Source: Alphaproteobacteria bacterium (lineage in GTDB: Bacteria > Pseudomonadota > Alphaproteobacteria > Rhizobiales > JAKIUO01). Taken from it: 60,657 nucleotides of DNA. Below the pieces are notes generated by a model. The model saw nothing but the letters and a program-made list of their open reading frames with translations, ran no database searches and was not told the origin of the DNA. The stretch is taken from contig JAJRPI010000008.1 of the NCBI GenBank assembly GCA_024280895.1, positions 1 through 60,657 of the forward strand. Reading direction: 5' to 3'. This document shows, piece by piece, positions 1 through 60,657 of the stretch; within the stretch, counting starts at the first letter, position 1; each line of letters begins with the position of its first letter. Position numbers and translations under genes: made by a program.

Positions 1-1
1 A

Positions 2-76
2 TGGTACCCCCTAGGAGAATCGAACTCCTCTTTCCAGAATGAAAATCTGGCGTCCTAACCGATAGACGAAGGGGGC
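2..76 (-). tRNA. tRNA-Glu (anticodon TTC)
   Basis: Read on the minus strand, this folds as a complete cloverleaf. The acceptor stem GCCCCCT pairs with AGGGGGT, the anticodon arm is CCAGA-TTTTCAT-TCTGG with TTC at positions 34-36, and the T-arm carries GTTCGATTC. The 3' CCA is encoded. The G1-U72 closing pair is a wobble. The gene lies downstream of recJ on the same strand. Confidence 0.96.
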
Positions 77-312
77 ACAATATCCAAGCACCATACAAAC
101 ACAAAGGCCTGAGACTTGACTAATCGAACCAATACGGCCCGATTAAATAGCGGAGCCATATTTTCGGGAGCTTGAACAGCCCCGAAGACAACTTGATATA
201 CTGACCATTGCACTCAAACGCAAGAGTTTGATGGTGTTTTTAAGCCCTGTGCGTCAAAAAAACTGTGGGACGATCAAACGCCTTGGCCGTGCGGCTATAA
301 AACAGGGATATT

Positions 313-2148
313 TTAGCGGTTTTTGCGCGGGTCAGCGACATCATCGATAATCATCTCGACCTTGACGCGCCCGCCCCAGCTATTGAGCTTCAAGGAACCT
401 GCAATGTGCAAAGGCATACCATTATTATTGAGCAGCAGTTCACCTATCGGCGTGTCCGCACTGCGAAAGGCCACGGCATCGATGCGCGAGCCATCTCCCG
501 CCTGCAAGGAACAACGCACATGTCCATTACCAACAATCTTGGCAAAATTGACATGATGGGCTGGAAACACAAAGCGTGGCGGTGGATTGCCGCTGCCATA
601 GGGGCCAGCTTTTTCCAGTTGTGCCAACAACTCCTCATTGGCCGCCAAGGGCGTCAAGGCCCCATCAATCAGCAGATCAGAGCCACTCGATGCCCGCTTT
701 TGCGCCTCTTTGAGGGTCTCGCGCAAAAATACGCCTAGCTCCTCATATTTACTTTCAAATACCGTCAAGCCGCCTGCCATGGCATGGCCGCCCCCTTTGA
801 CCAGCAAACCTTCGTCAACAGCGGCGCGAATAGCACCGCCAATATCGACGCCTTGCACAGAACGCGCTGATCCGGTGCCCTCGCCGCCACCTTCCCAGGC
901 AATCGCCAGGGCCGGACGCTTGAAACGATCGACCAAGCGAGAAGCTAGCAGACCAACAAGACCTTTGTGCCAGTCAGGCGATCCCGTGATGATGATCGGC
1001 GTGTCAGGATCGCGCTCCACCAGCTGATCAGCGGCAGCCACCGCCTCTTCCAGCATCACGCCTTCCATGGCTTTGCGCTCACTATTATAGCGATCCAGCT
1101 GTTCGGCAATTTTTTGCGACTCGCTCTCATCATTGCTCGATAAAAGCTGCGCGCCAAGCGAGGCGTTGCCAATGCGCCCCCCTGCATTAATGCGTGGCCC
1201 CAGAATAAAGCCAAGAGAATAAGAGGTTGGCGCTTCTTGCAGTCCCGCCACCTCGCCAAGCGCCCGCAGCCCGACATTCTGGCGCAGACGCATAACCTGC
1301 AAGCCTTTGTGCACATAAGCCCGGTTGAGACCGGTGAGCGGCACCACATCACAAATCGTGGCGAGCGCCACTAGATCCAGCAGCTTCAACAAATCGGGCG
1401 CCTTGCGCTGCTCATCATAAAAATCAAGCTTACGCAGCTCTTTGACGACAGCCACCAATGTTAAAAACACCACTCCAGCTGCGGCCAGATCGCCCTGCCC
1501 TGACAGATCATCGGGGCGATTGGGATTGATCAGCGCATAGCAGGGAGGAAAATCCTCGCCAAGCTGATGGTGGTCGATAATAATGGCATCGCAATCCGTT
1601 TTATCAACAACGCCCAATGCCTCATGGGAGGTACTGCCGCAATCCACCGTGATGATAAGATTTGCCCCATCGGCCACCAATTGCTCCATGGCGGCGGGAT
1701 TGGGACCATATCCTTCGGTCATGCGGTCGGGGATATAGATACGGCAATCAATATTGTGACTAGCCATAAAGCGCTTCCACAAAGCGCTCGAGGTGCCACC
1801 ATCCACATCATAGTCGCCATAAATGACAATGGCCTCATTCTTATCGATGGCACTGGCGATGCGCGCGGCCGCTTTTTCCATATCTTGCAGACTGGAGGGG
1901 TCCGGCATCAGATTTTTCAACGAGGGGTCAAGATAAATGCCCACATCATCTTCCGGGTCCAGCCTTGAGGCCAGCATGCGGCCCAAAACTTCTGGCACAT
2001 GATGGCGCTGGGTGATGTCCATGGCAATATGGATGCGCGATGGCTCCAGCCGGTCTTTCCAGACATGACCGCCTGCCGATAAGCTTACCCCCAAAAAGGG
2101 TCCCGCTGCCATATTTTCCGATTGATCAATATCTTCCACTGCACTCAT
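313..2148 (-). CDS. recJ: single-stranded-DNA-specific exonuclease RecJ
   Basis: RecJ degrades single-stranded DNA 5' to 3' in RecF-pathway recombination and mismatch repair. The 611-residue length is normal for the family. The DHH phosphoesterase core is visible: DYDVDGGTS at about 112-120, VDCG at about 168-171, the signature DHH at about 192-194 and INPNRPDD at about 207-214. The DHHA1 region follows with GGGHAMAGG near residue 455, then a C-terminal OB-like part. A GGAGGA Shine-Dalgarno sequence sits about 6 nt before the ATG. It lies downstream of glpX and hom on the same strand, an order common in alphaproteobacteria. The motifs are intact and nothing looks degenerate. Confidence 0.97.
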   Translation of the reverse strand: MSAVEDIDQSENMAAGPFLGVSLSAGGHVWKDRLEPSRIHIAMDITQRHHVPEVLGRMLASRLDPEDDVGIYLDPSLKNLMPDPSSLQDMEKAAARIASAIDKNEAIVIYGDYDVDGGTSSALWKRFMASHNIDCRIYIPDRMTEGYGPNPAAMEQLVADGANLIITVDCGSTSHEALGVVDKTDCDAIIIDHHQLGEDFPPCYALINPNRPDDLSGQGDLAAAGVVFLTLVAVVKELRKLDFYDEQRKAPDLLKLLDLVALATICDVVPLTGLNRAYVHKGLQVMRLRQNVGLRALGEVAGLQEAPTSYSLGFILGPRINAGGRIGNASLGAQLLSSNDESESQKIAEQLDRYNSERKAMEGVMLEEAVAAADQLVERDPDTPIIITGSPDWHKGLVGLLASRLVDRFKRPALAIAWEGGGEGTGSARSVQGVDIGGAIRAAVDEGLLVKGGGHAMAGGLTVFESKYEELGVFLRETLKEAQKRASSGSDLLIDGALTPLAANEELLAQLEKAGPYGSGNPPPRFVFPAHHVNFAKIVGNGHVRCSLQAGDGSRIDAVAFRSADTPIGELLLNNNGMPLHIAGSLKLNSWGGRVKVEMIIDDVADPRKNR

Positions 2149-2228
2149 AACATTCCTCCAATGAAGTTCGAAGGGTAAAGTGATTCGCCACGTGCTTCAA
2201 ATATGCCTGTTGATGAGTGTGCGCAAGT

Positions 2229-3233
2229 CTAGCTCGTGCTGTGCGAACGGTTGTGCATGGTGTCGACGATACGCACGCTACCGGTCGAAGCGCGCATAAC
2301 AATACTCTGGGTCGAGGCGCGTGATCCCATCACGCGCACGCCATCAAGCAAATAGCCATCAGTGACACCAGTTGCCGCGAAACTCACATCCCCGGCGATC
2401 ATGTCATTGAGCGTGTAGATTTTTGTGACATCTTCAATGCCATATTTGGCCATCAGCTTCTGGTCGTCCTTGTCTCGAACAATCAAACGCCCTTCGATCT
2501 GTCCACCAGCACAACGTAAAGCAGCAGCGGCAAGGATGCCCTGATCGGCACCGCCAACGCCCAGATACATATCAATACCGGTTTCATCAGTGTCGGTTGT
2601 CTGGATAACTCCGGCGATATCTCCATCGCCAATAAGCCGGATCGCGGCCCCTGCGGCACGCACCTCTTCAATCAGCTTGGCATGGCGGGAGCGATCAAGG
2701 ATACATACAGTGATCTCACGGACATCAACGCCTTTGGCACCGGCGAGCGCCTCGATATTGTCTTTTGGTGTGCGCTCAAGCCCCACAAGCCCTTGCTCAA
2801 AGCCTGGACCAATGGCGATCTTTTCCATATAGATCGGTGGCACACGCAGCAGGCTGTCTTTTTGCGCAATGACAATCACAGATAAGGCATTCGACAAGGC
2901 GCGCGCATTGATGGATGAACCCTCCAGTGGCATCAAGGCAATATCCGCCTCATGGTGCGTCCCCACGCCAACAATGGCGCCGGCCACTAATTGCTCATTG
3001 TCAGAATAGCCATGCTCCCCAACAATCACTTTGCCACCAACCGGAAGTTTTTGTAGCTGCTCGGCCATGGCGTCAAGGGCTGCTTCATCGCCGCCCATTT
3101 CATCTCCGCGCCCGGTAAAACTGGCCGCCGCCAAAGCGGCCGCCTCCGTTGCTCGCACAATACCCATTGTACACAAGCGGCCAAAATCCACGCTGTCCAT
3201 TTTCGCACCTGGTCTATTCATATTGTTCGTCAC
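2229..3233 (-). CDS. glpX: GlpX-family (class II fructose-1,6-bisphosphatase-like) protein with altered active-site motifs
   Basis: GlpX enzymes hydrolyse fructose-1,6-bisphosphate in gluconeogenesis or the Calvin cycle, using metal ions. The 334-residue length and overall pattern fit the family: TEAAALAAAS near 29-38, GRGD at 41-44, YMEKIAIGPG near 135-144, and GDGDIAGVI near 202-210. Three metal-binding or catalytic motifs deviate, however. The usual GEGxxDEAPM is GEHGYSDNE at 72-80, DPxEGTT is MPLEGSS at 101-107, and GGAPEG is GGADQG at 227-232. From memory these positions carry metal and phosphate ligands, so activity may be altered or lost. The gene follows hom after 20 nt. A GTG start is given; an ATG 33 nt downstream has a better-placed AGGTG Shine-Dalgarno sequence. 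Confidence 0.85.
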   Translation of the reverse strand: MTNNMNRPGAKMDSVDFGRLCTMGIVRATEAAALAAASFTGRGDEMGGDEAALDAMAEQLQKLPVGGKVIVGEHGYSDNEQLVAGAIVGVGTHHEADIALMPLEGSSINARALSNALSVIVIAQKDSLLRVPPIYMEKIAIGPGFEQGLVGLERTPKDNIEALAGAKGVDVREITVCILDRSRHAKLIEEVRAAGAAIRLIGDGDIAGVIQTTDTDETGIDMYLGVGGADQGILAAAALRCAGGQIEGRLIVRDKDDQKLMAKYGIEDVTKIYTLNDMIAGDVSFAATGVTDGYLLDGVRVMGSRASTQSIVMRASTGSVRIVDTMHNRSHSTS

Positions 3234-3253
3234 CCATCTGGACTGATGTGCTG

Positions 3254-4567
3254 CTACAAAGATTCTATTCTGATCATTTGAGCTGCCCCTTCAACATGAC
3301 CATCTGCTGAAATATCGGCAAGAGCTTTGCGGATTGCGCTTTCCGTGGTCTCGTGAGTGATCAAAACAACGGGGGTCATCTCGCTTGCGCCACTCTCAGT
3401 GACGCGATCATCAGGCCCTTTTTGCACAATGCTTTGCAAGGAAATATCCTGCTCGGCCATACGTGTGGCAATCGATGCGATGGCACCAGGGTGATCCTTC
3501 ACATGCAGACGAATATAATAGCCACCTTCATGGGCCCGCATCTTGGCGCGTTGATAAGGTTTTAATTCGCTGGCCCTTGTGAGCAAGGGTGGTAGTTTGA
3601 TGCCCCAGGCAATATCAACAATATCGCCGACAATCGCAGATGCCGTTGGCCCCGCCCCGGCCCCTGGTCCAACCAGCATGATCTTGTCGACAAAGTCTCC
3701 CTCGACCCCAACGCAGTTGGTAACGCCAGCCACTTCAGCAATCGCCGTATGTTTGGGAACCATAGTGGGATGAACACGTTGCTCAATGCCGCTCTCGGTT
3801 TTTTGCGCGACCCCCAGCAGTTTGATGCGATAGCCCAACTCATCAGCGGCTTCAATATCTTCAATGCCGATATTCTCGATACCTTCGAGATAAATCTCGT
3901 CAAAGGCCAGCTCCGTACCAAAGGCCAATGAGGTCAGGATCGCCAGTTTGTGAGCCGTGTCATGACCACCAATGTCAAAGGTCGGGTCAGCCTCAGCATA
4001 ACCAGCCGCTTGTGCCTCAGCCAAAACCTTCTCGAAGGCCAGACCTTCTTCTTGCATCTTGGTCAAGATGTAATTGCAGGTGCCGTTTAGGATGCCGTAA
4101 ACTTTAGTGATATCATTGCCGGTGAGGCTTTCACGCATGGTTTTGATGATGGGAATACCACCCGCCACAGCCGCTTCAAAATTGAGCGCCACATTATTGT
4201 CTTCGGCAAGTTTGGCGAGCCTGGTGCCATGTTTGGCGAGTAGCGCCTTATTGGCCGTCACCACATGCTTGCCGCTTTCAAGCGCCGCCTCGACGCTGGC
4301 CAGCGCGATACCGTCTGATCCGCCCATCAATTCGATGAACACATCATGGCCTTCGTCTTTGGCCATCGCCAACGCATCGCCAAACCATTGGTAAGAAGAC
4401 AGATCGACGCCGCGATCAAGATCGCGATCCAGATCGGCAACCGCGTGGATTTCAACCGGCCTGCCAGTTTTTTCAGCCAGCTTGTCCCCATGTTTTTGTA
4501 GGACCTTGACCACACCAACACCGATTGTACCAAGCCCGGCAATACCAAGCCTCAAACTATTCGCCAT
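3254..4567 (-). CDS. hom: homoserine dehydrogenase with C-terminal ACT domain
   Basis: This enzyme reduces aspartate semialdehyde to homoserine with NAD(P)H, the branch point to threonine and methionine. The 437 residues are the normal length for the monofunctional enzyme. The N-terminal Rossmann motif GLGTIGVGV lies at about 11-19. The catalytic core includes NGTCNYILTKM near 163-173 and ADPTFDIGGHDTAHKLAIL near 193-211. A C-terminal ACT domain (about 355-432) is the expected site of threonine feedback. It is followed closely by glpX and preceded by an aminotransferase, all on the minus strand. A chain of stem-loops sits in its 5' intergenic region. Confidence 0.97.
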   Translation of the reverse strand: MANSLRLGIAGLGTIGVGVVKVLQKHGDKLAEKTGRPVEIHAVADLDRDLDRGVDLSSYQWFGDALAMAKDEGHDVFIELMGGSDGIALASVEAALESGKHVVTANKALLAKHGTRLAKLAEDNNVALNFEAAVAGGIPIIKTMRESLTGNDITKVYGILNGTCNYILTKMQEEGLAFEKVLAEAQAAGYAEADPTFDIGGHDTAHKLAILTSLAFGTELAFDEIYLEGIENIGIEDIEAADELGYRIKLLGVAQKTESGIEQRVHPTMVPKHTAIAEVAGVTNCVGVEGDFVDKIMLVGPGAGAGPTASAIVGDIVDIAWGIKLPPLLTRASELKPYQRAKMRAHEGGYYIRLHVKDHPGAIASIATRMAEQDISLQSIVQKGPDDRVTESGASEMTPVVLITHETTESAIRKALADISADGHVEGAAQMIRIESL

Positions 4568-4639
4568 AATTTAAAATCAGCCCCCTCGTCATGCGATTCA
4601 TGTATTTCCATATTTTGGAAATACAAACTAGAACGAAAT

Positions 4640-4737
4640 CGCCTACGCGGCGGGCGGAAAAGGGCTAGCCCCTTTCAACCCCATTTATTTGAATAATGGG
4701 GTCTGGGGACTAGTCCCCAGCGCTGTCCGCGAGGACA
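4640..4737. repeat. cluster of five consecutive palindromes/stem-loops between the aminotransferase and hom
   Basis: Five inverted repeats follow each other within 100 bp: CGCC/GGCG (4640-4652), GGGCTAGCCC flanked by A- and T-runs (about 4658-4675), CCCCATT/AATGGGG (about 4679-4701), the perfect 18-bp palindrome CTGGGGACTAGTCCCCAG (4703-4720), and TGTCC/GGACA (4724-4737). The layout resembles the dispersed intergenic palindromic elements of alphaproteobacterial genomes. I see no second copy in this window. It may also end aminotransferase transcription. Confidence 0.6.
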
Positions 4738-4811
4738 TTTTCTTTGTGCCCGAAACGCTGGCAATTAAGACAACGGTTCAGAAAAATGTTGTGATGAGCA
4801 CTTAGCACATC

Positions 4812-6026
4812 TTATCCATTAATTGGAATGACGTTATGCATGGTTTCGTCGGCTTCGGCCAGAAATTTCCGCAAACTGCGGGCGGCCTGACGGATGCGAT
4901 GTTCATTTTCCACAAGTGCCAGCCTGACATGGCCTTCGCCATATTCCCCAAAACCAACGCCGGGAGAGACGGCAATATCGGCCTTTTCCAGCAAGACCTT
5001 GGAAAATTCCAGCGAACCAAGCGCTTTAAACTTTTCAGGGATCGGCGCCCAGGCAAACATGGTGGCGGGCGGCGAGGGAATATCCCAGCCAGCGCGCGAA
5101 AATGTGCTGACAAGGCAATCGCGGCGCGTTTTGTAAATCTTCCGAATATCATCAATACACTCATCAGGCCCATTGAGCGCAGCGGAAGCCGCAACTTGTA
5201 TCGGCGTGAATGCGCCATAATCAAGATAGGACTTGACCCGCGCCAGCGCCGCGATCAAACGCTCATTGCCCACCGCAAAGCCCATGCGCCAGCCCGGCAT
5301 TGCATAGGTCTTGGACAGAGAGGTAAACTCGACGGCGACATCCATTGCGCCTGGCACCTGCAAAACTGATGGAGGCGGATTATTGTCAAAATAAATTTCT
5401 GAATAGGCCACATCTGACAAGATGATCAAGTCATGCTTGCGCGCATAGGCCACCACTTCCGTATAAAAATCCAGATCAGCCATTTTGGCCGTTGGATTGG
5501 AGGGATAGCTCAGCACCAATGCGATAGGCTTGGGGATCGAATGCTTCATGGCCCGATCAACATGCACCAAAAATTCGGAATTTGGTTCAACAGGCAAATG
5601 GCGCAGCACGCCGCCCGAGATAATGAACCCGAACTCATGAATGGGATAGGTCGGATTGGGGGCCAGAATAACATCGCCTGGTGCGGTAATGGCCTGAGCC
5701 ATGTTGGCAAAGCCTTCCTTGGAGCCAAGCGTCGCGACCACCTGCGTATCAGGATTGAGCTTAACGCCAAAGCGGCGACCATAATAATCGGCTTGCGCGC
5801 GGCGCAATCCAGGAATGCCTTTGGAGGCCGAATAGCGATGGGTTCGGGGCTTTTGAACTGTCTCGATGAGCTTGTCGACAATATGCTGCGGGGTTGGCAT
5901 ATCAGGATTGCCCATCCCAAAATCGACAACATCGGCGCCATTCTCGCGCGCCGCCGCTTTCAGGCGATTGACCTGCTCGAAAACATAAGGGGGAAGTCGC
6001 TTTATTTTATGAAATTCGCCTGGCAC
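4812..6026 (-). CDS. class I/II PLP-dependent aminotransferase (AlaC / LL-DAP-aminotransferase-like)
   Basis: This is a fold-type I aminotransferase, probably making alanine, or acting on an amino acid near the aspartate-family pathway given its place next to hom. The PLP-lysine motif SLSKTYAMPGWRMGF is present, as are the upstream NPTYPIHEFG and SYPSNPTAKM motifs. I prefer the GTG at 6026 (VPGEFHKIKRLPP...) because AGGA lies about 6 nt upstream and homologues begin at this point. An in-frame GTG at 6059 would add 11 residues but has no clear ribosome-binding site. The exact substrate cannot be read from the sequence. Confidence 0.9.
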   Translation of the reverse strand: MPGEFHKIKRLPPYVFEQVNRLKAAARENGADVVDFGMGNPDMPTPQHIVDKLIETVQKPRTHRYSASKGIPGLRRAQADYYGRRFGVKLNPDTQVVATLGSKEGFANMAQAITAPGDVILAPNPTYPIHEFGFIISGGVLRHLPVEPNSEFLVHVDRAMKHSIPKPIALVLSYPSNPTAKMADLDFYTEVVAYARKHDLIILSDVAYSEIYFDNNPPPSVLQVPGAMDVAVEFTSLSKTYAMPGWRMGFAVGNERLIAALARVKSYLDYGAFTPIQVAASAALNGPDECIDDIRKIYKTRRDCLVSTFSRAGWDIPSPPATMFAWAPIPEKFKALGSLEFSKVLLEKADIAVSPGVGFGEYGEGHVRLALVENEHRIRQAARSLRKFLAEADETMHNVIPING

Positions 6027-6165
6027 GTTATTCCTGCTTTTTCTGTCTGTTTGGAGCACGATAAATCAATGAACAGTATCGCACTCTCACCAATCAGACT
6101 TTAGTATAGAAGGGAATTTTGCGCGAACCAAGACTGAATTTCATCCATACAATCAGCGATGCAAA

Positions 6166-6378
6166 TTAACGTGCTTCAATCTCGTCAATCGCTTTGGCAT
6201 AATGATGATGGTTCGCCTTGGTCAGCGACTTGATCAATCGAGCGCGCTCTTTAACCGGCGTCACCGATTTACCAATCCGAAAGACCTCTTGCTCACTAAT
6301 GGACGAGGTATAATCCATCGCCGAACTGCAAGACCCCAGCCCCGTGGCCACCAATAATAAAATTCCAAAATGTTTCAC
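6166..6378 (-). CDS. small putative lipoprotein of unknown function
   Basis: Seventy residues starting at a GTG (MKHFGILLLVATGLGSC...) give a textbook lipoprotein signal: a short basic start, a hydrophobic stretch and an LGSC lipobox. GAGGTT lies about 7 nt before this GTG. TTG starts further upstream (to 6393) would spoil the signal peptide. The mature part is about 54 residues, charged and mostly helical in character (EVFRIGKSVTPVKERARLI). I do not recognise the family. It stands alone between argC and the aminotransferase. Confidence 0.6.
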   Translation of the reverse strand: MKHFGILLLVATGLGSCSSAMDYTSSISEQEVFRIGKSVTPVKERARLIKSLTKANHHHYAKAIDEIEAR

Positions 6379-6498
6379 TGCAAACAACCTCAATCAATTC
6401 AAACGGACAGATACGAATTCTTATGCAACACCCTACAGGCTGCATAAAAAGCACTATCAAATGATTAAGAACGCGAAATTATTGTGCTAAATCGGGAT

Positions 6499-7563
6499 TT
6501 ATGGGAACAATGGCAGTTGCTCAAGGCCCGCGGTTTCTTCAAGCCCAAACATCAGGTTGAAGTTTTGCAGCGCTTGCCCCGCCGACCCCTTGACCAGATT
6601 ATCAATGGTCGAAATGATAATCACCCGGCCCTCGATCCGATCTGCAAAAACACCGATCAGGCAATAGTTTGACCCCCTGACATGCTGCGTCGCCGGGATC
6701 ACTCCTTCGTCCAGCAACCGCACAAAGGGCCGGCCCTGATAGGCGTCATGCAGGGCGCTGCGCACGTCTGATATCGTATTCCCATCGGTTAGCTTTGCAT
6801 AACAGGTCACCAGTTCGCCGCGGCTCATGGGGATGAGGTGAGGCGTGAAATTGACAATAATATCCTGCCCGGCCAGCAAGGAGATCTCTTGCTCGATTTC
6901 GGGCGCATGACGATGTCCGGCAATCGCATATGGAGACAGACCCTCTCCTGTTTCAGAAAACAATGTCCCCTGCTTTGGCGCTCGGCCCGCACCCGTGACG
7001 CCCGACTTGGCATCTATGATCAAATCGCTGGCCTCGATCGCCCCCGCTTTGACAACCGGCAACAAGGCCATCAGCACAGCGGTTGGATAACATCCTGGAC
7101 AAGCCACCAGCGACGCCGATGATATCTCTTCGTGATAATGTTCCGAGAGACCATAGACAGCCCTTTTCACAAGGTCTGGTGCGCTATGCTTGAGACCATA
7201 CCAGTGCTCATAAGTATCCACATCGCGCAAACGAAAGTCTGCCGACATATCAATGACCTTTACCTTCGAGGGTAATTTAGAAATAATCGAATGAGCCGTA
7301 CCGTGGGGCAAGCCGCAAAACACCGCGTCGACGCCATCCCAGTCAACACCCTCCACATCCACCAGATCGGGCAAGCCATGACCACCAAGATGCGGAAACA
7401 CTGCTGCCATTGGCTTGCCGGCGTGGGTCTTGGCGACCAGCGCCTTGATGTTGATATTTGGATGGCGCATCGCCAGACGTGTGAGATCAGCCCCCGTATA
7501 GCCCGAGGCTCCAATTACTGCGATATTGATTTTTTGCGTGCTCATTGCACTTTGTGTGCTCAT
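6499..7563 (-). CDS. argC: N-acetyl-gamma-glutamyl-phosphate reductase
   Basis: ArgC performs the third step of arginine synthesis, the NADPH-dependent reduction of N-acetylglutamyl phosphate to the semialdehyde. The 354 residues include the Rossmann motif GASGYTGADL near the N-terminus and the active-site cysteine in ACPGCYPTAV. GHRHAPEIEQE near the middle is also typical. The start region carries a small duplication: ATGAGCAC(A/G)CAAA occurs twice, 18 nt apart and in frame, giving two possible ATG starts (MSTQSAMSTQK). It lies downstream of rplM and rpsI, with an acetyltransferase gene inserted between. Confidence 0.97.
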   Translation of the reverse strand: MSTQSAMSTQKINIAVIGASGYTGADLTRLAMRHPNINIKALVAKTHAGKPMAAVFPHLGGHGLPDLVDVEGVDWDGVDAVFCGLPHGTAHSIISKLPSKVKVIDMSADFRLRDVDTYEHWYGLKHSAPDLVKRAVYGLSEHYHEEISSASLVACPGCYPTAVLMALLPVVKAGAIEASDLIIDAKSGVTGAGRAPKQGTLFSETGEGLSPYAIAGHRHAPEIEQEISLLAGQDIIVNFTPHLIPMSRGELVTCYAKLTDGNTISDVRSALHDAYQGRPFVRLLDEGVIPATQHVRGSNYCLIGVFADRIEGRVIIISTIDNLVKGSAGQALQNFNLMFGLEETAGLEQLPLFP

Positions 7564-7629
7564 TGACCTGGCATCCCTATTTCCGTGACCTGATATTCAA
7601 ATCCTCAAATTGTGAGGCTGGGAGATCTA

Positions 7630-8259
7630 TTATCGGATTGGCCTTGCTGGCACTCCGGCTACGCGCCCTCCGCTTTCAATATCCTTGGTAACGGCAGCGC
7701 CAGCCCCGACAAGGCAATCATCGCCAATGGTAATGCCGGGAATAATGCTCGCACCAGTACCAATGAATGAGCGGGCACCAATAGTGACCCCGCCGGCAAT
7801 GGCGACACCTGGAGAAATCTGCACGCAATCAGCGATCTTGCAATCATAGTCGATGGAACTGCGGGCGCTAACAATGCAACCATCTCCCACGATCGCATTG
7901 ACGTGAACCACCGCGCCGGTCATGACAATGGTACCAAGTCCGATTATCGCGTGCCGCGAAACGGTCGCGTTGGGATGAATGACCGCCGGAATATCATATC
8001 CCAGTTCAATTGCCATCGAATAGATTTTCTGACGCAGCACATTATCGCCGATGCCAACAAAAAACATGCGATAGCCAGGCTGGCAATGCTCTTTTATATC
8101 TTCAAACGTATTGGCAACGCACTGATGGCCATTGATCGTCTCACCAAGCTCGTGATTATCATCTGCGAACCCGTGAATGGTAAATCCGGCAGCTTCGGCA
8201 GTATCAGCGCAGACACGCCCATGACCGCCCGCTCCCACGATGACAATATGCTTGCTCAC
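7630..8259 (-). CDS. NeuD/PglD-like sialic acid/UDP-sugar O/N-acyltransferase
   Basis: A 209-residue protein with the family's two parts: an N-terminal nucleotide-sugar-binding fold starting HIVIVGAGGHGRV, and a C-terminal left-handed beta helix of hexapeptide repeats (IGLGTIVMTGAVVHVNA, ISPGVAIAGGVTIG, IGDDCLVGAGAAV). Such enzymes acylate amino sugars of surface glycans. The start chosen is the GTG at 8259, because GGAGAA lies 6 nt upstream; a longer reading to 8352 adds an asparagine-rich stretch that does not look coding. It sits between the rpsI terminator and argC and probably has its own promoter. The substrate is unknown. Confidence 0.88.
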   Translation of the reverse strand: MSKHIVIVGAGGHGRVCADTAEAAGFTIHGFADDNHELGETINGHQCVANTFEDIKEHCQPGYRMFFVGIGDNVLRQKIYSMAIELGYDIPAVIHPNATVSRHAIIGLGTIVMTGAVVHVNAIVGDGCIVSARSSIDYDCKIADCVQISPGVAIAGGVTIGARSFIGTGASIIPGITIGDDCLVGAGAAVTKDIESGGRVAGVPARPIR

Positions 8260-8311
8260 TGCATTTTCTCCGTTCAGATTATTATTGTTGTTTCTTGTCA
8301 TACCAATGAGC

Positions 8312-8346
8312 GAAATGATTAACCTATGATTTAGATCAATCATTTC
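8312..8346. promoter_or_regulatory. 9-bp inverted repeat upstream of the acetyltransferase gene
   Basis: GAAATGATT (8312-8320) and AATCATTTC (8338-8346) are exact reverse complements separated by 17 nt. They lie 53-87 nt before the chosen start of the NeuD-like gene. This could be an operator or a 5'-UTR hairpin. Function is inference. Confidence 0.35.
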
Positions 8347-8378
8347 ACCCACCGGTCAGTTCTATAGGAAAAATGAAC

Positions 8379-8410
8379 AAAAAAAAAGCCTGCTGTTGCC
8401 AGCAGGCTTT
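8379..8410 (-). terminator. rho-independent terminator of the rplM-rpsI operon
   Basis: On the minus strand a 10-bp stem (AAGCCTGCTG pairing with CAGCAGGCTT) with a 4-nt loop is followed by a run of nine T. It starts about 50 nt after the rpsI stop codon. It separates the ribosomal-protein operon from the acetyltransferase and argC genes. Confidence 0.93.
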
Positions 8411-8461
8411 CCTTGGTAAATCTGGCACATGGCCGATTGCTGTTCCAAACCCAAATAGTGT

Positions 8462-9028
8462 CTAACGTTTTGAGAACTGGAAGCTTTTACGAGCTTTGGC
8501 TTTACCGTATTTCTTACGTTCCACAACACGACTATCGCGTGTCAGGAAGCCACCTTTTTTCAAAACACCGCGTAGATCGGGTTCGAAATAAGTCAAGGCT
8601 TTGGAGACGCCATGACGCACCGCGCCAGCTTGTCCCGAGAGACCTCCGCCCTTCACCGTACAAACGATGTCATACTGATCCTTGCGTTCAGCAGCCAGAA
8701 TAGGCTGATGAATAACGAGCTGCAGCACAGGCCGGGCAAAATAAGTTTTAAACTCGCGCCCATTGACGGTGATTTTGCCGTTACCAGGCTTGATCCATAC
8801 GCGGGCAATCGCATTTTTACGTTTGCCAGTTGCATAGGCGCGCCCTTGCGCATCAAGCTTTTGCACATAGACCGGAGCGGCTGGCTGCTCGCTCTGGGTC
8901 GTTGCCGCTTCTTCTGTTATTGCAGCTTCCCCTTCAGCTGGTGCCTGCGCATCATCCTTAGTGGCCGTTTCTGCCGCCGCTGTGGCTTTGCCCAGCTCTT
9001 CCAGAGATTTGATTTCCTTGTCACCCAT
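8462..9028 (-). CDS. rpsI: 30S ribosomal protein S9 with acidic/alanine-rich N-terminal extension
   Basis: S9 binds 16S rRNA in the head of the small subunit, with its tail reaching the P-site tRNA. The conserved body starts near residue 60 ([14 protein letters not shown]) and ends with the invariant basic tail finishing in SKR. The first 55-58 residues are an Ala/Glu/Thr-rich extension, so the protein has 188 residues against about 130 in E. coli. Shorter extensions are known in alphaproteobacteria. No ATG/GTG start fits better inside the extension. It is co-transcribed downstream of rplM, with a terminator after it. Confidence 0.97.
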
Positions 9029-9112
9029 GATTGTGGTGCTCTCCCTTGCGTTTAACTTTGTCTGTTAGAGGCTGGTACATATCCAGACCCCGTCATTATT
9101 TCGCTCGTTCGC

Positions 9113-9589
9113 TTAAGCAACATCTTTTGGCCGCAGAACATTTTTGGCGTTCTTGGAGGCGATATCGAGTGTTTCAGGCTTTTGCGCTTCGTGAGGATGA
9201 GCATCACCCTCATAGAGATACAGATTTTTCATCTGAGCGCGACTCAAAGGCCCTCCGGGCATCATGCGCAGAACGGCTTTTTCAAGAACTCTTGTGGGGA
9301 ATTTACCATCAAGGATCTGAGCGGCCGTGCGGTTTTTGATGCCGCCGGGATGACCAGTATGCCAGTAGTAGATTTTGTCTTCGCGTTTCTTGCCCGTGAA
9401 AACAATCTTGTCGGCATTGATGACAACAATATTATCTCCGCAATCCATATTGGGAGTGAAGGTCGCTTTGTGCTTGCCGCGCAGGATCATGGCGATATGA
9501 GTGGCAAGGCGTCCAACGACAAGCCCTTGCGCATCGATCAGCAGCCACTTTTTCACAATATCCTTGGGCGTCGCCGTGTAGGTTTTCAT
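9113..9589 (-). CDS. rplM: 50S ribosomal protein L13
   Basis: L13 is an early-assembly protein of the large subunit. The 158 residues include [19 protein letters not shown], the core [12 protein letters not shown] and [13 protein letters not shown], and [19 protein letters not shown]. Its length slightly exceeds the E. coli protein because of a C-terminal tail. It is the first gene of the rplM-rpsI operon and is preceded by a good sigma-70-type promoter at 9699-9727. Confidence 0.98.
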
Positions 9590-9698
9590 TTTTATATTCC
9601 GGTCTTGACATTAACTGCCAGCACCCTTTTCACTTAAGATCCGTCCAAATGAACGGGGCGTAAGGTGGCTGGCATAGATCTATTGAATAAGAACCGCA

Positions 9699-9727
9699 GT
9701 TCTACGTGCAGTTTGCACGAGTGTCAA
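9699..9727 (-). promoter_or_regulatory. promoter of rplM-rpsI with a palindrome in the spacer
   Basis: On the minus strand a perfect -35 box TTGACA (9722-9727), a 17-nt spacer and a -10 box TAGAAC (9699-9704) lie about 110 nt before the rplM start. The spacer contains the dyad CGTGCA-AAC-TGCACG, which could be an operator site. Confidence 0.65.
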
Positions 9728-9770
9728 GTTGATAATTTTTGATTTACTGTTGTTTTTCAATGACTTATGA

Positions 9771-9792
9771 ATGTGGTATTATTTTACCACAT
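9771..9792. promoter_or_regulatory. 8-bp inverted repeat upstream of the CoA-binding protein gene
   Basis: ATGTGGTA and TACCACAT flank a 6-nt AT-only centre, 30 nt before the start of the downstream gene. The AT-rich surroundings suggest a promoter, so this is a candidate operator. It also lies upstream of the divergent rplM promoter. Confidence 0.35.
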
Positions 9793-9821
9793 AAATAGGC
9801 AGCATTAAAAGGATTGATCGA

Positions 9822-10229
9822 ATGAACGATGAAAAGATCACGCAACTACTGAGAGATAGTAAAACCATCGCCCTAATTGGCGCCTCTCCTAAAGAAACGC
9901 GACCAAGCTATCAGGTCATGGCCTATCTGCAACAAGCGGGCTACAAGGTTTTGCCGGTCAATCCAGGTCAAGAAGGCAAGCAGATCCTTGGCGAAAACGT
10001 TCATGCAAGGCTGTCTGACATAGAGGTGCCCATTGATATCGTCGATATTTTCCGGCGCGCCGAGTTTGTTGGCGACATTATTGACGAAGCCATCAAGATC
10101 AAGGCCGCTGCCGTCTGGATGCAATTGGGAATTGTCAACGAAGAAGCCGCCGCAACAGCACTTGATGCGGGGCTTGAGGTTGTCATGAACCGCTGCACCA
10201 AAATCGAGCATGCCCGCCTGATCGGTTAA
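9822..10229 (+). CDS. CoA-binding domain protein (YccU-like)
   Basis: A 135-residue single-domain Rossmann protein of the succinyl-CoA-synthetase-like CoA-binding family. The N-terminal KTIALIGASPKETRPSY, the central VLPVNPGQEGKQILGE and the late VWMQLGIVNEEAA match the usual pattern. The conserved cysteine occurs in VMNRCTKIEHARL near the C-terminus. Such proteins bind CoA or CoA-like ligands, but their cellular role is poorly defined. It is a stand-alone plus-strand gene, divergent from rplM and converging on ctaA with only 13 nt between stop codons. AAAAGGA lies a few nt before the start. Confidence 0.9.
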   Translation: MNDEKITQLLRDSKTIALIGASPKETRPSYQVMAYLQQAGYKVLPVNPGQEGKQILGENVHARLSDIEVPIDIVDIFRRAEFVGDIIDEAIKIKAAAVWMQLGIVNEEAAATALDAGLEVVMNRCTKIEHARLIG

Positions 10230-10242
10230 GTTTTTGGCAGGG

Positions 10243-11256
10243 CTAACGAGCCGCCTTAATCAAATAGAAATGCCGCACCGCAATGGCGAGGGCGATAAAG
10301 GCCAGTGCCTGATGCGCAAGGGCCAGTGAAAATGGCACCACCAGCAACAGCACGGCAATACCTAGCGCGACCTGAAACAACAAGGCAAGCAGCACCATGA
10401 TCGCCGAAGATCTGATGATGCCATCACTTTTTCGGATCACCAAAAATCCTTGCACCAGTGCCACCAGCACAATGACATAGGCAAGCATGCGATGATTAAA
10501 CTGCACGGTCAGCACATTTTCGAACAGATTAATGATCATTGGATCGAGCAGAAACAGACCGTCTGGAATAAAATCGCCGTCCATTAACGGCCATGTGTTG
10601 TGTGAAAGCCCGGCATGCAGCCCCGCCACCAAAGCGCCCAGTCCAATCTGCGCAAACAATAGCCCGGCCAATACCCCGGCCATCACGACATCGCGGGTTT
10701 CAAGAGGCAATACCAGCTGGAAGTTGCGCGCTGGTGTGAGATCAAGGGCAACCCACAAAATGAACCCCAATATCAATCCTGCCATCAGCAGGTGAATAGC
10801 CAAGCGATATTGCGAGACATCGATCCGGTCCACCAGCCCGCTTTTCACCATATACCAACCCAAAAACCCCTGCAATCCACCAAGCAACAACATGATAATA
10901 AGCTTGGGTTGCAGGCTTTTGGGGATCGCGCCCATAAGTGAAAAGACAATCCAGGGCAGCACCAATGCAATACCAATGAGCCGGCCCAGCGCCCGATGAG
11001 ACCATTCCCACCAGAAAATGCGTTTAAATTGGTCAAGGCTCATATCGGCATTGACCTGCGCATATTCTGGTATCTGCTGATATTTCAGGAATACGCCCTG
11101 CCAATCCAGATCGCTCAATGGGGGGATCATACCGATCAAGGGCCGCCATTCAGTAATGGACAGCCCGCTATCCGTGAGCCTTGTTGCACCGCCCAGCAGG
11201 ACCATGGCAAAGACCATCAGGCACAGAATATATAGCCATATCTGAACGCCGCGCAT
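10243..11256 (-). CDS. ctaA: heme A synthase (COX15/CtaA)
   Basis: This inner-membrane enzyme oxidises the C8 methyl group of heme O to the formyl of heme A for aa3-type cytochrome oxidase. The 337 residues contain eight hydrophobic segments. Family signatures are GGATRLTDSGLSITEWRP with PP nearby, FWWEWSHRALGR, NHRMLAYVIV and LAHQALAF, whose histidines are the expected heme ligands. The length matches the alphaproteobacterial/mitochondrial type 2 enzyme. No other cytochrome oxidase assembly gene is next to it. Confidence in the identification is high. Confidence 0.96.
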   Translation of the reverse strand: MRGVQIWLYILCLMVFAMVLLGGATRLTDSGLSITEWRPLIGMIPPLSDLDWQGVFLKYQQIPEYAQVNADMSLDQFKRIFWWEWSHRALGRLIGIALVLPWIVFSLMGAIPKSLQPKLIIMLLLGGLQGFLGWYMVKSGLVDRIDVSQYRLAIHLLMAGLILGFILWVALDLTPARNFQLVLPLETRDVVMAGVLAGLLFAQIGLGALVAGLHAGLSHNTWPLMDGDFIPDGLFLLDPMIINLFENVLTVQFNHRMLAYVIVLVALVQGFLVIRKSDGIIRSSAIMVLLALLFQVALGIAVLLLVVPFSLALAHQALAFIALAIAVRHFYLIKAAR

Positions 11257-11341
11257 TTTACTTCATCCCCCACCAACCTCAATTTCCAGCTTTTAAAAGC
11301 AAGAGCACGAAAGGGGGGGATCTGTCAAAATAAAGCGTGGG

Positions 11342-12922
11342 TTATGCAGGCTTGGCACCAAAGCCCATCGCAGGTAGCTGCGCGCTATTTTTTGTGTCTT
11401 TAGCTGCTGCTTTGGCGAAAACATCCAGATTTGATTGCTCCTCCTCATCGCGCGCTTGAACCTTGCTCTTATTACCAAAGATCATGGCGACAAGCCCGAG
11501 AATAAGTGCTGCCAGCATGCCAAGCAGGGTGATGGGTTTCTTTTTGGGAAAGACCGGTATGCGACTGGCGACCGCTGGAGACACCACGGTTGCCTTGGCA
11601 GGCACGTTGGCACTGGCCTGCTCATTCTTCGAGCGGCTATCTGCTTGTGCTTTTACCATCATAAGCTTGCGCCTGTTATCGGCAAGCAATCCCTTGATCA
11701 TCGCCATTTGTGCAATACGGGAATCGATAGCAATTGGCGGCGCGCTTTGAACTTCTAAGGGCCTTGAAACCTGCTGGCGGCCATTATCGCTGGCAGATGT
11801 TTGTTTCTGCTCTTCCAGGCTTGTTTTGATACTGTCTTCACGCGCAGAAGCGATCAGCACTTCATTTTCCAGATTGGCAACCGCTTTTTTCGTTTCGCCT
11901 TTGATCTCAAAACCCAGAGCCACCAGTTGGCGATTGAGACGGCGCATTTGTGGATGTGAAGGCAAAAGCTTAACCGTCAGCTCGCTGCGTTTTTGCTCCA
12001 TGCGTGCCCGCTTGAGCAATAATGCCTGTACAACACCAGAATTCAAGACCGTGCTAGTGCTCTCGATACGGCCATCATCTACAAGCATATCGCGCACCAG
12101 CTTGGCACGTAGTTCCGCCTGTTGGCGATCGGCTCTAGCGAGAATAAGCTGGGCGGTTATTTGCGAAAGTTGCTCCAGCGTCAGCTTGCTGGTTTCTGGC
12201 GTTTGCGCTGCGCGCTCCTTTGCCACTTCGCGCGCCAAAGGCGCAGGCGCTGTGACCGGATTGAGACGTAAATCTTGCCGCAATGTTGTAAGTCTGGCTT
12301 CGCTGGCGGCGATCTTGTCCCGTAAACCAGAAAGTAAACTCCCCTGTCCGTTACGAGATATAGCGAAAGAGCGCGGGGTAGAACCGCGCGACGCATTTAG
12401 CACCTCAAGCCGCACAATGTAGTTTTGGGCATACTGATTGGCCAGCCGTGCTGCCGCCTTGGCATTGAATGAGCGCATGGCAATCTTGATGGTTTGCGGA
12501 TCATCTCCTTTGGTAACGCTCAGATTTTCCTGTAAATTTGCCAAAATGCGCTTGTTCGCTGGAATTTTTGCCGGGTCGCTCGCAAAGCCCAACAATATCG
12601 AAACCCGTTTGACCGGTCCTTGTTGCGATGCCGCATTATTGAACGCTGGATCATCGCTCAAAGAATTCCCTTCAAGAAAAGAACGAAGCATGGCTTCTGA
12701 GCGCAGCGATTTAACTTCGAGCCGGACAAGCGTTGCGGATGAAGCGCGCGGGCTTTCTATATATAGAGTGGTCGCCGATCTGTATTGTGGATGCACAAAG
12801 GATAGAAGGCTGTATAGCAACGCTCCGGTGATCCCGACAAAAAGACCAAGTTTTAAAAGCCTTGCTGAAAGCGCCGGGGGATGTTGCTCTTGCCCGAACC
12901 GCTCGTTGCCATATCCCGCCAT
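11342..12922 (-). CDS. GumC/Wzz-like exopolysaccharide chain-length/transport protein
   Basis: The 526 residues have the polysaccharide co-polymerase layout. There is a cytoplasmic N-terminus, a transmembrane segment near 25-44, the Wzz motif YRSATTLYIESPR just after it, and a long periplasmic helical/coiled-coil region (about 180-410, rich in Lys, Glu, Gln and Ala). A second membrane segment lies near 455-475 (ITLLGMLAALILGLVAMIFG), preceded by the proline-containing FPKKKP. There is no tyrosine-kinase Walker domain. It stands divergent to a Wza-like gene, so the two probably form an envelope-spanning export pair. No glycosyltransferase or polymerase gene is nearby. Confidence 0.85.
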   Translation of the reverse strand: MAGYGNERFGQEQHPPALSARLLKLGLFVGITGALLYSLLSFVHPQYRSATTLYIESPRASSATLVRLEVKSLRSEAMLRSFLEGNSLSDDPAFNNAASQQGPVKRVSILLGFASDPAKIPANKRILANLQENLSVTKGDDPQTIKIAMRSFNAKAAARLANQYAQNYIVRLEVLNASRGSTPRSFAISRNGQGSLLSGLRDKIAASEARLTTLRQDLRLNPVTAPAPLAREVAKERAAQTPETSKLTLEQLSQITAQLILARADRQQAELRAKLVRDMLVDDGRIESTSTVLNSGVVQALLLKRARMEQKRSELTVKLLPSHPQMRRLNRQLVALGFEIKGETKKAVANLENEVLIASAREDSIKTSLEEQKQTSASDNGRQQVSRPLEVQSAPPIAIDSRIAQMAMIKGLLADNRRKLMMVKAQADSRSKNEQASANVPAKATVVSPAVASRIPVFPKKKPITLLGMLAALILGLVAMIFGNKSKVQARDEEEQSNLDVFAKAAAKDTKNSAQLPAMGFGAKPA

Positions 12923-13085
12923 ATGTTGCGTCCTTGCAAAAGGGTTGATGTTTTTGGCTATATTGGGCGGTTCGGGTAACGAATTGCTTAACCGGGGTCA
13001 GAAAAACACACGCACACACGTTTTCTTAACCATAAGAACTTACAAATGAAGGTTAGTAGTGTATTTATTTGAGGTTGAGCTTGTT

Positions 13086-13847
13086 ATGTCTAGTCGTATT
13101 CTCGTGTTATTATTGAGCACCACTGTGTTGTTTTCTGCATGTACATCCAAAAAACACCAGGCAGCGCCAGCCAAAATCGGCCCCGCTCCGCTCATTGCTG
13201 GAAACACCAGCAAATATAATCCGGCAGCACAACCAATAGACGATCCCTCATATGATCCCTTTTTCGAGAGAAGCCGTCATCCGGTCACACCTCGCCAAGC
13301 GCGGGGCTTCCCGCATGCCAATACCACCGTCTGGACAGATCGTTCGCGAGACGGTTTTTCCTATGCTCAGATTTACGCCAACACCGGCACAAGCTATCAG
13401 CTTGATACGGGAGATGTTGTACGCATTGATGTATTCGAGCAAACCAATCTGTCTCGCCTCTATCGCATTGACGGCGGGGGCTTTGTCGCCATCCCGCTGA
13501 TCGGTTCTGTTCAAGCTCGTGGCCTTACAACAAGGGCTCTTGAGCAAGAAGTCGCCGCCAAACTGCGCCGCTCCTACCTGCGAGACCCTAAAGTCACCGT
13601 CGAAATCAGCACACACCGCCCCTTCTATATCCTTGGCGAAGTACGTAATTCGGGCCAGTATCCCTATGTGCTTGGTATGACCATCGAGACAGCTGTGGCG
13701 ATCGCAGGTGGTTATTCTCCGCGCGCTAATCAGCGTAAGGTGCAAGTGGTTCGCCGGCTCGGTGGCAAACTGGTGCGCACATATGTCCCCAATAATTACC
13801 AGATCCGCCCCGGCGATACACTCAAAGTGATCGAGCGTTTTTTCTAG
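13086..13847 (+). CDS. Wza-like polysaccharide export lipoprotein (Poly_export/SLBB)
   Basis: The start at the ATG at 13086 gives MSSRILVLLLSTTVLFSAC, a lipoprotein signal with an FSAC lipobox; an upstream in-frame start at 13059 would bury it. The roughly 253-residue protein has a Poly_export domain beginning YQLDTGDVVRIDVFEQ, followed by an SLBB-like part with RPFYILGEVRNSGQYPY and ending in RPGDTLKVIERFF. The family forms the outer-membrane channel for exopolysaccharide. It is divergent from the GumC-like gene, and the roughly 160-nt gap must hold both promoters. Confidence 0.9.
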   Translation: MSSRILVLLLSTTVLFSACTSKKHQAAPAKIGPAPLIAGNTSKYNPAAQPIDDPSYDPFFERSRHPVTPRQARGFPHANTTVWTDRSRDGFSYAQIYANTGTSYQLDTGDVVRIDVFEQTNLSRLYRIDGGGFVAIPLIGSVQARGLTTRALEQEVAAKLRRSYLRDPKVTVEISTHRPFYILGEVRNSGQYPYVLGMTIETAVAIAGGYSPRANQRKVQVVRRLGGKLVRTYVPNNYQIRPGDTLKVIERFF

Positions 13848-13934
13848 GGCCAATAGCCCCAACGCCCTGCATGAACAAGGAAGTGCCGCCACCTTACGAA
13901 AGCGTCATGAAATCCAAGGATCGTGACCGACCCG

Positions 13935-14951
13935 TCAATTATTTTCCCGTAACGGCATATTGGTCAGCAGGTTTTGCGGTTTCATGCGCACAATATTATG
14001 CGCATCCACCGCCAGTCCCAGATAGACCGGCTTGCCCTGCATGTGGTTTTTTACCAGCGAGTGATCGCGAATATCCATTTGAAACAAAGCCACTAACGCC
14101 TCGATACTTGACGATGACAACGCGCGCTCTTGATATATGGCGTTGAGAATTTCATTGGACTGCACATCAAGACCGATATGCCAGCGCCAATGCTCATCAC
14201 TGATCGACTGGTGGGGCGTCACCTTCACATCCATATATAAAAGATGGGCAATCCACGCCTCGATCACCTTTGCAAAAGCATCGATTGCCGGTTCTCCATT
14301 GCGAAAATCAAGGACCATGTCGAAATCATCGCTGCGCGACCAATAAATTTCACCATTGTCGCTGCCCAGCACGTCGAGATTGATTTTTTTGAGGGGGGCG
14401 TTCATCTGCTTCAGCATCCGGCCAAGTTGCCCCGCATCCACCCCCTTTTCATAGATGCCTAGCACTTGCTGATCGCCAAGCAGGATCTGCCCTTCCTCTT
14501 GGGTGAGCTTCTGGGGCCGGAAAAACAGCTCGGCGGCCCGCACCATCAACGCATCGACGCAATCTCTCAGGCAATGGTGCAAAATCAGCTGCACGAGTTC
14601 ATTAATCAGCAATGAGGGGTGAGCAACCCGGTTCGATCGCATCATTGTCAGATAGGCGTTTTCAATGGTTTTTGCTTTAACCAGATCATCGCGAAACCTT
14701 AGAAAAATTTTGTAATTCTCAGCCGTATCAGCATCGCGCAATCCATCTATCAATTCATCGGGCACGCTCAAAAATGGATCTTTTACGAGGTCTTCATGCA
14801 GAGCAATTTCAGCAGCACAAGAGCCGTTTTCCGGGGCAAGTTCAGGTCTCTCAAAAAAGGCCCGCAAATAGTCAGGCGTGATCTGTAACATGCCACGCTC
14901 ATTCACTTCCAGAAGTGATAATCCAGACTGGTTCCAAAACTTATGTGTCAT
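13935..14951 (-). CDS. conserved hypothetical protein (resembles DUF6352)
   Basis: I place the start at the ATG at 14951 (MTHKFWNQSGLSLLEVNE...), giving 338 residues; the frame stays open upstream to 15191, but that stretch overlaps the next gene. The ATG overlaps the stop of the upstream gene by 11 nt, so the two are translationally linked. The text pattern, including AAELFFRPQKLTQEEGQILL, matches what I remember of the alphaproteobacterial DUF6352 family. It is soluble, with no signal peptide or membrane segment. Its place right behind puuD and uraH on the same strand suggests a role in purine catabolism or cofactor handling, but no function is known to me. Confidence 0.75.
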   Translation of the reverse strand: MTHKFWNQSGLSLLEVNERGMLQITPDYLRAFFERPELAPENGSCAAEIALHEDLVKDPFLSVPDELIDGLRDADTAENYKIFLRFRDDLVKAKTIENAYLTMMRSNRVAHPSLLINELVQLILHHCLRDCVDALMVRAAELFFRPQKLTQEEGQILLGDQQVLGIYEKGVDAGQLGRMLKQMNAPLKKINLDVLGSDNGEIYWSRSDDFDMVLDFRNGEPAIDAFAKVIEAWIAHLLYMDVKVTPHQSISDEHWRWHIGLDVQSNEILNAIYQERALSSSSIEALVALFQMDIRDHSLVKNHMQGKPVYLGLAVDAHNIVRMKPQNLLTNMPLRENN

Positions 14952-15429
14952 CAGTGCTGATACTCCAAATCCGCCCGCTACCACCACCTTGTTCGGCGCG
15001 CACCATATGAAAACTCTCGTTAATGCGGCCATCTTCCTTGAAGGATCTGCGAACCGCAAAGACCGTGTTTTTTTGTGGCTCAATGCACAGATCACAAATG
15101 AACGCGACTTCCTCACCAGCCACACTCTTGGCGACATCCAGGTCAGGAGCACCGAACCTCTCCAACAGGCTCGATGCCAAATCACACTCAATCCGCTTTA
15201 TTTCCTCTTCAGTAATATTGGTAACACATGCAAAGGTTGACCGCCCAAAAGAGGACAGTCCAAGAAAGCCATTGGCAAATGCCTGTTTTTCCTTACCCGA
15301 CATGTCTCCGGGTGCCTGATCGAAATAGGCAAACGCGCCAGAGATCGCCCATTCCCCCTCGATGGCAGCCTGCGGGAAAACACCCTCATCACTTTGATCA
15401 AAGCGGATTGTTTTTAAAAATTTCGTCAC
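14941..15429 (-). CDS. conserved hypothetical protein (resembles DUF6505)
   Basis: The 162-residue soluble protein starts at a GTG (MTKFLKTIRFDQSD...). Features include EGEWAISGAFAYFD, FLGLSSFGRSTFACV and LLERFGAPDLDVAKS, which fit my memory of the DUF6505 family, usually found beside DUF6352 in alphaproteobacteria. It has two cysteines in EVAFICDLCIE that could bind a ligand. It sits 26 nt after puuD and overlaps the downstream gene by 11 nt, so the order uraH-puuD-this-DUF6352-like looks like one operon. Function unknown. Confidence 0.75.
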   Translation of the reverse strand: MTKFLKTIRFDQSDEGVFPQAAIEGEWAISGAFAYFDQAPGDMSGKEKQAFANGFLGLSSFGRSTFACVTNITEEEIKRIECDLASSLLERFGAPDLDVAKSVAGEEVAFICDLCIEPQKNTVFAVRRSFKEDGRINESFHMVRAEQGGGSGRIWSISTDDT

Positions 15430-15455
15430 TGATCACAAACTTTCCACCAATAATA

Positions 15456-16694
15456 TCATGATTTGGGACCTGACATGACGGCTTCATACCATTCGACGAT
15501 CTGTTGGCGCTCGCGCGGCTCGATAAATGACAGATTGGCTGGTGGCATGGCATTACTGCGCCCCGCCTGCAAATAGATCGCGCGTGCGCGCGCGGCGATC
15601 TGCTTATCGGTTTCCAGCTTCACATTCTTTGGCGCGATATTAATGCCATCCCAGGCTGGTTCATCAGCATGACACATAGAACAGCGCCCCGCGATCATAT
15701 CGCGTACAGCCTCGAATTTGGCTGAGCTGACAAAACGCTGTTCGAGCGGCGTCAAAGATGAACTGCTGGTCTCGTTTGTTGTCCCGGCGCCAAGCGTCGA
15801 CAAATAGGCGATGCTCAAAAACAAAATCACCGTTGCCAACCAGGTCCATAGGGGATTGCCGCCGCGAGCGTGTCTCGTGTTAAAATAATGACGGATGGTC
15901 ACGCCCATCAAAAACACCAGCGAGGCGATAATCCAGTTATATTTTGTCGCAAAGGCTAACGGGTAATGGTTCGACACCATCAAAAACAGCACGGGAAGTG
16001 TCAAATAATTATTGTGCAATGAGCGCTGTTTGGCTTGCACCCCAAGCGAGGGATCAGGGCGCTTGCCAGCGATCAGATCTGCAACCACTTTGCGCTGATT
16101 TGGCATGATGATAAAAATCACATTGGCCGACATGATGGTCGCCGTGAAGGCGCCAAGGTGCAGCAATGCCGCCCGTCCGGTAAATACCTGCGTATAGCCC
16201 CAGGACATAAACACAAGCACGATAAATAGCAAAACCATCAATCCATTGGTGTTGGCACCAAGCGGCGATTTGCACAATAGATCATAGAGTATCCAGCCAA
16301 GCGCAAGGGAGGCCAGCGAAATCATGATCGCGGTACCAGATGAAATTGCCAACACGTTCTGATCGACCAGATATAGCTGCGCACCAGCATAATAAACAAT
16401 GCACAACATCGCAAAGCCTGACAGCCAGGTCGCATAGGATTCCCATTTGAACCAGGTCAGATGCTCTGGCATTTTGGCCGGTGCCACCAAATATTTTTGG
16501 ACATGATAGAACCCCCCACCATGCACCTGCCACTCTTCTCCATAAGCTCCATCCGGCAATCCATCAGGTTTGCGCAGACCAAGGTCGAGGGCGATAAAGT
16601 AAAATGAGGAACCAATCCAGGCGATGCCAGTAATGACATGTAGCCAGCGAACGGCAAAGGACATCCACTCCCAGAAAATCGGGAACTCATACAT
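15456..16694 (-). CDS. puuD: cytochrome c-linked urate oxidase/hydroxylase PuuD
   Basis: PuuD oxidises urate to 5-hydroxyisourate at the membrane, passing electrons to a c-type haem instead of making peroxide. The 412 residues comprise about eight or nine membrane helices (about 10-305) with family text such as WLHVITGIAWIGSSFYFIALD, EEWQVHGGGFYHVQKY, FKWESYATWLSGFAML and RSLHNNYLTLPVLFLMVSNH. A periplasmic cytochrome c domain follows, with the haem motif CSMCH near residue 343. It starts 4 nt after the uraH stop with a GGGGAG ribosome-binding site, so the two are co-transcribed and act in sequence. Confidence 0.95.
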   Translation of the reverse strand: MYEFPIFWEWMSFAVRWLHVITGIAWIGSSFYFIALDLGLRKPDGLPDGAYGEEWQVHGGGFYHVQKYLVAPAKMPEHLTWFKWESYATWLSGFAMLCIVYYAGAQLYLVDQNVLAISSGTAIMISLASLALGWILYDLLCKSPLGANTNGLMVLLFIVLVFMSWGYTQVFTGRAALLHLGAFTATIMSANVIFIIMPNQRKVVADLIAGKRPDPSLGVQAKQRSLHNNYLTLPVLFLMVSNHYPLAFATKYNWIIASLVFLMGVTIRHYFNTRHARGGNPLWTWLATVILFLSIAYLSTLGAGTTNETSSSSLTPLEQRFVSSAKFEAVRDMIAGRCSMCHADEPAWDGINIAPKNVKLETDKQIAARARAIYLQAGRSNAMPPANLSFIEPRERQQIVEWYEAVMSGPKS

Positions 16695-16697
16695 GGA

Positions 16698-17060
16698 TCA
16701 ACTCCCCTTATAGGTCGAAAAACTGAACGGTGAGACCAGTAACGGGACGTGATAATGCGCGCTCTCGTCATCGATGCCAAACCGGATCGGCACAATATCA
16801 ATGAATGAATTGGCCTGTTTGCCAGAAGGCTCCGCGAAATAATCGCCAATATGAAAAATCAACTCATAAACCCCTGCAGCCATCTCACCCACCTTAAGTA
16901 TGGGTTCGTCGGTTCTGCCATCGCTATTGGTGATCCTTGAGGTCGCCAGTTCGCGCGTTTCACCAACCAGGCGAAAAAGTTCGATCTTCACGCGTGCGGC
17001 AGGGATACCCTTTGCAGTATCCAGGATATGCGTCGTCAAAAAACCCGCGCTATTATCCAT
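16698..17060 (-). CDS. uraH: 5-hydroxyisourate hydrolase
   Basis: UraH opens 5-hydroxyisourate to OHCU, the step after PuuD. The 120-residue transthyretin-like protein has the N-terminal TTHILDTAKGIPA with the active-site histidine, a central arginine region, and the C-terminal YKGS in place of the more common YRGS; lysine is a conservative change. FHIGDYF and HYHVPLLVSPFSFSTY are further family text. It lies directly upstream of puuD, divergent from the puuE-uraD fusion gene, with AGGATGA before the ATG. Confidence 0.96.
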   Translation of the reverse strand: MDNSAGFLTTHILDTAKGIPAARVKIELFRLVGETRELATSRITNSDGRTDEPILKVGEMAAGVYELIFHIGDYFAEPSGKQANSFIDIVPIRFGIDDESAHYHVPLLVSPFSFSTYKGS

Positions 17061-17204
17061 TATTCATCCTTTTTTTTAGCTATTGATGCCGTTCTTGCTA
17101 TAAGAATGACAGTCTGGAATATCTATGGCACCGATCGCAGATCATCGCGATATATCCGATCATTTTCGACTAGCTCGATCTTATCAGAACCGTGAAAGGA
17201 ATCC

Positions 17205-18644
17205 ATGCCTCATTCTTATCCCAGAGACTTGCACGGATATGGGGCGCAAGTGCCCAATGCGCATTGGCCTGATGGGGCCGCGATTGCTGTTCAATTTGTC
17301 GTAAATTATGAAGAAGGCGGCGAAAATTGCCTGCTGCACGGAGACCGCTCTTCCGAAGCTTTTTTGTCAGAAATTGTTGGCGCATCGCCGTGGCCCGATC
17401 AACGCCACTGGAACATGGAATCCATGTACGAATATGGGGCAAGAGCCGGCTTTTGGCGGCTGCACCGATTGTTCACCAGCGCCAATATTCCTGTCACGGT
17501 ATTTGGCGTGGCAACAGCACTGCAAAGATCGCCTGATCAAACCCTGGCCATGATAGATGCCGGTTGGGAAATCGCCTCTCATGGCTTGAAATGGATCGAA
17601 TATAAAGACCATTCAATCGAGGCTGAGCACCAAGACATGATCGAGGCGATCCGCGCGCATATCGGCGCAACAGGAAAAGCTCCAAGCGGTTGGTACACGG
17701 GGCGCTGCTCGGTCAATACGGTTGATATCGCCACAAAGCTTGGTCAATTTGATTATGTTTCTGACAGCTATGCCGACGACCTCCCCTATTGGCATGAGTT
17801 TGAGGGCCGCCATCAACTCATCATCCCTTATACGCTGGACACCAATGATATGCGCTTTGCCACCCCGCAAGGCTTTAATAGCGGTGATCAGTTCTATACC
17901 TATCTCAAAGACAGTTTCGACACGCTTTATGCCGAGGGGCTGGCTGGCAGCCCCAAGATGATGAATATCGGCCTGCATTGCCGGTTAGCGGGTCGCCCGG
18001 GGCGCGCAATAGCTCTCAAACGATTTATCGACTATGCCAAATCACATCAATCTGTCTGGTTTGCGCGGCGCATCGATATCGCTGAGCATTGGACAAAAAC
18101 CCATCCCCCAATACACCAGGAAAACCGCCCCTCCCAAATGAGCGAGGAAAAGTTTATCGAACGCTTTGGCGGCGTTTTCGAGCACTCTGCCTGGATCGCC
18201 AAAAAAGCGTTCGCCCAAAAACTGGGTCCAGCGCACGACACCGCCAGCGGACTTCATGGAGCCCTTGCCGGTCAATTCAGAATGGCCAGCGAGGAGGAAC
18301 GGTTGGGGGTCGTCAATGCTCACCCGGATCTCGCGGGCAAACTGGCCAGCGCCAAACAATTGACCGCAGAATCAACCCTTGAACAAGCCAGTGCTGGTCT
18401 GGATGCCTTAACCAATGAAGAGCGGGCACGCTTCTTACAGCTCAATGAGCAATATACCGGTAAATTCGGTTTTCCCTTTATCATTGCAGTCAAAGGATTG
18501 AACAAGGAACAGATTGTCGAGGCATTCGAGCAACGCATCAACAATGATCGCACAACCGAATTTTCCACGGCGTGTCGTCAGGTCGAAAAAATTGCCAGCT
18601 TGCGCCTCAACGAATTATTGCCTCCAGCACGGAGAGAAAAATGA
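17205..18644 (+). CDS. bifunctional allantoinase (PuuE) - OHCU decarboxylase (UraD) fusion
   Basis: Residues 1-298 are PuuE, the cofactor-independent allantoinase of the polysaccharide deacetylase fold (FVVNYEEGGENCLLHGD, IASHGLKWIEY, GWYTGRCSVNT, GLHCRLAGRPGR). Residues 312-473 are UraD (OHCU decarboxylase), with the GLHGAL histidine at 351 and NAHPDLAGK at 371-379. One polypeptide thus decarboxylates OHCU to (S)-allantoin and hydrolyses it to allantoate. The linker at about 299-311 is proline-rich. AAAGGA precedes the ATG, and the stop overlaps the allE start (ATGA). Both domains look complete. Confidence 0.95.
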   Translation: MPHSYPRDLHGYGAQVPNAHWPDGAAIAVQFVVNYEEGGENCLLHGDRSSEAFLSEIVGASPWPDQRHWNMESMYEYGARAGFWRLHRLFTSANIPVTVFGVATALQRSPDQTLAMIDAGWEIASHGLKWIEYKDHSIEAEHQDMIEAIRAHIGATGKAPSGWYTGRCSVNTVDIATKLGQFDYVSDSYADDLPYWHEFEGRHQLIIPYTLDTNDMRFATPQGFNSGDQFYTYLKDSFDTLYAEGLAGSPKMMNIGLHCRLAGRPGRAIALKRFIDYAKSHQSVWFARRIDIAEHWTKTHPPIHQENRPSQMSEEKFIERFGGVFEHSAWIAKKAFAQKLGPAHDTASGLHGALAGQFRMASEEERLGVVNAHPDLAGKLASAKQLTAESTLEQASAGLDALTNEERARFLQLNEQYTGKFGFPFIIAVKGLNKEQIVEAFEQRINNDRTTEFSTACRQVEKIASLRLNELLPPARREK

Positions 18645-19483
18645 CAAAAAATAATTACTATTCCCCCAAAGGCGGACTTCCGCCGCAAACGGATCTACTG
18701 ACCGACAGGGCGGTTTTTACGCAGGCCTATGCCGTCATACCCAAGGGCGTCATGTGCGATATCGTCACCAGCAGCTTGCCTTTTTGGGATAAGACACGCG
18801 TCTGGGTGATCGCGCGACCGCTGTCAGGATTTGCTGAAACATTCTCCCAATATATCATGGAGGTCGGGCCAGGTGGTGGCTCCAAACAACCCGAACCAGA
18901 CCCGCGCGCTGAAGGCGTTTTATTCGTGACAGAGGGCCGGTTCACGCTGAAAATCGAGGGCAAGACCCACGCAATGGAGCCCGGCAGCTATGCCTTCATT
19001 CCCCCTGCTGCCAATTGGAGCCTCAAGAACACAACCAAAAAGCCAACGCGTTTTCACTGGATCAGAAAGTCCTATGAAGCGGTTGAAGGGATTGAGTTAC
19101 CAGAGGCATTTGTCATCAATGAAAACGATATCACGCCCTCCCAAATGCCGGGCACGGATGGCAAATGGAGCGCAACCCTTTTCGTCGATCAAATGGATCT
19201 GCGCCATGACATGCACGTCAACATAGTGACGCTTGAGCCGGGCGCCGTTATCCCCTTTGCTGAAACCCATGTGATGGAACACGGGCTCTACATTCTTGAA
19301 GGCAAAGCCGTCTATCATCTCAACAAGGATTGGGTCGAAGTTGAAGCTGGTGACTATCTCTGGTTACGTGCATTTTGTCCTCAGGCCTGCTACGCTGGCG
19401 GGCCCACGTCTTTTCGCTATCTCCTTGATAAAGATGTGAACCGACACATGAAACTGGAGCTCACTGGAAAACTGGAACAATAG
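18641..19483 (+). CDS. allE: (S)-ureidoglycine aminohydrolase
   Basis: AllE (YlbA) releases ammonia from (S)-ureidoglycine to give (S)-ureidoglycolate. I use the ATG at 18641, which overlaps the preceding stop codon and has GGAGAG just upstream, giving 280 residues. Two cupin domains are visible. The first carries VGPGGGSKQPEPDPRAEGVL and GSYAFIPPAANW. The second has VTLEPGAVIPFAETHVMEHG, whose E and H residues are the expected metal ligands. It is translationally coupled to puuE-uraD and followed by a permease gene. Confidence 0.94.
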   Translation: MTKNNYYSPKGGLPPQTDLLTDRAVFTQAYAVIPKGVMCDIVTSSLPFWDKTRVWVIARPLSGFAETFSQYIMEVGPGGGSKQPEPDPRAEGVLFVTEGRFTLKIEGKTHAMEPGSYAFIPPAANWSLKNTTKKPTRFHWIRKSYEAVEGIELPEAFVINENDITPSQMPGTDGKWSATLFVDQMDLRHDMHVNIVTLEPGAVIPFAETHVMEHGLYILEGKAVYHLNKDWVEVEAGDYLWLRAFCPQACYAGGPTSFRYLLDKDVNRHMKLELTGKLEQ

Positions 19484-19532
19484 ATCAAAGGCATCTGGGA
19501 ACGGGTTCAAAATAAAAAACGAGAGGGAAAAA

Positions 19533-20945
19533 ATGTCAAATCAACACTCGTCACTCGGTACCCCCGAGCAATTAAGGGATCCAGATTATTTACCACCGAT
19601 CTACGCGGTAGTACCGCTTGGACTTCAGCATGCCTTGGCGATGTTCGTCAGCAATGTGACGCCTGCGATCATAGTCGCTGGAGCCGCTGGATTTGGCTTT
19701 GGCTCAAACTCACCAGACTTTCCGCAATTGATCTACATGATCCAGATGTCCATGTTCTTTGCCGGGATCGCCACCTTGATCCAAACGATCAGTATTGGAC
19801 CTGTTGGCGCACGCCTGCCGATTGTGCAAGGAACAAGCTTTGCATTTATCCCGATCATGATCCCCCTTGTTGCCGGGCAAGGGGTTGCGGCCATGCCCGT
19901 GCTGATGGGCGGCATTATCGCAGGGGGAATTTTTCATTTCTTTCTCGGATTTTTCATCAAGCAGTTCCGTTATGCGCTGCCGCCGCTGGTGACAGGATTG
20001 ATCGTTTTGATGATTGGTCTTTCCCTCGTCAAGGTGGGGATACAATATGCAGCTGGCGGCGTCCCGGCCATGGCCAAAAACCTCCCCGAATTTGGTAGCC
20101 TGCTCAACTGGTCCATGGCGCTTGTGGTCATTTTCGTGACACTTGGGTTTAAGTTTTTCACGCGCGGCCTACTGTCCGTGTCTGCTGTGTTGCTTGGCCT
20201 TGTTGCTGGTTATCTCTACGCTTACGCACTTGGTGAGGTGAACTTTGGCAATATCGCCAAAGCGGCCGCCTTTGCAGCCCCTGATCCTTTGCACTTTGGC
20301 GTGGAATTCAGCATTGCCGCGATCATCGGGTTCTGCCTAATGTCATTTATCTCCGCCGTTGAAACGGTCGGCGACGTATCGGGAATTACCAAGGGCGGTG
20401 CCGGGCGCGAAGCCACTGGCGATGAAATTCGCGGCGCGACCTTTGCCGATGGATTGGGCACCGCGATCTCGGGTGTTTTTGGCGCCCTTCCCAATACCTC
20501 GTTCTCACAAAATGTTGGCCTGATCGCCATGACCGGTATTATGAGCCGTCATGTCGTCACCATTGGCGCGCTGTTCCTGATTGGTGCTGGCCTGGTGCCA
20601 AAAGTTGGCGCTGCGATCTCTACCATCCCTATTGAAGTGCTGGGAGGAGGCGTGATTGTGATGTTTGGAATGGTGGCCGCGGCTGGCGTTTCCATGCTGT
20701 CAGATGTCAACTGGAACAGCCGCAACATGGTAATTTTCTCGATTGCCCTGTCAGTTGGCCTTGGTCTTCAGCTTGTCCCACAAGCATTGCAGCATCTACC
20801 CCCAACCGCCAAAATATTGATGACGTCCGGCCTGCTGCCTTCCGCGTTCATCGCCATCTTTTTGAACCTCATTCTCCCAGCCCCCATGGCACCCGAGAAC
20901 ACCGCTGAGATCTCTGGTGGACATGCTGGCAGTAAAAACAAATGA
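19533..20945 (+). CDS. NCS2-family urate/xanthine permease
   Basis: A 470-residue integral membrane protein with 12-14 hydrophobic segments. NCS2 signatures are LGLQHALAMFVSNVTPAIIV at the first helix, IVQGTSFAFIPIMIP, the conserved acid in FISAVETVGDVSGITKG, and PNTSFSQNVGLIAMTGIMSR. The last resembles the urate/xanthine subgroup more than the uracil subgroup. It probably brings purines into the cell by proton symport for the adjacent catabolic enzymes. GAGAGGG precedes the ATG. A strong terminator follows, closing the puuE-uraD/allE/permease operon. Confidence 0.93.
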   Translation: MSNQHSSLGTPEQLRDPDYLPPIYAVVPLGLQHALAMFVSNVTPAIIVAGAAGFGFGSNSPDFPQLIYMIQMSMFFAGIATLIQTISIGPVGARLPIVQGTSFAFIPIMIPLVAGQGVAAMPVLMGGIIAGGIFHFFLGFFIKQFRYALPPLVTGLIVLMIGLSLVKVGIQYAAGGVPAMAKNLPEFGSLLNWSMALVVIFVTLGFKFFTRGLLSVSAVLLGLVAGYLYAYALGEVNFGNIAKAAAFAAPDPLHFGVEFSIAAIIGFCLMSFISAVETVGDVSGITKGGAGREATGDEIRGATFADGLGTAISGVFGALPNTSFSQNVGLIAMTGIMSRHVVTIGALFLIGAGLVPKVGAAISTIPIEVLGGGVIVMFGMVAAAGVSMLSDVNWNSRNMVIFSIALSVGLGLQLVPQALQHLPPTAKILMTSGLLPSAFIAIFLNLILPAPMAPENTAEISGGHAGSKNK

Positions 20946-20970
20946 TCTCGCTCATTGATCCAGAAAATAT

Positions 20971-21008
20971 AACAGCCCCCGCATGGTCTTGCGGGGGCTG
21001 TTGTTTTT
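20971..21008 (+). terminator. rho-independent terminator after the purine permease gene
   Basis: A 13-bp perfect GC-rich stem (AACAGCCCCCGCA and its complement) with a 6-nt loop is followed by TGTTTTTAA. It lies 26 nt after the permease stop. allA converges from the other side, so it may act in both directions. Confidence 0.93.
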
Positions 21009-21049
21009 AAACGCCCTTGATCGGCAATAACAAGAACTGGTTTTTTGAT

Positions 21050-21541
21050 TTACACCGTGACGAAATAAGGTTCCTTAAACTTGTGCTCTTCAAGATTGTT
21101 GCCCTCCCCGCCCCGATCAATCACCATAAAATCAGCGGGTTCTTGCAGCGGTGACAACACACCATGCCAGGTATTTTTTCTAAAATTGATGCCCTGTCCC
21201 TTTGCGGTTACAAAGGCTAGTGGGCGTCCAGGCGTACCAGCTTGATCAGCGGCCACAATCACTAAAAAAGGCGCCCCCAAAAACGGAATGAACGCCTGCG
21301 ATCCCAGCGGATGACGCTCCACCATTTTCAACTCCAAAGGCAAAGGACACGGCTTTGAGGAAAATATACTCAGCATGGGCTTGGCGTTGGGACCTGAAAA
21401 TTCAATCGTCGCAAGGTCATCAAAACGGGTGCACAAACCCTCATTGATACCAAACTGGCGCGCCCCTTCTTTTTCGATCACCTCCCCAAACGGTGCGAAT
21501 TCTTCTCCTATGAGAGGGCGGGCAATAATTTTATTATCCAT
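21050..21541 (-). CDS. allA: ureidoglycolate lyase
   Basis: AllA splits (S)-ureidoglycolate into glyoxylate and urea, the last step of this pathway. The 163 residues have the N-terminal ARPLIGEEFAPFGEVIE, the central PLPLELKMVERHPLGSQAFIP and TWHGVLSPL with its conserved histidine near 130. The length matches E. coli AllA. It lies alone on the minus strand between two terminators, so it is probably transcribed from its own promoter or by read-through from the transporter operon. Confidence 0.95.
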   Translation of the reverse strand: MDNKIIARPLIGEEFAPFGEVIEKEGARQFGINEGLCTRFDDLATIEFSGPNAKPMLSIFSSKPCPLPLELKMVERHPLGSQAFIPFLGAPFLVIVAADQAGTPGRPLAFVTAKGQGINFRKNTWHGVLSPLQEPADFMVIDRGGEGNNLEEHKFKEPYFVTV

Positions 21542-21570
21542 GATCTCTGGCTTTTCAATGCAACTTTATA

Positions 21571-21610
21571 AAAGAAAAAATCCGGCCCCATGATAAGCGG
21601 AGCCGGATTT
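21571..21610 (-). terminator. rho-independent terminator after the BMP-type ABC operon
   Basis: On the minus strand AAATCCGGC pairs with GCCGGATTT around a 15-nt loop that can extend the stem by further pairs, followed by a T-rich tail (TTTTTTC). It starts 20 nt after the BMP-protein stop and separates the long xdh/ABC operon from allA. Confidence 0.88.
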
Positions 21611-21630
21611 CTTGTGTGGATCAAACGGAC

Positions 21631-22728
21631 TTATTTAGGCAAAGACCCATCGACCCCTTCGACATAATAGTTCATGCCTGAAAGCGCTCCATCATCAATC
21701 ACTTCGCCATCTTTCAGCGCCACACTGCCGTCCTGTTTTTTCAGAGGCCCCGTGAACGGGTGGAACGTACCAGCAATAATTTTGGCTTTGACCTCATCAG
21801 CCAATTTGGCCACATCAGCTGGCACTTTGGCACTCCATTTAGGCATGGTCAGCATGCCGTCTTTGAGGCCCCCCCAGGTATTGGTAGATTTCCAGGTACC
21901 ATCCATCACAGCCTGAACGCGCGAGATACTATATCCAGACCAGTCATTGACCAACGAGGTATATTGAGCATTTGGACCAAATGCTTTCATGTCGGACGCC
22001 TGCCCCAGCGCCAGGATGCCTTTTTGCTCGGCCAGTTTCATAGCGGCAGGGCTATCAGTATGCTGGAACAAAATATCTGCGCCTTGATCGACCAATGCTT
22101 TGGCGGCAGCAGCTTCTTTGCCTGGATCAAACCAGGTGCTGACCCAAATGACCTTGATCTTGACGTCAGGATTGACCGATTTGGCACCAAGATAGCTGGC
22201 ATTGATGCCCATCACCACTTCAGGGATCGGGAACGAGGCGATATAGCCGATGGTATTGGTCTTGGTCAGCTTGCCAGCGGCAACACCAGCGACATAGCGC
22301 CCTTCATAAAACCGCGTATTGTAAGTCGAGACATTGGCGGCGCGCTTAAAACCAGTGGCATGTTCAAACTTGACCTTGGGGAACCGCTTGGCAACCTTGA
22401 GGGTCGGGTTCATGAAGCCAAATGAGGTGGTAAAAATGAGGTCATTGCCTTTTTGAGCCAGTTGCTGGATAACGCGCTCCGCATCAGGGCCTTCCGAAAC
22501 ATTTTCCACATGGGTTGTCTCGACTTTATCGCCGAACTTGGCCTTGACGGCTTTCATGGCTTGATGATGCTGATAGGTCCAACCATGATCGCCAACGGGG
22601 CCGACATAAACAAACGCGACCTTCAGTTTCTTCGCGTGGCTGGCGGCCATTACAGCGTTTGCCGCAAAAAACATCGCCAGCGCCATGAGCGCTCCCGTGA
22701 GGCCTTTCCACATGTTACTCAATATCAT
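21631..22728 (-). CDS. BMP/PnrA-family substrate-binding lipoprotein-like protein of a nucleoside ABC transporter
   Basis: The 365-residue periplasmic binding protein has a cleavable signal peptide ending near AVMAA. The mature part begins KKLKVAFVYVGPVGDHGWTYQHHQA, a hallmark of the BMP family that binds purine nucleosides. GFMNPTLKVAKRFPKVKFEHATG and GADILFQHTDSPA are further family text. No lipobox cysteine is present. It is the last gene of the operon, after two permeases and the ATPase, and probably captures purine nucleosides or bases for the enzymes encoded upstream. Confidence 0.93.
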   Translation of the reverse strand: MILSNMWKGLTGALMALAMFFAANAVMAASHAKKLKVAFVYVGPVGDHGWTYQHHQAMKAVKAKFGDKVETTHVENVSEGPDAERVIQQLAQKGNDLIFTTSFGFMNPTLKVAKRFPKVKFEHATGFKRAANVSTYNTRFYEGRYVAGVAAGKLTKTNTIGYIASFPIPEVVMGINASYLGAKSVNPDVKIKVIWVSTWFDPGKEAAAAKALVDQGADILFQHTDSPAAMKLAEQKGILALGQASDMKAFGPNAQYTSLVNDWSGYSISRVQAVMDGTWKSTNTWGGLKDGMLTMPKWSAKVPADVAKLADEVKAKIIAGTFHPFTGPLKKQDGSVALKDGEVIDDGALSGMNYYVEGVDGSLPK

Positions 22729-22770
22729 TATATTCTCTCCCTTACCTGATTGGATTATTATTCTAATGTG

Positions 22771-23691
22771 CTAACTCGATTTAAAAAAGGTTTGGCCAAG
22801 ATTGGCCGGGGCATTTAAACGTGCTTTCGTGCGATCAGAAGAAATCAGCACCAGCACGATTATAGTGGCAATATAGGGTAACATGGCAAGTAATTGTGGC
22901 TCAATATCAAGCCCCATCCCCTGTCCATGCAGCTGAATTATGGTAATACCGCCAAATAGATAGGCTCCCATGAACGCCCACCAGGGCCGCCAGGCGGAAA
23001 AAACCACCAGCGCCAATGCGATCCAGCCGCGCCCGGCTGTCATATTTTCCACCCAAAAAGGCGTCTGCACAAGCGACAAGTAAGCACCGCCAAGCCCCGC
23101 ACACGCCCCCCCAAACATCAACGCAACATAGCGATAGAGGATAACGGGATGACCAATGGCATGAGCGGCGTCATGATTTTCGCCAATCGCCCGAATGACC
23201 AGACCTTGCCTTGTGTTTTTGAGGAACCATGCCGTTACTGCTACAAGTGCAACCGCCAAATAGACCATCGCATCATGACCAAATAAAATAGGCCCAACAA
23301 TCGGCAGCTCCGACAGGCCGGGAATATGAAGTTTGGAAACCTCTGGTGCTGATTTCCCGGAATAGCGCTGCCCAAGCAAGGCGGCCAGTCCAAGACCAAA
23401 CATGGTCAAAGCCAGCCCTGTGGCCACCTGATTGGCTAACAGCGACTGGGTCAGTACCGCAAACAAAAGGGCCATCAATGCCCCCGCCAATGCGGCAGCA
23501 GCGATCCCAGCCCAAAAACTTCCAAGCTCGATCGTTGCGGCAAACCCAGCCAGAGCACCAACAATCATCATGCCCTCAACGCCCAGATTGAGCACGCCCG
23601 ACTTCTCGACAATCAGCTCACCAATTGCCGCGAACACCAAAGGCGTTGCCGCGATGATAATGCCAAGCATGATATTGACCAGTAAATCCAT
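22771..23691 (-). CDS. ABC transporter permease (purine nucleoside type, NupQ/YufQ-like)
   Basis: The 306-residue membrane protein belongs to the branched-chain amino acid/ribose permease superfamily. The N-terminal GELIVEKSGVLNLGVEGMMIVGALAGF is the signature of the YufQ-like subunit in BMP-type systems. About eight to ten hydrophobic segments are present. It starts 10 nt after the stop of the partner permease and is followed after 42 nt by the substrate-binding gene. Confidence 0.93.
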   Translation of the reverse strand: MDLLVNIMLGIIIAATPLVFAAIGELIVEKSGVLNLGVEGMMIVGALAGFAATIELGSFWAGIAAAALAGALMALLFAVLTQSLLANQVATGLALTMFGLGLAALLGQRYSGKSAPEVSKLHIPGLSELPIVGPILFGHDAMVYLAVALVAVTAWFLKNTRQGLVIRAIGENHDAAHAIGHPVILYRYVALMFGGACAGLGGAYLSLVQTPFWVENMTAGRGWIALALVVFSAWRPWWAFMGAYLFGGITIIQLHGQGMGLDIEPQLLAMLPYIATIIVLVLISSDRTKARLNAPANLGQTFFKSS

Positions 23692-23700
23692 TTATCTGTC

Positions 23701-24789
23701 CTATGGCCTGTTGAGTGTGATGGCGCCGGGTCGCGCGCGCACTGATTTGATCTTGTAATTTACCAAAATATCCGTGGTCAGCAGAAAAAACAGCAATAGC
23801 CCCTGAAACACTCTAGTCGTTGAACTGGGTAATTGCATGGAGATTTGAGCGCTCTCCCCGCCAATATAAGTCAGGGCCAATAGCAATCCGCCAACGACAA
23901 TGCCAGCGGGGTGCAATCGCCCCAAAAAGGCAACGATAATCGCCGTAAATCCGTAACCCACTGGCAGAGCGGGCACCAGCTGCCCGACCGGTCCTGTAGC
24001 CTCAAACACCCCCGCTAATCCGGCCAATCCGCCAGAGACGAGGAAACTGAACCAGACCATGCGTTTTTCCGAAAAACCTGCAAAACGCGCCGCGCGCGGT
24101 GCTTGCCCCACAACTTTTAGCGCCAACCCGACAATGTGGAAACGCAGCAAAAGATAGGCTGCAAGCGCCACCAGCAGCGCCACAATGAACCCCCAATGTG
24201 CACGAGTGCCCTCGATCAAAACCGGCATTAAAGCGGCGTCATGAAACAAGCGGCTTTCAGGAAAATTCATGCCTTCTGGACTGCGCAAGGGGCCATGCAC
24301 CATGATGCTCAGCAGCAATGTGGCGATATAGACCAGCATCAAGCTGACAAGAATTTCGTTGGTATTAAACCTGGTTCGCAATAAAGCCGGGATCGCCGCC
24401 CACGCCATACCGCCAAAGATACCGGCCAAACAAATCAGCGGCAGCACCCAGAAGCCCTCGATTTGATAAAGAGCCAGGGCCATAGCACCGCCCGTTAGCG
24501 CCCCCATGGTAAATTGCCCCTCGGCACCGATATTCCATACGCCAGCACGAAAACCAAGTGCCAAGCCGATGCCAATCAAAATCAACGGCGTCGCCTTGAC
24601 CATCATTTCCGATATGGAATAAAGCGTCGTCAAAGGCTCAATAAAAATAATCCACGTCGCTTTGAGCGGATCTTTGCCAAGCAGGGCAAACAGCACAAAA
24701 CCCGCCAATATGGTCAATAGCAACGCCAAAAACGGGGTCGCATAGGCCATTGCTCGCGACGGTTCTTTGCGTGGTTCAATCCTGAACAT
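23701..24789 (-). CDS. ABC transporter permease (purine nucleoside type, NupP/YufP-like)
   Basis: The second permease subunit, 362 residues, with GFRAGVWNIGAEGQFTMGAL as the family signature near residue 80 and ARFAGFSEKRMVWFSFLVSG in a cytoplasmic loop. It has roughly ten hydrophobic segments. It overlaps the upstream ATPase gene by 14 nt, indicating translational coupling, and forms a heterodimeric channel with the YufQ-like subunit. Confidence 0.93.
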   Translation of the reverse strand: MFRIEPRKEPSRAMAYATPFLALLLTILAGFVLFALLGKDPLKATWIIFIEPLTTLYSISEMMVKATPLILIGIGLALGFRAGVWNIGAEGQFTMGALTGGAMALALYQIEGFWVLPLICLAGIFGGMAWAAIPALLRTRFNTNEILVSLMLVYIATLLLSIMVHGPLRSPEGMNFPESRLFHDAALMPVLIEGTRAHWGFIVALLVALAAYLLLRFHIVGLALKVVGQAPRAARFAGFSEKRMVWFSFLVSGGLAGLAGVFEATGPVGQLVPALPVGYGFTAIIVAFLGRLHPAGIVVGGLLLALTYIGGESAQISMQLPSSTTRVFQGLLLFFLLTTDILVNYKIKSVRARPGAITLNRP

Positions 24790-26359
24790 GCGCCCCCCCC
24801 CCTTTGGGCACTGATTGACCCGCCTTTATCGATTGATCGGGGAGAACGGCGCTGGAGCTGCCGCCCATGGCCGTGCCAAGTTGTTCGATCGTCACTTGCT
24901 CAACTCGTTGCGCTGGCGTCAATCGCCCATCTGCCAGCACCGCGATGCGATCACTGATTTCCATCAACTCATCAAGGTCTTGAGAAATGACAAGCACGGC
25001 GGCCCCGCGCGCAGCCAGTTCAAGAATGGCTGTGCGAATAGCGCTAGCGGCTCCCGCGTCCACTCCCCAGGTTGGTTGCGAGGCGATCAACACTTTTGGG
25101 TTTTGCAAAATCTCGCGACCCATAATGAATTTTTGCAAATTTCCTCCCGATAGGCTTTTGGCGCTATGACCCGTGCCTGCCGTCTTGACCTTGAACGTCT
25201 CAACGATATCGGCAGCAAAGCTTTGGGCATTTTGATGATCAAGAACCCCCGATCTGCTAAGGTTCTGGCTTTCGCGGGCCGACAGGAAAACATTGTCACG
25301 CAGGCTCATATCAGGGACAGCGGCGTGTCCCAATCGCTCTTCAGGGCAAAATCCCATACCAAGGCGGCGGCGATCACCGGGCCCCAACTGTCCCACGGAT
25401 TGACCATCCAATTGAATGGCTTCAGGTACCATCGCGCTGCGTTCGCCGATCAGCGCCGTCATTAATTGTTGTTGCCCATTGCCAGCCACCCCGGCAACAC
25501 CGATGATTTCACCCGCTTTGATTTCCAGGCTGATTTGCTTGAGCCCGACCCCAAACTGGCTCACCGAGGGGAGACTCAAATCTTTTATCTTCAAGCGCAC
25601 ATCGCCAAGCTCACGCTCATCGCGACTAGCTGGCACCAGCACTTCACCGATCATCATCTCGGCGAGGCTTTTGGCCGTCTCATTGGCAGGTGTGCAAGTA
25701 TTGATCACCTTGCCACCGCGCAGAATGGCGGCGGCGTGACAGAGCTGGCGTATTTCATCGAGCTTATGTGAAATATAAAGGATGGAGCAGCCTTCATCGG
25801 CCAATCGGCGCAAGGTCTTGAACAATTGATCAACCTCTTGCGGTGTCAGTACCGAGGTTGGTTCATCCATGATAATAAGCCGGGGATTTTGCAACAGGCA
25901 GCGCACGATTTCAATACGCTGGCGCAAGCCAACCGAGAGATCACCAACCAAGACATCTGGATCAAGTTTCAGACCATAAAATTCCGATACGTCAATAATT
26001 CGTTGGCGAAGATCTCCAGCCGCCAGCTCAGGGCTAATGCCCAGCTCGATATTTTCGGTGACGCTCAAAGCTTCGAACAAGGAAAAATGCTGAAACACCA
26101 TACCAATGCCATGAGCGCGCGCCACCGCAGGGCTTGCAGGCGAAAAAGGCTCACCATGCAATTTCATGACCCCGCTATCTGGTTGCAAAACGCCGTAAAT
26201 CATTTTCACAAGAGTTGACTTGCCTGCCCCGTTTTCTCCCAGCAAAGCATGGATTTCACCATAGCCGACGCGAAACGAGATCTGATCATTGGCGAGCACA
26301 CCAGGAAAGCTTCTGGTCAAGCCTTGCAGTTCCAAAAGAACATCACCTTGCTTTGGCAT
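24776..26359 (-). CDS. ABC transporter ATP-binding protein with two ABC domains (NupO/YufO-like)
   Basis: The 527-residue protein has two tandem nucleotide-binding domains. The first has Walker A GENGAGKSTLVK, signature LSVGLRQRIEIVR and Walker B LIIMDEPTSVLT. The second has a degenerate Walker A (GVAGNGQQQLM), signature LSGGNLQKFIMGRE and an altered Walker B ending ASQPTWGVD. This asymmetry is usual for the YufO/RbsA class. It overlaps xdhC upstream by 17 nt and a permease downstream by 14 nt, so uptake and xanthine oxidation are encoded in one transcript. Confidence 0.95.
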   Translation of the reverse strand: MPKQGDVLLELQGLTRSFPGVLANDQISFRVGYGEIHALLGENGAGKSTLVKMIYGVLQPDSGVMKLHGEPFSPASPAVARAHGIGMVFQHFSLFEALSVTENIELGISPELAAGDLRQRIIDVSEFYGLKLDPDVLVGDLSVGLRQRIEIVRCLLQNPRLIIMDEPTSVLTPQEVDQLFKTLRRLADEGCSILYISHKLDEIRQLCHAAAILRGGKVINTCTPANETAKSLAEMMIGEVLVPASRDERELGDVRLKIKDLSLPSVSQFGVGLKQISLEIKAGEIIGVAGVAGNGQQQLMTALIGERSAMVPEAIQLDGQSVGQLGPGDRRRLGMGFCPEERLGHAAVPDMSLRDNVFLSARESQNLSRSGVLDHQNAQSFAADIVETFKVKTAGTGHSAKSLSGGNLQKFIMGREILQNPKVLIASQPTWGVDAGAASAIRTAILELAARGAAVLVISQDLDELMEISDRIAVLADGRLTPAQRVEQVTIEQLGTAMGGSSSAVLPDQSIKAGQSVPKGGGAHVQD

Positions 26360-27407
26360 AAGCGCTCCCCTCTTCGCTAATATATTGCTGCTTTTCTTGC
26401 TCCAGTTTTTGCAACAATTGAGCGGCCACAGAAACCGCGATACTGGCGGGTTGTTTATCTTTTATGTCTCCAATGCCAATCGGACAGGTGAGCTGTGACA
26501 AGGCTTGCGGGGCAATCCCCCCTTCGCCCAACCGCTTGACAAAACGCGCTCGTTTGGTTTTGGAACCAATCAGCCCCAGATATCCAAAACGGTTGTTTAC
26601 AAGAAGGGCCTTGCAGAGTTCGAAATCGATCTGGTGGGAATAAGTCAGGACAAGATGATAGGCACCAGATGGCGCAAGGGCGGCGATATCTGGTGGATCC
26701 ACCGACACTAGCCTGGAGATTTTCGGCGACAGGCTTTGTGGAAACCTGTCTTCGTGCGTATCCACCCAGCTAAGGCCAAAATTCAGATCTTCAACTATTT
26801 TGACAATGGCTCGTCCCACATGCCCCGCCCCATAGATATACAAAGGCTTTGCTGGACTTTTTAACGGCTCAACGAACCATGAATGGCTGCCAAAATCCCC
26901 CACCAGTTCAGGTTTTCGCGGACATGCTCCCCGCAAAACCTGGGTGGTTTTTGCGGCAACAGACAGCGGCAGTCCTTGCAAGGCGTGGCGATCATTGATC
27001 AAAACAGGAGCGGCTTGATCATCAAGCGAGCGCACCAGCAACGACGAGGGGTCAGCTACGCTTATTGTTCGTTGAAATATTTCAAGATCGGCGACATCAA
27101 CAAGCTCAAATAAAACATCCACCATGCCGCCGCAACACTGACCAAGTGCGGGGCCAAGCGGCCAGGTTTTCCCTTCTCGAAACCAGCTTTTAGGCTCACT
27201 GGTGCTTGCCATCAGCGCTCTTGCATGGGCAATTGCTTCATATTCCAGACGCCCACCGCCGATTGTTCCATCAATGCTTTCTTGTGTCACCCACATGGAG
27301 GCGCCAGCTTCTCGCGGGACGGATCCTGCAATACGCGCCAGCACAATCCGGGCAACTTGCCGGACGCCGCTTTCCTTGATTTTTAGCAACAGATCAGAGG
27401 TGATCAT
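26343..27407 (-). CDS. xdhC: xanthine dehydrogenase accessory protein XdhC
   Basis: XdhC binds the molybdenum cofactor, helps add the terminal sulfido ligand and inserts it into XdhB. The 354 residues show the N-terminal XdhC/CoxI domain (ARIAGSVPREAGASMWV, GTIGGGRLEYEAI, LGPALGQCCGGMVDVLFE with adjacent cysteines) and a C-terminal Rossmann part with LYIYGAGHVGRAIVKI and GLIGSKTKRARFVKRL. It overlaps xdhB by 4 nt and the downstream ABC ATPase by 17 nt. Confidence 0.95.
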   Translation of the reverse strand: MITSDLLLKIKESGVRQVARIVLARIAGSVPREAGASMWVTQESIDGTIGGGRLEYEAIAHARALMASTSEPKSWFREGKTWPLGPALGQCCGGMVDVLFELVDVADLEIFQRTISVADPSSLLVRSLDDQAAPVLINDRHALQGLPLSVAAKTTQVLRGACPRKPELVGDFGSHSWFVEPLKSPAKPLYIYGAGHVGRAIVKIVEDLNFGLSWVDTHEDRFPQSLSPKISRLVSVDPPDIAALAPSGAYHLVLTYSHQIDFELCKALLVNNRFGYLGLIGSKTKRARFVKRLGEGGIAPQALSQLTCPIGIGDIKDKQPASIAVSVAAQLLQKLEQEKQQYISEEGSAYAKAR

Positions 27408-29758
27408 TTCCCCGCTCCTTTGCGCATCGCTTTCAAGCGCTCAACCGCAGCCAAAATACGTTCTGGCGTCGCCGGAGCATCAAGCTTTGGATAAATCTGA
27501 TAATCCGCCACACTGGCCACCGCATCATTAAGGGCCATAAAGGCCGAAATCGCCAACATAAGCGGGGGTTCACCAACCGCCTTGGAGCGATGAATGGTTT
27601 CTTCGCTATTTTCACCTGCTTCATAAAGAGCAATGTGCATATCGGGGCCACGGTCCGAACAGGCCGGAATTTTATAAGTCGAGGGGGCATGCGTCATCAA
27701 ACGGCCCTCATCATTCCAGATCAGCTCCTCGGTGGTCAGCCAACCAGCGCCTTGCACATAGCCCCCTTCAATTTGCCCAAGATCCAATGCGGGGTTTAGC
27801 GAGCGTCCGACATCATGCAAAATATCGACACGTAAAATACGGTTTTCACCGGTCAGCACATCGATCGCCACTTCACTGACCGCTGCCCCATAAGCACAAT
27901 AAAAGAACGGGCGTCCGCTGGCTTTTTCTCTGTTCCAATGAATTTTCGGCGTCGCGTAAAACCCGGTCGCCGATAGAGAGATCCGCGCCATATAGGCTTG
28001 CTCAACCACTTTTGAAAAATCAATCTGTTGCTCACCAACAAAAACCTTGTTTTCCCTGAACACGATATCTTTGGCATCAACATCATGTTTTTGCGCAAGC
28101 ATAGTCTTTATCCGCACGACGATTTTACGCGCTGCATCGCGCGCGGCCATCCCGTTCAGATCTGATCCAGAAGACGCCGCTGTCGCCGATGTATTTGGCA
28201 CCTTGTCGGTGGTCGTCGCGGTAATTTTCACCACATCAAGATCAACACCAAACTCGTGAGCAACAATTTGAGCGATCTTGGTGTTTAGCCCTTGGCCCAT
28301 TTCAGTGCCGCCATGATTAAGCAAAATGCTGCCATCGCTATAGACATGAACAAGCGCGCCCGCCTGATTGAGAAACGTCTTGGTGAACGAGATGCCAAAT
28401 TTCACCGGTGTCAGCGCGATGCCTTTTCTCAGGGTACGGTTCTGACTGTTCCACGCTCGTATTTCAGTCCGGCGCTTTTGGTAGTCGGAGCGCTTTGCAA
28501 GATCATCAACAATATCTTGAATGATGCAATCTTCCACTTGCATGTGGAAAGGAGTAACTCGCCGCTCAGATCCCGTGTCATCTTTATGAGCATAAAAATT
28601 GAGCCGCCGGATTTGGAGCGGGTCCTTGCCAAGTGTTTGAGCGATATGATCGATGATACGCTCCATGCCCAACATGCCTTGCGGCCCACCGAAACCTCGA
28701 AAGGCGGTATTTGACTGGGTATTGGTTTTGCAAGCCAAAGAGCGGATGCGCACATGGGGAAGAAAATAGCAATTGTCGCCATGGAACATGGCGCGATCAC
28801 CGATTGGCTGCGATAAATCCCACGACATGCCACAACGAAACGCCTGTTCAACATCAAGACCGACGATCTCGCCATTATCCGTAAATCCAACATCATATTT
28901 GATCCTGAAATCGTGACGCTTTCCTGTGATCATCATATCATCGTCGCGGTCATAAACCACCTTGGCAGCACGCCCCGTCAACTTTGCTACAAGCGCCGCC
29001 GCACAAGCCGCCAGATTGCTCTGGCTCTCCTTGCCACCAAACGCGCCTCCCATGCGCCGCACCTTGGTGGTTACCTCATGGTTCAACAATCCCAGCACAT
29101 GCGCGACTTTGTGCTGTACTTCGCTGGGATGCTGAGACGACGAATAGACGGTGATGTCCCGGTCTTCTCCCGGCACAGCCATCGCCGCTTGTCCTTCGAG
29201 ATAAAAATGCTCCTGCCCGCCAATCGCGATTTCTCCGGCCAAATTGTGCGGGGCCTTCTTGATGGCTGGCGCAGCCTCGCCGCGCACCATTTCATAGGGT
29301 TCATAGAGGAAACTGCGCTGTTCAAGCGCTTGCTCGATAGTCAAGATGGCCGGTAAATCTTCATATTCGACAATCGCAAGTTGCGCGGCGGCTCTGGCAG
29401 CCGTGCGGCTGGTCGCGGCAACAGCAAACAGGGACTGTCCCCAATATTCAACAAGCTGATCGGCGAATAATGGGTCATCTCCCATGATCGGACTAACATC
29501 ATTCTCGCCGGGAATATCTTGTGCGGTGAACACGCCAATGACGCCAGCAGCAGATCGCACCTGCGTAAGGTCCATCGAAAGAATACGGGCATGCGCCTTT
29601 GTGCTAAGCCCGATCTGCACATGCAGCAAGCCCAGGGGTTCGGCTATATCATCAATATATATAGCTTTTCCCGTGACATGCTTTGTGGCGCTATCGTGGG
29701 GTATGAGTTGCCCAACAATGCCTTTTGCCGCTCCATTTGATTTTTGATGCAGCGTCAT
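27404..29758 (-). CDS. xdhB: xanthine dehydrogenase molybdopterin-binding subunit
   Basis: The 784-residue subunit carries the molybdenum cofactor and oxidises hypoxanthine to xanthine and urate. Characteristic segments are ATKHVTGKAIYIDDIAEP at the N-terminus, RRMGGAFGGKESQ, FRGFGGPQGMLGMERIID, GTEMGQGLNTKIAQI, and the catalytic glutamate in SKAVGEPPLMLAISAF near the C-terminus. The length is typical. It overlaps xdhA and xdhC by 4 nt each, so the three are made together. Confidence 0.97.
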   Translation of the reverse strand: MTLHQKSNGAAKGIVGQLIPHDSATKHVTGKAIYIDDIAEPLGLLHVQIGLSTKAHARILSMDLTQVRSAAGVIGVFTAQDIPGENDVSPIMGDDPLFADQLVEYWGQSLFAVAATSRTAARAAAQLAIVEYEDLPAILTIEQALEQRSFLYEPYEMVRGEAAPAIKKAPHNLAGEIAIGGQEHFYLEGQAAMAVPGEDRDITVYSSSQHPSEVQHKVAHVLGLLNHEVTTKVRRMGGAFGGKESQSNLAACAAALVAKLTGRAAKVVYDRDDDMMITGKRHDFRIKYDVGFTDNGEIVGLDVEQAFRCGMSWDLSQPIGDRAMFHGDNCYFLPHVRIRSLACKTNTQSNTAFRGFGGPQGMLGMERIIDHIAQTLGKDPLQIRRLNFYAHKDDTGSERRVTPFHMQVEDCIIQDIVDDLAKRSDYQKRRTEIRAWNSQNRTLRKGIALTPVKFGISFTKTFLNQAGALVHVYSDGSILLNHGGTEMGQGLNTKIAQIVAHEFGVDLDVVKITATTTDKVPNTSATAASSGSDLNGMAARDAARKIVVRIKTMLAQKHDVDAKDIVFRENKVFVGEQQIDFSKVVEQAYMARISLSATGFYATPKIHWNREKASGRPFFYCAYGAAVSEVAIDVLTGENRILRVDILHDVGRSLNPALDLGQIEGGYVQGAGWLTTEELIWNDEGRLMTHAPSTYKIPACSDRGPDMHIALYEAGENSEETIHRSKAVGEPPLMLAISAFMALNDAVASVADYQIYPKLDAPATPERILAAVERLKAMRKGAGK

Positions 29759-31218
29759 ATGAGGGCACTTCCCCGTCCAACAAGACGCGTGTCGAAAAGC
29801 GGCACGCTGCTTTCTTCAAACACTTTTAAAAGCAGATTGCTTGCTGCAAGCAAGCGATAGTCGCTTGAGCCTCGCATATCACCCAGCGGCGAAAAATCGT
29901 TCCCATAAGCCAACATCGCCTCTTTGATCGTGGCGCGGGTCCAAGGTTTGCCGATCAACGTTTGCTCAACAGCTTGCGCCCGTTGTGGAATACCAGCCAT
30001 GCCTCCATAAGCAATCCGGGCGGCACTCACTCGATCTTGCACAATCTCGATATTAAAACATCCGCACAGGCTGGAAATATCCTGATCGAAACGCTTGGAC
30101 AATTTATAACATTTGAGCTGATCGGGATTATCGAGTTTGGGAATTTCTATGGCTTCAACAAATTCACCCTTGGCCCGATCCTGGTGGCCATAGGAGATAT
30201 AATAGTCTTCCAGTGGTATGGAACGGGTTTTCGAACCACAGCGCAAAATAAGCTGGGCACCAAGGGCGATCAGCGCTGGCGGCGTATCGCCGATGGGAGA
30301 GCCATTGGCGATATTGGCCCCGATTGTGCCTGTATTTCTAACCTGGCGCCCGCCGATCCGGCGCACCAGCTCGCTAAAATCTGGATAGAGGGCCGCAATA
30401 ATATCCATCACATCTTGATAGCGCACACCAGCGCCGATGCGCAGGCTCTCATCTTGCTCTTCAATCTCGCACAAACTTGCAACACGAGTGACATCAATCA
30501 AGTGGGGTAATTGCCGTAACTGCTTGGTCACCCACAAACCTACATCGCTGGCCCCCGCGACAAGAATAGCCTCTGGATATTGCTTGTAAAGTTGTGCCAG
30601 CCCGCTCAAGGAAACCGGCATATCCCAGCATTGCCCCCCGCATTGAAAAACACATGCTTGATCTCTGACGATGTCTCGTAACAATTTTTCAGATTCTTTT
30701 TGCCGCACTTTTTGCCAATCGGGCGATGCTTGTGCCAGAGCCTGTTCACCAGCGCTGATCAAGGGACCATATCCCGTGCACCGGCACAGATTTCCAGCCA
30801 GAATATCATTGATGCCAGCGCGATCTGGTTGCTCGCCTGACAAATGCGCGGCGGTAAGTGAGGTGACGAAACCTGGCGTACAAAAACCGCACTGCGAACC
30901 GTGATGATCTATAATCGCTTGCTGCACAGGATGCAGCTCGCCTTGTGGCCCGGCAATGCCCTCCACCGTGATGACCAACTTGTTATGCAGCATAGGCAAA
31001 AAAGTAATACAGGCATTGATCGCGCGATATTGGACTAAGCCGTTCTCAAGTTCGCCGACAATCACCGTGCAGGCTCCACAATCGCCTTCGGCGCAGCCTT
31101 CCTTGCTGCCGGTCAAAGCACACTGATTTCGTAAAAATGACAAGAGCGTTTGTGTCGGAGAAAAATCCATGAGATCAATCTGCTCGCCATTCAAGATAAA
31201 TGTCAGCTTGTCACTCAT
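29755..31218 (-). CDS. xdhA: xanthine dehydrogenase small subunit (2Fe-2S and FAD domains)
   Basis: The 487-residue subunit passes electrons from the molybdenum centre to NAD. The first [2Fe-2S] domain has CAEGDCGACTVIVGE, the second has SQCGFCTPGFV and NLCRCTGYGP. An FAD domain follows (AILVAGASDVGLWVTKQ; RNTGTIGANIANGSPIGD) and ends in the CO-dehydrogenase flavoprotein C-terminal region. All cluster cysteines are present. It starts 106 nt after the 8-oxoguanine deaminase gene, the only sizeable gap in the long operon. Confidence 0.97.
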   Translation of the reverse strand: MSDKLTFILNGEQIDLMDFSPTQTLLSFLRNQCALTGSKEGCAEGDCGACTVIVGELENGLVQYRAINACITFLPMLHNKLVITVEGIAGPQGELHPVQQAIIDHHGSQCGFCTPGFVTSLTAAHLSGEQPDRAGINDILAGNLCRCTGYGPLISAGEQALAQASPDWQKVRQKESEKLLRDIVRDQACVFQCGGQCWDMPVSLSGLAQLYKQYPEAILVAGASDVGLWVTKQLRQLPHLIDVTRVASLCEIEEQDESLRIGAGVRYQDVMDIIAALYPDFSELVRRIGGRQVRNTGTIGANIANGSPIGDTPPALIALGAQLILRCGSKTRSIPLEDYYISYGHQDRAKGEFVEAIEIPKLDNPDQLKCYKLSKRFDQDISSLCGCFNIEIVQDRVSAARIAYGGMAGIPQRAQAVEQTLIGKPWTRATIKEAMLAYGNDFSPLGDMRGSSDYRLLAASNLLLKVFEESSVPLFDTRLVGRGSALI

Positions 31219-31324
31219 AATCCTCCAGCTTCACCCACACAACTCATCACCAAACAGAGGCGATTAAGCGTTGCATCAACCTACCGCCAAACCAGCGGCC
31301 TGACAATCGATATCCTCGACGTGC

Positions 31325-32674
31325 TTAAGCGACACCCTCGGCCAGCAATTTTGACAGGTGATTATTGGTGTCAATAATCTGCTTGAGATCCACATTCACC
31401 AATCTTTGATCGCGCACGATCGCCCGCCCTTCAACAAAGACGTGTTTGGGCGAAAAAGGCCCGCTCAAAATGAGCGCTGCTACCGGATCCCAGGTGCCCG
31501 CAGCCTCGATCCCATCCATAGGCCAAACAACCAGATCAGCGCGTTTCCCCAGCACCAGCTGACCGCAATCGGGACGCCCCAGTACCTGTGCCCCCTGCCT
31601 TGTGGCCACGGCCAGCGCTTCGCGCGCACTCATGGCATCGGCACCATTTTGCACGCGCTGCAACAAAAGGCTCTGCCGGGCTTCGAGCAATAAATGGCCA
31701 CTATCATTGGACGCTGAACCATCGACCCCCAGCCCCACCTTGATGCCCGCATCAAGCATGGCGCGAACGGGCGCGATGCCAGAACCAAGGCGGCAATTGG
31801 AACAAGGACAATGGGCAACTCCCGTACCCGTTCTTGCGAACAGATCAATTTCCCCCGCGTCAAGTTTGACACAATGGGCGTGCCACACATCATCACCCAA
31901 CCAGCCCAGCTGCTCGGCATATTCCCCCGGGCGGCAACCAAAATGCTCCAGTGAATAGCTGATATCTTCCTCATTTTCAGCCAGGTGAGTGTGCAGCATG
32001 ACTTTCTTGTCACGCGCCAGCAAGGCCGTTTCACGCATCAGATCCGTGCTGACGGAAAAAGGCGAACAAGGCGCCAGACCAACCCGGATCATGGCCCCCT
32101 CAGACGGGTCATGAAACGCATCCACCACGCGGATACAGTCTTCAAGAATATCTTTTTCATTTTCGACCAGAATATCAGGGGGAAGCCCCCCTTTGCTTTC
32201 GCCAATGCTCATGGAGCCGCGGGTTGGATGAAAACGAATACCAATGCTTTTGGCAGCCTCAATCGTATCTTCAAGCCGCGCCCCATTGGGAAACATATAA
32301 AGATGGTCAGAGCTAAGCGTGCACCCTGATAGTGCCAGTTCAGCTAGTCCCAGCTGCGCGGACGCAAAAATTTCCCTGGGGCCCATCCGCGCAAAGATCG
32401 GATAGAGCGTTTGCAACCAGCCAAACAACAACGCATCTTGCCCACCCGGCACAACGCGTAATAGCGATTGGAACAAATGATGATGGGTGTTGACAAGGCC
32501 AGGGGTCACAACGCAATTAGTCGCATCAATGATCTCGTCGGCTTCATGGGCCAGCCCTTGCCCCACCTCGATAATCACACCGTCGCGCGCAAAAAGATCC
32601 GCACCCGCAAGTTCCCCGCGCTGGTCATCCATCGTCACCAGCACATCAGCATTTTTAACCAGCAGCGACGCCAT
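31325..32674 (-). CDS. 8-oxoguanine deaminase (amidohydrolase superfamily)
   Basis: The 449-residue enzyme has the metal motif NTHHHLFQSLLR, the middle LHTHLAENEEDI, WHAHCV and the late GVDGSASNDSGH typical of the COG0402 deaminases. RGSMSIGESKGGLPPDI and APCSPFSVSTDLM match the 8-oxoguanine deaminase subgroup better than ordinary guanine deaminase or atrazine-type hydrolases. It would turn 8-oxoguanine into urate precursors, and perhaps act on guanine too. It is the first gene of the xdh/ABC operon, which supports a purine substrate. Confidence 0.85.
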   Translation of the reverse strand: MASLLVKNADVLVTMDDQRGELAGADLFARDGVIIEVGQGLAHEADEIIDATNCVVTPGLVNTHHHLFQSLLRVVPGGQDALLFGWLQTLYPIFARMGPREIFASAQLGLAELALSGCTLSSDHLYMFPNGARLEDTIEAAKSIGIRFHPTRGSMSIGESKGGLPPDILVENEKDILEDCIRVVDAFHDPSEGAMIRVGLAPCSPFSVSTDLMRETALLARDKKVMLHTHLAENEEDISYSLEHFGCRPGEYAEQLGWLGDDVWHAHCVKLDAGEIDLFARTGTGVAHCPCSNCRLGSGIAPVRAMLDAGIKVGLGVDGSASNDSGHLLLEARQSLLLQRVQNGADAMSAREALAVATRQGAQVLGRPDCGQLVLGKRADLVVWPMDGIEAAGTWDPVAALILSGPFSPKHVFVEGRAIVRDQRLVNVDLKQIIDTNNHLSKLLAEGVA

Positions 32675-32773
32675 AGCTCCCCCGTTACAATTGATCTATG
32701 GCAATATTGCTCATACACCCTTGCGCGAGACAAGCAGATTTTCGCCCAATAACGGAGCAAAGCCTAAGCTCGT

Positions 32774-33472
32774 TCAATGTTGGATCATCTGTGTCAGCGC
32801 GCCAATGTCGTGCACAAGAATTTTGCTATGGCTGGTTTCTATGATGCCGCGGCACTTCCATTCGCCAAGAACCTTTGTAACGGTTGTTCTTGTTGCACCG
32901 ATCATGTTGGCGATCTCTTCATGTGTCATCTTGTTGGCAATTTTGATGGAGCCACCTTCCAAAACTTTGCCTGACTCTGAAAACTTGATAAGCAGCTGGG
33001 CAATCCGGGACCTCACATCACCTACAACAAATTCGGCAATCGCCGCATGAGCCTGGCGCAACCGATCTCCAAGCATGTGAATGACATCGATGGAAAATTT
33101 TGGGTTCTCATGAACAAATTGCTCAAAGTCCTGTCGTGAGATCACCAGCACCTTGGTTGCTACCTGCGCTTGAGCAAACACGGGGCGCGCCGAACCGCCA
33201 AATATAGCTGACAGCCCAAACAGGCTTTGGGCATCACACATGCGATATATGATCTCGCGACCATCACCCGTAATATCAAATATTTTCACTAGCCCCTTAA
33301 CGACATAAAATATGGAAGAGCTGTCGTCTCCCCGCGCATATATCATCTTGTTCTCTGCGATTGTGCGCACATGGGCTTTCTTGAATAAATCTTCATGGCG
33401 ATCTGCTGCCAGCCCGGCAAGCAAATCCAACGCCGAGGTATCAGAAGGGAGGTCGGTTCGTGGTGATGCCAT
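32774..33472 (-). CDS. Crp/Fnr-family transcriptional regulator
   Basis: The 232 residues have a cyclic-nucleotide-binding-like jelly roll (about 20-145: YARGDDSSSIFYVVKGLVKI; CDAQSLFGLSAIFGG) and a C-terminal winged helix with MTHEEIANMIGATRTTVTK as helix-turn-helix. There is no N-terminal cysteine cluster, so it is not an oxygen-sensing Fnr. The phosphate-binding arginine region is not obviously that of cAMP-binding Crp. It lies about 100 nt upstream of the 8-oxoguanine deaminase gene on the same strand, so it may control purine catabolism. A hairpin covers its ribosome-binding site. Confidence 0.92.
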   Translation of the reverse strand: MASPRTDLPSDTSALDLLAGLAADRHEDLFKKAHVRTIAENKMIYARGDDSSSIFYVVKGLVKIFDITGDGREIIYRMCDAQSLFGLSAIFGGSARPVFAQAQVATKVLVISRQDFEQFVHENPKFSIDVIHMLGDRLRQAHAAIAEFVVGDVRSRIAQLLIKFSESGKVLEGGSIKIANKMTHEEIANMIGATRTTVTKVLGEWKCRGIIETSHSKILVHDIGALTQMIQH

Positions 33473-33478
33473 TCATTG

Positions 33479-33515
33479 CTCCTCTATCACGTTCGTCACA
33501 GACACTATAGAGGAG
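33479..33515 (-). promoter_or_regulatory. 5'-leader hairpin that would sequester the ribosome-binding site of the Crp/Fnr gene
   Basis: On the minus strand CTCCTCTAT and ATAGAGGAG are exact 9-nt complements separated by 19 nt. The 3' arm contains the AGAGGAG Shine-Dalgarno sequence 6 nt before the start ATG. If formed, the stem would block ribosome binding. Its function as a switch is inference. Confidence 0.45.
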
Positions 33516-33556
33516 TAATCGTCAGTTTGTAATGAGCCAAAATTCCAGCCAACATA

Positions 33557-34696
33557 TTACCGTGAATAGTGACGCTTGATCGAGAAATGATCCTTCCACT
33601 TTTTCCAGGCTCGAAATCCGACGATTAATTCTTCATCGCGATGCCCTGCCGGGAACTCGCCAGGATTGTCATTGTCACTCCAGATGCCCTGCTTCTTTCG
33701 CACCTCACGCTGATCAACCAGCCAATCACGATAGCTTTCAAATATAATATGTCCATTTGGACTATCCAGTCGGGCGGCCCGGATACGGCCATCCAGCTCG
33801 ATCCACAACGCTCGATCTTCATTCGAAATCTCAAAGGGGTCTATATCAAGGGGATAATTCAAAGATTTATGCGTTTCACCCGCCACGCTCGCATAGATGC
33901 CTTGATCACGCACACTGAGCAAGTTTTTGTAAATGCCCATATGCTCGGTGGTAATCGGTCTGGCAAGCAACGCATGATCGCGCTGTTTGCCGCGCGCGAT
34001 GGCTGTCGGCGTTTGATAATAATTGAACATGCCAGGTTCGAACTCTTCGTTGAGAAAATTGCAGACCCCGTGCATGGTATGTTCAGGATTGGTCACCAGT
34101 TCTTCATAGCTGACATCATGCCAGCTTGTCGGTCCAAAACTTTCGCGAAACGGCTCGACAAAACGAGCAGCCGCGTCCCAGGAATAGGCGGCCATATAAA
34201 TATGGCCGGCTCCAAAAGCAGATTCAAGGCTGATCGCGCTGGCATCACGACCATCTCTGGTGATGCAGATAAATTGAGCATCTGGAAAGCATTCCCTTAT
34301 CTGCGGGACAAAATAGAGATTGTTTGGCGTCTTTTGACCCCAGCGAGGTTTGCCACCAAACTGCTTGGCATAGCGCCGGTGCATGGCAGCATAGACCCCC
34401 GCGAAACTGCGCTCTGGAGCCAGTTAGCAAATTTCCGAAACAGCCGTAGCAACATTCATATCCATACCCCATAAGGGTTGGTTGAGCCCGAATAGCATCT
34501 CGCCGGCCAATGTCCTGAAATTTGCTTCGTTCGACAGATCACCATATGTATGCCGCCAGGGATAAATACGTGGATATAACCAACCAACTTCGGGAAAGGC
34601 CAATCTGGAGTGAGAGCCAAGCAAAGCCATAAGCAAGGTCGTGCCCGATCGCTCATAGCCAACAATAAACACCGGACGGTCGCCAGAAATTGCCAT
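33557..34696 (-). pseudogene. sulfotransferase gene interrupted by one in-frame TAA
   Basis: The N-terminal part starts at an ATG preceded by GGAGGA and has the PAPS-binding loop VFIVGYERSGTTLLMALLG. It stops at TAA (34424-34426) after SEIC. The same frame resumes at once with LAPERSFAGVYAAMHRRYA, RWGQKTPNNLYFVPQI and the 3'-phosphate motif FICITRDGRDASAIS, continuing to residue 379. There is no frameshift, and the 13 codons between the stop and the next ATG encode normal sulfotransferase text. So this is a nonsense-inactivated gene, or two fragments, or a sequencing error. Intact, it would transfer sulfate to an unknown acceptor. It lies between two Crp/Fnr genes. Confidence 0.88.
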
Positions 34697-34776
34697 TGTA
34701 TCCTCCACTCTTTCATTTGAAAATATGCGTGATCAATAAATTAGAACGAAGACTTCAGCCGCGATCATGTGCATTG

Positions 34777-34796
34777 AATGTGCTCTGGAGCACATT
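34777..34796. promoter_or_regulatory. 20-bp near-perfect palindrome upstream of the broken sulfotransferase gene
   Basis: AATGTGCTC and GAGCACATT flank a 2-nt centre. It lies about 80 nt upstream of the sulfotransferase start and about 90 nt downstream of the second Crp/Fnr gene. There is no T-run, so it fits an operator better than a terminator. Confidence 0.4.
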
Positions 34797-34882
34797 TGGA
34801 ATATTTTCTACACCGGGCAGAATAATGCGCCGGGGCAAGCGCGCTGAACTGGCGCAAAGAGCAATGGGATTTGTGGTGGTTC

Positions 34883-35578
34883 TTACAACAACTGTTTTAA
34901 TCGATCCGGATCAAGCAAGTGAATATGTCCATCAACAAGCCTGAGAAGATCTTTACGCCGCAAACACGTCAGCATTGTCGTGACGGTTTGTCGACTAGCC
35001 CCGATCAGATTAGCAAGGTCATTATGCGTCAATCTCACATTCAGGCATTGTTCGTTGGCTGCCAATGGCAATTGGCAGGGCATTGGTAAAGTACCGGCAG
35101 CAAATCTAAGCAACAACCGGATCAACCTGGTCTCGACCTCATCGGCTGCTATATCGACAATTGCTGAGCCAAGTGTCCTTACGCGAGCGGAAAGAATATC
35201 GATGGCGCGCAAGGCAGAGCGTGGATGAGAACTTAGAAATTCCACAAAATCTCCTTCTGCCAGTTTCAGAACCTTGGAATCGACATTTGCTTCTGCGAAA
35301 ATTTCACGATCAACGCCGCGAATGGTTTCCGCGACCCCAAAAAGCTCTCCAGGGAAACCAAACCACAAAATGATTTCCTTTCCACTTGGTGACAGCTGAA
35401 AAAGTTTTATGCAGCCGCTGATCAGAATATAGACCGCCTCTGATTTGTCACCAGCGACAAAAATCTGATCGCCTTTCGAGAAACTCAGTCGACGAGCTTT
35501 TGCCTTTAGCGCGTTCACTTCATCGGGGGCCAGGCTCGACAAAAAATCTGCGTGCGCTGCCGACCAAGCCTGATCCAT
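34883..35578 (-). CDS. Crp/Fnr-family transcriptional regulator (second)
   Basis: From the ATG at 35578 the protein has 231 residues; a TTG three codons upstream is possible. An effector-binding jelly roll (FSKGDQIFVAGDKSEAVYIL; FGFPGELFGVAETI) precedes a winged helix with LTHNDLANLIGASRQTVTTML. No Fe-S cysteine cluster is present. It is divergent from the tctCBA operon, and the gap between them contains a 16-bp CRP-geometry dyad (TGTCG-N6-TGACA) that recurs before the PHP-like gene. It is therefore the likely regulator of both units. Effector unknown. Confidence 0.92.
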   Translation of the reverse strand: MDQAWSAAHADFLSSLAPDEVNALKAKARRLSFSKGDQIFVAGDKSEAVYILISGCIKLFQLSPSGKEIILWFGFPGELFGVAETIRGVDREIFAEANVDSKVLKLAEGDFVEFLSSHPRSALRAIDILSARVRTLGSAIVDIAADEVETRLIRLLLRFAAGTLPMPCQLPLAANEQCLNVRLTHNDLANLIGASRQTVTTMLTCLRRKDLLRLVDGHIHLLDPDRLKQLL

Positions 35579-35608
35579 AAAAAACAACTCTTTCGTCTAT
35601 TTCCAAGT

Positions 35609-35639
35609 AATCTGGCTGACGATGTCGGCTGTATGACAT
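35609..35639 (+). promoter_or_regulatory. candidate CRP/FNR-type operator upstream of tctC (copy 1 of a shared element)
   Basis: A 31-bp block matches 38986-39016 at 26 of 31 positions. It contains ATGTC-N8-GACAT, or TGTCG-GCTGTA-TGACA in 5-6-5 form at 35623-35638, which is the geometry of CRP-family sites and close to the CooA-type TGTCA-N6-TGACA. It lies 96 nt before tctC and 31 nt before the divergent regulator gene. Confidence 0.6.
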
Positions 35640-35734
35640 GCTCGTCGCGAATAAGCTGATATCATAACATAGTCGCGCAGAACGAGCGACCAGATTTTCA
35701 ACGATAAGAGTACGCCCCAAACAGGAGGACAATC

Positions 35735-36676
35735 ATGAGAAAACTATATTTTACAGGTATCGGGGTTATTCTAGCGACATTATTGTCAGGCTCCCTCATG
35801 GCTGCGGAGTACCCAAGTCGACCAATTACATTTATGACGATGACGCAACCAGGTGCTCAAATCGACCGTCTGGCTCGTGGCCTGTCTCAAAGGTTCGCCA
35901 AACAATTGGGACAACCTGTAAATGTTAAAAATGTCACCGGTGGATCCCATGGCAGCGTCATGGCGACTGAACTGAGCAGATCCAAACCAGATGGATACAC
36001 CATTGGAGTGGCGGCCGTGACAGCCTACACCTATCAACCGCACCATTCGCCCGTCACTTATAAATTTGGCGACTTTGATTACCTGACCCTGTTGGCGCTG
36101 AATTCAAGCGGGTTCATTTCAAGGACCGATAAACCCTGGAATACACTGAAAGAAGCATTTGCCTGGGCCAAGAAGAATAAAAAGGCGCTGGTGTGCATGT
36201 TCCATGGCGCCGATGACCGTGATGCCATCCAGCGGATCGCCAAGAAAGAAGGCGTCAACATTTCCCTCATACCAAGTAAAGGCGGCCCCTCCGTCATCAA
36301 AGCCGTGACAGGTGGCCATGCCGATATCGGTTATGTCGGCGCAATCCTTTATAAGCATGTTGAAGCTGGCCGCATCAAACTGCTGGCATCAGCGCTGGGC
36401 ATCCGGCTTCCCCCAATCAACGACGTGCCCACCCTCAAAGAGCAGGGCTATGACGAGCAGGTTGAGATGTTTGTCGGACTAGTAGCACCCAAGGGCTTGC
36501 CAGCAGATGTGAAAGCCAAGCTTCTGGCCGCCGCCGACAAGCTTGCTAACGATGAAGAGACCAAAACATTCATCACAAGCAACCTCTTGATGCTGCCAGT
36601 GAAGTGGGGCCCTGATCATGCCAAAAAGGCGCTGAAAGATATGTATGATCTATTTGGAAAACAGGCAGGTAAATAA
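35735..36676 (+). CDS. tripartite tricarboxylate transporter substrate-binding protein (TctC-like)
   Basis: The 313-residue periplasmic protein has a signal peptide ending in SLMAAEYPSRPITF. It then shows the TctC (Bug) pattern: PGAQIDRLARGLSQRFAKQLGQPV, SKPDGYTIGV, the late GHADIGYVG, and LPPINDVPTLKEQGYD. Bug proteins usually bind carboxylates; the ligand here cannot be read. It is the first gene of the operon, with tctB 152 nt downstream. AGGAGG precedes the ATG. A shared CRP-type element lies upstream. Confidence 0.93.
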   Translation: MRKLYFTGIGVILATLLSGSLMAAEYPSRPITFMTMTQPGAQIDRLARGLSQRFAKQLGQPVNVKNVTGGSHGSVMATELSRSKPDGYTIGVAAVTAYTYQPHHSPVTYKFGDFDYLTLLALNSSGFISRTDKPWNTLKEAFAWAKKNKKALVCMFHGADDRDAIQRIAKKEGVNISLIPSKGGPSVIKAVTGGHADIGYVGAILYKHVEAGRIKLLASALGIRLPPINDVPTLKEQGYDEQVEMFVGLVAPKGLPADVKAKLLAAADKLANDEETKTFITSNLLMLPVKWGPDHAKKALKDMYDLFGKQAGK

Positions 36677-36828
36677 AATCAATGGGGGGATATAATGGTG
36701 GCAAGTGATAACCGCTACCTCCCCCACAAATACCCGGTGTTTAGCAATCGCACAAAGCGTTTTCCAAATGTACGCCACCACACCAGGTGCAAATAACAGG
36801 CGCAAAAAAATGAGGGAGGAAACGGTGC

Positions 36829-37341
36829 GTGACTAGAATACAAAGAGACAACATTGCCTATATTCTAATACTGGTTTTTTGTGTCGTCATGCTGATTTGG
36901 TTAATCCCCAATTTTACACCTCCTTATCCAGGATATGGCGCCTCTCCCGCTCTGGTTCCCAATGTCTCGGTCGGTATCATGATGGCCATGTCGATCCTTG
37001 CTCTTCTCAAAAACCTGCTGGCAGCATATGCAGGCAAACAAGTCCCCCCTGAAGAAAGTGAATTTCCCGACGATGCGCAAACTGGTGGTTTTACTCAGGT
37101 GGGGAGGATCAAGCTATTCCACCTCTTGAGCTTCATCGTGCCTTGCGGATTATTGGTGGTTGGCATCAATACCATCGGATATTTACCTGCCGCCTTTCTT
37201 TTCATGCTCGTCATCCAATATATCATTGGCTCCAAAAAATTGATTCAGCCATTTGTTGTCTCTTTGTCAGCAGTCGCACTGATGTACATCATTATGCGCT
37301 ACGGCTTTGGCGTCCCCATACCAGGCCCCCAGCTTTTCTAA
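36829..37341 (+). CDS. tripartite tricarboxylate transporter small membrane subunit (TctB-like)
   Basis: A 170-residue protein with four hydrophobic segments (about 10-28, 43-65, 100-120 and 128-165), as in the poorly conserved TctB family. It starts at a GTG (MTRIQRDNIAYILILV) with GGAGGA 8 nt upstream. It carries a soluble linker rich in acidic residues near 72-90. Position between the TctC and TctA genes is the main support. Confidence 0.88.
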   Translation: MTRIQRDNIAYILILVFCVVMLIWLIPNFTPPYPGYGASPALVPNVSVGIMMAMSILALLKNLLAAYAGKQVPPEESEFPDDAQTGGFTQVGRIKLFHLLSFIVPCGLLVVGINTIGYLPAAFLFMLVIQYIIGSKKLIQPFVVSLSAVALMYIIMRYGFGVPIPGPQLF

Positions 37342-37371
37342 ACAAAAAACCAGATATAGAGAATTATAACA

Positions 37372-38865
37372 ATGGAAATGATTATAGCGGGACTACTGGA
37401 TTCACTCGCCCCCAACAGTTTGATGTTCGTCTTTCTAGGTGTTGCCATTGGCGTGACGATTGGCGCCATCCCCGGCATTAATGGTCCCATGGCAATCGCA
37501 TTGTTCATTCCTGTAACTTATTATATGTCTGCATTGACCGCGATCGGCTTTCTGGTTGGACTGAATAAGGGAGCCTTTTTTGGCGGCGCAATTTCAGCCG
37601 TGCTGTTGCGCACTCCAGGGACACCAGAGGCTGCCGCAACGGCATGGGATGGCTATCCGTTAACCCAGCAGGGAAAAGGGGAAAAAGCTTTACGGATGGC
37701 GTTTTATAGCTCTGTTGCCGGCGACTTTATCTCAACGGCGGTCCTCATCGGCATCGCAGCCCCCCTTGCCACCGTTGCTTTGTTCATGGGACCAGCTGAA
37801 GTGTTCGCGTTGATTTCACTGGCTCTCACAGTCATTGCAGGGATCGGCACAAATTCAATTTCCCGCGGCTTGATCGCAGCTGCATTTGGGCTGCTTGTGG
37901 GCATGGTCGGTACCGAACCGGTGACCGCGTTACCTCGATTAACCTTTGATATTTATCAGTTGGGGAGCGGCTTGAAATTGATCCCGGTGGCAATCGGCCT
38001 GCTGGCGTTTTCAGAGATACTGATCCAGCTCGAGAAATTCACAGTCAAGGGCGGCGGCGAGCAGGCGGCGAATGTTTTTTCCGCCAAACGCGAAGATAGA
38101 CTGCTCTCATGGAAGGAATTTTCCGCCAGCGCCAGAACGCTGATCAGAGGCAGTACCATTGGCATCTTCGTTGGAGCGATGCCCGGTCTTGGTGCGCCGG
38201 TTGCATCGTTCATGTCGTATGATCAGGCGCAAAAACGCTCAAAACATCCCGAGAAATTTGGCACAGGCGAGCTTGAGGGGATCGGCGCATCAGAGGCCGC
38301 CAATAGCGCGGTGGTTGGCGCCAGCCTCATTCCCTTATTCGTTCTAGGTATTCCTGGCAACCTTGCGGTCGCAATGTTGATGGGAGCCTTTATGATCCAT
38401 GGCATGCAGCCCGGCCCGCTGATGTTCCAGGAAAATGCCCGGCTGATGTATGGTGTTTATGGCAGTTTGATTGTCGCAAGCTTCTTTTTGCTAATCATCG
38501 GCAGACTGGGCCTTCGCGTATTTTGCAAGGCCGTGGAAATTCCAGCGGTAATCCTTTATCCCGTCGTGGTTTTCACCTGCATCATGGGGTCTTACCTTGG
38601 CCAGTCATCAATGTTCGATGTGGTCATCATGCTGATATTTGGTGTCATTGGCTATTTCATGCGTAAGTTTGATTTTTCTTATGTCGCTTTCCTGATCGGA
38701 TTTATTCTGGTCCCCGAATGGGAGCGTGCGTTGCAGCAAGTTGTGATCATATCGCAATATGACACCTTCTTGTTCTTCCGCCGCCCCGTTGCCGTTGGGC
38801 TCATCGGGTTAACATTTTTCGTTATTGCAAGGACATTTTGGGGCAGCCTGAAAGGAAAGAAATAG
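37372..38865 (+). CDS. tripartite tricarboxylate transporter large permease (TctA-like)
   Basis: A 497-residue membrane protein with about eleven or twelve hydrophobic segments. TctA signatures are GVAIGVTIGAIPGINGPMAI near residue 24, GAISAVLLRTPGTPEAAATA near 77, GIFVGAMPGLGAPVASFMSY near 262 and EGIGASEAANSAVVGASLIP near 301. The conserved glycine/proline loops are duplicated, as is usual. It completes a tctCBA operon that imports an unidentified organic anion. Confidence 0.95.
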   Translation: MEMIIAGLLDSLAPNSLMFVFLGVAIGVTIGAIPGINGPMAIALFIPVTYYMSALTAIGFLVGLNKGAFFGGAISAVLLRTPGTPEAAATAWDGYPLTQQGKGEKALRMAFYSSVAGDFISTAVLIGIAAPLATVALFMGPAEVFALISLALTVIAGIGTNSISRGLIAAAFGLLVGMVGTEPVTALPRLTFDIYQLGSGLKLIPVAIGLLAFSEILIQLEKFTVKGGGEQAANVFSAKREDRLLSWKEFSASARTLIRGSTIGIFVGAMPGLGAPVASFMSYDQAQKRSKHPEKFGTGELEGIGASEAANSAVVGASLIPLFVLGIPGNLAVAMLMGAFMIHGMQPGPLMFQENARLMYGVYGSLIVASFFLLIIGRLGLRVFCKAVEIPAVILYPVVVFTCIMGSYLGQSSMFDVVIMLIFGVIGYFMRKFDFSYVAFLIGFILVPEWERALQQVVIISQYDTFLFFRRPVAVGLIGLTFFVIARTFWGSLKGKK

Positions 38866-38985
38866 ACATATATTGCAAGTAGTTTTTCGCGAGGATTTAA
38901 CGGGGCCACTGCTTTTGTCAAACATCTGATTATGTAGGGGGTTGGACCTTTCTCGCCCTAGTCGATCTGACGAAATATTCTGGGT

Positions 38986-39016
38986 TATCTGGCTGATATT
39001 GTCGTCTGTATGACAT
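38986..39016 (+). promoter_or_regulatory. candidate CRP/FNR-type operator upstream of the PHP-like gene (copy 2 of a shared element)
   Basis: The second copy of the 31-bp block, with TGTCG-TCTGTA-TGACA in 5-6-5 form. CTATCTGG or TTATCTGG recurs at about 38985, 39025 and 39106 in the same gap. It lies 137 nt before the next start codon. Apart from this, the 287-nt gap 38866-39152 shows no convincing gene. Confidence 0.6.
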
Positions 39017-39152
39017 CAGTTTTCCTATCTGGATGATAATATGCCTCTACTCGATTTAATCGTTTTCTTGATGCTGAGTGCGGGGCATACGCTTCTGACA
39101 ATGAGCTATCTGGAAATGCAACCAATCAGTCACTAATTGTTGGAGAATACGC

Positions 39153-41564
39153 ATGCAAAAGAAGATCGCCGAAGGTTGGTTCCGCCCCCCAATGAGCGAA
39201 GCGGAGCTGAAAGAAAAGCTTGGTGATTATGTTGCTCCAAGGGGACTTTATCGCAAGACCAAAGAGATGTCGTTTCTTGGTAAGGTTCACTGCACAACAG
39301 ACCGCTTGGTTGCTGGCGAATGGACTGAAATTGTTTTTGATTATGAAGTTGGTGCCTCTGGCCTTGCAGACGGCGCGTGGATCAAAGCGACCTTCAAATT
39401 TTACTCAGACTGGGCTTTGTTTCAAACAACCGATCCATCGGCGGCTAACTATGTCTCAGCGGAATTTCAGGCCGGTCCCTGCGCGGAAGGCCAGGACCCT
39501 TCCACAGTGCAGTCCCTTAAAGTGCGCTTTGATCAAAAAGGCCATGAGCGTCCGTTTCAAAAAGCCATCATTGTCGACACAGTTGATGGCTATCTAAAAC
39601 CAGGTGATCATATTATCATTCGGCTTGGTGATCGGCGCGGCGGTGGCCCCGGCACCCGCACGCAAACCTTTGTTGAAAAAGATTTCCGGTTTCGCTTTTA
39701 TATCGACCCGCTGGGCACTTCGCGCTTTTGCGATATTCCTGGCGATGTTGTCATGGACATTGTTGCAGGCACACCAGAAAAACTCGTCATCTCTGGCACC
39801 CGTATGGCGCGCACTGCGGAGCAGCTAAATCTTGGCATACGCGCCGAAGATGCCTGGGGCAACACCTGCTTCAATGAAGATAGCGCCTTCGAAATTACCG
39901 CCTCACAAAATGACAAGCGGATCTTTGACAAGACGGTCCAATCCAATGGGGAGGGCTGGTGCTTCGCCGGGTTAAAAGATCTGCCCACGCAAGATTCAGG
40001 TGAAATTACCATTACAGCCAATATGGTCGACCGCCCCGACGTCACCCCTGCTTTGTTTTACGCCACCCTTGACGATCAATGTCCGGCTCCACGATTATTC
40101 TATGGAGACCTGCACGTCCATTCGGACAATACCGTTGGTATTAATGACACCTCCTATAACCTTTCTTATGGACGCGACATCGCCCGCCTGGACTATTTTG
40201 GCTATACCGCCAATGATTTCCAAATCACCCAGAAAAACTGGGACGATGATGTCAAACGCATCAACAGCATCAATGAAGACGGCGTATTCGTTGCCTATCC
40301 TGGCACAGAATGGTGCGGCAATTCTTGTGCTGGCGGCGACCATAATGTGGTATTTCTTCACGATAAAACACCAGAATTCCCCTTTGATGCCAAAGGAAAT
40401 ATCGCGCGCTCCTTTGAATGGAATGAAGATATGGAAGGCGAGACCATCATGCCGGGCGCCTGGCCGCTGGAAGAGCTATGGGCAACCTATATTCATGATC
40501 CCGAGGGGCATTTGATTATGCCTCATGTCGGGGGACGGCGTTGCATTATGGATTGGTATCACCCGGTCATGGACCGGCTGGTGGAAATCGGTTCTGCATG
40601 GGGACATTTCCCCTGGCTTTACCAAGATGTCGCCGAGCGAGGCTACAAACTTGGCGTCTCGCTGCATGGTGACGAGCATCGCGGCCGCTGCGGTGGCGGA
40701 GTTCCAGGCACCGCTGTTTTTGGAACCAAAGGCGGTGTCACGGGTCTTGTATGCGATGCGCTGGACCGCAAAACAGTCGGCAAAGCTCTGCGGGCAAGGC
40801 ATACCTTTGCCACCACCGGCGAACGCCTTGTTGCCTTGTCGTGGAGTGATAAGCATATGATGGGCGATGAGTTCAGCCATCAAGGCAAAGCGCAGATTGA
40901 CTATCGCTTCCTTGGCGATGCCGGTTGGGACGAGATCGCCCTGTTCGATCATACGGGGCTGATTGCGCGCCGTAACTTGCAAGAAGAAGAAGGTTATTCT
41001 GACAGCCGGTTTCGCGTGCGCTTTGGCGGAGCGCGTATCCGTGACCGTTATCGCTGGGCCGATTGGCGTGGGCGTATTGATATTCGCAACGGGGTCATCC
41101 AAAAGTTCAACGCCTATGGTCTTGAGCATCGCGAAGAAACCGTATGGCGGGCCTCTCCCACGGAAATTGGCTTTCGCACGGATACTTATGGAGACACCGA
41201 TACTGTTGAGATTTCCATATCGAACCTCAAAGATGCACGCATCAAAGTGTCGGGCGAAATTCACGGCTATGTCAAAGTTGGCAACCCTCTTGATGGCAAT
41301 CCCTTTGTTCATTGCCCCACATTCGAGTTTGAGGTGACGGGAGAAGAACTGCTTCGCGAAGGCGTTTTGCGCAAGGAACTAGGCGGCGTGGAACTATTCG
41401 TGGCGATCGAACGCATCTCGGATCGAGCCATGCCCCGCGATATCAGTGGCTCGTTTGAAGTCGATGCCGTGAATGGCCCCCATGGCCACCGGCCCGTCTG
41501 GTTACAGGGCAGACAAATAGATGACGGCAAAGCCTGGACCTCGGCAATGTATATCACCTTTTAA
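39153..41564 (+). CDS. large PHP-like metal-dependent hydrolase (DUF3604-like), unknown substrate
   Basis: The 803-residue soluble protein has no signal peptide. The N-terminal half (about 1-305) looks like beta-sandwich domains (TDRLVAGEWTEIVFDYEVG; LRPGD-like YLKPGDHIIIRLGD; LNLGIRAEDAWGN). From about 312 a PHP-type core begins with RLFYGDLHVHSDNT, followed by AYPGTEWCGNSCAGGDHNVV, LIMPHVGGRR, GVSLHGDEHRGRCG and GKALRARHTFATTGERLV. The several histidine and aspartate motifs suggest a metal site. It follows tctCBA and shares their candidate operator, so it may process the imported compound. The family name is a guess from motif style. Confidence 0.65.
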   Translation: MQKKIAEGWFRPPMSEAELKEKLGDYVAPRGLYRKTKEMSFLGKVHCTTDRLVAGEWTEIVFDYEVGASGLADGAWIKATFKFYSDWALFQTTDPSAANYVSAEFQAGPCAEGQDPSTVQSLKVRFDQKGHERPFQKAIIVDTVDGYLKPGDHIIIRLGDRRGGGPGTRTQTFVEKDFRFRFYIDPLGTSRFCDIPGDVVMDIVAGTPEKLVISGTRMARTAEQLNLGIRAEDAWGNTCFNEDSAFEITASQNDKRIFDKTVQSNGEGWCFAGLKDLPTQDSGEITITANMVDRPDVTPALFYATLDDQCPAPRLFYGDLHVHSDNTVGINDTSYNLSYGRDIARLDYFGYTANDFQITQKNWDDDVKRINSINEDGVFVAYPGTEWCGNSCAGGDHNVVFLHDKTPEFPFDAKGNIARSFEWNEDMEGETIMPGAWPLEELWATYIHDPEGHLIMPHVGGRRCIMDWYHPVMDRLVEIGSAWGHFPWLYQDVAERGYKLGVSLHGDEHRGRCGGGVPGTAVFGTKGGVTGLVCDALDRKTVGKALRARHTFATTGERLVALSWSDKHMMGDEFSHQGKAQIDYRFLGDAGWDEIALFDHTGLIARRNLQEEEGYSDSRFRVRFGGARIRDRYRWADWRGRIDIRNGVIQKFNAYGLEHREETVWRASPTEIGFRTDTYGDTDTVEISISNLKDARIKVSGEIHGYVKVGNPLDGNPFVHCPTFEFEVTGEELLREGVLRKELGGVELFVAIERISDRAMPRDISGSFEVDAVNGPHGHRPVWLQGRQIDDGKAWTSAMYITF

Positions 41565-41725
41565 AAGGCCATTACGGTTTGCCTCACATTTGCAAGACTG
41601 AAAAGCTTGTAGTTGAGGCCAAACCTGGCCCCCTTCCCGTGCGTCAATGACGTCAATTGGCAGCGGAGCGTTTCATAGATTATGAGAAGGTTTTTCATTT
41701 TGGCGAATAGATTGTCTGTATTAAT

Positions 41726-42343
41726 TCAATTTGATACGGTATTTTTATAGAAGTTAGAAAGCGCTGCGAGCTCTTTAAGTGTAAAAGGATTGCGCAGACC
41801 GATGGTTCGGTCTCCCCGCACACCAACAATGAGGCGGGCCAAAAATTCCTGTCCTGTTTGCTGGCGTGCTTGTTCAAACAGGTTGAAGGCGGGGCGCTCA
41901 ACATCTGTAACGGGATCATCGTGACAAGCGGCGCAATAGGTTTCGTGCAATCCTCGTGCGGTCTTCTCGTCTTTGACCATCGGCAATGCCATCAATGGAT
42001 AGCGCTTTGACGTCGTTTCCAATCGAGCAATAAATTCAACCAGATTATTGACACCAAAGCTTTGCGCCAACTGCCTGATATTTTTTTGGTTCTGCATATC
42101 AATGAGCTGATTATTTGCGTCAGCAATTCTTATTAAAATAACAAGGCTGGCAAGCCCTCCCCTGATCCTGTCGGCAAGGCCCTTTTTCTGGCTGACCGTC
42201 AGATTCTTCGAACTGTGAAATTTCCTGGCATCTCCTAAGATCACCAAAATCTCAGCCGCAACCCTCCGATCATCCCTTTGGGTATCATGCAAATCATCCG
42301 CCAAAGAGCACGGCATTTGCATCATCACAAACAGGCATAGCAT
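41726..42343 (-). CDS. monohaem cytochrome c-like protein
   Basis: A 205-residue protein with a hydrophobic N-terminus ending in CSLADD, so probably exported. A helical stretch (about 25-130) precedes a C-terminal cytochrome c domain with the haem motif YCAACHDDP near residue 136 and PFTLKELAALSNFYK at the end. No distal methionine is obvious. The ATG used gives a signal with no basic residues; the frame continues upstream without ATG, GTG or TTG but with Arg residues and an AAGGAG 10 nt before a CTG, so the true start is uncertain. Last gene of the sulfur operon, a possible electron acceptor for it. Confidence 0.8.
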   Translation of the reverse strand: MLCLFVMMQMPCSLADDLHDTQRDDRRVAAEILVILGDARKFHSSKNLTVSQKKGLADRIRGGLASLVILIRIADANNQLIDMQNQKNIRQLAQSFGVNNLVEFIARLETTSKRYPLMALPMVKDEKTARGLHETYCAACHDDPVTDVERPAFNLFEQARQQTGQEFLARLIVGVRGDRTIGLRNPFTLKELAALSNFYKNTVSN

Positions 42344-42362
42344 CCCCCAAAAGAGGGCGCGA

Positions 42363-42551
42363 TTATATCGTAAATATATGATCAGCTGCCAAAATCTCCT
42401 TCATTACTTTGTCCCAGCCATCAGGGGTGAACTTGTCTGAATTTTTGAGATCAATCATCTTCGCATTGGGCAGTTTGTTTTTTGCCGCATCGATGATCGG
42501 ATCGCTTGGCAATAAGCCGGTTTTCAAGATGAGGTAGGATGTCTTGCTCAT
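42363..42551 (-). CDS. small DsrH/TusB-like protein
   Basis: Sixty-two residues beginning MSKTSYLILKTGLLPSDP and ending ILAADHIFTI. Its start overlaps the stop of the DsrF-like gene (ATGA). Size, position and a final beta-strand-like end resemble DsrH/TusB, the third subunit of the DsrEFH sulfur-transfer complex. It has no cysteine, whereas DsrH/TusB proteins usually carry one. The assignment rests mostly on context. Confidence 0.5.
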   Translation of the reverse strand: MSKTSYLILKTGLLPSDPIIDAAKNKLPNAKMIDLKNSDKFTPDGWDKVMKEILAADHIFTI

Positions 42552-42832
42552 ATGTTTATCACTCCGTCTGCTTGCTGTATCGCCCTGGCAAGTGCCTCGC
42601 TATCAAGTAGGTTCAAAATATCGGCCATCTCGGGGATTGTGGTTTCTGGTTCAATATCCGATAATTCCAGCAATTCTGCCGTCTCGCTCTCCATAATCTC
42701 CAAAGAAAGCGGCTGGCCGGTAAACACCAGAGCAACCTCGTGCCCAAAAATGGTCAGGCCCGCTGCAACGCGCATCGCTTCAAGCGGCGCACGGTTTGAC
42801 AGCACCAATAGATTTTTCTTCCTTGGCTCCAT
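42548..42832 (-). CDS. DsrF/TusC-like protein without cysteine
   Basis: From the ATG at 42832 (GGGAGGA 6 nt upstream) the protein has 94 residues. It begins KKNLLVLSNRAPLEAMRVAAG and continues with VALVFTGQPL and ELLELSDIEPETTIPEM, in line with the DsrE/F fold. No cysteine is present, so it cannot itself carry persulfide. It lies between the DsrE-like and DsrH-like genes with overlaps of a few nt, as expected for a hetero-oligomer. An upstream TTG start would add only two residues. Confidence 0.7.
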   Translation of the reverse strand: MEPRKKNLLVLSNRAPLEAMRVAAGLTIFGHEVALVFTGQPLSLEIMESETAELLELSDIEPETTIPEMADILNLLDSEALARAIQQADGVINI

Positions 42833-42844
42833 GATCAATCCTCC

Positions 42845-43135
42845 CTACAGGCTGATTATTCTGACGGCCTTGGCCACCAAAGCTGAGTTATCGGTTTGAC
42901 TGCCCTGGGTGATCGGACACGGCATATCCCCCATATGGGCCCGCCAGGATTCATGACACGATACCGCGTCCTGCGCCCCGCTCATCGCAGTGACAAAAGC
43001 TTCATCGCCAAGAGCTTTGACGCCATCATTGGTAAAAAAAACACTCCAGCTAGCCTTGGCCCGTTTCGCAGCTGCCGCCAGTGATTGCGCAATCAACGCC
43101 GCCTGGGGATTCGAGATGATGATTAGAATATCCAT
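42845..43135 (-). CDS. DsrE-family sulfur-transfer protein
   Basis: A 96-residue protein with the DsrE fold pattern: MDILIIISNPQAALIAQSLA, WSVFFTNDGVKALGDEAFV and a C-terminal SALVAKAVRIISL. It has two cysteines, in AVSCHESWRAHMGDMPCPITQG. One of these is probably the persulfide carrier, as in DsrE/TusD. It follows the rhodanese-like gene after 3 nt. It is the only one of the three small DsrE/F/H-like proteins that has cysteine. Confidence 0.78.
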   Translation of the reverse strand: MDILIIISNPQAALIAQSLAAAAKRAKASWSVFFTNDGVKALGDEAFVTAMSGAQDAVSCHESWRAHMGDMPCPITQGSQTDNSALVAKAVRIISL

Positions 43136-43138
43136 GCT

Positions 43139-44014
43139 TTACCTCTTTGCTTGTGTCTGAAGACGGAAAAAAAACATGACAGCCGACAAGGCGACAACGA
43201 GAACCAAAAACCCAAAAATTATTTTTTTAAAAGGGATCTCTGATGTTCTGGAATTATCCGACTTTTTCCAGCCCGACCATCCCCCCAGCAAGGCTTTCAC
43301 CGGCATATCTGCACTTTCAAGACGGGCCAGCGCAGCGATGCCATCCTTACTATCCCGACCATAAACAATGGCGTCCTTGCCTCTGGTCATCGCTACAAAT
43401 TTTTGCGTCTCAATTGGCAGAGCCATCGATCCCGTAATTTGGCTTTCGTTCTCAAACTCTTGACGTTGGGCTTTGATGCGTATGTCAAAAATCGCCAAGG
43501 GTTTGTCTTCGCTGATCATCTGCGCCAGCTCGTTAGCTAAAATCAGAGCTTGATCGCGCATCAGCGAGCGAAATACGTTCTCACGTGTTTTCGAGCCTCG
43601 TTCACCCGCCTGCAAAACCACTGTAGCCAGACTTGATATGGCGGGCATCAAAATCGAAATCCTGCGCTGCCCAGCCAGATACAGCACACCGGCGACAAAT
43701 TCTTTTTCCTCACGATTGCCGCCAACCACAAGCACATGTTCGGCGCCCGTCAATCCAATCGTACCCAGCAGCCATAAAATGCCACTAAAATTCGCTAATG
43801 CTCCCGAGCGTGTCAAAAAGCTGTTCGCAGGTAAACATCTTGCACGGCTGAGCGATGCTTTCTCACACAATTCATATGCCCGGACATCGATCACAATGTG
43901 ACTTTTCGTATTCGCAGAGGACGTAAAGTCAATGACGCTGGCTTGCACAACCTCGTTTTGAATGCTCACAAAAACCAGGCTGCAACAGATCAAAAGTACC
44001 CTAACAACCTTCAA
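43139..44014 (-). CDS. membrane-anchored double rhodanese-like protein lacking catalytic cysteines
   Basis: From a TTG at 44014 with AAAGG 6 nt upstream, the protein has about 291 residues. It has a signal-like N-terminus (MKVVRVLLICCSLVFVS), two rhodanese-like repeats and a C-terminal membrane segment (IIFGFLVLVVALSAVMFFF). In repeat 1 IVIDVRAYELCEK starts the domain, and in repeat 2 LAIFDIRIKAQRQ does. At the active-site loop, where a cysteine is expected, repeat 1 has VLVVGGNREEKE and repeat 2 has AIVYGRDSKDG. Both therefore lack the persulfide cysteine. It is more likely a scaffold or binding protein than a sulfurtransferase. Its start overlaps the upstream gene by 14 nt. Confidence 0.75.
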   Translation of the reverse strand: MKVVRVLLICCSLVFVSIQNEVVQASVIDFTSSANTKSHIVIDVRAYELCEKASLSRARCLPANSFLTRSGALANFSGILWLLGTIGLTGAEHVLVVGGNREEKEFVAGVLYLAGQRRISILMPAISSLATVVLQAGERGSKTRENVFRSLMRDQALILANELAQMISEDKPLAIFDIRIKAQRQEFENESQITGSMALPIETQKFVAMTRGKDAIVYGRDSKDGIAALARLESADMPVKALLGGWSGWKKSDNSRTSEIPFKKIIFGFLVLVVALSAVMFFFRLQTQAKR

Positions 44015-44261
44015 AGCGGACCTTTCTAACGGTTCCAGCGGCAATCGTTGGCGGGTTTTCCATATAGTAGTCGGTCAGATCTCTCACAGATACCTTGCCA
44101 AAGCTGCCAAGATCCATCATCCCGACCTTTTCAGGTTCAACAACGGCGTTACCCCTTGCCAAAGCACTGTCCGAAATAGAAGCCATGGGGATCGCAAGGG
44201 CGGCAATTCCCAAACAGGCTGCGAGGACACCTGCACAAAAAATCAAACTAGCTTTATCCAT
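44001..44261 (-). CDS. small exported/membrane protein ending in a C-terminal Gly-Cys
   Basis: Eighty-six residues, with an N-terminal hydrophobic segment (about 5-27, GVLAACLGIAALAIPMA) and a soluble tail of about 55 residues. The tail includes VEPEKVGMMDLGSFGKVSVRDLTDYYMENPP and ends in KVRFEGC. A cysteine as the last residue on a flexible tail recalls the swinging-arm sulfur carriers SoxY and DsrC, although the sequence is not related to either as far as I can see. GGAG precedes the ATG. I do not recognise the family. Confidence 0.72.
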   Translation of the reverse strand: MDKASLIFCAGVLAACLGIAALAIPMASISDSALARGNAVVEPEKVGMMDLGSFGKVSVRDLTDYYMENPPTIAAGTVRKVRFEGC

Positions 44262-44281
44262 TTTGTTTTCTCCTGCTTGTA

Positions 44282-44371
44282 TTACATAGAGTCTTTCAAG
44301 AACCCCAGATACATTCCGATAAATGCTATCACAAATATAAGGATGTGAACCGTCGTTTCCAAATCAGGCAT
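44282..44371 (-). CDS. putative 29-residue membrane mini-protein
   Basis: The reading MPDLETTVHILIFVIAF, continuing IGMYLGFLKDSM, gives one transmembrane helix with an acidic N-terminus and a charged C-terminus. It ends 20 nt before the next operon gene and starts 32 nt after the previous one, filling an otherwise empty gap. The ribosome-binding site is weak (AAGG 9-10 nt upstream). It is below the usual gene-calling limit and needs homologues to be believed. Confidence 0.4.
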   Translation of the reverse strand: MPDLETTVHILIFVIAFIGMYLGFLKDSM

Positions 44372-44403
44372 GGGGCTGCGCCTTTTCTTATAAAGGGTTG
44401 CAT

Positions 44404-44610
44404 CTAATCACCTCGATAGTGGCGGATAAGGGTGTCCAGTGCAATTGGCTTCCCGGTTTCGGGGTGGGCAATTTTTGGAGAAAAATGAGGCACATTTTCT
44501 CTCGTCGTAAACATGCTGGGCGGCGGAAACAGATAGACATAGGCTAACGATATGATGCTAATCGATGCAACAGCTAGCATGTATATCTGTGTCAGTATTT
44601 TTACAGACAT
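44404..44610 (-). CDS. small single-pass membrane protein in the sulfur operon
   Basis: From the ATG at 44610, with AAGGA 8 nt upstream, this gives 68 residues: MSVKILTQIYMLAVASISII and a membrane helix ending AYVYLFPPP. A soluble part follows (FSPKIAHPETGKPIALDTL, then IRHYRGD). It starts 4 nt after the TusA-like gene. A longer reading to 44667 would overlap that gene. The soluble tail faces one side of the membrane and has no cysteine. Family not recognised. Confidence 0.65.
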   Translation of the reverse strand: MSVKILTQIYMLAVASISIISLAYVYLFPPPSMFTTRENVPHFSPKIAHPETGKPIALDTLIRHYRGD

Positions 44611-44614
44611 TGGC

Positions 44615-44926
44615 CTAATCCTTGCGCACATAAACTTGCCAGAGACGATTACCCTTGATGGTTTCAAGATGGGTTGAACCCAATTCTGGCATCATTGGCG
44701 GGATCGCTTCCATGGAAGACGGGTTATCGATGAGAATTTCGATGACCTCATTGGCAGCGGCTGAGCCCAGCGCTTTTTTGGTCATGAGCTGGGGGCGCGG
44801 ACACGAATCTCCAAGGCAATCAATTTGTTGAACAATATCCACCACACTGCCATCGCTCAGTGTCACGGAACGAGCGGGTCCAGGGACGACTTCTTCCTTG
44901 TTTTTTTTACGGCTAAAAAATGCCAT
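44615..44926 (-). CDS. TusA-family sulfur carrier protein
   Basis: The 103-residue protein has a basic/flexible N-terminal extension (about 1-30, FSRKKNKEE) and then a TusA domain. The persulfide-carrying cysteine is in the CPxP-type motif DSCPRPQLMTKKAL near residue 42, and the domain ends with NRLWQVYVRKD. Ordinary TusA has about 80 residues. TusA proteins hand sulfur between rhodaneses, DsrE-type proteins and acceptors. It lies 11 nt after the YeeE-like half gene, so sulfur imported by that transporter is its likely source. Confidence 0.9.
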   Translation of the reverse strand: MAFFSRKKNKEEVVPGPARSVTLSDGSVVDIVQQIDCLGDSCPRPQLMTKKALGSAAANEVIEILIDNPSSMEAIPPMMPELGSTHLETIKGNRLWQVYVRKD

Positions 44927-44937
44927 GAGACTTTCCT

Positions 44938-45561
44938 TTATACGAGTTCTTTTTCTGTTTTTGAGGGAACTGATACGACCTTGTTCACACTGTTTTCTTT
45001 TTTGAGTATGGCGCGATAAATCGCATAAAGAACCGCCACTTGAATAAGCCCGAAACCAAGCGCTGGAATCTTAAACTTTTCCTGCAAGGTCGCGGCGTTG
45101 GAAAAACCAAATTGCAAAGCTTCAAGATTTGGCTCACCGGTCATGCTGGCGGGAGCGGGCGGCCAGTAATTTATGGACCACAAGAGCGAAAACAAAAACA
45201 TGCCGATAAACGTAAACAGCAACGCCCACATCGCTCCGACATTTCCCTCTCCCGCTTTCACCCATGTTGATACGGTACAGGCTCCGGCCAGCACCATGCC
45301 AATGCCGAATATGAAAAGGCCGATCATCTGGTTGAGACCAACGTCAAAATTCATGGGGTGTCCCTGCCCAATGGACATGAAAGACGTAAATCCCACCGTC
45401 AGGATCATCATCGCCACCAAAAGAGCCTTGGTATTGCGAAAACTCTTGAACAGCATAGCATCGCGCAAAGCGGCCGCGTTACAAAACCTTGAGCGTTGCA
45501 CCAACACTCCAACGCACGAACCAAAGATGAAGGCCAGCAGACATTCTCCCAGAACCGACAT
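44938..45561 (-). CDS. YeeE/YedE-type sulfur transporter, half corresponding to the N-terminal part
   Basis: A 207-residue membrane protein with about five or six hydrophobic segments. FGSCVGVLVQRSRFCNAAALRD and GMVLAGACTVSTWVKAGEG match the first half of thiosulfate transporters of the YeeE/YedE family, including the conserved cysteines. The full-length family has about 350-400 residues; here the two halves are separate genes. GGAGG is 8 nt before the ATG. It probably pairs with the product of the upstream gene to import thiosulfate or sulfane sulfur. Confidence 0.88.
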   Translation of the reverse strand: MSVLGECLLAFIFGSCVGVLVQRSRFCNAAALRDAMLFKSFRNTKALLVAMMILTVGFTSFMSIGQGHPMNFDVGLNQMIGLFIFGIGMVLAGACTVSTWVKAGEGNVGAMWALLFTFIGMFLFSLLWSINYWPPAPASMTGEPNLEALQFGFSNAATLQEKFKIPALGFGLIQVAVLYAIYRAILKKENSVNKVVSVPSKTEKELV

Positions 45562-45564
45562 GGC

Positions 45565-46056
45565 TTAGACCTCCAATATTCGTTTGTAAATCGCAGAGCC
45601 AACCCAAGCTCCCGCGATAATTCCGGTGATGGCCAGATAACCGCCCATATTCATTTGCGGCGTCAGACCAAAGAAGGTCGAGACATTGCAGACAAATGCG
45701 AGGCGAATACCAAACCCCATCAGCAAACCGCCAATGGTGATCATCACCCATTCTGAAAGACGCTTTGGAATGCGCAGATAAAACTCTTTGGAAAGCACCG
45801 CCGAAACAAACGCCCCAAAGAGCATTCCAAGGCTGATATATATCTTCCAGTATCCCCAGGAGGGCGGGAAAACCAGATGCCAAAACGGGATATTATCAAT
45901 CTTGTCACCTAGTACGGCCTTGGCGGCAAGACCCGTCATCATCGTCTCCCCGCCTCCTACAGTCCACGCTCCAATCGCCACGAAAAGAAAAATATCAAGT
46001 ATGGCGATTGCAATAAGCGCGACGGTAGGATCAAGAGTTTTCTTGAAAAATTCCAT
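45565..46056 (-). CDS. YeeE/YedE-type sulfur transporter, half corresponding to the C-terminal part
   Basis: From the ATG at 46056, with GGAG 5 nt upstream, the protein has 163 residues and about four or five hydrophobic segments. GGLLMGFGIRLAFVCNVSTFFG matches the conserved cysteine loop of the second half of YeeE/YedE proteins. It is transcribed before the N-terminal-like half, so the gene order is swapped relative to the fused protein. The gap to the next gene is only 3 nt. A longer start to 46074 is possible but less likely. Confidence 0.85.
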   Translation of the reverse strand: MEFFKKTLDPTVALIAIAILDIFLFVAIGAWTVGGGETMMTGLAAKAVLGDKIDNIPFWHLVFPPSWGYWKIYISLGMLFGAFVSAVLSKEFYLRIPKRLSEWVMITIGGLLMGFGIRLAFVCNVSTFFGLTPQMNMGGYLAITGIIAGAWVGSAIYKRILEV

Positions 46057-46128
46057 TGCAACTCCGGTTCTCAACTAATGAAATTCTGATCAAAGACGTC
46101 CACAAACGGCGACATCAGGAGGTCAGTT

Positions 46129-47076
46129 TTATTGCAGTTTCACTTTCTGCTCAATCGGCAAACCCTTGTCAGCGGACCATTCGAGCATCGAACCATCATA
46201 CATTTTGGATTTTTTATTGCCCATGATTTCGTGAGAAACGAACCAGCCCAGACTTGCCCAATGACCCGTATTGCAAAAATTTATTTGCTCGGCATCTGTT
46301 TTGACACCGATTGTGTCATACAGTTTGGCCAGCGTCAGTTTCTTGCGGAAAGTTCCGCCGCCATTAACCGTCATCCAGTTTTCAGGAAAATTCTTTGCCG
46401 TAGGTATAGTGCCAAACCGCTTGGCCAGCCGATGACGGTTTACACCAACATATTGACTGTTAGGACGATTGTCGACTAGGGTCGTACTGGATTTCATAGC
46501 TCGCTGCACATCTGCTTTGGTTGCAAGCATTTCCTTGCGGAAACTGGCCTTGAATGATTTCGCAGAGATCTTGGTTAGCCCTTTGGCAAGCGGATTAATC
46601 GGTTTCTTGGTTTTTTTATCGACGGCCTTGGTGTAGGCAACCATCCCGCCATTTAGCAATGATACATTGTCATGACCAAGCACTTTAAAAGTCCAGTAAA
46701 TGCGCGTTGCCGTTCCCACATCAAGGGCTTTGCCGCCATTGGGAACGACGACCACATGCGACGAATTGTCGATACCAAGCCCGCCAATCAGTTTTTCAAG
46801 TTTTGGGATCGGTGCCAGCTGTCCAGCTGTTCCGCCAGCATCCTTTGTTCTCCAGCCATCTTTTAAATAATTGGTCCAAACAGCTCCTGGAATATGTCCA
46901 CGCAAATAATCGGCTTTGGATTTTCCAGCCAGTTTTCCGCGCACGTCGAGAAAAACGATACCGGGTTTGCCAATATTATTTTTCACCCATTCAACGTCAA
47001 CCATTGGCTCAGCGGCGAAAGCTGTGCTCATAAAGCCGACCATAGCAAGTCCAAACGGTACTATAATTTTTCTCAT
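46129..47076 (-). CDS. periplasmic tandem-rhodanese sulfurtransferase
   Basis: The 315-residue protein has a signal peptide (MRKIIVPFGLAMVGFMSTAFA) and two rhodanese domains. The first (about 30-150, VEWVKNNIGKPGIVFLDVRG) has VVVPNGGKA at its active-site loop and no cysteine. The second (about 185-305) carries the catalytic cysteine in INFCNTGHWASLGW. This is the usual arrangement of an inactive first and an active second domain. It is the first gene of the sulfur operon and would mobilise sulfane sulfur from thiosulfate or polysulfide in the periplasm. AGGAAG precedes the ATG. Confidence 0.92.
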   Translation of the reverse strand: MRKIIVPFGLAMVGFMSTAFAAEPMVDVEWVKNNIGKPGIVFLDVRGKLAGKSKADYLRGHIPGAVWTNYLKDGWRTKDAGGTAGQLAPIPKLEKLIGGLGIDNSSHVVVVPNGGKALDVGTATRIYWTFKVLGHDNVSLLNGGMVAYTKAVDKKTKKPINPLAKGLTKISAKSFKASFRKEMLATKADVQRAMKSSTTLVDNRPNSQYVGVNRHRLAKRFGTIPTAKNFPENWMTVNGGGTFRKKLTLAKLYDTIGVKTDAEQINFCNTGHWASLGWFVSHEIMGNKKSKMYDGSMLEWSADKGLPIEQKVKLQ

Positions 47077-47175
47077 TGGTTTCTTCCTTCTGTGATTGCT
47101 GCTGTCACGTTAAAACTTAGCAAAGAAGCATCTGCAAGAGGTAGTATTTATTGGCAACACGAGAAAATTGGTAAA

Positions 47176-47205
47176 TTGACAGAAGCAGGGGCAGCCCCCT
47201 ATTCT
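47176..47205 (+). promoter_or_regulatory. putative promoter of the RHH regulator with a palindrome in the spacer
   Basis: TTGACA (47176-47181), an 18-nt spacer and TATTCT (47200-47205) lie 25 nt before the regulator start. The spacer contains GGGGC-A-GCCCC, an 11-bp palindrome that could be an operator for autoregulation. Confidence 0.45.
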
Positions 47206-47229
47206 ATAAGTGGTAAAGGAGCTCAACTG

Positions 47230-47526
47230 ATGTCGATCTATTTAGAAGCAGATGATTTTCTTCAACATATGTTCAATGCTTGTACATTTGATCAGATCCA
47301 GGACTTTGTACCTGAGCGGCGCGGATTTCGGATTCACGGCCACTCGACTTCCTTGCGACTGGAGCGCGTTTTCTGGACCGTACTAGAAAGCATGGCCGAA
47401 GAAATGAATATGACACTTCCAGGGCTAGTCATACGCATCCACGACCAGTGCATGATCGCAAATGATAAAAACCTTTCCTCATGCCTGCGCGTTATTTGTA
47501 TGAAATACATCAATGTTTACAGCTAA
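47230..47526 (+). CDS. ribbon-helix-helix domain protein, probable regulator of the sulfur operon
   Basis: The chosen ATG at 47230 is preceded by AGGAG at 8 nt and gives 98 residues; upstream reading runs into the divergent gene. The pattern RGFRIHGHSTSLRLERVFW, ESMAEEMNMTLPGLVIRI and NLSSCLRVICMKY matches the alphaproteobacterial RHH_4 type, with an RI-GH-TS-LE beta strand and two helices. Such proteins bind DNA as dimers. The N-terminus is longer than usual by about 25 residues. It is divergent from the sulfurtransferase gene, which suggests local control. Confidence 0.8.
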   Translation: MSIYLEADDFLQHMFNACTFDQIQDFVPERRGFRIHGHSTSLRLERVFWTVLESMAEEMNMTLPGLVIRIHDQCMIANDKNLSSCLRVICMKYINVYS

Positions 47527-47806
47527 GGTCGTACTGGTCCAATCACGGCCCGACAATCTTCAACAACGCAACTGACAAACCAGCATCCGTCCCTTTAAAA
47601 CACCCCTGAATGAATCGAAATTTTAAGGGGATATCCAGCGACAAATAAGGACTCTATTGTTGTGACTGCTTTTTGCACGATCATTGTGAGCTGAATGACC
47701 CGCGCGCTCTAGGCTAAATTAATGACGATTTGATAGACCTTCGTTAGCCCAGTCAGTCGTCGTAAAAATTCAAAACATTATAACAGTTTGATTTTGGGGG
47801 AAAAAA

Positions 47807-47884
47807 TGGTCGGAGCGATAGGATTTGAACCTACGACCCCCGGTCCCCCAGACCGGTGCGCTAACCGGGCTGCGCCACGCTCCG
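47807..47884 (-). tRNA. tRNA-Pro (anticodon GGG)
   Basis: On the minus strand the acceptor stem CGGAGCG pairs with CGCTCCG. The anticodon arm is CCGGT-CTGGGGG-ACCGG with GGG at 34-36, the T-loop is GGTTCAAATCC and the CCA is encoded. The flanking 280-nt stretches (47527-47806 and 47885-48164) show no gene. Confidence 0.97.
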
Positions 47885-48132
47885 ACATGCACCAGCGATC
47901 AAAGCCGAAGCAAGGTGATATTCTCTGCCCGTTTTCGTCGCCAAGGTCAAGGAAATATCAGCATTATTGCAGATCGAAAATGCAAGCTGTCGCCATATGC
48001 CGATCCGGGGCGATCATACACTATGACCCGTCATCAAATTCAGTCAATCTCCCTCAATCGCATGAAATACACTTTTGATATCCTCTATAGTGGTATATAG
48101 TTGAATTTCTTATCAAACATCTTGGAATATTC

Positions 48133-48146
48133 AGGGCATATGCCCT
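48133..48146. promoter_or_regulatory. 14-bp perfect palindrome upstream of the caspase-like gene
   Basis: AGGGCATATGCCCT is a perfect palindrome centred about 31 nt before the chosen start. It could be an operator or a 5'-UTR hairpin. There is no T-run, so it is not a terminator. Confidence 0.3.
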
Positions 48147-48170
48147 CGCGCTCCAGGAAAAGGAATGCCG

Positions 48171-49712
48171 ATGCCCAAGATATTCGCCGCTGTATTGATC
48201 CTGCAATTCTTTGCCATCACCCTCACTTTGAACGCTCAAGCCGCAAATAAACGCGTTGCGCTGGTCATTGGCAATTCCGCCTATACTCATGCCGCCCCTT
48301 TGAAAAACCCAGAAAACGACGCTCGGGAAATCGAGAAAAAGCTCAAAACACTCGGCTTTGATGTTGTCATGGGGATCAATCTCAAACATCGTCAATTCGC
48401 CCGTGTTATTGGCAAATTCAAACAAAAGCTGGCTCTATCGGACGTGGCGCTGTTTTTTTACGCCGGGCACGGTTTGCAGCTCAAGGGGCGCAACTATCTG
48501 ATGCCGGTAGATGCGCAGCTTGACGACGAAACGTCTCTTGATTTTGAAGCAGTGCAGCTCAACACGATTTTGCGTTTGATGGAGCGACGCCAGCGCATCA
48601 ATATCGTCTTTCTCGATGCCTGCCGCAACAACCCAATCGCCCGCAATCTCGCTCGCTCTATGGGCACCAGATCCGTCTCGGTCGGACGCGGCCTTGCACC
48701 GGTTGAATCTGGCGTTGGCACGCTCATTGCCTACGCGACGCAGCCCGGTAATGTTGCCCTTGATGGCAACAGTACCAACAGCCCGTTCACCCGCTCCCTC
48801 ATCAAACATATTTCAACGCCGGCTCTCGACATTGCCTTGATGATGCGCCGGGTTCGACAAGATGTCATTGGGGAGACCGGCGGCCAACAAATACCGTGGC
48901 AACATTCGTCGCTGACCACCCCTTTCGTGTTCAATGAACAAGCACCTGCCCCCGTGGCAGTTCAAGCGCCAGTCCAAGTGCCACAAATCTCTGCCAGACC
49001 AAGCAGTACATTCTCTTCGTCCGACATCGAAATTGCCTGTTGGCAATCCGCAACGACACAAGGCACTAAAGAGGCCTATCAGGCCTATATCAATAAATTC
49101 CCCAATGGTAATTTCGCGTCCTTGGCCAAAATAAAATTAAACCAATTTCGGCGTATAGCAGCATTAAACACGCAAACGGCTCAGCCCAAGCAGGCAATGC
49201 GCAATCTTGAACCGCCACAGCCAACCACCCCTTCCAGCCTACCGGAAACCGTCAATTTATCTACAGCTGAAATAGCACGAAACCTTCAAACCGAGCTGGC
49301 ACGTGTTGGATGTCGACCGGGTAGAGTGGATGGAAATTGGGGACGACAGGGCACCAGAGCGCTAGCGCGCTTCAACAAACAGACTGGATCGTCCTTGCCA
49401 ACCGGCACACCGTCTCTGGACGCCATCAAAAAAGTACAATCCCACAAGCGCAATGTCTGTATCGCCGCCATTCCAACGAAAATTGATAACTCGAAACTCA
49501 AGGCAAAAACGAAATCAAAGAGCAAGAAAAAAACGGCCTCGGTAAAAAAGTCTAAATCCAGTTCCAGAGGCAAAAAATGTAAATATGAACGCATCGGCCC
49601 TTGCGAAGCCAGGGTCTGTGCTATCTTGGGCAACAGAGGAGAATGTGGGTTTATCAATGCCGCCACCTATTGCAAAAAAGGTGGAAAGTTTCGCCGAAAA
49701 ATTTGCAGATAA
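48171..49712 (+). CDS. caspase-like (peptidase C14) exported protein with peptidoglycan-binding-like domain and Cys-rich tail
   Basis: I use the second ATG (AGGA 6 nt upstream), which gives 513 residues; the ATG two codons earlier is also possible. A signal peptide ends near LNAQAANK. The caspase domain (about 27-255) begins KRVALVIGNSAYTHAAPL and has the catalytic dyad in FYAGHGL (His about 100) and DACRNNP (Cys about 151). A proline/glutamine-rich linker follows. A peptidoglycan-binding-1-like repeat (about 363-405: LARVGCRPGRVDGNWGRQGT) comes next. Last is a Lys/Ser-rich stretch and a tail with six cysteines in the final 45 residues. Family members are suspected envelope proteases; this role is inferred. 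Confidence 0.88.
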   Translation: MPKIFAAVLILQFFAITLTLNAQAANKRVALVIGNSAYTHAAPLKNPENDAREIEKKLKTLGFDVVMGINLKHRQFARVIGKFKQKLALSDVALFFYAGHGLQLKGRNYLMPVDAQLDDETSLDFEAVQLNTILRLMERRQRINIVFLDACRNNPIARNLARSMGTRSVSVGRGLAPVESGVGTLIAYATQPGNVALDGNSTNSPFTRSLIKHISTPALDIALMMRRVRQDVIGETGGQQIPWQHSSLTTPFVFNEQAPAPVAVQAPVQVPQISARPSSTFSSSDIEIACWQSATTQGTKEAYQAYINKFPNGNFASLAKIKLNQFRRIAALNTQTAQPKQAMRNLEPPQPTTPSSLPETVNLSTAEIARNLQTELARVGCRPGRVDGNWGRQGTRALARFNKQTGSSLPTGTPSLDAIKKVQSHKRNVCIAAIPTKIDNSKLKAKTKSKSKKKTASVKKSKSSSRGKKCKYERIGPCEARVCAILGNRGECGFINAATYCKKGGKFRRKICR

Positions 49713-49769
49713 TACGAACCCAAAAAATATTGAGCTCTAGAACACAAGCAAACCCGGACGCGATATTTT

Positions 49770-50189
49770 TCAACCGGCATTTTTGTGGCGACACATGAAT
49801 TTGACTTTTGACTTTTTGAGATTATCGAAACCGACCTGACCGCGCGTGGCTTCCAGCTTGCCATCCAGATCGGAAAATTCCAGATAATAGGGAGCGCTGG
49901 CCATTGGCTTTCCTGGCTCAAGCTGATAGCTCACATCACCGCACACGTGAATACCAGTTTTGGGGGGCAGACGAAAAGCTGTAAACCTGCCAATTTTTGC
50001 CCCTTCACCGCCATTCACCGTTTCTTTGGCCACCATCTCACGGACCCCATCACTCACCAGTTTTTTTGCCGCTGCTGAAAGCGTAACACTCTGCGGTCCA
50101 GTCGGCTTCACTGCTTCCGTTTGCTTTAGCAGCCCTCCGCAGCCTGCCAGTAAAAAACAAATCGAGACTATGAGAGATGTATTTTTCAT
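49770..50189 (-). CDS. lipoprotein of unknown function
   Basis: A 139-residue protein with the lipoprotein signal MKNTSLIVSICFLLAGCGG (lipobox LAGC). The mature part has FRLPPKTGIHVCGDVSYQLEP and ends with KSKVKFMCRHKNAG, leaving two cysteines that could form a disulfide in the periplasm. Some alphaproteobacteria carry such small lipoproteins, but I do not recognise a named family. It converges on the caspase-like gene. Confidence 0.75.
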   Translation of the reverse strand: MKNTSLIVSICFLLAGCGGLLKQTEAVKPTGPQSVTLSAAAKKLVSDGVREMVAKETVNGGEGAKIGRFTAFRLPPKTGIHVCGDVSYQLEPGKPMASAPYYLEFSDLDGKLEATRGQVGFDNLKKSKVKFMCRHKNAG

Positions 50190-50395
50190 ATTCGTATGAC
50201 TAAACCAAATGTTACATTGAGCACTTTAAATCGGCACCTCAACTGATCACCAATCAGCGCCAATCTCATCTATTTCGCCCGGATAAGGCGTTTTTATGTT
50301 GAAGATTGATCAGCGCAACAAAACATCGGCATTGTTCCCAATTGGCACCCAATATACACAAAAAGGCCGCCAATCAAACATAGCGTACTTTCCCA

Positions 50396-50902
50396 TTAGT
50401 GACGCTGAAAATGCCGCCGCCCCCCGCGATTGATCAAACGGCGAAAAAAGCGGCTTTCCATGATTTCTCGGCGCTCCTGCGGCGTTAATTGCGATAGCAC
50501 ATTGACCAGAAGTTCCATTTTGGTGCCGACCAGTTCGCCGCGTGCCATATACATTTTTTTAGCGGCTCCGCGCACAAGTTCGGCATTAAACGGCTCCCTC
50601 TTCAAAGCTTTTTCAAACTCCGCCCGCAAGCCCTTTATCTCTCGTTTTTTCGAGCGCTGCCCCTCGCGATGACCAGCAATTTGATCAAGGATCGATTGCT
50701 GCTTCTCATCGGGCAGATGACGCAGCATATGCTTGACCATAAAACCTGGCGGTCCGCCAAAACCTGCGCCATGTTTGTTGCGCATCCATCCAGCTCCAAC
50801 AATGGCCCCAATGAATAACAGGTTTATGGCCAGTGACACAGGAAGAATAAAACGTTTCCAAGAGCGTTTTTCAAGCTCTCCTGATTTGACATCCTTACTC
50901 AT
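50396..50902 (-). CDS. CpxP/Spy-like periplasmic metal-sensor protein
   Basis: A 168-residue single-pass membrane protein. A basic N-terminus and one hydrophobic segment (about 18-37, FILPVSLAINLLFIGAIVGAG) precede a charged helical domain with HMLRHLPDEKQQSILDQI, LRAEFEKALKREPFN and LLVNVLSQLTPQERREIMES. The final Q-L-T-P-Q-E-R-R is the LTxxQ-type motif of CpxP/Spy proteins. It overlaps the anti-sigma gene by 4 nt (ATGA) and probably acts as its periplasmic partner. Confidence 0.88.
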   Translation of the reverse strand: MSKDVKSGELEKRSWKRFILPVSLAINLLFIGAIVGAGWMRNKHGAGFGGPPGFMVKHMLRHLPDEKQQSILDQIAGHREGQRSKKREIKGLRAEFEKALKREPFNAELVRGAAKKMYMARGELVGTKMELLVNVLSQLTPQERREIMESRFFRRLINRGGRRHFQRH

Positions 50903-51405
50903 AGCAATTCCTCTTCAAACGAGCTGGGTATGACCAAATCATCGATTTCAGCAAACTGATCACCTTGGCTGGCCAAATTGGCGAAATCGCTTGCAAGATC
51001 AAGTGACCAATCTCCAATACCCACACCGCCCAGATAGATGCCAACCGCAAAACAGGCCGCCATGGCGGCTGCACTCATCCAGTTGTGTTTTGGATATGCC
51101 GCGTTTTTGGCACGATTTCCAGCCCTCAAAAACGGCACCACAACATCGTCTTCACCAGCTTGCAGATCGGTAAAATCAGTCAATATGGATTGTTGCAAAT
51201 CGCTCGATGCCTCTGGCAGGTAAGCTGCTTTATCCAGTAGTTGATCAAGGGCGCGCGTTTCATGATAGAGCGTTGCTGCTTGCGGGGTCTCTTTCACAAA
51301 CCCCGTGAGTTCCTGCTCGTTTTCGGGCCAGCGCCCACTATCAGCCCCGAAGCGTTCGAGCACAGATTGCAAGCGTTCCATTTTTATCTTATTCGAATTG
51401 TTCAT
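50899..51405 (-). CDS. anti-sigma-factor-like single-pass membrane protein
   Basis: A 168-residue protein whose cytoplasmic N-terminus (ERLQSVLERFGADSGRWPEN, then a helical stretch) resembles anti-sigma factors of this gene arrangement. There is one membrane segment (about 107-127, MSAAAMAACFAVGIYLGG) and a short acidic periplasmic tail. It overlaps the sigma-factor gene upstream and the CpxP-like gene downstream by 4 nt each. Holding the sigma factor at the membrane is the expected role, inferred from position. There is no HxxxCxxC zinc motif. Confidence 0.8.
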   Translation of the reverse strand: MNNSNKIKMERLQSVLERFGADSGRWPENEQELTGFVKETPQAATLYHETRALDQLLDKAAYLPEASSDLQQSILTDFTDLQAGEDDVVVPFLRAGNRAKNAAYPKHNWMSAAAMAACFAVGIYLGGVGIGDWSLDLASDFANLASQGDQFAEIDDLVIPSSFEEELL

Positions 51406-52040
51406 TTTTTCACTCTTTGCGGCAGATCTGTTTTGCCATATTCGTTGCGCTCATACCGACCGGGCAGTAATTGTTTCCACTCATGTTCCAAAGACTTTTT
51501 CAATCCCCGTCTGGCCCGCGATAACAAGCTTTCAAGCGCATGTTCACTGATCTCCATGACCTGCGCCGCCTGTTTTTGGCTCATGCCTTGATAGTGGCAC
51601 AAGGTGAGAGCCAGCTTTTGTCGATCAGGCAAGAGCGTCAGCGCCTGATTAACCCTTAGTGCCAGATGTTTGTCTTCCAGATCGCGCTGTTGTGTTGGCG
51701 CGACCAGCTGATCATCTTGTGGATCGAGAGCGACCGTGCGGCGCTGGCGCAAGCGATCTATACACAAGTTGGAGGCCACACGGCGCAACCAGGTGGCGAT
51801 CAAAGCTCGCTCTGGCTGCCAGTTTTTTGCCTGTTTCCAGAGTTTCAAAAAACTGTCCTGAGCGATTTCTTCGGCCTCGGCGTCACTTCCCAGCATATAT
51901 CTGGCCAGTGACATCAACAAAGGCAGATGGCGCTCGACCACCTGTTTGGCAGCCGCCTGATCACCAGCCGCAATTGCGCACATCAGGTCATCGTCTTCAC
52001 GACTTCCTGCCCGCTCAACCGCTGGTGACCTATCTGGCAA
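51402..52040 (-). CDS. ECF-type RNA polymerase sigma factor
   Basis: The 212 residues contain region 2 (LPLLMSLARYMLGSDAEAEE; EIAQDSFLKLWKQ; WLRRVASNLCIDRLRQRR) and region 4 (ALTLLPDRQKLALTLCHYQG; SQKQAAQVMEISEHALESLL; SRARRGLKK). It would direct transcription in response to an envelope or metal signal relayed by the downstream membrane proteins. The start is a TTG preceded by GAGGGATGG. The first ATG is 19 codons in and would remove part of region 2, so the TTG is preferred. Target promoters are unknown. Confidence 0.93.
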   Translation of the reverse strand: MPDRSPAVERAGSREDDDLMCAIAAGDQAAAKQVVERHLPLLMSLARYMLGSDAEAEEIAQDSFLKLWKQAKNWQPERALIATWLRRVASNLCIDRLRQRRTVALDPQDDQLVAPTQQRDLEDKHLALRVNQALTLLPDRQKLALTLCHYQGMSQKQAAQVMEISEHALESLLSRARRGLKKSLEHEWKQLLPGRYERNEYGKTDLPQRVKK

Positions 52041-52072
52041 TAAACACCATCCCTCTTATTATCCGAAAAGCC

Positions 52073-52696
52073 TTACTGATCGCGGTTCTTTGGTCCTTTA
52101 CCATCTCGCTGACCCATTCCTTCACCCGCTCCATGCCCCATTCCGTGACCTTTCTTATGGCCTTTCATATGACCGCCACGTCCACTGCCGCGCCCCATAA
52201 AGCGTGGCAGCTCATCTTTGGTCAGCTGGCCATCGCCATTGGCATCTCGCAATGCGAAACGCTCAAGGATCGGCGCATTAAACTCCTCTTTGGTCACTTT
52301 GCCATCATTATTGACATCAAAACTGCGTACCTTTCGCGCAACGCGTCCTTCAAAGCGCTTCATCAGTGCTCGCATGGCTTCATCTTTTGTCACCGAACCA
52401 TTTTTATCAAGATCAAAACGGTCAAAACGCTTTACGCGATGAGCTGTTGCCTCATCACGGGTGATCACACCATCCTTGTTCGCATCCGCGCGCTTCAGCA
52501 TGCGCCGCATTTGTTTACCAGCTCCGAAATGACCCATCATTCCGCGACCACCATGACCACCAAAACCGTGTCCGCCCTCATTGCCCCAACCCATATGACG
52601 TCCGCCAAAAGCATGGGCCCCGCCCAACGCCCCAATCAAAAGAACGGATCCACCAACCAAAGCGCCTACAACCACAAAAGTTTTCGTTTTTGACAT
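52073..52696 (-). CDS. EF-hand calcium-binding protein
   Basis: From the ATG at 52696 (AAGGAG 7 nt upstream) the protein has 207 residues. An N-terminal hydrophobic signal-like segment is followed by a Gly/His-rich stretch and four EF-hand loops: DANKDGVITRDE, DLDKNGSVTKDE, DVNNDGKVTKEE and DANGDGQLTKDE. The tail is again Gly/His/Lys-rich. Each loop has the expected acidic ligands. It is upstream of the sigma-factor gene in the same direction, so the four genes may form a metal-responsive module. Confidence 0.9.
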   Translation of the reverse strand: MSKTKTFVVVGALVGGSVLLIGALGGAHAFGGRHMGWGNEGGHGFGGHGGRGMMGHFGAGKQMRRMLKRADANKDGVITRDEATAHRVKRFDRFDLDKNGSVTKDEAMRALMKRFEGRVARKVRSFDVNNDGKVTKEEFNAPILERFALRDANGDGQLTKDELPRFMGRGSGRGGHMKGHKKGHGMGHGAGEGMGQRDGKGPKNRDQ

Positions 52697-52843
52697 TATC
52701 AATCTCCTTGAATTTAAGTCTCGCTCAAAGGGGCATGGTTTTGTCCTTGCCGCCCGTTGTCATAAGCTTTACGCTGGAGCTCTCATATTCCGTCGCTTTT
52801 AATTACAAGGTGTCTGCAATCCGTGTGGCAGGCGTATCTAGCT

Positions 52844-53857
52844 ATGATTGCAACCGCGCGTTTTTGCAGACTTTTACTCGTCCCTGCCTTGGCTCTTGGT
52901 TTTTCTTCCCTCGTAGCTATCGATGAGTTGCGCGCCGAAGAAGGGTTTGTGCTGGCTGGGGAAAGCGGTACAGGTCAAAAATCCCAAGCCGACGACCGCC
53001 TTGTGAAAAGGAAAATCAGCCGCCTGCCGAAACATCGCATCGCCTACAAACGCTCCGGCATTTGCAAGGATCTCGACAAGCTGGCGCGCAGATATAAATT
53101 ACCGCCCCTGTTTTTTGCCCGCCTGATCTGGCAGGAAAGCCGCTTTAATCCTTATGCCGTGTCGCCAGCCGGCGCTGAGGGTATCGCTCAATTCATGCCC
53201 GGGACAGCGGCGATCTGGGGGCTTGATGATCCGTTTGAACCGGGGCAGGCCCTTGTCAAATCAGCCCAATATCTATCTTATCTGCACAAAAAACTCGGCA
53301 ATATCGGGTTTGCCGCCGCTGGCTATAATGCGGGATCGGGGCGGGTCACTGACTGGCTCAATGGCAGCAACTATATGCCGCTTGAAACCCGGAACTATGT
53401 ACGCATCATTACAGGCTACAGCATTGAAGAATGGTCTGATGGCAGCGCCAAATTTGTCGGCATCAAGGTCCCTAAAAAAATGTCAGCCACGGCTTGCCGA
53501 CAACTATCGATTGCCCTGCGCAATGAACGACCTACGATCATCCAGGCTTCTTTTAACCGGGCTAGCAAAGCGCGGCGTGGAAAAGGCCGTAAACTGATCC
53601 GACGCCTGCCCTGGGGGGTGCAACTGGCCGGCTCCTTTTCGCGACGCATGGCTATGAAACAGTTCAGAATTGTCAAACGCCGATATGGCGGTGTCATCGG
53701 CACCAACCGCATCGTTTTTAAAAGCTCCCGGCAAAAAGGTCGCGGACGCCGCATTTTTCACCGCGTGCGGGTCGGCGCAAAAAGCCGCGCCGCTGCCAAC
53801 AAGATCTGCATACGCCTGCGCGCTGCTGGCGGATCTTGTGTGGTGCTGAAAAACTAG
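52844..53857 (+). CDS. lytic transglycosylase (SLT domain) with SPOR-like C-terminus
   Basis: I use the ATG at 52844, giving 337 residues with a signal peptide (MIATARFCRLLLVPALALG). A GTG at 52823 is a longer option. The SLT domain (about 75-175) has the catalytic glutamate in LIWQESRFNPYAVSPAGAEG, then IAQFMPGTAAIWG and GYNAGSGRV. A basic C-terminal part ending in AKSRAAANKICIRLRAAGG and a cysteine near the end resembles a SPOR peptidoglycan-binding domain. The enzyme cleaves glycan strands. It stands alone and is divergent from the EF-hand gene. Confidence 0.92.
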   Translation: MIATARFCRLLLVPALALGFSSLVAIDELRAEEGFVLAGESGTGQKSQADDRLVKRKISRLPKHRIAYKRSGICKDLDKLARRYKLPPLFFARLIWQESRFNPYAVSPAGAEGIAQFMPGTAAIWGLDDPFEPGQALVKSAQYLSYLHKKLGNIGFAAAGYNAGSGRVTDWLNGSNYMPLETRNYVRIITGYSIEEWSDGSAKFVGIKVPKKMSATACRQLSIALRNERPTIIQASFNRASKARRGKGRKLIRRLPWGVQLAGSFSRRMAMKQFRIVKRRYGGVIGTNRIVFKSSRQKGRGRRIFHRVRVGAKSRAAANKICIRLRAAGGSCVVLKN

Positions 53858-53976
53858 GACTTAACTCGTAAAACAACCCTAGGCTGGCTTAAGACTGGCC
53901 GAAAAAGCACTGGTCTTACGATCTTCGATCCACAAAGAAAACGGCCAACAGATGTGGGATCAAAAGATCTCAATCC

Positions 53977-56937
53977 CTAAACAATATCGACAAGACATTT
54001 CTTGAACAAAGTGCTGATATCAGCCTGTGTCTCGATCAGTCTTGCCTCAAGACGCGCAAAGTCAGGGCTGTTAGTAGCGCGCACCAGCAGATTTTTCAGA
54101 CCGGCTGGAGCCGTAGCAGCGTCAAATGGCTTATCGGTACAAAGCCGTAAAATTTGCGTCAGCGTATGCAGCCGCCAAGCCCCATCAATCAAGGTTTCGG
54201 CGGCCCCCCAGTCCAGCACCCCGTTACTGGCCAGCTTGCGCAAGGCACCAGAGGTGTTTTGATCCAGACATTGCGGCACGTTACTGGCATGCACGAGTTG
54301 CAGATATTGCACCAGAAACTCCAGATCAATCAGGCCGCCGCGCACCTGCTTGATATCCCATAAATGCTCCGAGCCTTTTTCAGCAAAAATGCGCTCGCGC
54401 ATTTCAATCACGTCAATAGCTAGTTTGCGCGGGTCGCGCGGCATACATAACACCTCAAGAATGATGGCATTGAGCTTGTCACTTAATTCAGCTGGCCCAC
54501 TGACAATACGCGCGCGCGTCAGCGCCATATGTTCCCAGGTCCAGGCCTTGTCTTTTTGATAACTCGCAAAACTCGCAAGGCTTGTCGCCACTGGACCCGC
54601 ATTCCCAGAAGGGCGCAGGCGCATATCAACCTCATACAACATGCCTTCTGGCGTTGGCGCAGAGATCGCCGTGATCAGGCGCTGCGTCAAGCGGTTGTAA
54701 TATTGGCTGGCACCAAGCGGGCGCTGCGTACCACTGGACATGGTCTGGCGCTGATCAACATCATAAATAACGATCAAATCGAGATCCGAGCTGGCCGTCA
54801 TTTCTGCGCCGCCAACCTTGCCCATCGCCAAAACGCATGAAGAGCCAGCGCTAAACTGGCCATGTACGCGTTCAATTTCGTCGTTCACTGCGGTGTGTAA
54901 ATGCGAGATCACACTGGCCGCAAGGTCGGCATAAGCCTGTCCAGCCTGATCTGGGCTAATGGTATCGGTCAGCACCCGCACACCGGTCAAGAATGCCTGC
55001 TCGCGCCCGGCTATGCGGGCCAAATCCAGTATTTCAGAATAGTCGCTGGTCTTTTGCAATGCTGTCTCAAACACCTGATCGATCTGGGTGCGGCTCGGTA
55101 ACACGCCAAAAAAGCTTGGCTCCAGCACCGCATCAAGCATATTGGCACGATAAGAGAGCACATGTGCAAGCCTTGGTGCCGTGCCCATGATTTTCGCTAT
55201 CAAGCGCAACAACTCCGGGTTGGCGCGCAATAGCGAGAACAGCTGCACCCCCGCTGGCAAGCGCTTTAAAAAACGATCAAAAGCAATGAGAGCGGCATCG
55301 GGGTTACTGGTTGCCCCTAGCTCATTAAGCAAGAGTGGCGTCAACTGGGTCAGTGCTTCTCGCGCCCGTTGCGAGCGCATGGCGACATAGCGCGAGCGGT
55401 GCCAGTCGGCAACAATATTGATAGCGCCATCAGGGTTTTCATATCCCATCTGCATCAGATTTTGCACAGTGGCAGGATGATGATCATCCCCCGTAAACAC
55501 GAGATCCCCACTCACCTTACGATCGGTTTGCGCGTCCGCCAGTTCAGGCATATTTTCAAACAAAGCGCCATAATGGCTCTGCACATTTTCAAGATGAGAA
55601 ATCAGCGTTGATGCAAATTCTTCTACCGTCTCAAAACCACTAAAGCGGGCGATCTGCAGCAAGTCATTTTGCTCGGTTGGTAGGGTCTGCGTCTGGGCAT
55701 CATCGACCATTTGCAAACGATGCTCCACATGGCGCAAGAAACGATAGGCAGAAGCCATCTCATTGGCCGTATCGGCATTGATCCAGCCATGCGCCAGAAG
55801 TTGCGCGAGATTTTTCAAGGTTTGGCGACCGCGCAAATCGGGCTGGCGCCCACCGGCAATCAACTGCTGTGTCTGTACAAAAAACTCGATCTCGCGAATA
55901 CCGCCACGCCCCAGCTTAATATTGTGCCCGGCTACCGCTACTTGCCCATGCCCCTTGAAGGCGTGGATTTGTCGCTTCATGGCATGGATATCGTTGATGG
56001 CGGCAAAATCGAGATATTTACGCCAGATATAAGGAGACAGTTGCGCAAGGAAATGCTCCCCCGCTGGCAGGTCACCCGCCACCACCCGCGCCTTGATCAT
56101 CGCGGCGCGCTCCCAGTTCTGCCCATAGCTCTCATAATAAACCAATGCCGCCTCGGACGACATGGCCAGCTGCGTGGCTCCAGGGTCCGGGCGCAGGCGT
56201 AAATCAGTGCGATAGACATAGCCATCTTTTGTGCGCTCGTTCAAAAGCTTCACAAGATCTCTTGTCAGGCGCACAAAAAAAGTTTGCGGCTCCACACCGC
56301 TTGCAAGGTTCAAGCGCTCAGCATCATACAAAACAATGAGATCAATATCGCTCGAATAATTAAGTTCAAATCCCCCCTGCTTACCCATCGCCAAAACAAA
56401 ATATCCGCTCGAAGCCGCCGCATTTGCTCCCTCGCGCAATTCCAAATGTCCTGCATCGTGACTTTGAGTAAACAGATAGGAAACGGCTGCTTGCACGGCG
56501 CAATCGGCGGCGATCGTAATACGGCGCACGATCTGCTCAACCGGCTCAATACCGGCAATATCATATAGCGCGATAGTGAGTGCGGTGTTTTGCTTGAACT
56601 GACGCAACAAAGTCATGGCCTGCGCCATTGTGGCGGCCTGCGCAAGGTCGACACGCAATTGAGCGCATAGCTCATCAAGATGGGTGTCAACGGACGAATA
56701 AAGACAATCGCGCAAAATATATGTCTGACGGATCATGATGGCGCGCAAAAAAGGCGACAGGCCCATGACAGACACGATCAGTTGTTTGACCGGCCCCTCT
56801 TTCATGAGTAGTTCATGAAGGATATTTAGATCTTCACGATCAGCACAAACCTTCAACAGATCATCATAAAATATCTGCGCCCGCTCAAGGTCGTAAAAAG
56901 GGGGATGCGATATGATTTGCGTGTGAAATGGGATCAT
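53977..56937 (-). CDS. glnE: bifunctional glutamine synthetase adenylyltransferase/adenylyl-removing enzyme
   Basis: GlnE switches glutamine synthetase off and on by adenylylating and de-adenylylating it in response to PII. The 986 residues are full length. Two nucleotidyltransferase domains are visible: the N-terminal one has LAMGKQGGFELNYSSDIDLI with DLIVLYD and the C-terminal one has LAMGKVGGAEMTASSDLDLI with DLIVIYD. GRGGIREIEFFVQTQQLI and GGLIDLEFLVQYLQLVH mark the paired PII-signal-linked regions. It is on its own, with a large hairpin behind its 5' end. No gene for the PII protein is nearby. Confidence 0.97.
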   Translation of the reverse strand: MIPFHTQIISHPPFYDLERAQIFYDDLLKVCADREDLNILHELLMKEGPVKQLIVSVMGLSPFLRAIMIRQTYILRDCLYSSVDTHLDELCAQLRVDLAQAATMAQAMTLLRQFKQNTALTIALYDIAGIEPVEQIVRRITIAADCAVQAAVSYLFTQSHDAGHLELREGANAAASSGYFVLAMGKQGGFELNYSSDIDLIVLYDAERLNLASGVEPQTFFVRLTRDLVKLLNERTKDGYVYRTDLRLRPDPGATQLAMSSEAALVYYESYGQNWERAAMIKARVVAGDLPAGEHFLAQLSPYIWRKYLDFAAINDIHAMKRQIHAFKGHGQVAVAGHNIKLGRGGIREIEFFVQTQQLIAGGRQPDLRGRQTLKNLAQLLAHGWINADTANEMASAYRFLRHVEHRLQMVDDAQTQTLPTEQNDLLQIARFSGFETVEEFASTLISHLENVQSHYGALFENMPELADAQTDRKVSGDLVFTGDDHHPATVQNLMQMGYENPDGAINIVADWHRSRYVAMRSQRAREALTQLTPLLLNELGATSNPDAALIAFDRFLKRLPAGVQLFSLLRANPELLRLIAKIMGTAPRLAHVLSYRANMLDAVLEPSFFGVLPSRTQIDQVFETALQKTSDYSEILDLARIAGREQAFLTGVRVLTDTISPDQAGQAYADLAASVISHLHTAVNDEIERVHGQFSAGSSCVLAMGKVGGAEMTASSDLDLIVIYDVDQRQTMSSGTQRPLGASQYYNRLTQRLITAISAPTPEGMLYEVDMRLRPSGNAGPVATSLASFASYQKDKAWTWEHMALTRARIVSGPAELSDKLNAIILEVLCMPRDPRKLAIDVIEMRERIFAEKGSEHLWDIKQVRGGLIDLEFLVQYLQLVHASNVPQCLDQNTSGALRKLASNGVLDWGAAETLIDGAWRLHTLTQILRLCTDKPFDAATAPAGLKNLLVRATNSPDFARLEARLIETQADISTLFKKCLVDIV

Positions 56938-57021
56938 GTTCGAAGATGTAACAAAAAGTTGGACAAGACACCAAGGATTTTCGTTTTGTGCGAGATTGAT
57001 TGAACGGAAAATAGAAATGAA

Positions 57022-57101
57022 CGTAGGGTGTCAATAGCGCAGTGTATTGCACCGTTGCGGACTCAAATCGGTGCAAGACGCTTCGCTATTGACACCCTAC
57101 G
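57022..57101. repeat. 33-bp-stem hairpin between glnE and the UspA gene
   Basis: The left arm 57022-57054 and the right arm 57069-57101 are inverted copies, with the outer 18 bp identical (GTAGGGTGTCAATAGCG and complement) and three differences in the inner 15, one of them a G-T pair. The loop is 14 nt. There is no T-run. It could be a MITE-like or palindromic repeat element, a small RNA or a termination/processing signal. Confidence 0.7.
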
Positions 57102-57156
57102 AAACACCACCTGCCTTGCATCTACTCCACCAGAAAAACAGAGTTTGCCGTAAAAC

Positions 57157-58011
57157 CTAGCGTAACAGCAAAACTGGCACGGATGCGTTACGGATGACAT
57201 TGGTTGTCGTGCTGCCAACCAGAAAACGGCGGATCGTCGAGTGGCCATAGGCCCCCATAATCAGCATATCAATTTTGTGGGCGGCGCGATAATCACATAA
57301 AATGGTTTCGACCTCTCCCCCGATGATACTTGCTGGCGCATCGAAGCCCGCATCCTCCAGCACTTCTTTTGCCCAATCGAGCTGAATTTGATTGCTCGTA
57401 TTGTCCTCCCCCACCATCACGATATGACATGGCAATCCCTTAAACAGCGGGCTTTGCGCCACCATCTCGACCCCCTTGCGAGTGGTCAAGCTGCCATCAA
57501 AAGCCAACATGACCCGCTGGGGTGCGGTAAATTCCGGTGTCGTAATGAGGATCGGGTGCTGCATGGTGCGCACGACATTTTCCAGGCGTGACCCCGTGTG
57601 ATCGCCAAGTTTTTCGTTATGCTTGCCCAGCACCAGCAAACGGATGCGCTCATCCATATCAGCAAGCGTCTCGACCAGACCACCATGACGCTGTGAGATG
57701 ATGGGTTTGGCAACCCCGTCTTTAATGGCTCGCTGTTTAGCCTCGGCCAGCATCAAGCGCCCCTGCTCAAGCGCCAGCTTGCCGCGTTGTTCATCAAGGC
57801 TGGAAAGTTCTTCCAGCAGGGTGGAGCGCGATCCCAGCGCCAGATTTCCGCTATAATCAGGCTTTGTGGGATATTGCGATTTATCCAGCACGTGCAGGAT
57901 TTCCAGCGGCGCCTGCATGGCAAGAGATGCCCATGAGGCCATATCACACACGGCCATGGAAATATCAGTGCCATCAATACAGGCCACGACATTACTGGTT
58001 TCAATGCTCAT
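57157..58011 (-). CDS. universal stress protein with two UspA domains
   Basis: A 284-residue tandem Usp protein. The second domain (about 155-280) starts QRVMLAFDGSLTTRKGVEM and ends with DMLIMGAYGHSTIRRFLVGS and TTTNVIRNASVPVLLL, giving the ATP-binding motif GxxGxS-type (GAYGHST). The first (about 5-145) has VVACIDGTDISMAVCDMA and LLVLGKHNEKLGDHTGS. It starts 20 nt after the SulP gene and is probably in its operon. UspA proteins often accompany SulP transporters. Confidence 0.94.
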   Translation of the reverse strand: MSIETSNVVACIDGTDISMAVCDMASWASLAMQAPLEILHVLDKSQYPTKPDYSGNLALGSRSTLLEELSSLDEQRGKLALEQGRLMLAEAKQRAIKDGVAKPIISQRHGGLVETLADMDERIRLLVLGKHNEKLGDHTGSRLENVVRTMQHPILITTPEFTAPQRVMLAFDGSLTTRKGVEMVAQSPLFKGLPCHIVMVGEDNTSNQIQLDWAKEVLEDAGFDAPASIIGGEVETILCDYRAAHKIDMLIMGAYGHSTIRRFLVGSTTTNVIRNASVPVLLLR

Positions 58012-58031
58012 TTTGTGTGTCCTTTTGTGAG

Positions 58032-59510
58032 CTAATGGTCCATCAGCTTGTCGACGAGTTCAGGCTTGTCATATACGGCAAAACGATCAACGATGGTGGC
58101 GCTGGCTTCGTTCAACCCCAAGAGCTGCACTTCCGTTCCCTCACGGCGAAACTTCAACACAACCCGATCAAGGGCCGCTACCGCGCTGATATCCCAAAAA
58201 TGCGCTTCGGTGAGATCAATCACTACCTTGTCGAGCACTTCCTTGAAATCAAAAAACTCGGTGAACTTGTAGGAGGAGGCAAAAAACACCTGCCCGACCA
58301 CCTGATAGACCCGCAAGCGGCCATCGTCAGAAAGGTCAGACTGCACATATTTGTACTGGGCGATTTTGTTGGCAAAAAACATGCCCGACAAAAGCACACC
58401 AACAAACACGCCATAAGCCAGATTATGAGTGGCCACCACAACCACAACGGTGCTGGCCATGACAATCGAGCTGGACACAGGGTTCTTTTTCATATCCTTG
58501 ATCGAGCCCCAGCTAAAGGTGCCAATCGACACCATGATCATCACGGCAACCAGTGCCGCCATAGGGATCTGCTTGACCCATTCCCCAAGAAACACCACCA
58601 GAATAAGTAAGAACACCCCTGCCACCAAAGTCGACAGGCGCGTGCGTCCCCCCGACTTCACATTGATCACAGACTGACCAATCATCGCGCAACCGGCCAT
58701 GCCACCAATCAGGCCAGAGGCGATATTGGCAACGCCCTGCCCTTTGCATTCGCGGTTCTTATCACTACCCGTATCTGTAAGGTCGTCGATGATCGTCGCC
58801 GTCATCAAGCTTTCCAGCAGGCCGACAATGGCCAGCGACACCGAGTATGGCAGGATAATTTTCAAGGTCTCAAGGCTGAACGGCACATCGGGCCATAAGA
58901 ACATCGGCAAGGTATCTGGCAAATCGCCCATATCGCCAACGGTGCGAATATCAAGATTGAGCATAATAGCGACAATGGTCAGCACAACAATGGTTATCAG
59001 CGGAGATGGCACAGCCTTGGTCAGATAGGGCAATCCGTAAATGATGCCAAGGCCCCCCGCCGTCATGGCGTAAACATGCCAGGTGACATTGGTCAGCTCG
59101 GGTAATTGCGCCATGAAAATGAGGATCGCCAGCGCATTGACAAAGCCCGTGACCACCGAGCGCGATACAAAGCGCATCAAGGAGCCAAGCTTCAAATAGC
59201 CAGCACCGATCTGCAACAGACCAGTCAGCAAGGTCGCAGCCATTAAATATTGCAGGCCATGATCCTTCACCAGCGTCACCATCAGCAATGCCATGGCGCC
59301 TGTCGCCGCCGAGATCATGCCGGGGCGACCGCCTAGAAAAGCGGTCACCACTGCAATGCAAAATGAGGCGTAAAGCCCGACCTTGGGGTCAACTCCTGCG
59401 ATAATCGAAAAAGCAATCGCTTCGGGAATGAGCGCCAGCGCCACAACGAGCCCGGCCAGCAGGTCCCCGCGTACATTGCTGAACCAGGTGTCTTTTACGG
59501 AAATGATCAT
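58032..59510 (-). CDS. SulP-family inorganic anion transporter with STAS domain
   Basis: A 492-residue membrane protein with 10-12 hydrophobic segments and a C-terminal STAS domain (about 400-490). SulP signatures are [40 protein letters not shown] and the conserved [20 protein letters not shown]. The STAS part holds [20 protein letters not shown], lacking the phosphorylatable Ser after the usual D-x-S pattern that here reads DIS. The anion, such as sulfate or bicarbonate, cannot be told. Length and motifs fit transporters of the bicarbonate/sulfate group. Confidence 0.92.
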
Positions 59511-59533
59511 ATTGTTCCTAATTCATGGGCCGA

Positions 59534-59596
59534 TTGAGCACGCGCAAACCGCGGCAAAAACCGCAAACGGCGCAATCTTGCTTTGTACGTGCTCAA
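59534..59596. promoter_or_regulatory. long-range 9-bp inverted repeat between divergent sulP and NnrU-like genes
   Basis: TTGAGCACG and CGTGCTCAA are exact complements 45 nt apart, 24-86 nt upstream of the sulP start. Between them are two CCGC-rich short repeats (CCGCGGC, CCGC). The site could bind a dimeric regulator or form a leader hairpin. Confidence 0.3.
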
Positions 59597-59702
59597 AGGG
59601 ACCACGTAAGCACTGCAAAATGTCGCAGGGCTGTGGCGCTTGCGTTGGCAGACGGGGATCAAACTGCTAACATTTCTCCAACTGTAATCATTGGCGTGTT
59701 TG

Positions 59703-60329
59703 ATGACGTCTCTGCAGAAAGGGTTCCCCTTGTCCCCCACAGTACATTTTGTATATTTTTTATTCTGGGTGAGCCTTGGTATGGCTCATACGCTGCTCGC
59801 CGGTCCCAAGGCCAAAGCCGCGCTGGCCTCCATGCTGGGGCGCAGCTATCGCTTTATTTACAATGTTACAGCGCTCACACATATCGCATTGGTGATTTAT
59901 GGCGGGCGCTATGTGCTTGGTGAGGGCGCCAGGAATTTTGCAATGTCAGATACGCTCAAATCCGGTTTATCGGGCGCCATGATATTGGGAATAATCACGT
60001 TTATTCTGGCCCTCACGCAATATGATCTTGGCCGCTTTTCCGGTCTCACCCAGCTATTTGAGCGGCAAAACCAAGACATTGAGGAGCCACTGCATCTGGA
60101 CGGCCTGCATCGCTTTGTCCGCCATCCTCTCTACACCGGGGTATATTTATATTTGTGGGGATCAATACGCACCGAATTTGATCTTGTGACCACCATCTGG
60201 GCCAGTGCTTATCTGATGATCGGCAGCTATTTCGAAGAACGAAAACTGATCGCCAGCTATGGCGATGCCTATATCCATTACAAGGCGCGCGTCCCGGCGA
60301 TCATCCCGCGGCGCGGCCGCGCGATCTAG
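59703..60329 (+). CDS. NnrU/ICMT-like membrane protein
   Basis: About 208 residues from the ATG at 59703. A TTG at 59691 is also open, and a TTG at 59727 has AAAGGG at 6 nt, so the start is unsure. Five or so hydrophobic segments are present (VYFLFWVSLGMAHTLLAG onwards). The C-terminal motifs FVRHPLYTGVYLYLWG and FEERKLIASYGDAYIHYK are those of the isoprenylcysteine/phospholipid methyltransferase fold shared with NnrU. Substrate unknown. It is divergent from sulP. Confidence 0.85.
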   Translation: MTSLQKGFPLSPTVHFVYFLFWVSLGMAHTLLAGPKAKAALASMLGRSYRFIYNVTALTHIALVIYGGRYVLGEGARNFAMSDTLKSGLSGAMILGIITFILALTQYDLGRFSGLTQLFERQNQDIEEPLHLDGLHRFVRHPLYTGVYLYLWGSIRTEFDLVTTIWASAYLMIGSYFEERKLIASYGDAYIHYKARVPAIIPRRGRAI

Positions 60330-60388
60330 CAGGTTAGTTGGTAAAATACTGCTCGCTAAAACGAGGGACTTTTGGAAGGTGGTAAAAT

Positions 60389-60657
60389 ATGGATGATTTC
60401 TTATCAGTGAATGATCTCTTGGCAGAAAAAAACAGCTATGAAGGCCAGACAGTTTATGTCGGCGGGCTCCTGCTTTTTGACTTCGAAGAAAATTGCCTAA
60501 ATCACTGGCCGCGCAGCGAGATAGATCCCCACAACTGGTATAAGTCGAGCATTTGGATATCCGGTTCACAAGGTATCGATGAGCTTAATCAATCGACCTT
60601 AAGCAACTGGCATGGCAAGCGAGTTGTGGTGGCCGGAAAAATAAAAATAGCTGGGTC
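60389..60657 (+). CDS. hypothetical protein, truncated by the window edge
   Basis: An open frame begins at an ATG preceded by AGGTGG and runs without stop to the end of the window (89 codons). The translation starts MDDFLSVNDLLAEKNSYEGQ, includes VYVGGLLLFDFEENCLNHWP and ends near GKRVVVAGKIKIAG. The alternation of short hydrophobic strands and the GKRVVVAGKI end recall an OB-fold, but I cannot name a family. Codon use is normal for the window. Confidence 0.7.
   Translation, partial: MDDFLSVNDLLAEKNSYEGQTVYVGGLLLFDFEENCLNHWPRSEIDPHNWYKSSIWISGSQGIDELNQSTLSNWHGKRVVVAGKIKIAG

Follow-up and report, generated by a model that had tools for sequence, protein, structure and literature searches.

How might sulfur get across the inner membrane before it is oxidized in the cytoplasm? 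This step is called poorly understood in PMC11582611, and the locus described here raises the question of whether a single compact operon might accomplish it. It occupies positions 41726-47526 of the window, which is the whole stretch of 60,657 nucleotides from an alphaproteobacterium that was analysed. Its genes lie where the first-pass annotation had placed them, except that this annotation counted eleven minus-strand genes and there are 12, all adjacent, with a divergent RHH_4 regulator (Table 1). Their order in the window is R1, the two YeeE/YedE halves, TusA, mA, mB, mC, R2, E1, E2, E3 and a cytochrome c (CY). Intergenic gaps of the operon do not exceed +72 bp, and the start of R2 is uncertain, so that its overlap with mC is either 44 or 14 bp (TTG at 44044 or 44014; the spacing script used a rounded value). 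R1, both YeeE halves, TusA, R2 and the RHH protein have Pfam support, and the Pfam scan gave no significant family for mA, mC, E2, E3 and the cytochrome.

Table 1. Features of the locus, from the regulator through the operon in its reading direction
Feature	Position	Strand	Basis
RHH_4 ribbon-helix-helix regulator, divergent, 98 aa, four conserved cysteines	47230..47526	+	Pfam RHH_4, E 1.9e-21
Likely operator TTGCCAATAAATACTACC, between regulator and operon	47140..47157	-	18-bp consensus
R1, exported-looking double-domain rhodanese, active loop CNTGHWA	46129..47076	-	Pfam Rhodanese, E 1.3e-22, two stretches
yedC, YeeE/YedE half resembling the Sulf_transp C-terminal half	45565..46056	-	Pfam, E 1.9e-22, profile 165-310 of 310
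yedN, YeeE/YedE half resembling the Sulf_transp N-terminal half	44938..45561	-	Pfam, E 1.5e-25, profile 1-156 of 310
TusA-like carrier, motif CxGDSCPRP	44615..44926	-	Pfam TusA, E 3.7e-16
mA, one-helix membrane protein, conserved PETG...HYKG tail	44404..44610	-	In 82/85 loci; alignment
mB, one-helix protein, 29 aa	44282..44371	-	In 80/85 loci
mC, one-helix protein, Gly-Cys C terminus	44001..44261	-	Conserved ending
R2, double rhodanese without catalytic cysteine, hydrophobic helix at N and C termini	43139..44044	-	Pfam; AlphaFold2
E1, DsrE-like, candidate active cysteine Cys60	42845..43135	-	GSQT motif; structural match to DsrE
E2, small, putatively DsrE-like, no conserved cysteine	42548..42838	-	In 73/85 loci
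E3, 62 aa, possible short DsrH-like subunit, no conserved cysteine	42363..42551	-	In 72/85 loci
CY, exported-looking, one c-type heme motif	41726..42343	-	CxxCH; weak PDB cytochrome c matches

The block is found in Alpha-, Beta- and Gammaproteobacteria. Related loci were gathered through the YeeE N-half, so yedN is present in them by construction and the other genes are not; the scan covered 80 of 124 relatives. We obtained 82 distinct loci, 30 of which did not extend far enough to be scored for gene order. Three more entries (L006, L007 and L008) duplicate the contigs of L012, L018 and L039, with equal lengths; they are excluded from the 82, yet kept in the 85-locus gene counts and in the residue rows (for mC, 77 of 80 rows are distinct). 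Among the 52 distinct loci that were long enough, 50 carry all 12 genes and 46 share one order. For this count R1 of L079, which lies on the other strand, was entered by hand, and its placement was confirmed. The window itself represents a minority form with R1 shifted to the front. The first-pass annotation had named free variation of the neighbours as the observation to set against its reading; the order proved instead to be nearly fixed and, as it is kept by 46 of 52 loci across several classes, the arrangement is not due to chance. Exceptions include L049, without R2 and the cytochrome, L066, without mB, and one relative in which E1 and E2 are absent and R2 is a short remnant. An even draw of the phylum yielded one further full copy, in the same majority order, and yedN occurs in only 8 of 116 genomes of the Thiorhodococcus family. 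Some carriers are available in culture, Magnetovibrio and Sedimenticola for example.

The carriers point to a particular metabolism. Whether the locus tracks with sox or dsr genes, a check proposed in the first-pass annotation, was assessed in 55 carriers (50 of the 80 scan loci and 5 relatives). Evidence of dsrAB is present in 52 of them, with dsrA over the cut-off in 49 and dsrB or contig-end pieces of dsrA in 3 more; the dsrA search found none in carriers G477, G483 and G485. Canonical dsrE exceeds its cut-off in 50/55 carriers and soxB in 42/55, soxC in only 11/55. SoxB without SoxC is the setting in which sulfane sulfur remains and has to go inside. Judged by these genes, the carriers are putative reverse-Dsr sulfur oxidizers. 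Among 61 relatives, dsr genes occur in all six carriers of mC versus 15 of 61 overall (hypergeometric probability 9e-5). The operon is missing from 9 of the 15 relatives with dsr genes and from 51 of the 53 dsr genomes in the phylum draw; as most sampled dsr genomes lack it, it would be an accessory rather than a general importer. It also adds an apparent second DsrE-type trio to organisms that have a canonical one and, because canonical DsrE is already there, this additional trio may have another role.

On the presumed entry side, Cys268 of R1 is conserved in 69 of 70 rows, and export of this protein is predicted from its N terminus alone. Of the transporter halves, yedN (207 aa) keeps Cys27 in 84, Cys95 in 85 and Cys7 in 80 of 85 rows, and yedC (163-169 aa) keeps Cys123 in 82 of 83. 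Cys27 and Cys95 of yedN align with cysteines of S. thermophila TsuA (6leo), and yedC Cys123 with the C-half cysteine of the same structure. TusA retains Cys42 in 84/84 and Cys37 in 83/84 rows. Iterated profiles did not keep R1 and R2 apart; the column counts from these merged profiles were dropped and the two genes assigned by position.

New here are a membrane protein ending in Gly-Cys and two near-invariant R2 cysteines, together with the 18-bp operator. All 80 rows of mC, 77 of them distinct, have the Gly-Cys ending; mC has no relative in Pfam or NCBIfam, and the PDB sequence search gave none that is credible. The alignment of mA copies contains no conserved cysteine. A profile comparison suggested that mA and mC are possible paralogues (hhalign probability 72%), an observation on which we do not rely. 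R2 had been called a cysteine-less double rhodanese. This is true of its catalytic loops, neither of which has a cysteine in 78 rows (the second domain is absent from 13), and not of the protein as a whole, which retains Cys60 in 78/78 and Cys70 in 77/78 rows. Its AlphaFold2 model has a rhodanese fold (pLDDT 90.2); open frames of R2 reach 216 aa or less in a quarter of cases, cut contigs counted.

Assignment of E1 comes from structure rather than from sequence scores. It reaches 18.3 bits against Pfam DsrE, below the cut-off of 22.7, has no match to TIGR03012, the canonical E subunit, at E up to 0.1, and no credible match in the PDB sequence search. Its AlphaFold2 model (pLDDT 97.4) superimposes on Allochromatium vinosum DsrE (2HY5_A) with Z 12.3 and rmsd 1.9 over 96 residues. 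Other DsrE/YchN-type proteins score equally well, and on this model E1 has the DsrE fold. Cys60 is present in 74 of 74 rows; by eye, from its position, it may be the counterpart of DsrE Cys78, and the profile alignment with canonical DsrE (34 columns, 10% probability) stops short of the cysteine. The NCBIfam search gave no significant family for E2 or E3. The CxxCH motif of CY occurs in 66 of 67 rows, and its matches to cytochromes c in the PDB are weak (best E 2.5e-5).

The regulator conserves Cys18 in 59, Cys74 in 57, Cys85 in 57 and Cys90 in 54 of 59 rows, three duplicate contigs being among these rows. Between it and the operon we found an 18-bp site, which is the likely operator of the RHH protein. 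Its consensus was derived from 53 intergenic regions, and at up to 4 mismatches it is found in 50 of 56 RHH loci versus 0 of 21 loci without RHH, where the best has 5 (duplicate loci left out). Because the consensus was built largely from the RHH loci that are then counted, independent control comes from these 21 loci and from shuffles, in which 77 upstream regions, shuffled once each, always gave at least 6 mismatches. In the genome of the window, its operator is the sole exact match to the pattern. Some results speak against the operator: in G002 there are five real matches versus two for a reversed control pattern, in G015 the search at two mismatches gave none, and six RHH loci, among them L067 and L079, which are rearranged, have 5-7 mismatches. 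Some lineages have a sensor kinase system in place of the RHH regulator. No widely shared flanking family was found, the most widespread being a histidine kinase near 14 of 79 loci.

On balance, we lean toward the idea that the products of the operon bring sulfane sulfur across the membrane and relay it onward, which would feed the cytoplasmic reverse-Dsr pathway. Import and relay had been proposed in the first-pass annotation as a conjecture; as such it stands, now with loci that track with the Dsr pathway. All steps are deduced from the anatomy of the genes. R1 would bind periplasmic sulfane sulfur, whether it stems from thiosulfate, polysulfide or a Sox-bound form, as a Cys268 persulfide; mC, held in the membrane with its terminal Gly-Cys tail, and R2, with its Cys60/Cys70 pair, might pass it to the split YeeE/YedE channel. 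From the channel cysteines (yedN Cys27 and Cys95, yedC Cys123) it would move, on the inner side, to Cys42 of TusA, then to Cys60 of E1 within the E1-E2-E3 trio, and from the trio to DsrC or canonical DsrEFH. CY may accept or donate electrons on the periplasmic side, and the RHH protein would control the operon through the 18-bp operator, its conserved cysteines possibly sensing sulfur. We favour this reading because the 12 genes travel together and are tied to dsr, with soxB and few soxC; because cysteines are near-invariant in R1, mC, R2, yedN, yedC, TusA and E1; because the transporter cysteines align with those of TsuA and E1 has the DsrE fold; and because single steps have published analogues. 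SoxT1A mutants are unable to oxidise sulfur (PMC11582611), YeeE acts together with the TusA-like YeeD (PMC11073785), and DsrEFH type II is an in vitro sulfur transferase that donates sulfur to DsrC (PMC13293266). A bolder version appears rather doubtful to us, namely that we face an undescribed persulfide relay working as one machine (a Gly-Cys-armed membrane carrier, a dead rhodanese with two cysteines of its own, a YeeE channel made from two genes, a DsrEFH-like trio of a third class, a cytochrome c, and an RHH repressor rich in cysteine that acts on an operator of its own) and supplying reverse-Dsr beside canonical DsrEFH. The nearly fixed 12-gene set, the named cysteines, the regulator site and the cultured carriers make the membrane-crossing step directly testable.

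The combination had not been recognised from Sox or Dsr loci, and we agree: no published operon with the whole gene set was found in open-licence PubMed Central article text. The same order was likewise not found there, although the core comes close to a published cluster that the first-pass annotation did not name. This is the YTD or DsrEFH type II cluster of cable bacteria, Desulfobacterota and Nitrospirota (PMC13293266, PMC13047784), which likewise places a YeeE-type transporter beside TusA, a DsrE that has a single key cysteine, and two more small genes. Type II proteins are defined by more than 80 bits against the published models and by a heterotrimer of E, F and H. The corresponding set, with yeeE/yedE as two genes, occurs together in 46 of our 52 long loci. 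The cable-bacteria DsrE compares to that of A. vinosum with values (12.4 and 1.9; PMC13047784) near those of E1. Here, however, the transporter is split and six further conserved genes and a regulator are present. The settings may differ as well: of the genomes with type II, 73.9% carry reductive and 4.7% oxidative dsrAB (PMC13293266), usually with no DsrEFH type I, and the canonical dsrE of most carriers here speaks against that setting. SoxT1A/SoxT1B and TsuA-TsuB belong to the YeeE family too, with cysteines at the same three positions as yedN/yedC and an adjoining TusA-like partner, but SoxT and TsuA are single chains of 330-350 aa with nine helices, whereas here two genes cover the Sulf_transp halves. 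TsuA-TsuB is not known to come with any of the relay proteins. As a further similarity, PMC11582611 discusses Hden_0678, a membrane protein of 56 aa, alongside soxT1A. PmpA/PmpB are likewise two short proteins matching the two YeeE halves; each has about 130 aa and a single conserved cysteine (PMC11582611), in contrast to the longer halves and three conserved cysteines of the N-half here. Canonical DsrEFH with TusA (Allochromatium) shares the DsrE fold, the TusA partner and the Dsr context.

Could the split YeeE simply take in whole thiosulfate for TusA to cleave, with the other genes as accessories, on the model of E. coli TsuA/TsuB (YeeE/YeeD)? Both halves match TsuA models and structures, the three TsuA cysteines are aligned (their role is treated in PMC11582611), and YeeD does split thiosulfate (PMC11073785). 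On the other hand, neither half comes near the TsuA cut-offs, the match of TusA to TsuB has an E value of just 0.07, and intact thiosulfate would seem to need neither a periplasmic rhodanese nor a terminal-cysteine protein. Together with the report that TusA and DsrEFH II of cable bacteria are not loaded by thiosulfate (PMC13293266), this makes such an importer unlikely. We give still less weight to a module mainly for sensing or detoxifying sulfur, like SoxT1B, instead of a main energy route: twelve structural genes, with a cytochrome and carriers on both sides among them, would be much for a sensor, and the dsr tie is strong, even though the dedicated regulator with its conserved cysteines and operator, the patchy distribution and the signalling role proposed for SoxT1B (PMC11582611) would suit it.

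Sequence does not fix the direction of transfer, and with apparent carriers on both membrane sides sulfur might also leave the cytoplasm, with the carriers there delivering it to the periplasm, for instance to stored sulfur. This seems very improbable, given that characterised YeeE-type proteins are importers (PMC11582611, PMC11073785) and that YeeE, TusA and a DsrE trio are interpreted as import in PMC13293266. Selenium or tellurium handling, suggested by the YedE/YedF and Ext names, is barely credible; R1 does match ExtH and both halves match YedE models, but the tie of the operon is to dsr and sox. That assignment was rejected on scores, with ExtH at 57.9 against a cut-off of 200 and YedE/FdhT at 59.9 and 71 against 350.

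The operon is real and highly conserved, and it is apparently undescribed. At its core stands a variant of an import module that is already known, and its outer relay parts and regulatory switch look new. In the window, twelve genes lie in close array on the minus strand, running from 47076 down to 41726.

Operon genes, regulator and neighbouring features in the window
Feature	Description	Coordinates	Strand
R1	rhodanese	within 47076-41726	minus
yedC + yedN	YeeE/YedE transporter as two halves		minus
tusA		within 47076-41726	minus
mA, mB, mC	small one-helix proteins		minus
R2	rhodanese fold		minus
E1, E2, E3	DsrE-like look; fold-based support for E1 only		minus
CY	c-type heme motif		minus
RHH_4 regulator		47230-47526	opposite to operon
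tRNA-Pro gene		47807-47884	
Caspase-domain (Peptidase_C14) protein	with peptidoglycan-binding stretch	48165-49712	
SulP-type sulfate permease adjoining universal stress protein		58032-59510 and 57157-58011	

In a first search, five genomes among 61 relatives carried R2; in four of them, the window's own being the fifth, all 13 genes were detected together. Scanning named genomes with a profile of the YeeE N-half, which retained 80 of 124 relatives, gave carriers that include Sedimenticola, Magnetovibrio blakemorei, Thiorhodococcus, Thiobacillus, Thioglobus, Rhodobium orientis, Maritimibacter and SAR324. The two SAR324-titled loci hold ten and eleven operon genes up to the contig end, and show no RHH gene. 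Profile matches among 85 loci, short contigs and three duplicates being counted, numbered 80 for mC, 74 for E1, 73 for E2, 72 for E3 and 67 for CY. Gene order was counted in the 52 of 82 distinct loci that were sufficiently long: all twelve genes occur in 50 of them, and 46 of the 52 share the order yedC-yedN-tusA-mA-mB-mC-R2-E1-E2-E3-R1-CY. Two of the 50 complete loci have R1 first, as the window does; another (L079) carries R1 and CY on the opposite strand, and L062 is counted as complete with mB lacking a placement. R2 and CY are missing from L049, and mB from L066. An even draw from the phylum added one further carrier, complete and in the same order. Searching with mC revealed a sixth carrier among the relatives, G019, whose copy lacks E1 and E2 and keeps only a remnant of R2. 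In this locus (L113, 2000-7650) yedN was also matched in two frames, and the copy is either a decaying operon or an assembly fault. No widely common gene family was found in the flanks outside the block when locus neighbourhoods were compared.

Conservation extends to single residues. All 80 mC rows, of which 77 are distinct, end in Gly-Cys, and TusA keeps Cys42 in 84/84 and Cys37 in 83/84. Cys27 (84/85) and Cys95 (85/85) of yedN and Cys123 (82/83) of yedC line up with cysteines of TsuA, a transporter of known structure. R1 keeps Cys268 in 69/70 rows. R2 keeps Cys60 in 78/78 and Cys70 in 77/78; neither of its catalytic loops holds a cysteine in these 78 rows (the second domain is missing from 13 of them), and about half (44/78) end in a C-terminal hydrophobic stretch. 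The R2 model (pLDDT 90.2) matches two-domain rhodaneses. Cys60 and Cys73 of E1 are kept in 74/74 and 69/74 rows, and no conserved cysteine was found in the aligned rows of E2 and E3. The best PDB matches of the E1 model (pLDDT 97.4) are mostly DsrE/DsrF family proteins, with E < 0.001 for one only; a second structure comparison gave YchN at Z 13.0, and A. vinosum DsrE scores Z 12.3 with an rmsd of 1.9. A single CxxCH is present in 66 of 67 CY rows, among which no conserved second heme ligand was found. Export of R1, R2 and CY is predicted from sequence, as is the topology given for mA and mC. The proposed import mechanism is the best reading of gene anatomy, not a demonstrated one.

Upstream sequence was long enough in 67 loci: 46 carry RHH without a histidine kinase, 13 the kinase without RHH, one carries the two together, and in seven both are absent. 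Allowing up to four mismatches, the site TTGGCAATAAATACCACC is found at 50 of 56 RHH loci versus none of 21 others, where the best match has five mismatches; shuffled upstream sequences never came below six. The window copy (47140-47157) is the sole exact match in its genome, which has three further sites with two mismatches and none for a reversed control pattern. Such co-occurrence suggests that the RHH protein binds this site. Loci without RHH often have a histidine kinase (13 loci) and a Phosphonate-bd-type periplasmic protein (10 loci) near the operon, and a response regulator likewise in those read (e.g. L017 4725-8354). At L017 a sigma-54 response regulator and a periplasmic protein of the Phosphonate-bd type accompany the kinase, and at L087 the kinase lies downstream.

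Is the operon a general importer, or an accessory of particular sulfur oxidizers? Among 55 carriers, dsrA exceeded the cut-off in 49, three more (G000, the window's own genome, G452 and G447) have dsrB or pieces of dsrA, and in three (G477, G483, G485) dsrA was not found. The dsrA gene of G000 is probably a repeat broken in assembly, since its start is found where two contigs end, and dsrB close to the end of another (C9, C56, C43). Canonical dsrE exceeded the cut-off in 50/55 carriers and follows dsrB within 300 bp in the examples compared (G000, G015, G446); because of this adjacency, we infer that carrier dsrAB is of the oxidative type. SoxB was above the cut-off in 42/55 and SoxC in 11/55, and 34 of the 42 SoxB genomes have no SoxC above it when two result tables are read together. 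Of the 61 relatives, 14 have dsrA over the cut-off, or 15 with G000 and its dsrB, and all six mC carriers fall within these 15 (hypergeometric 9e-5), nine of which lack the operon. In a phylum draw dsrA was found in 52/398 genomes, plus G000 with dsrB, and the operon in only two; in a class draw it occurred in 1/385, the window's own genome. The family of Thiorhodococcus has the yedN gene in 8/116 genomes. Most dsr genomes sampled are without the operon, so among reverse-Dsr sulfur oxidizers it is an accessory and not the general importer.

The cultured carriers found here are not known as sulfate or sulfite reducers or disproportionators. The 46 cultured carriers of the published type II yeeE-tusA-dsrEFH cluster are described in PMC13293266 as such organisms; as they differ in kind from those here, the E1-E2-E3 trio was probably not counted there among type II. 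Subtype 1 of type II does include Pseudomonadota, so some overlap with this trio is conceivable. Single steps of import are backed by work on SoxT and YeeE/YeeD (PMC11582611, PMC11073785), and passages from PMC10952691, PMC11237559 and PMC9796809 mention YeeE genes and not this operon.

Elsewhere in the window, the SulP-type permease and universal stress protein pair lies about 10 kb from the operon; the permease is a possible sulfate exit, or its nearness is chance. The tRNA-Pro gene is 280 bp past the RHH gene, the G+C content of the operon is slightly below that of most of the window, and R2 and mC are absent from three of four genus mates, which may be a sign of an acquired segment.
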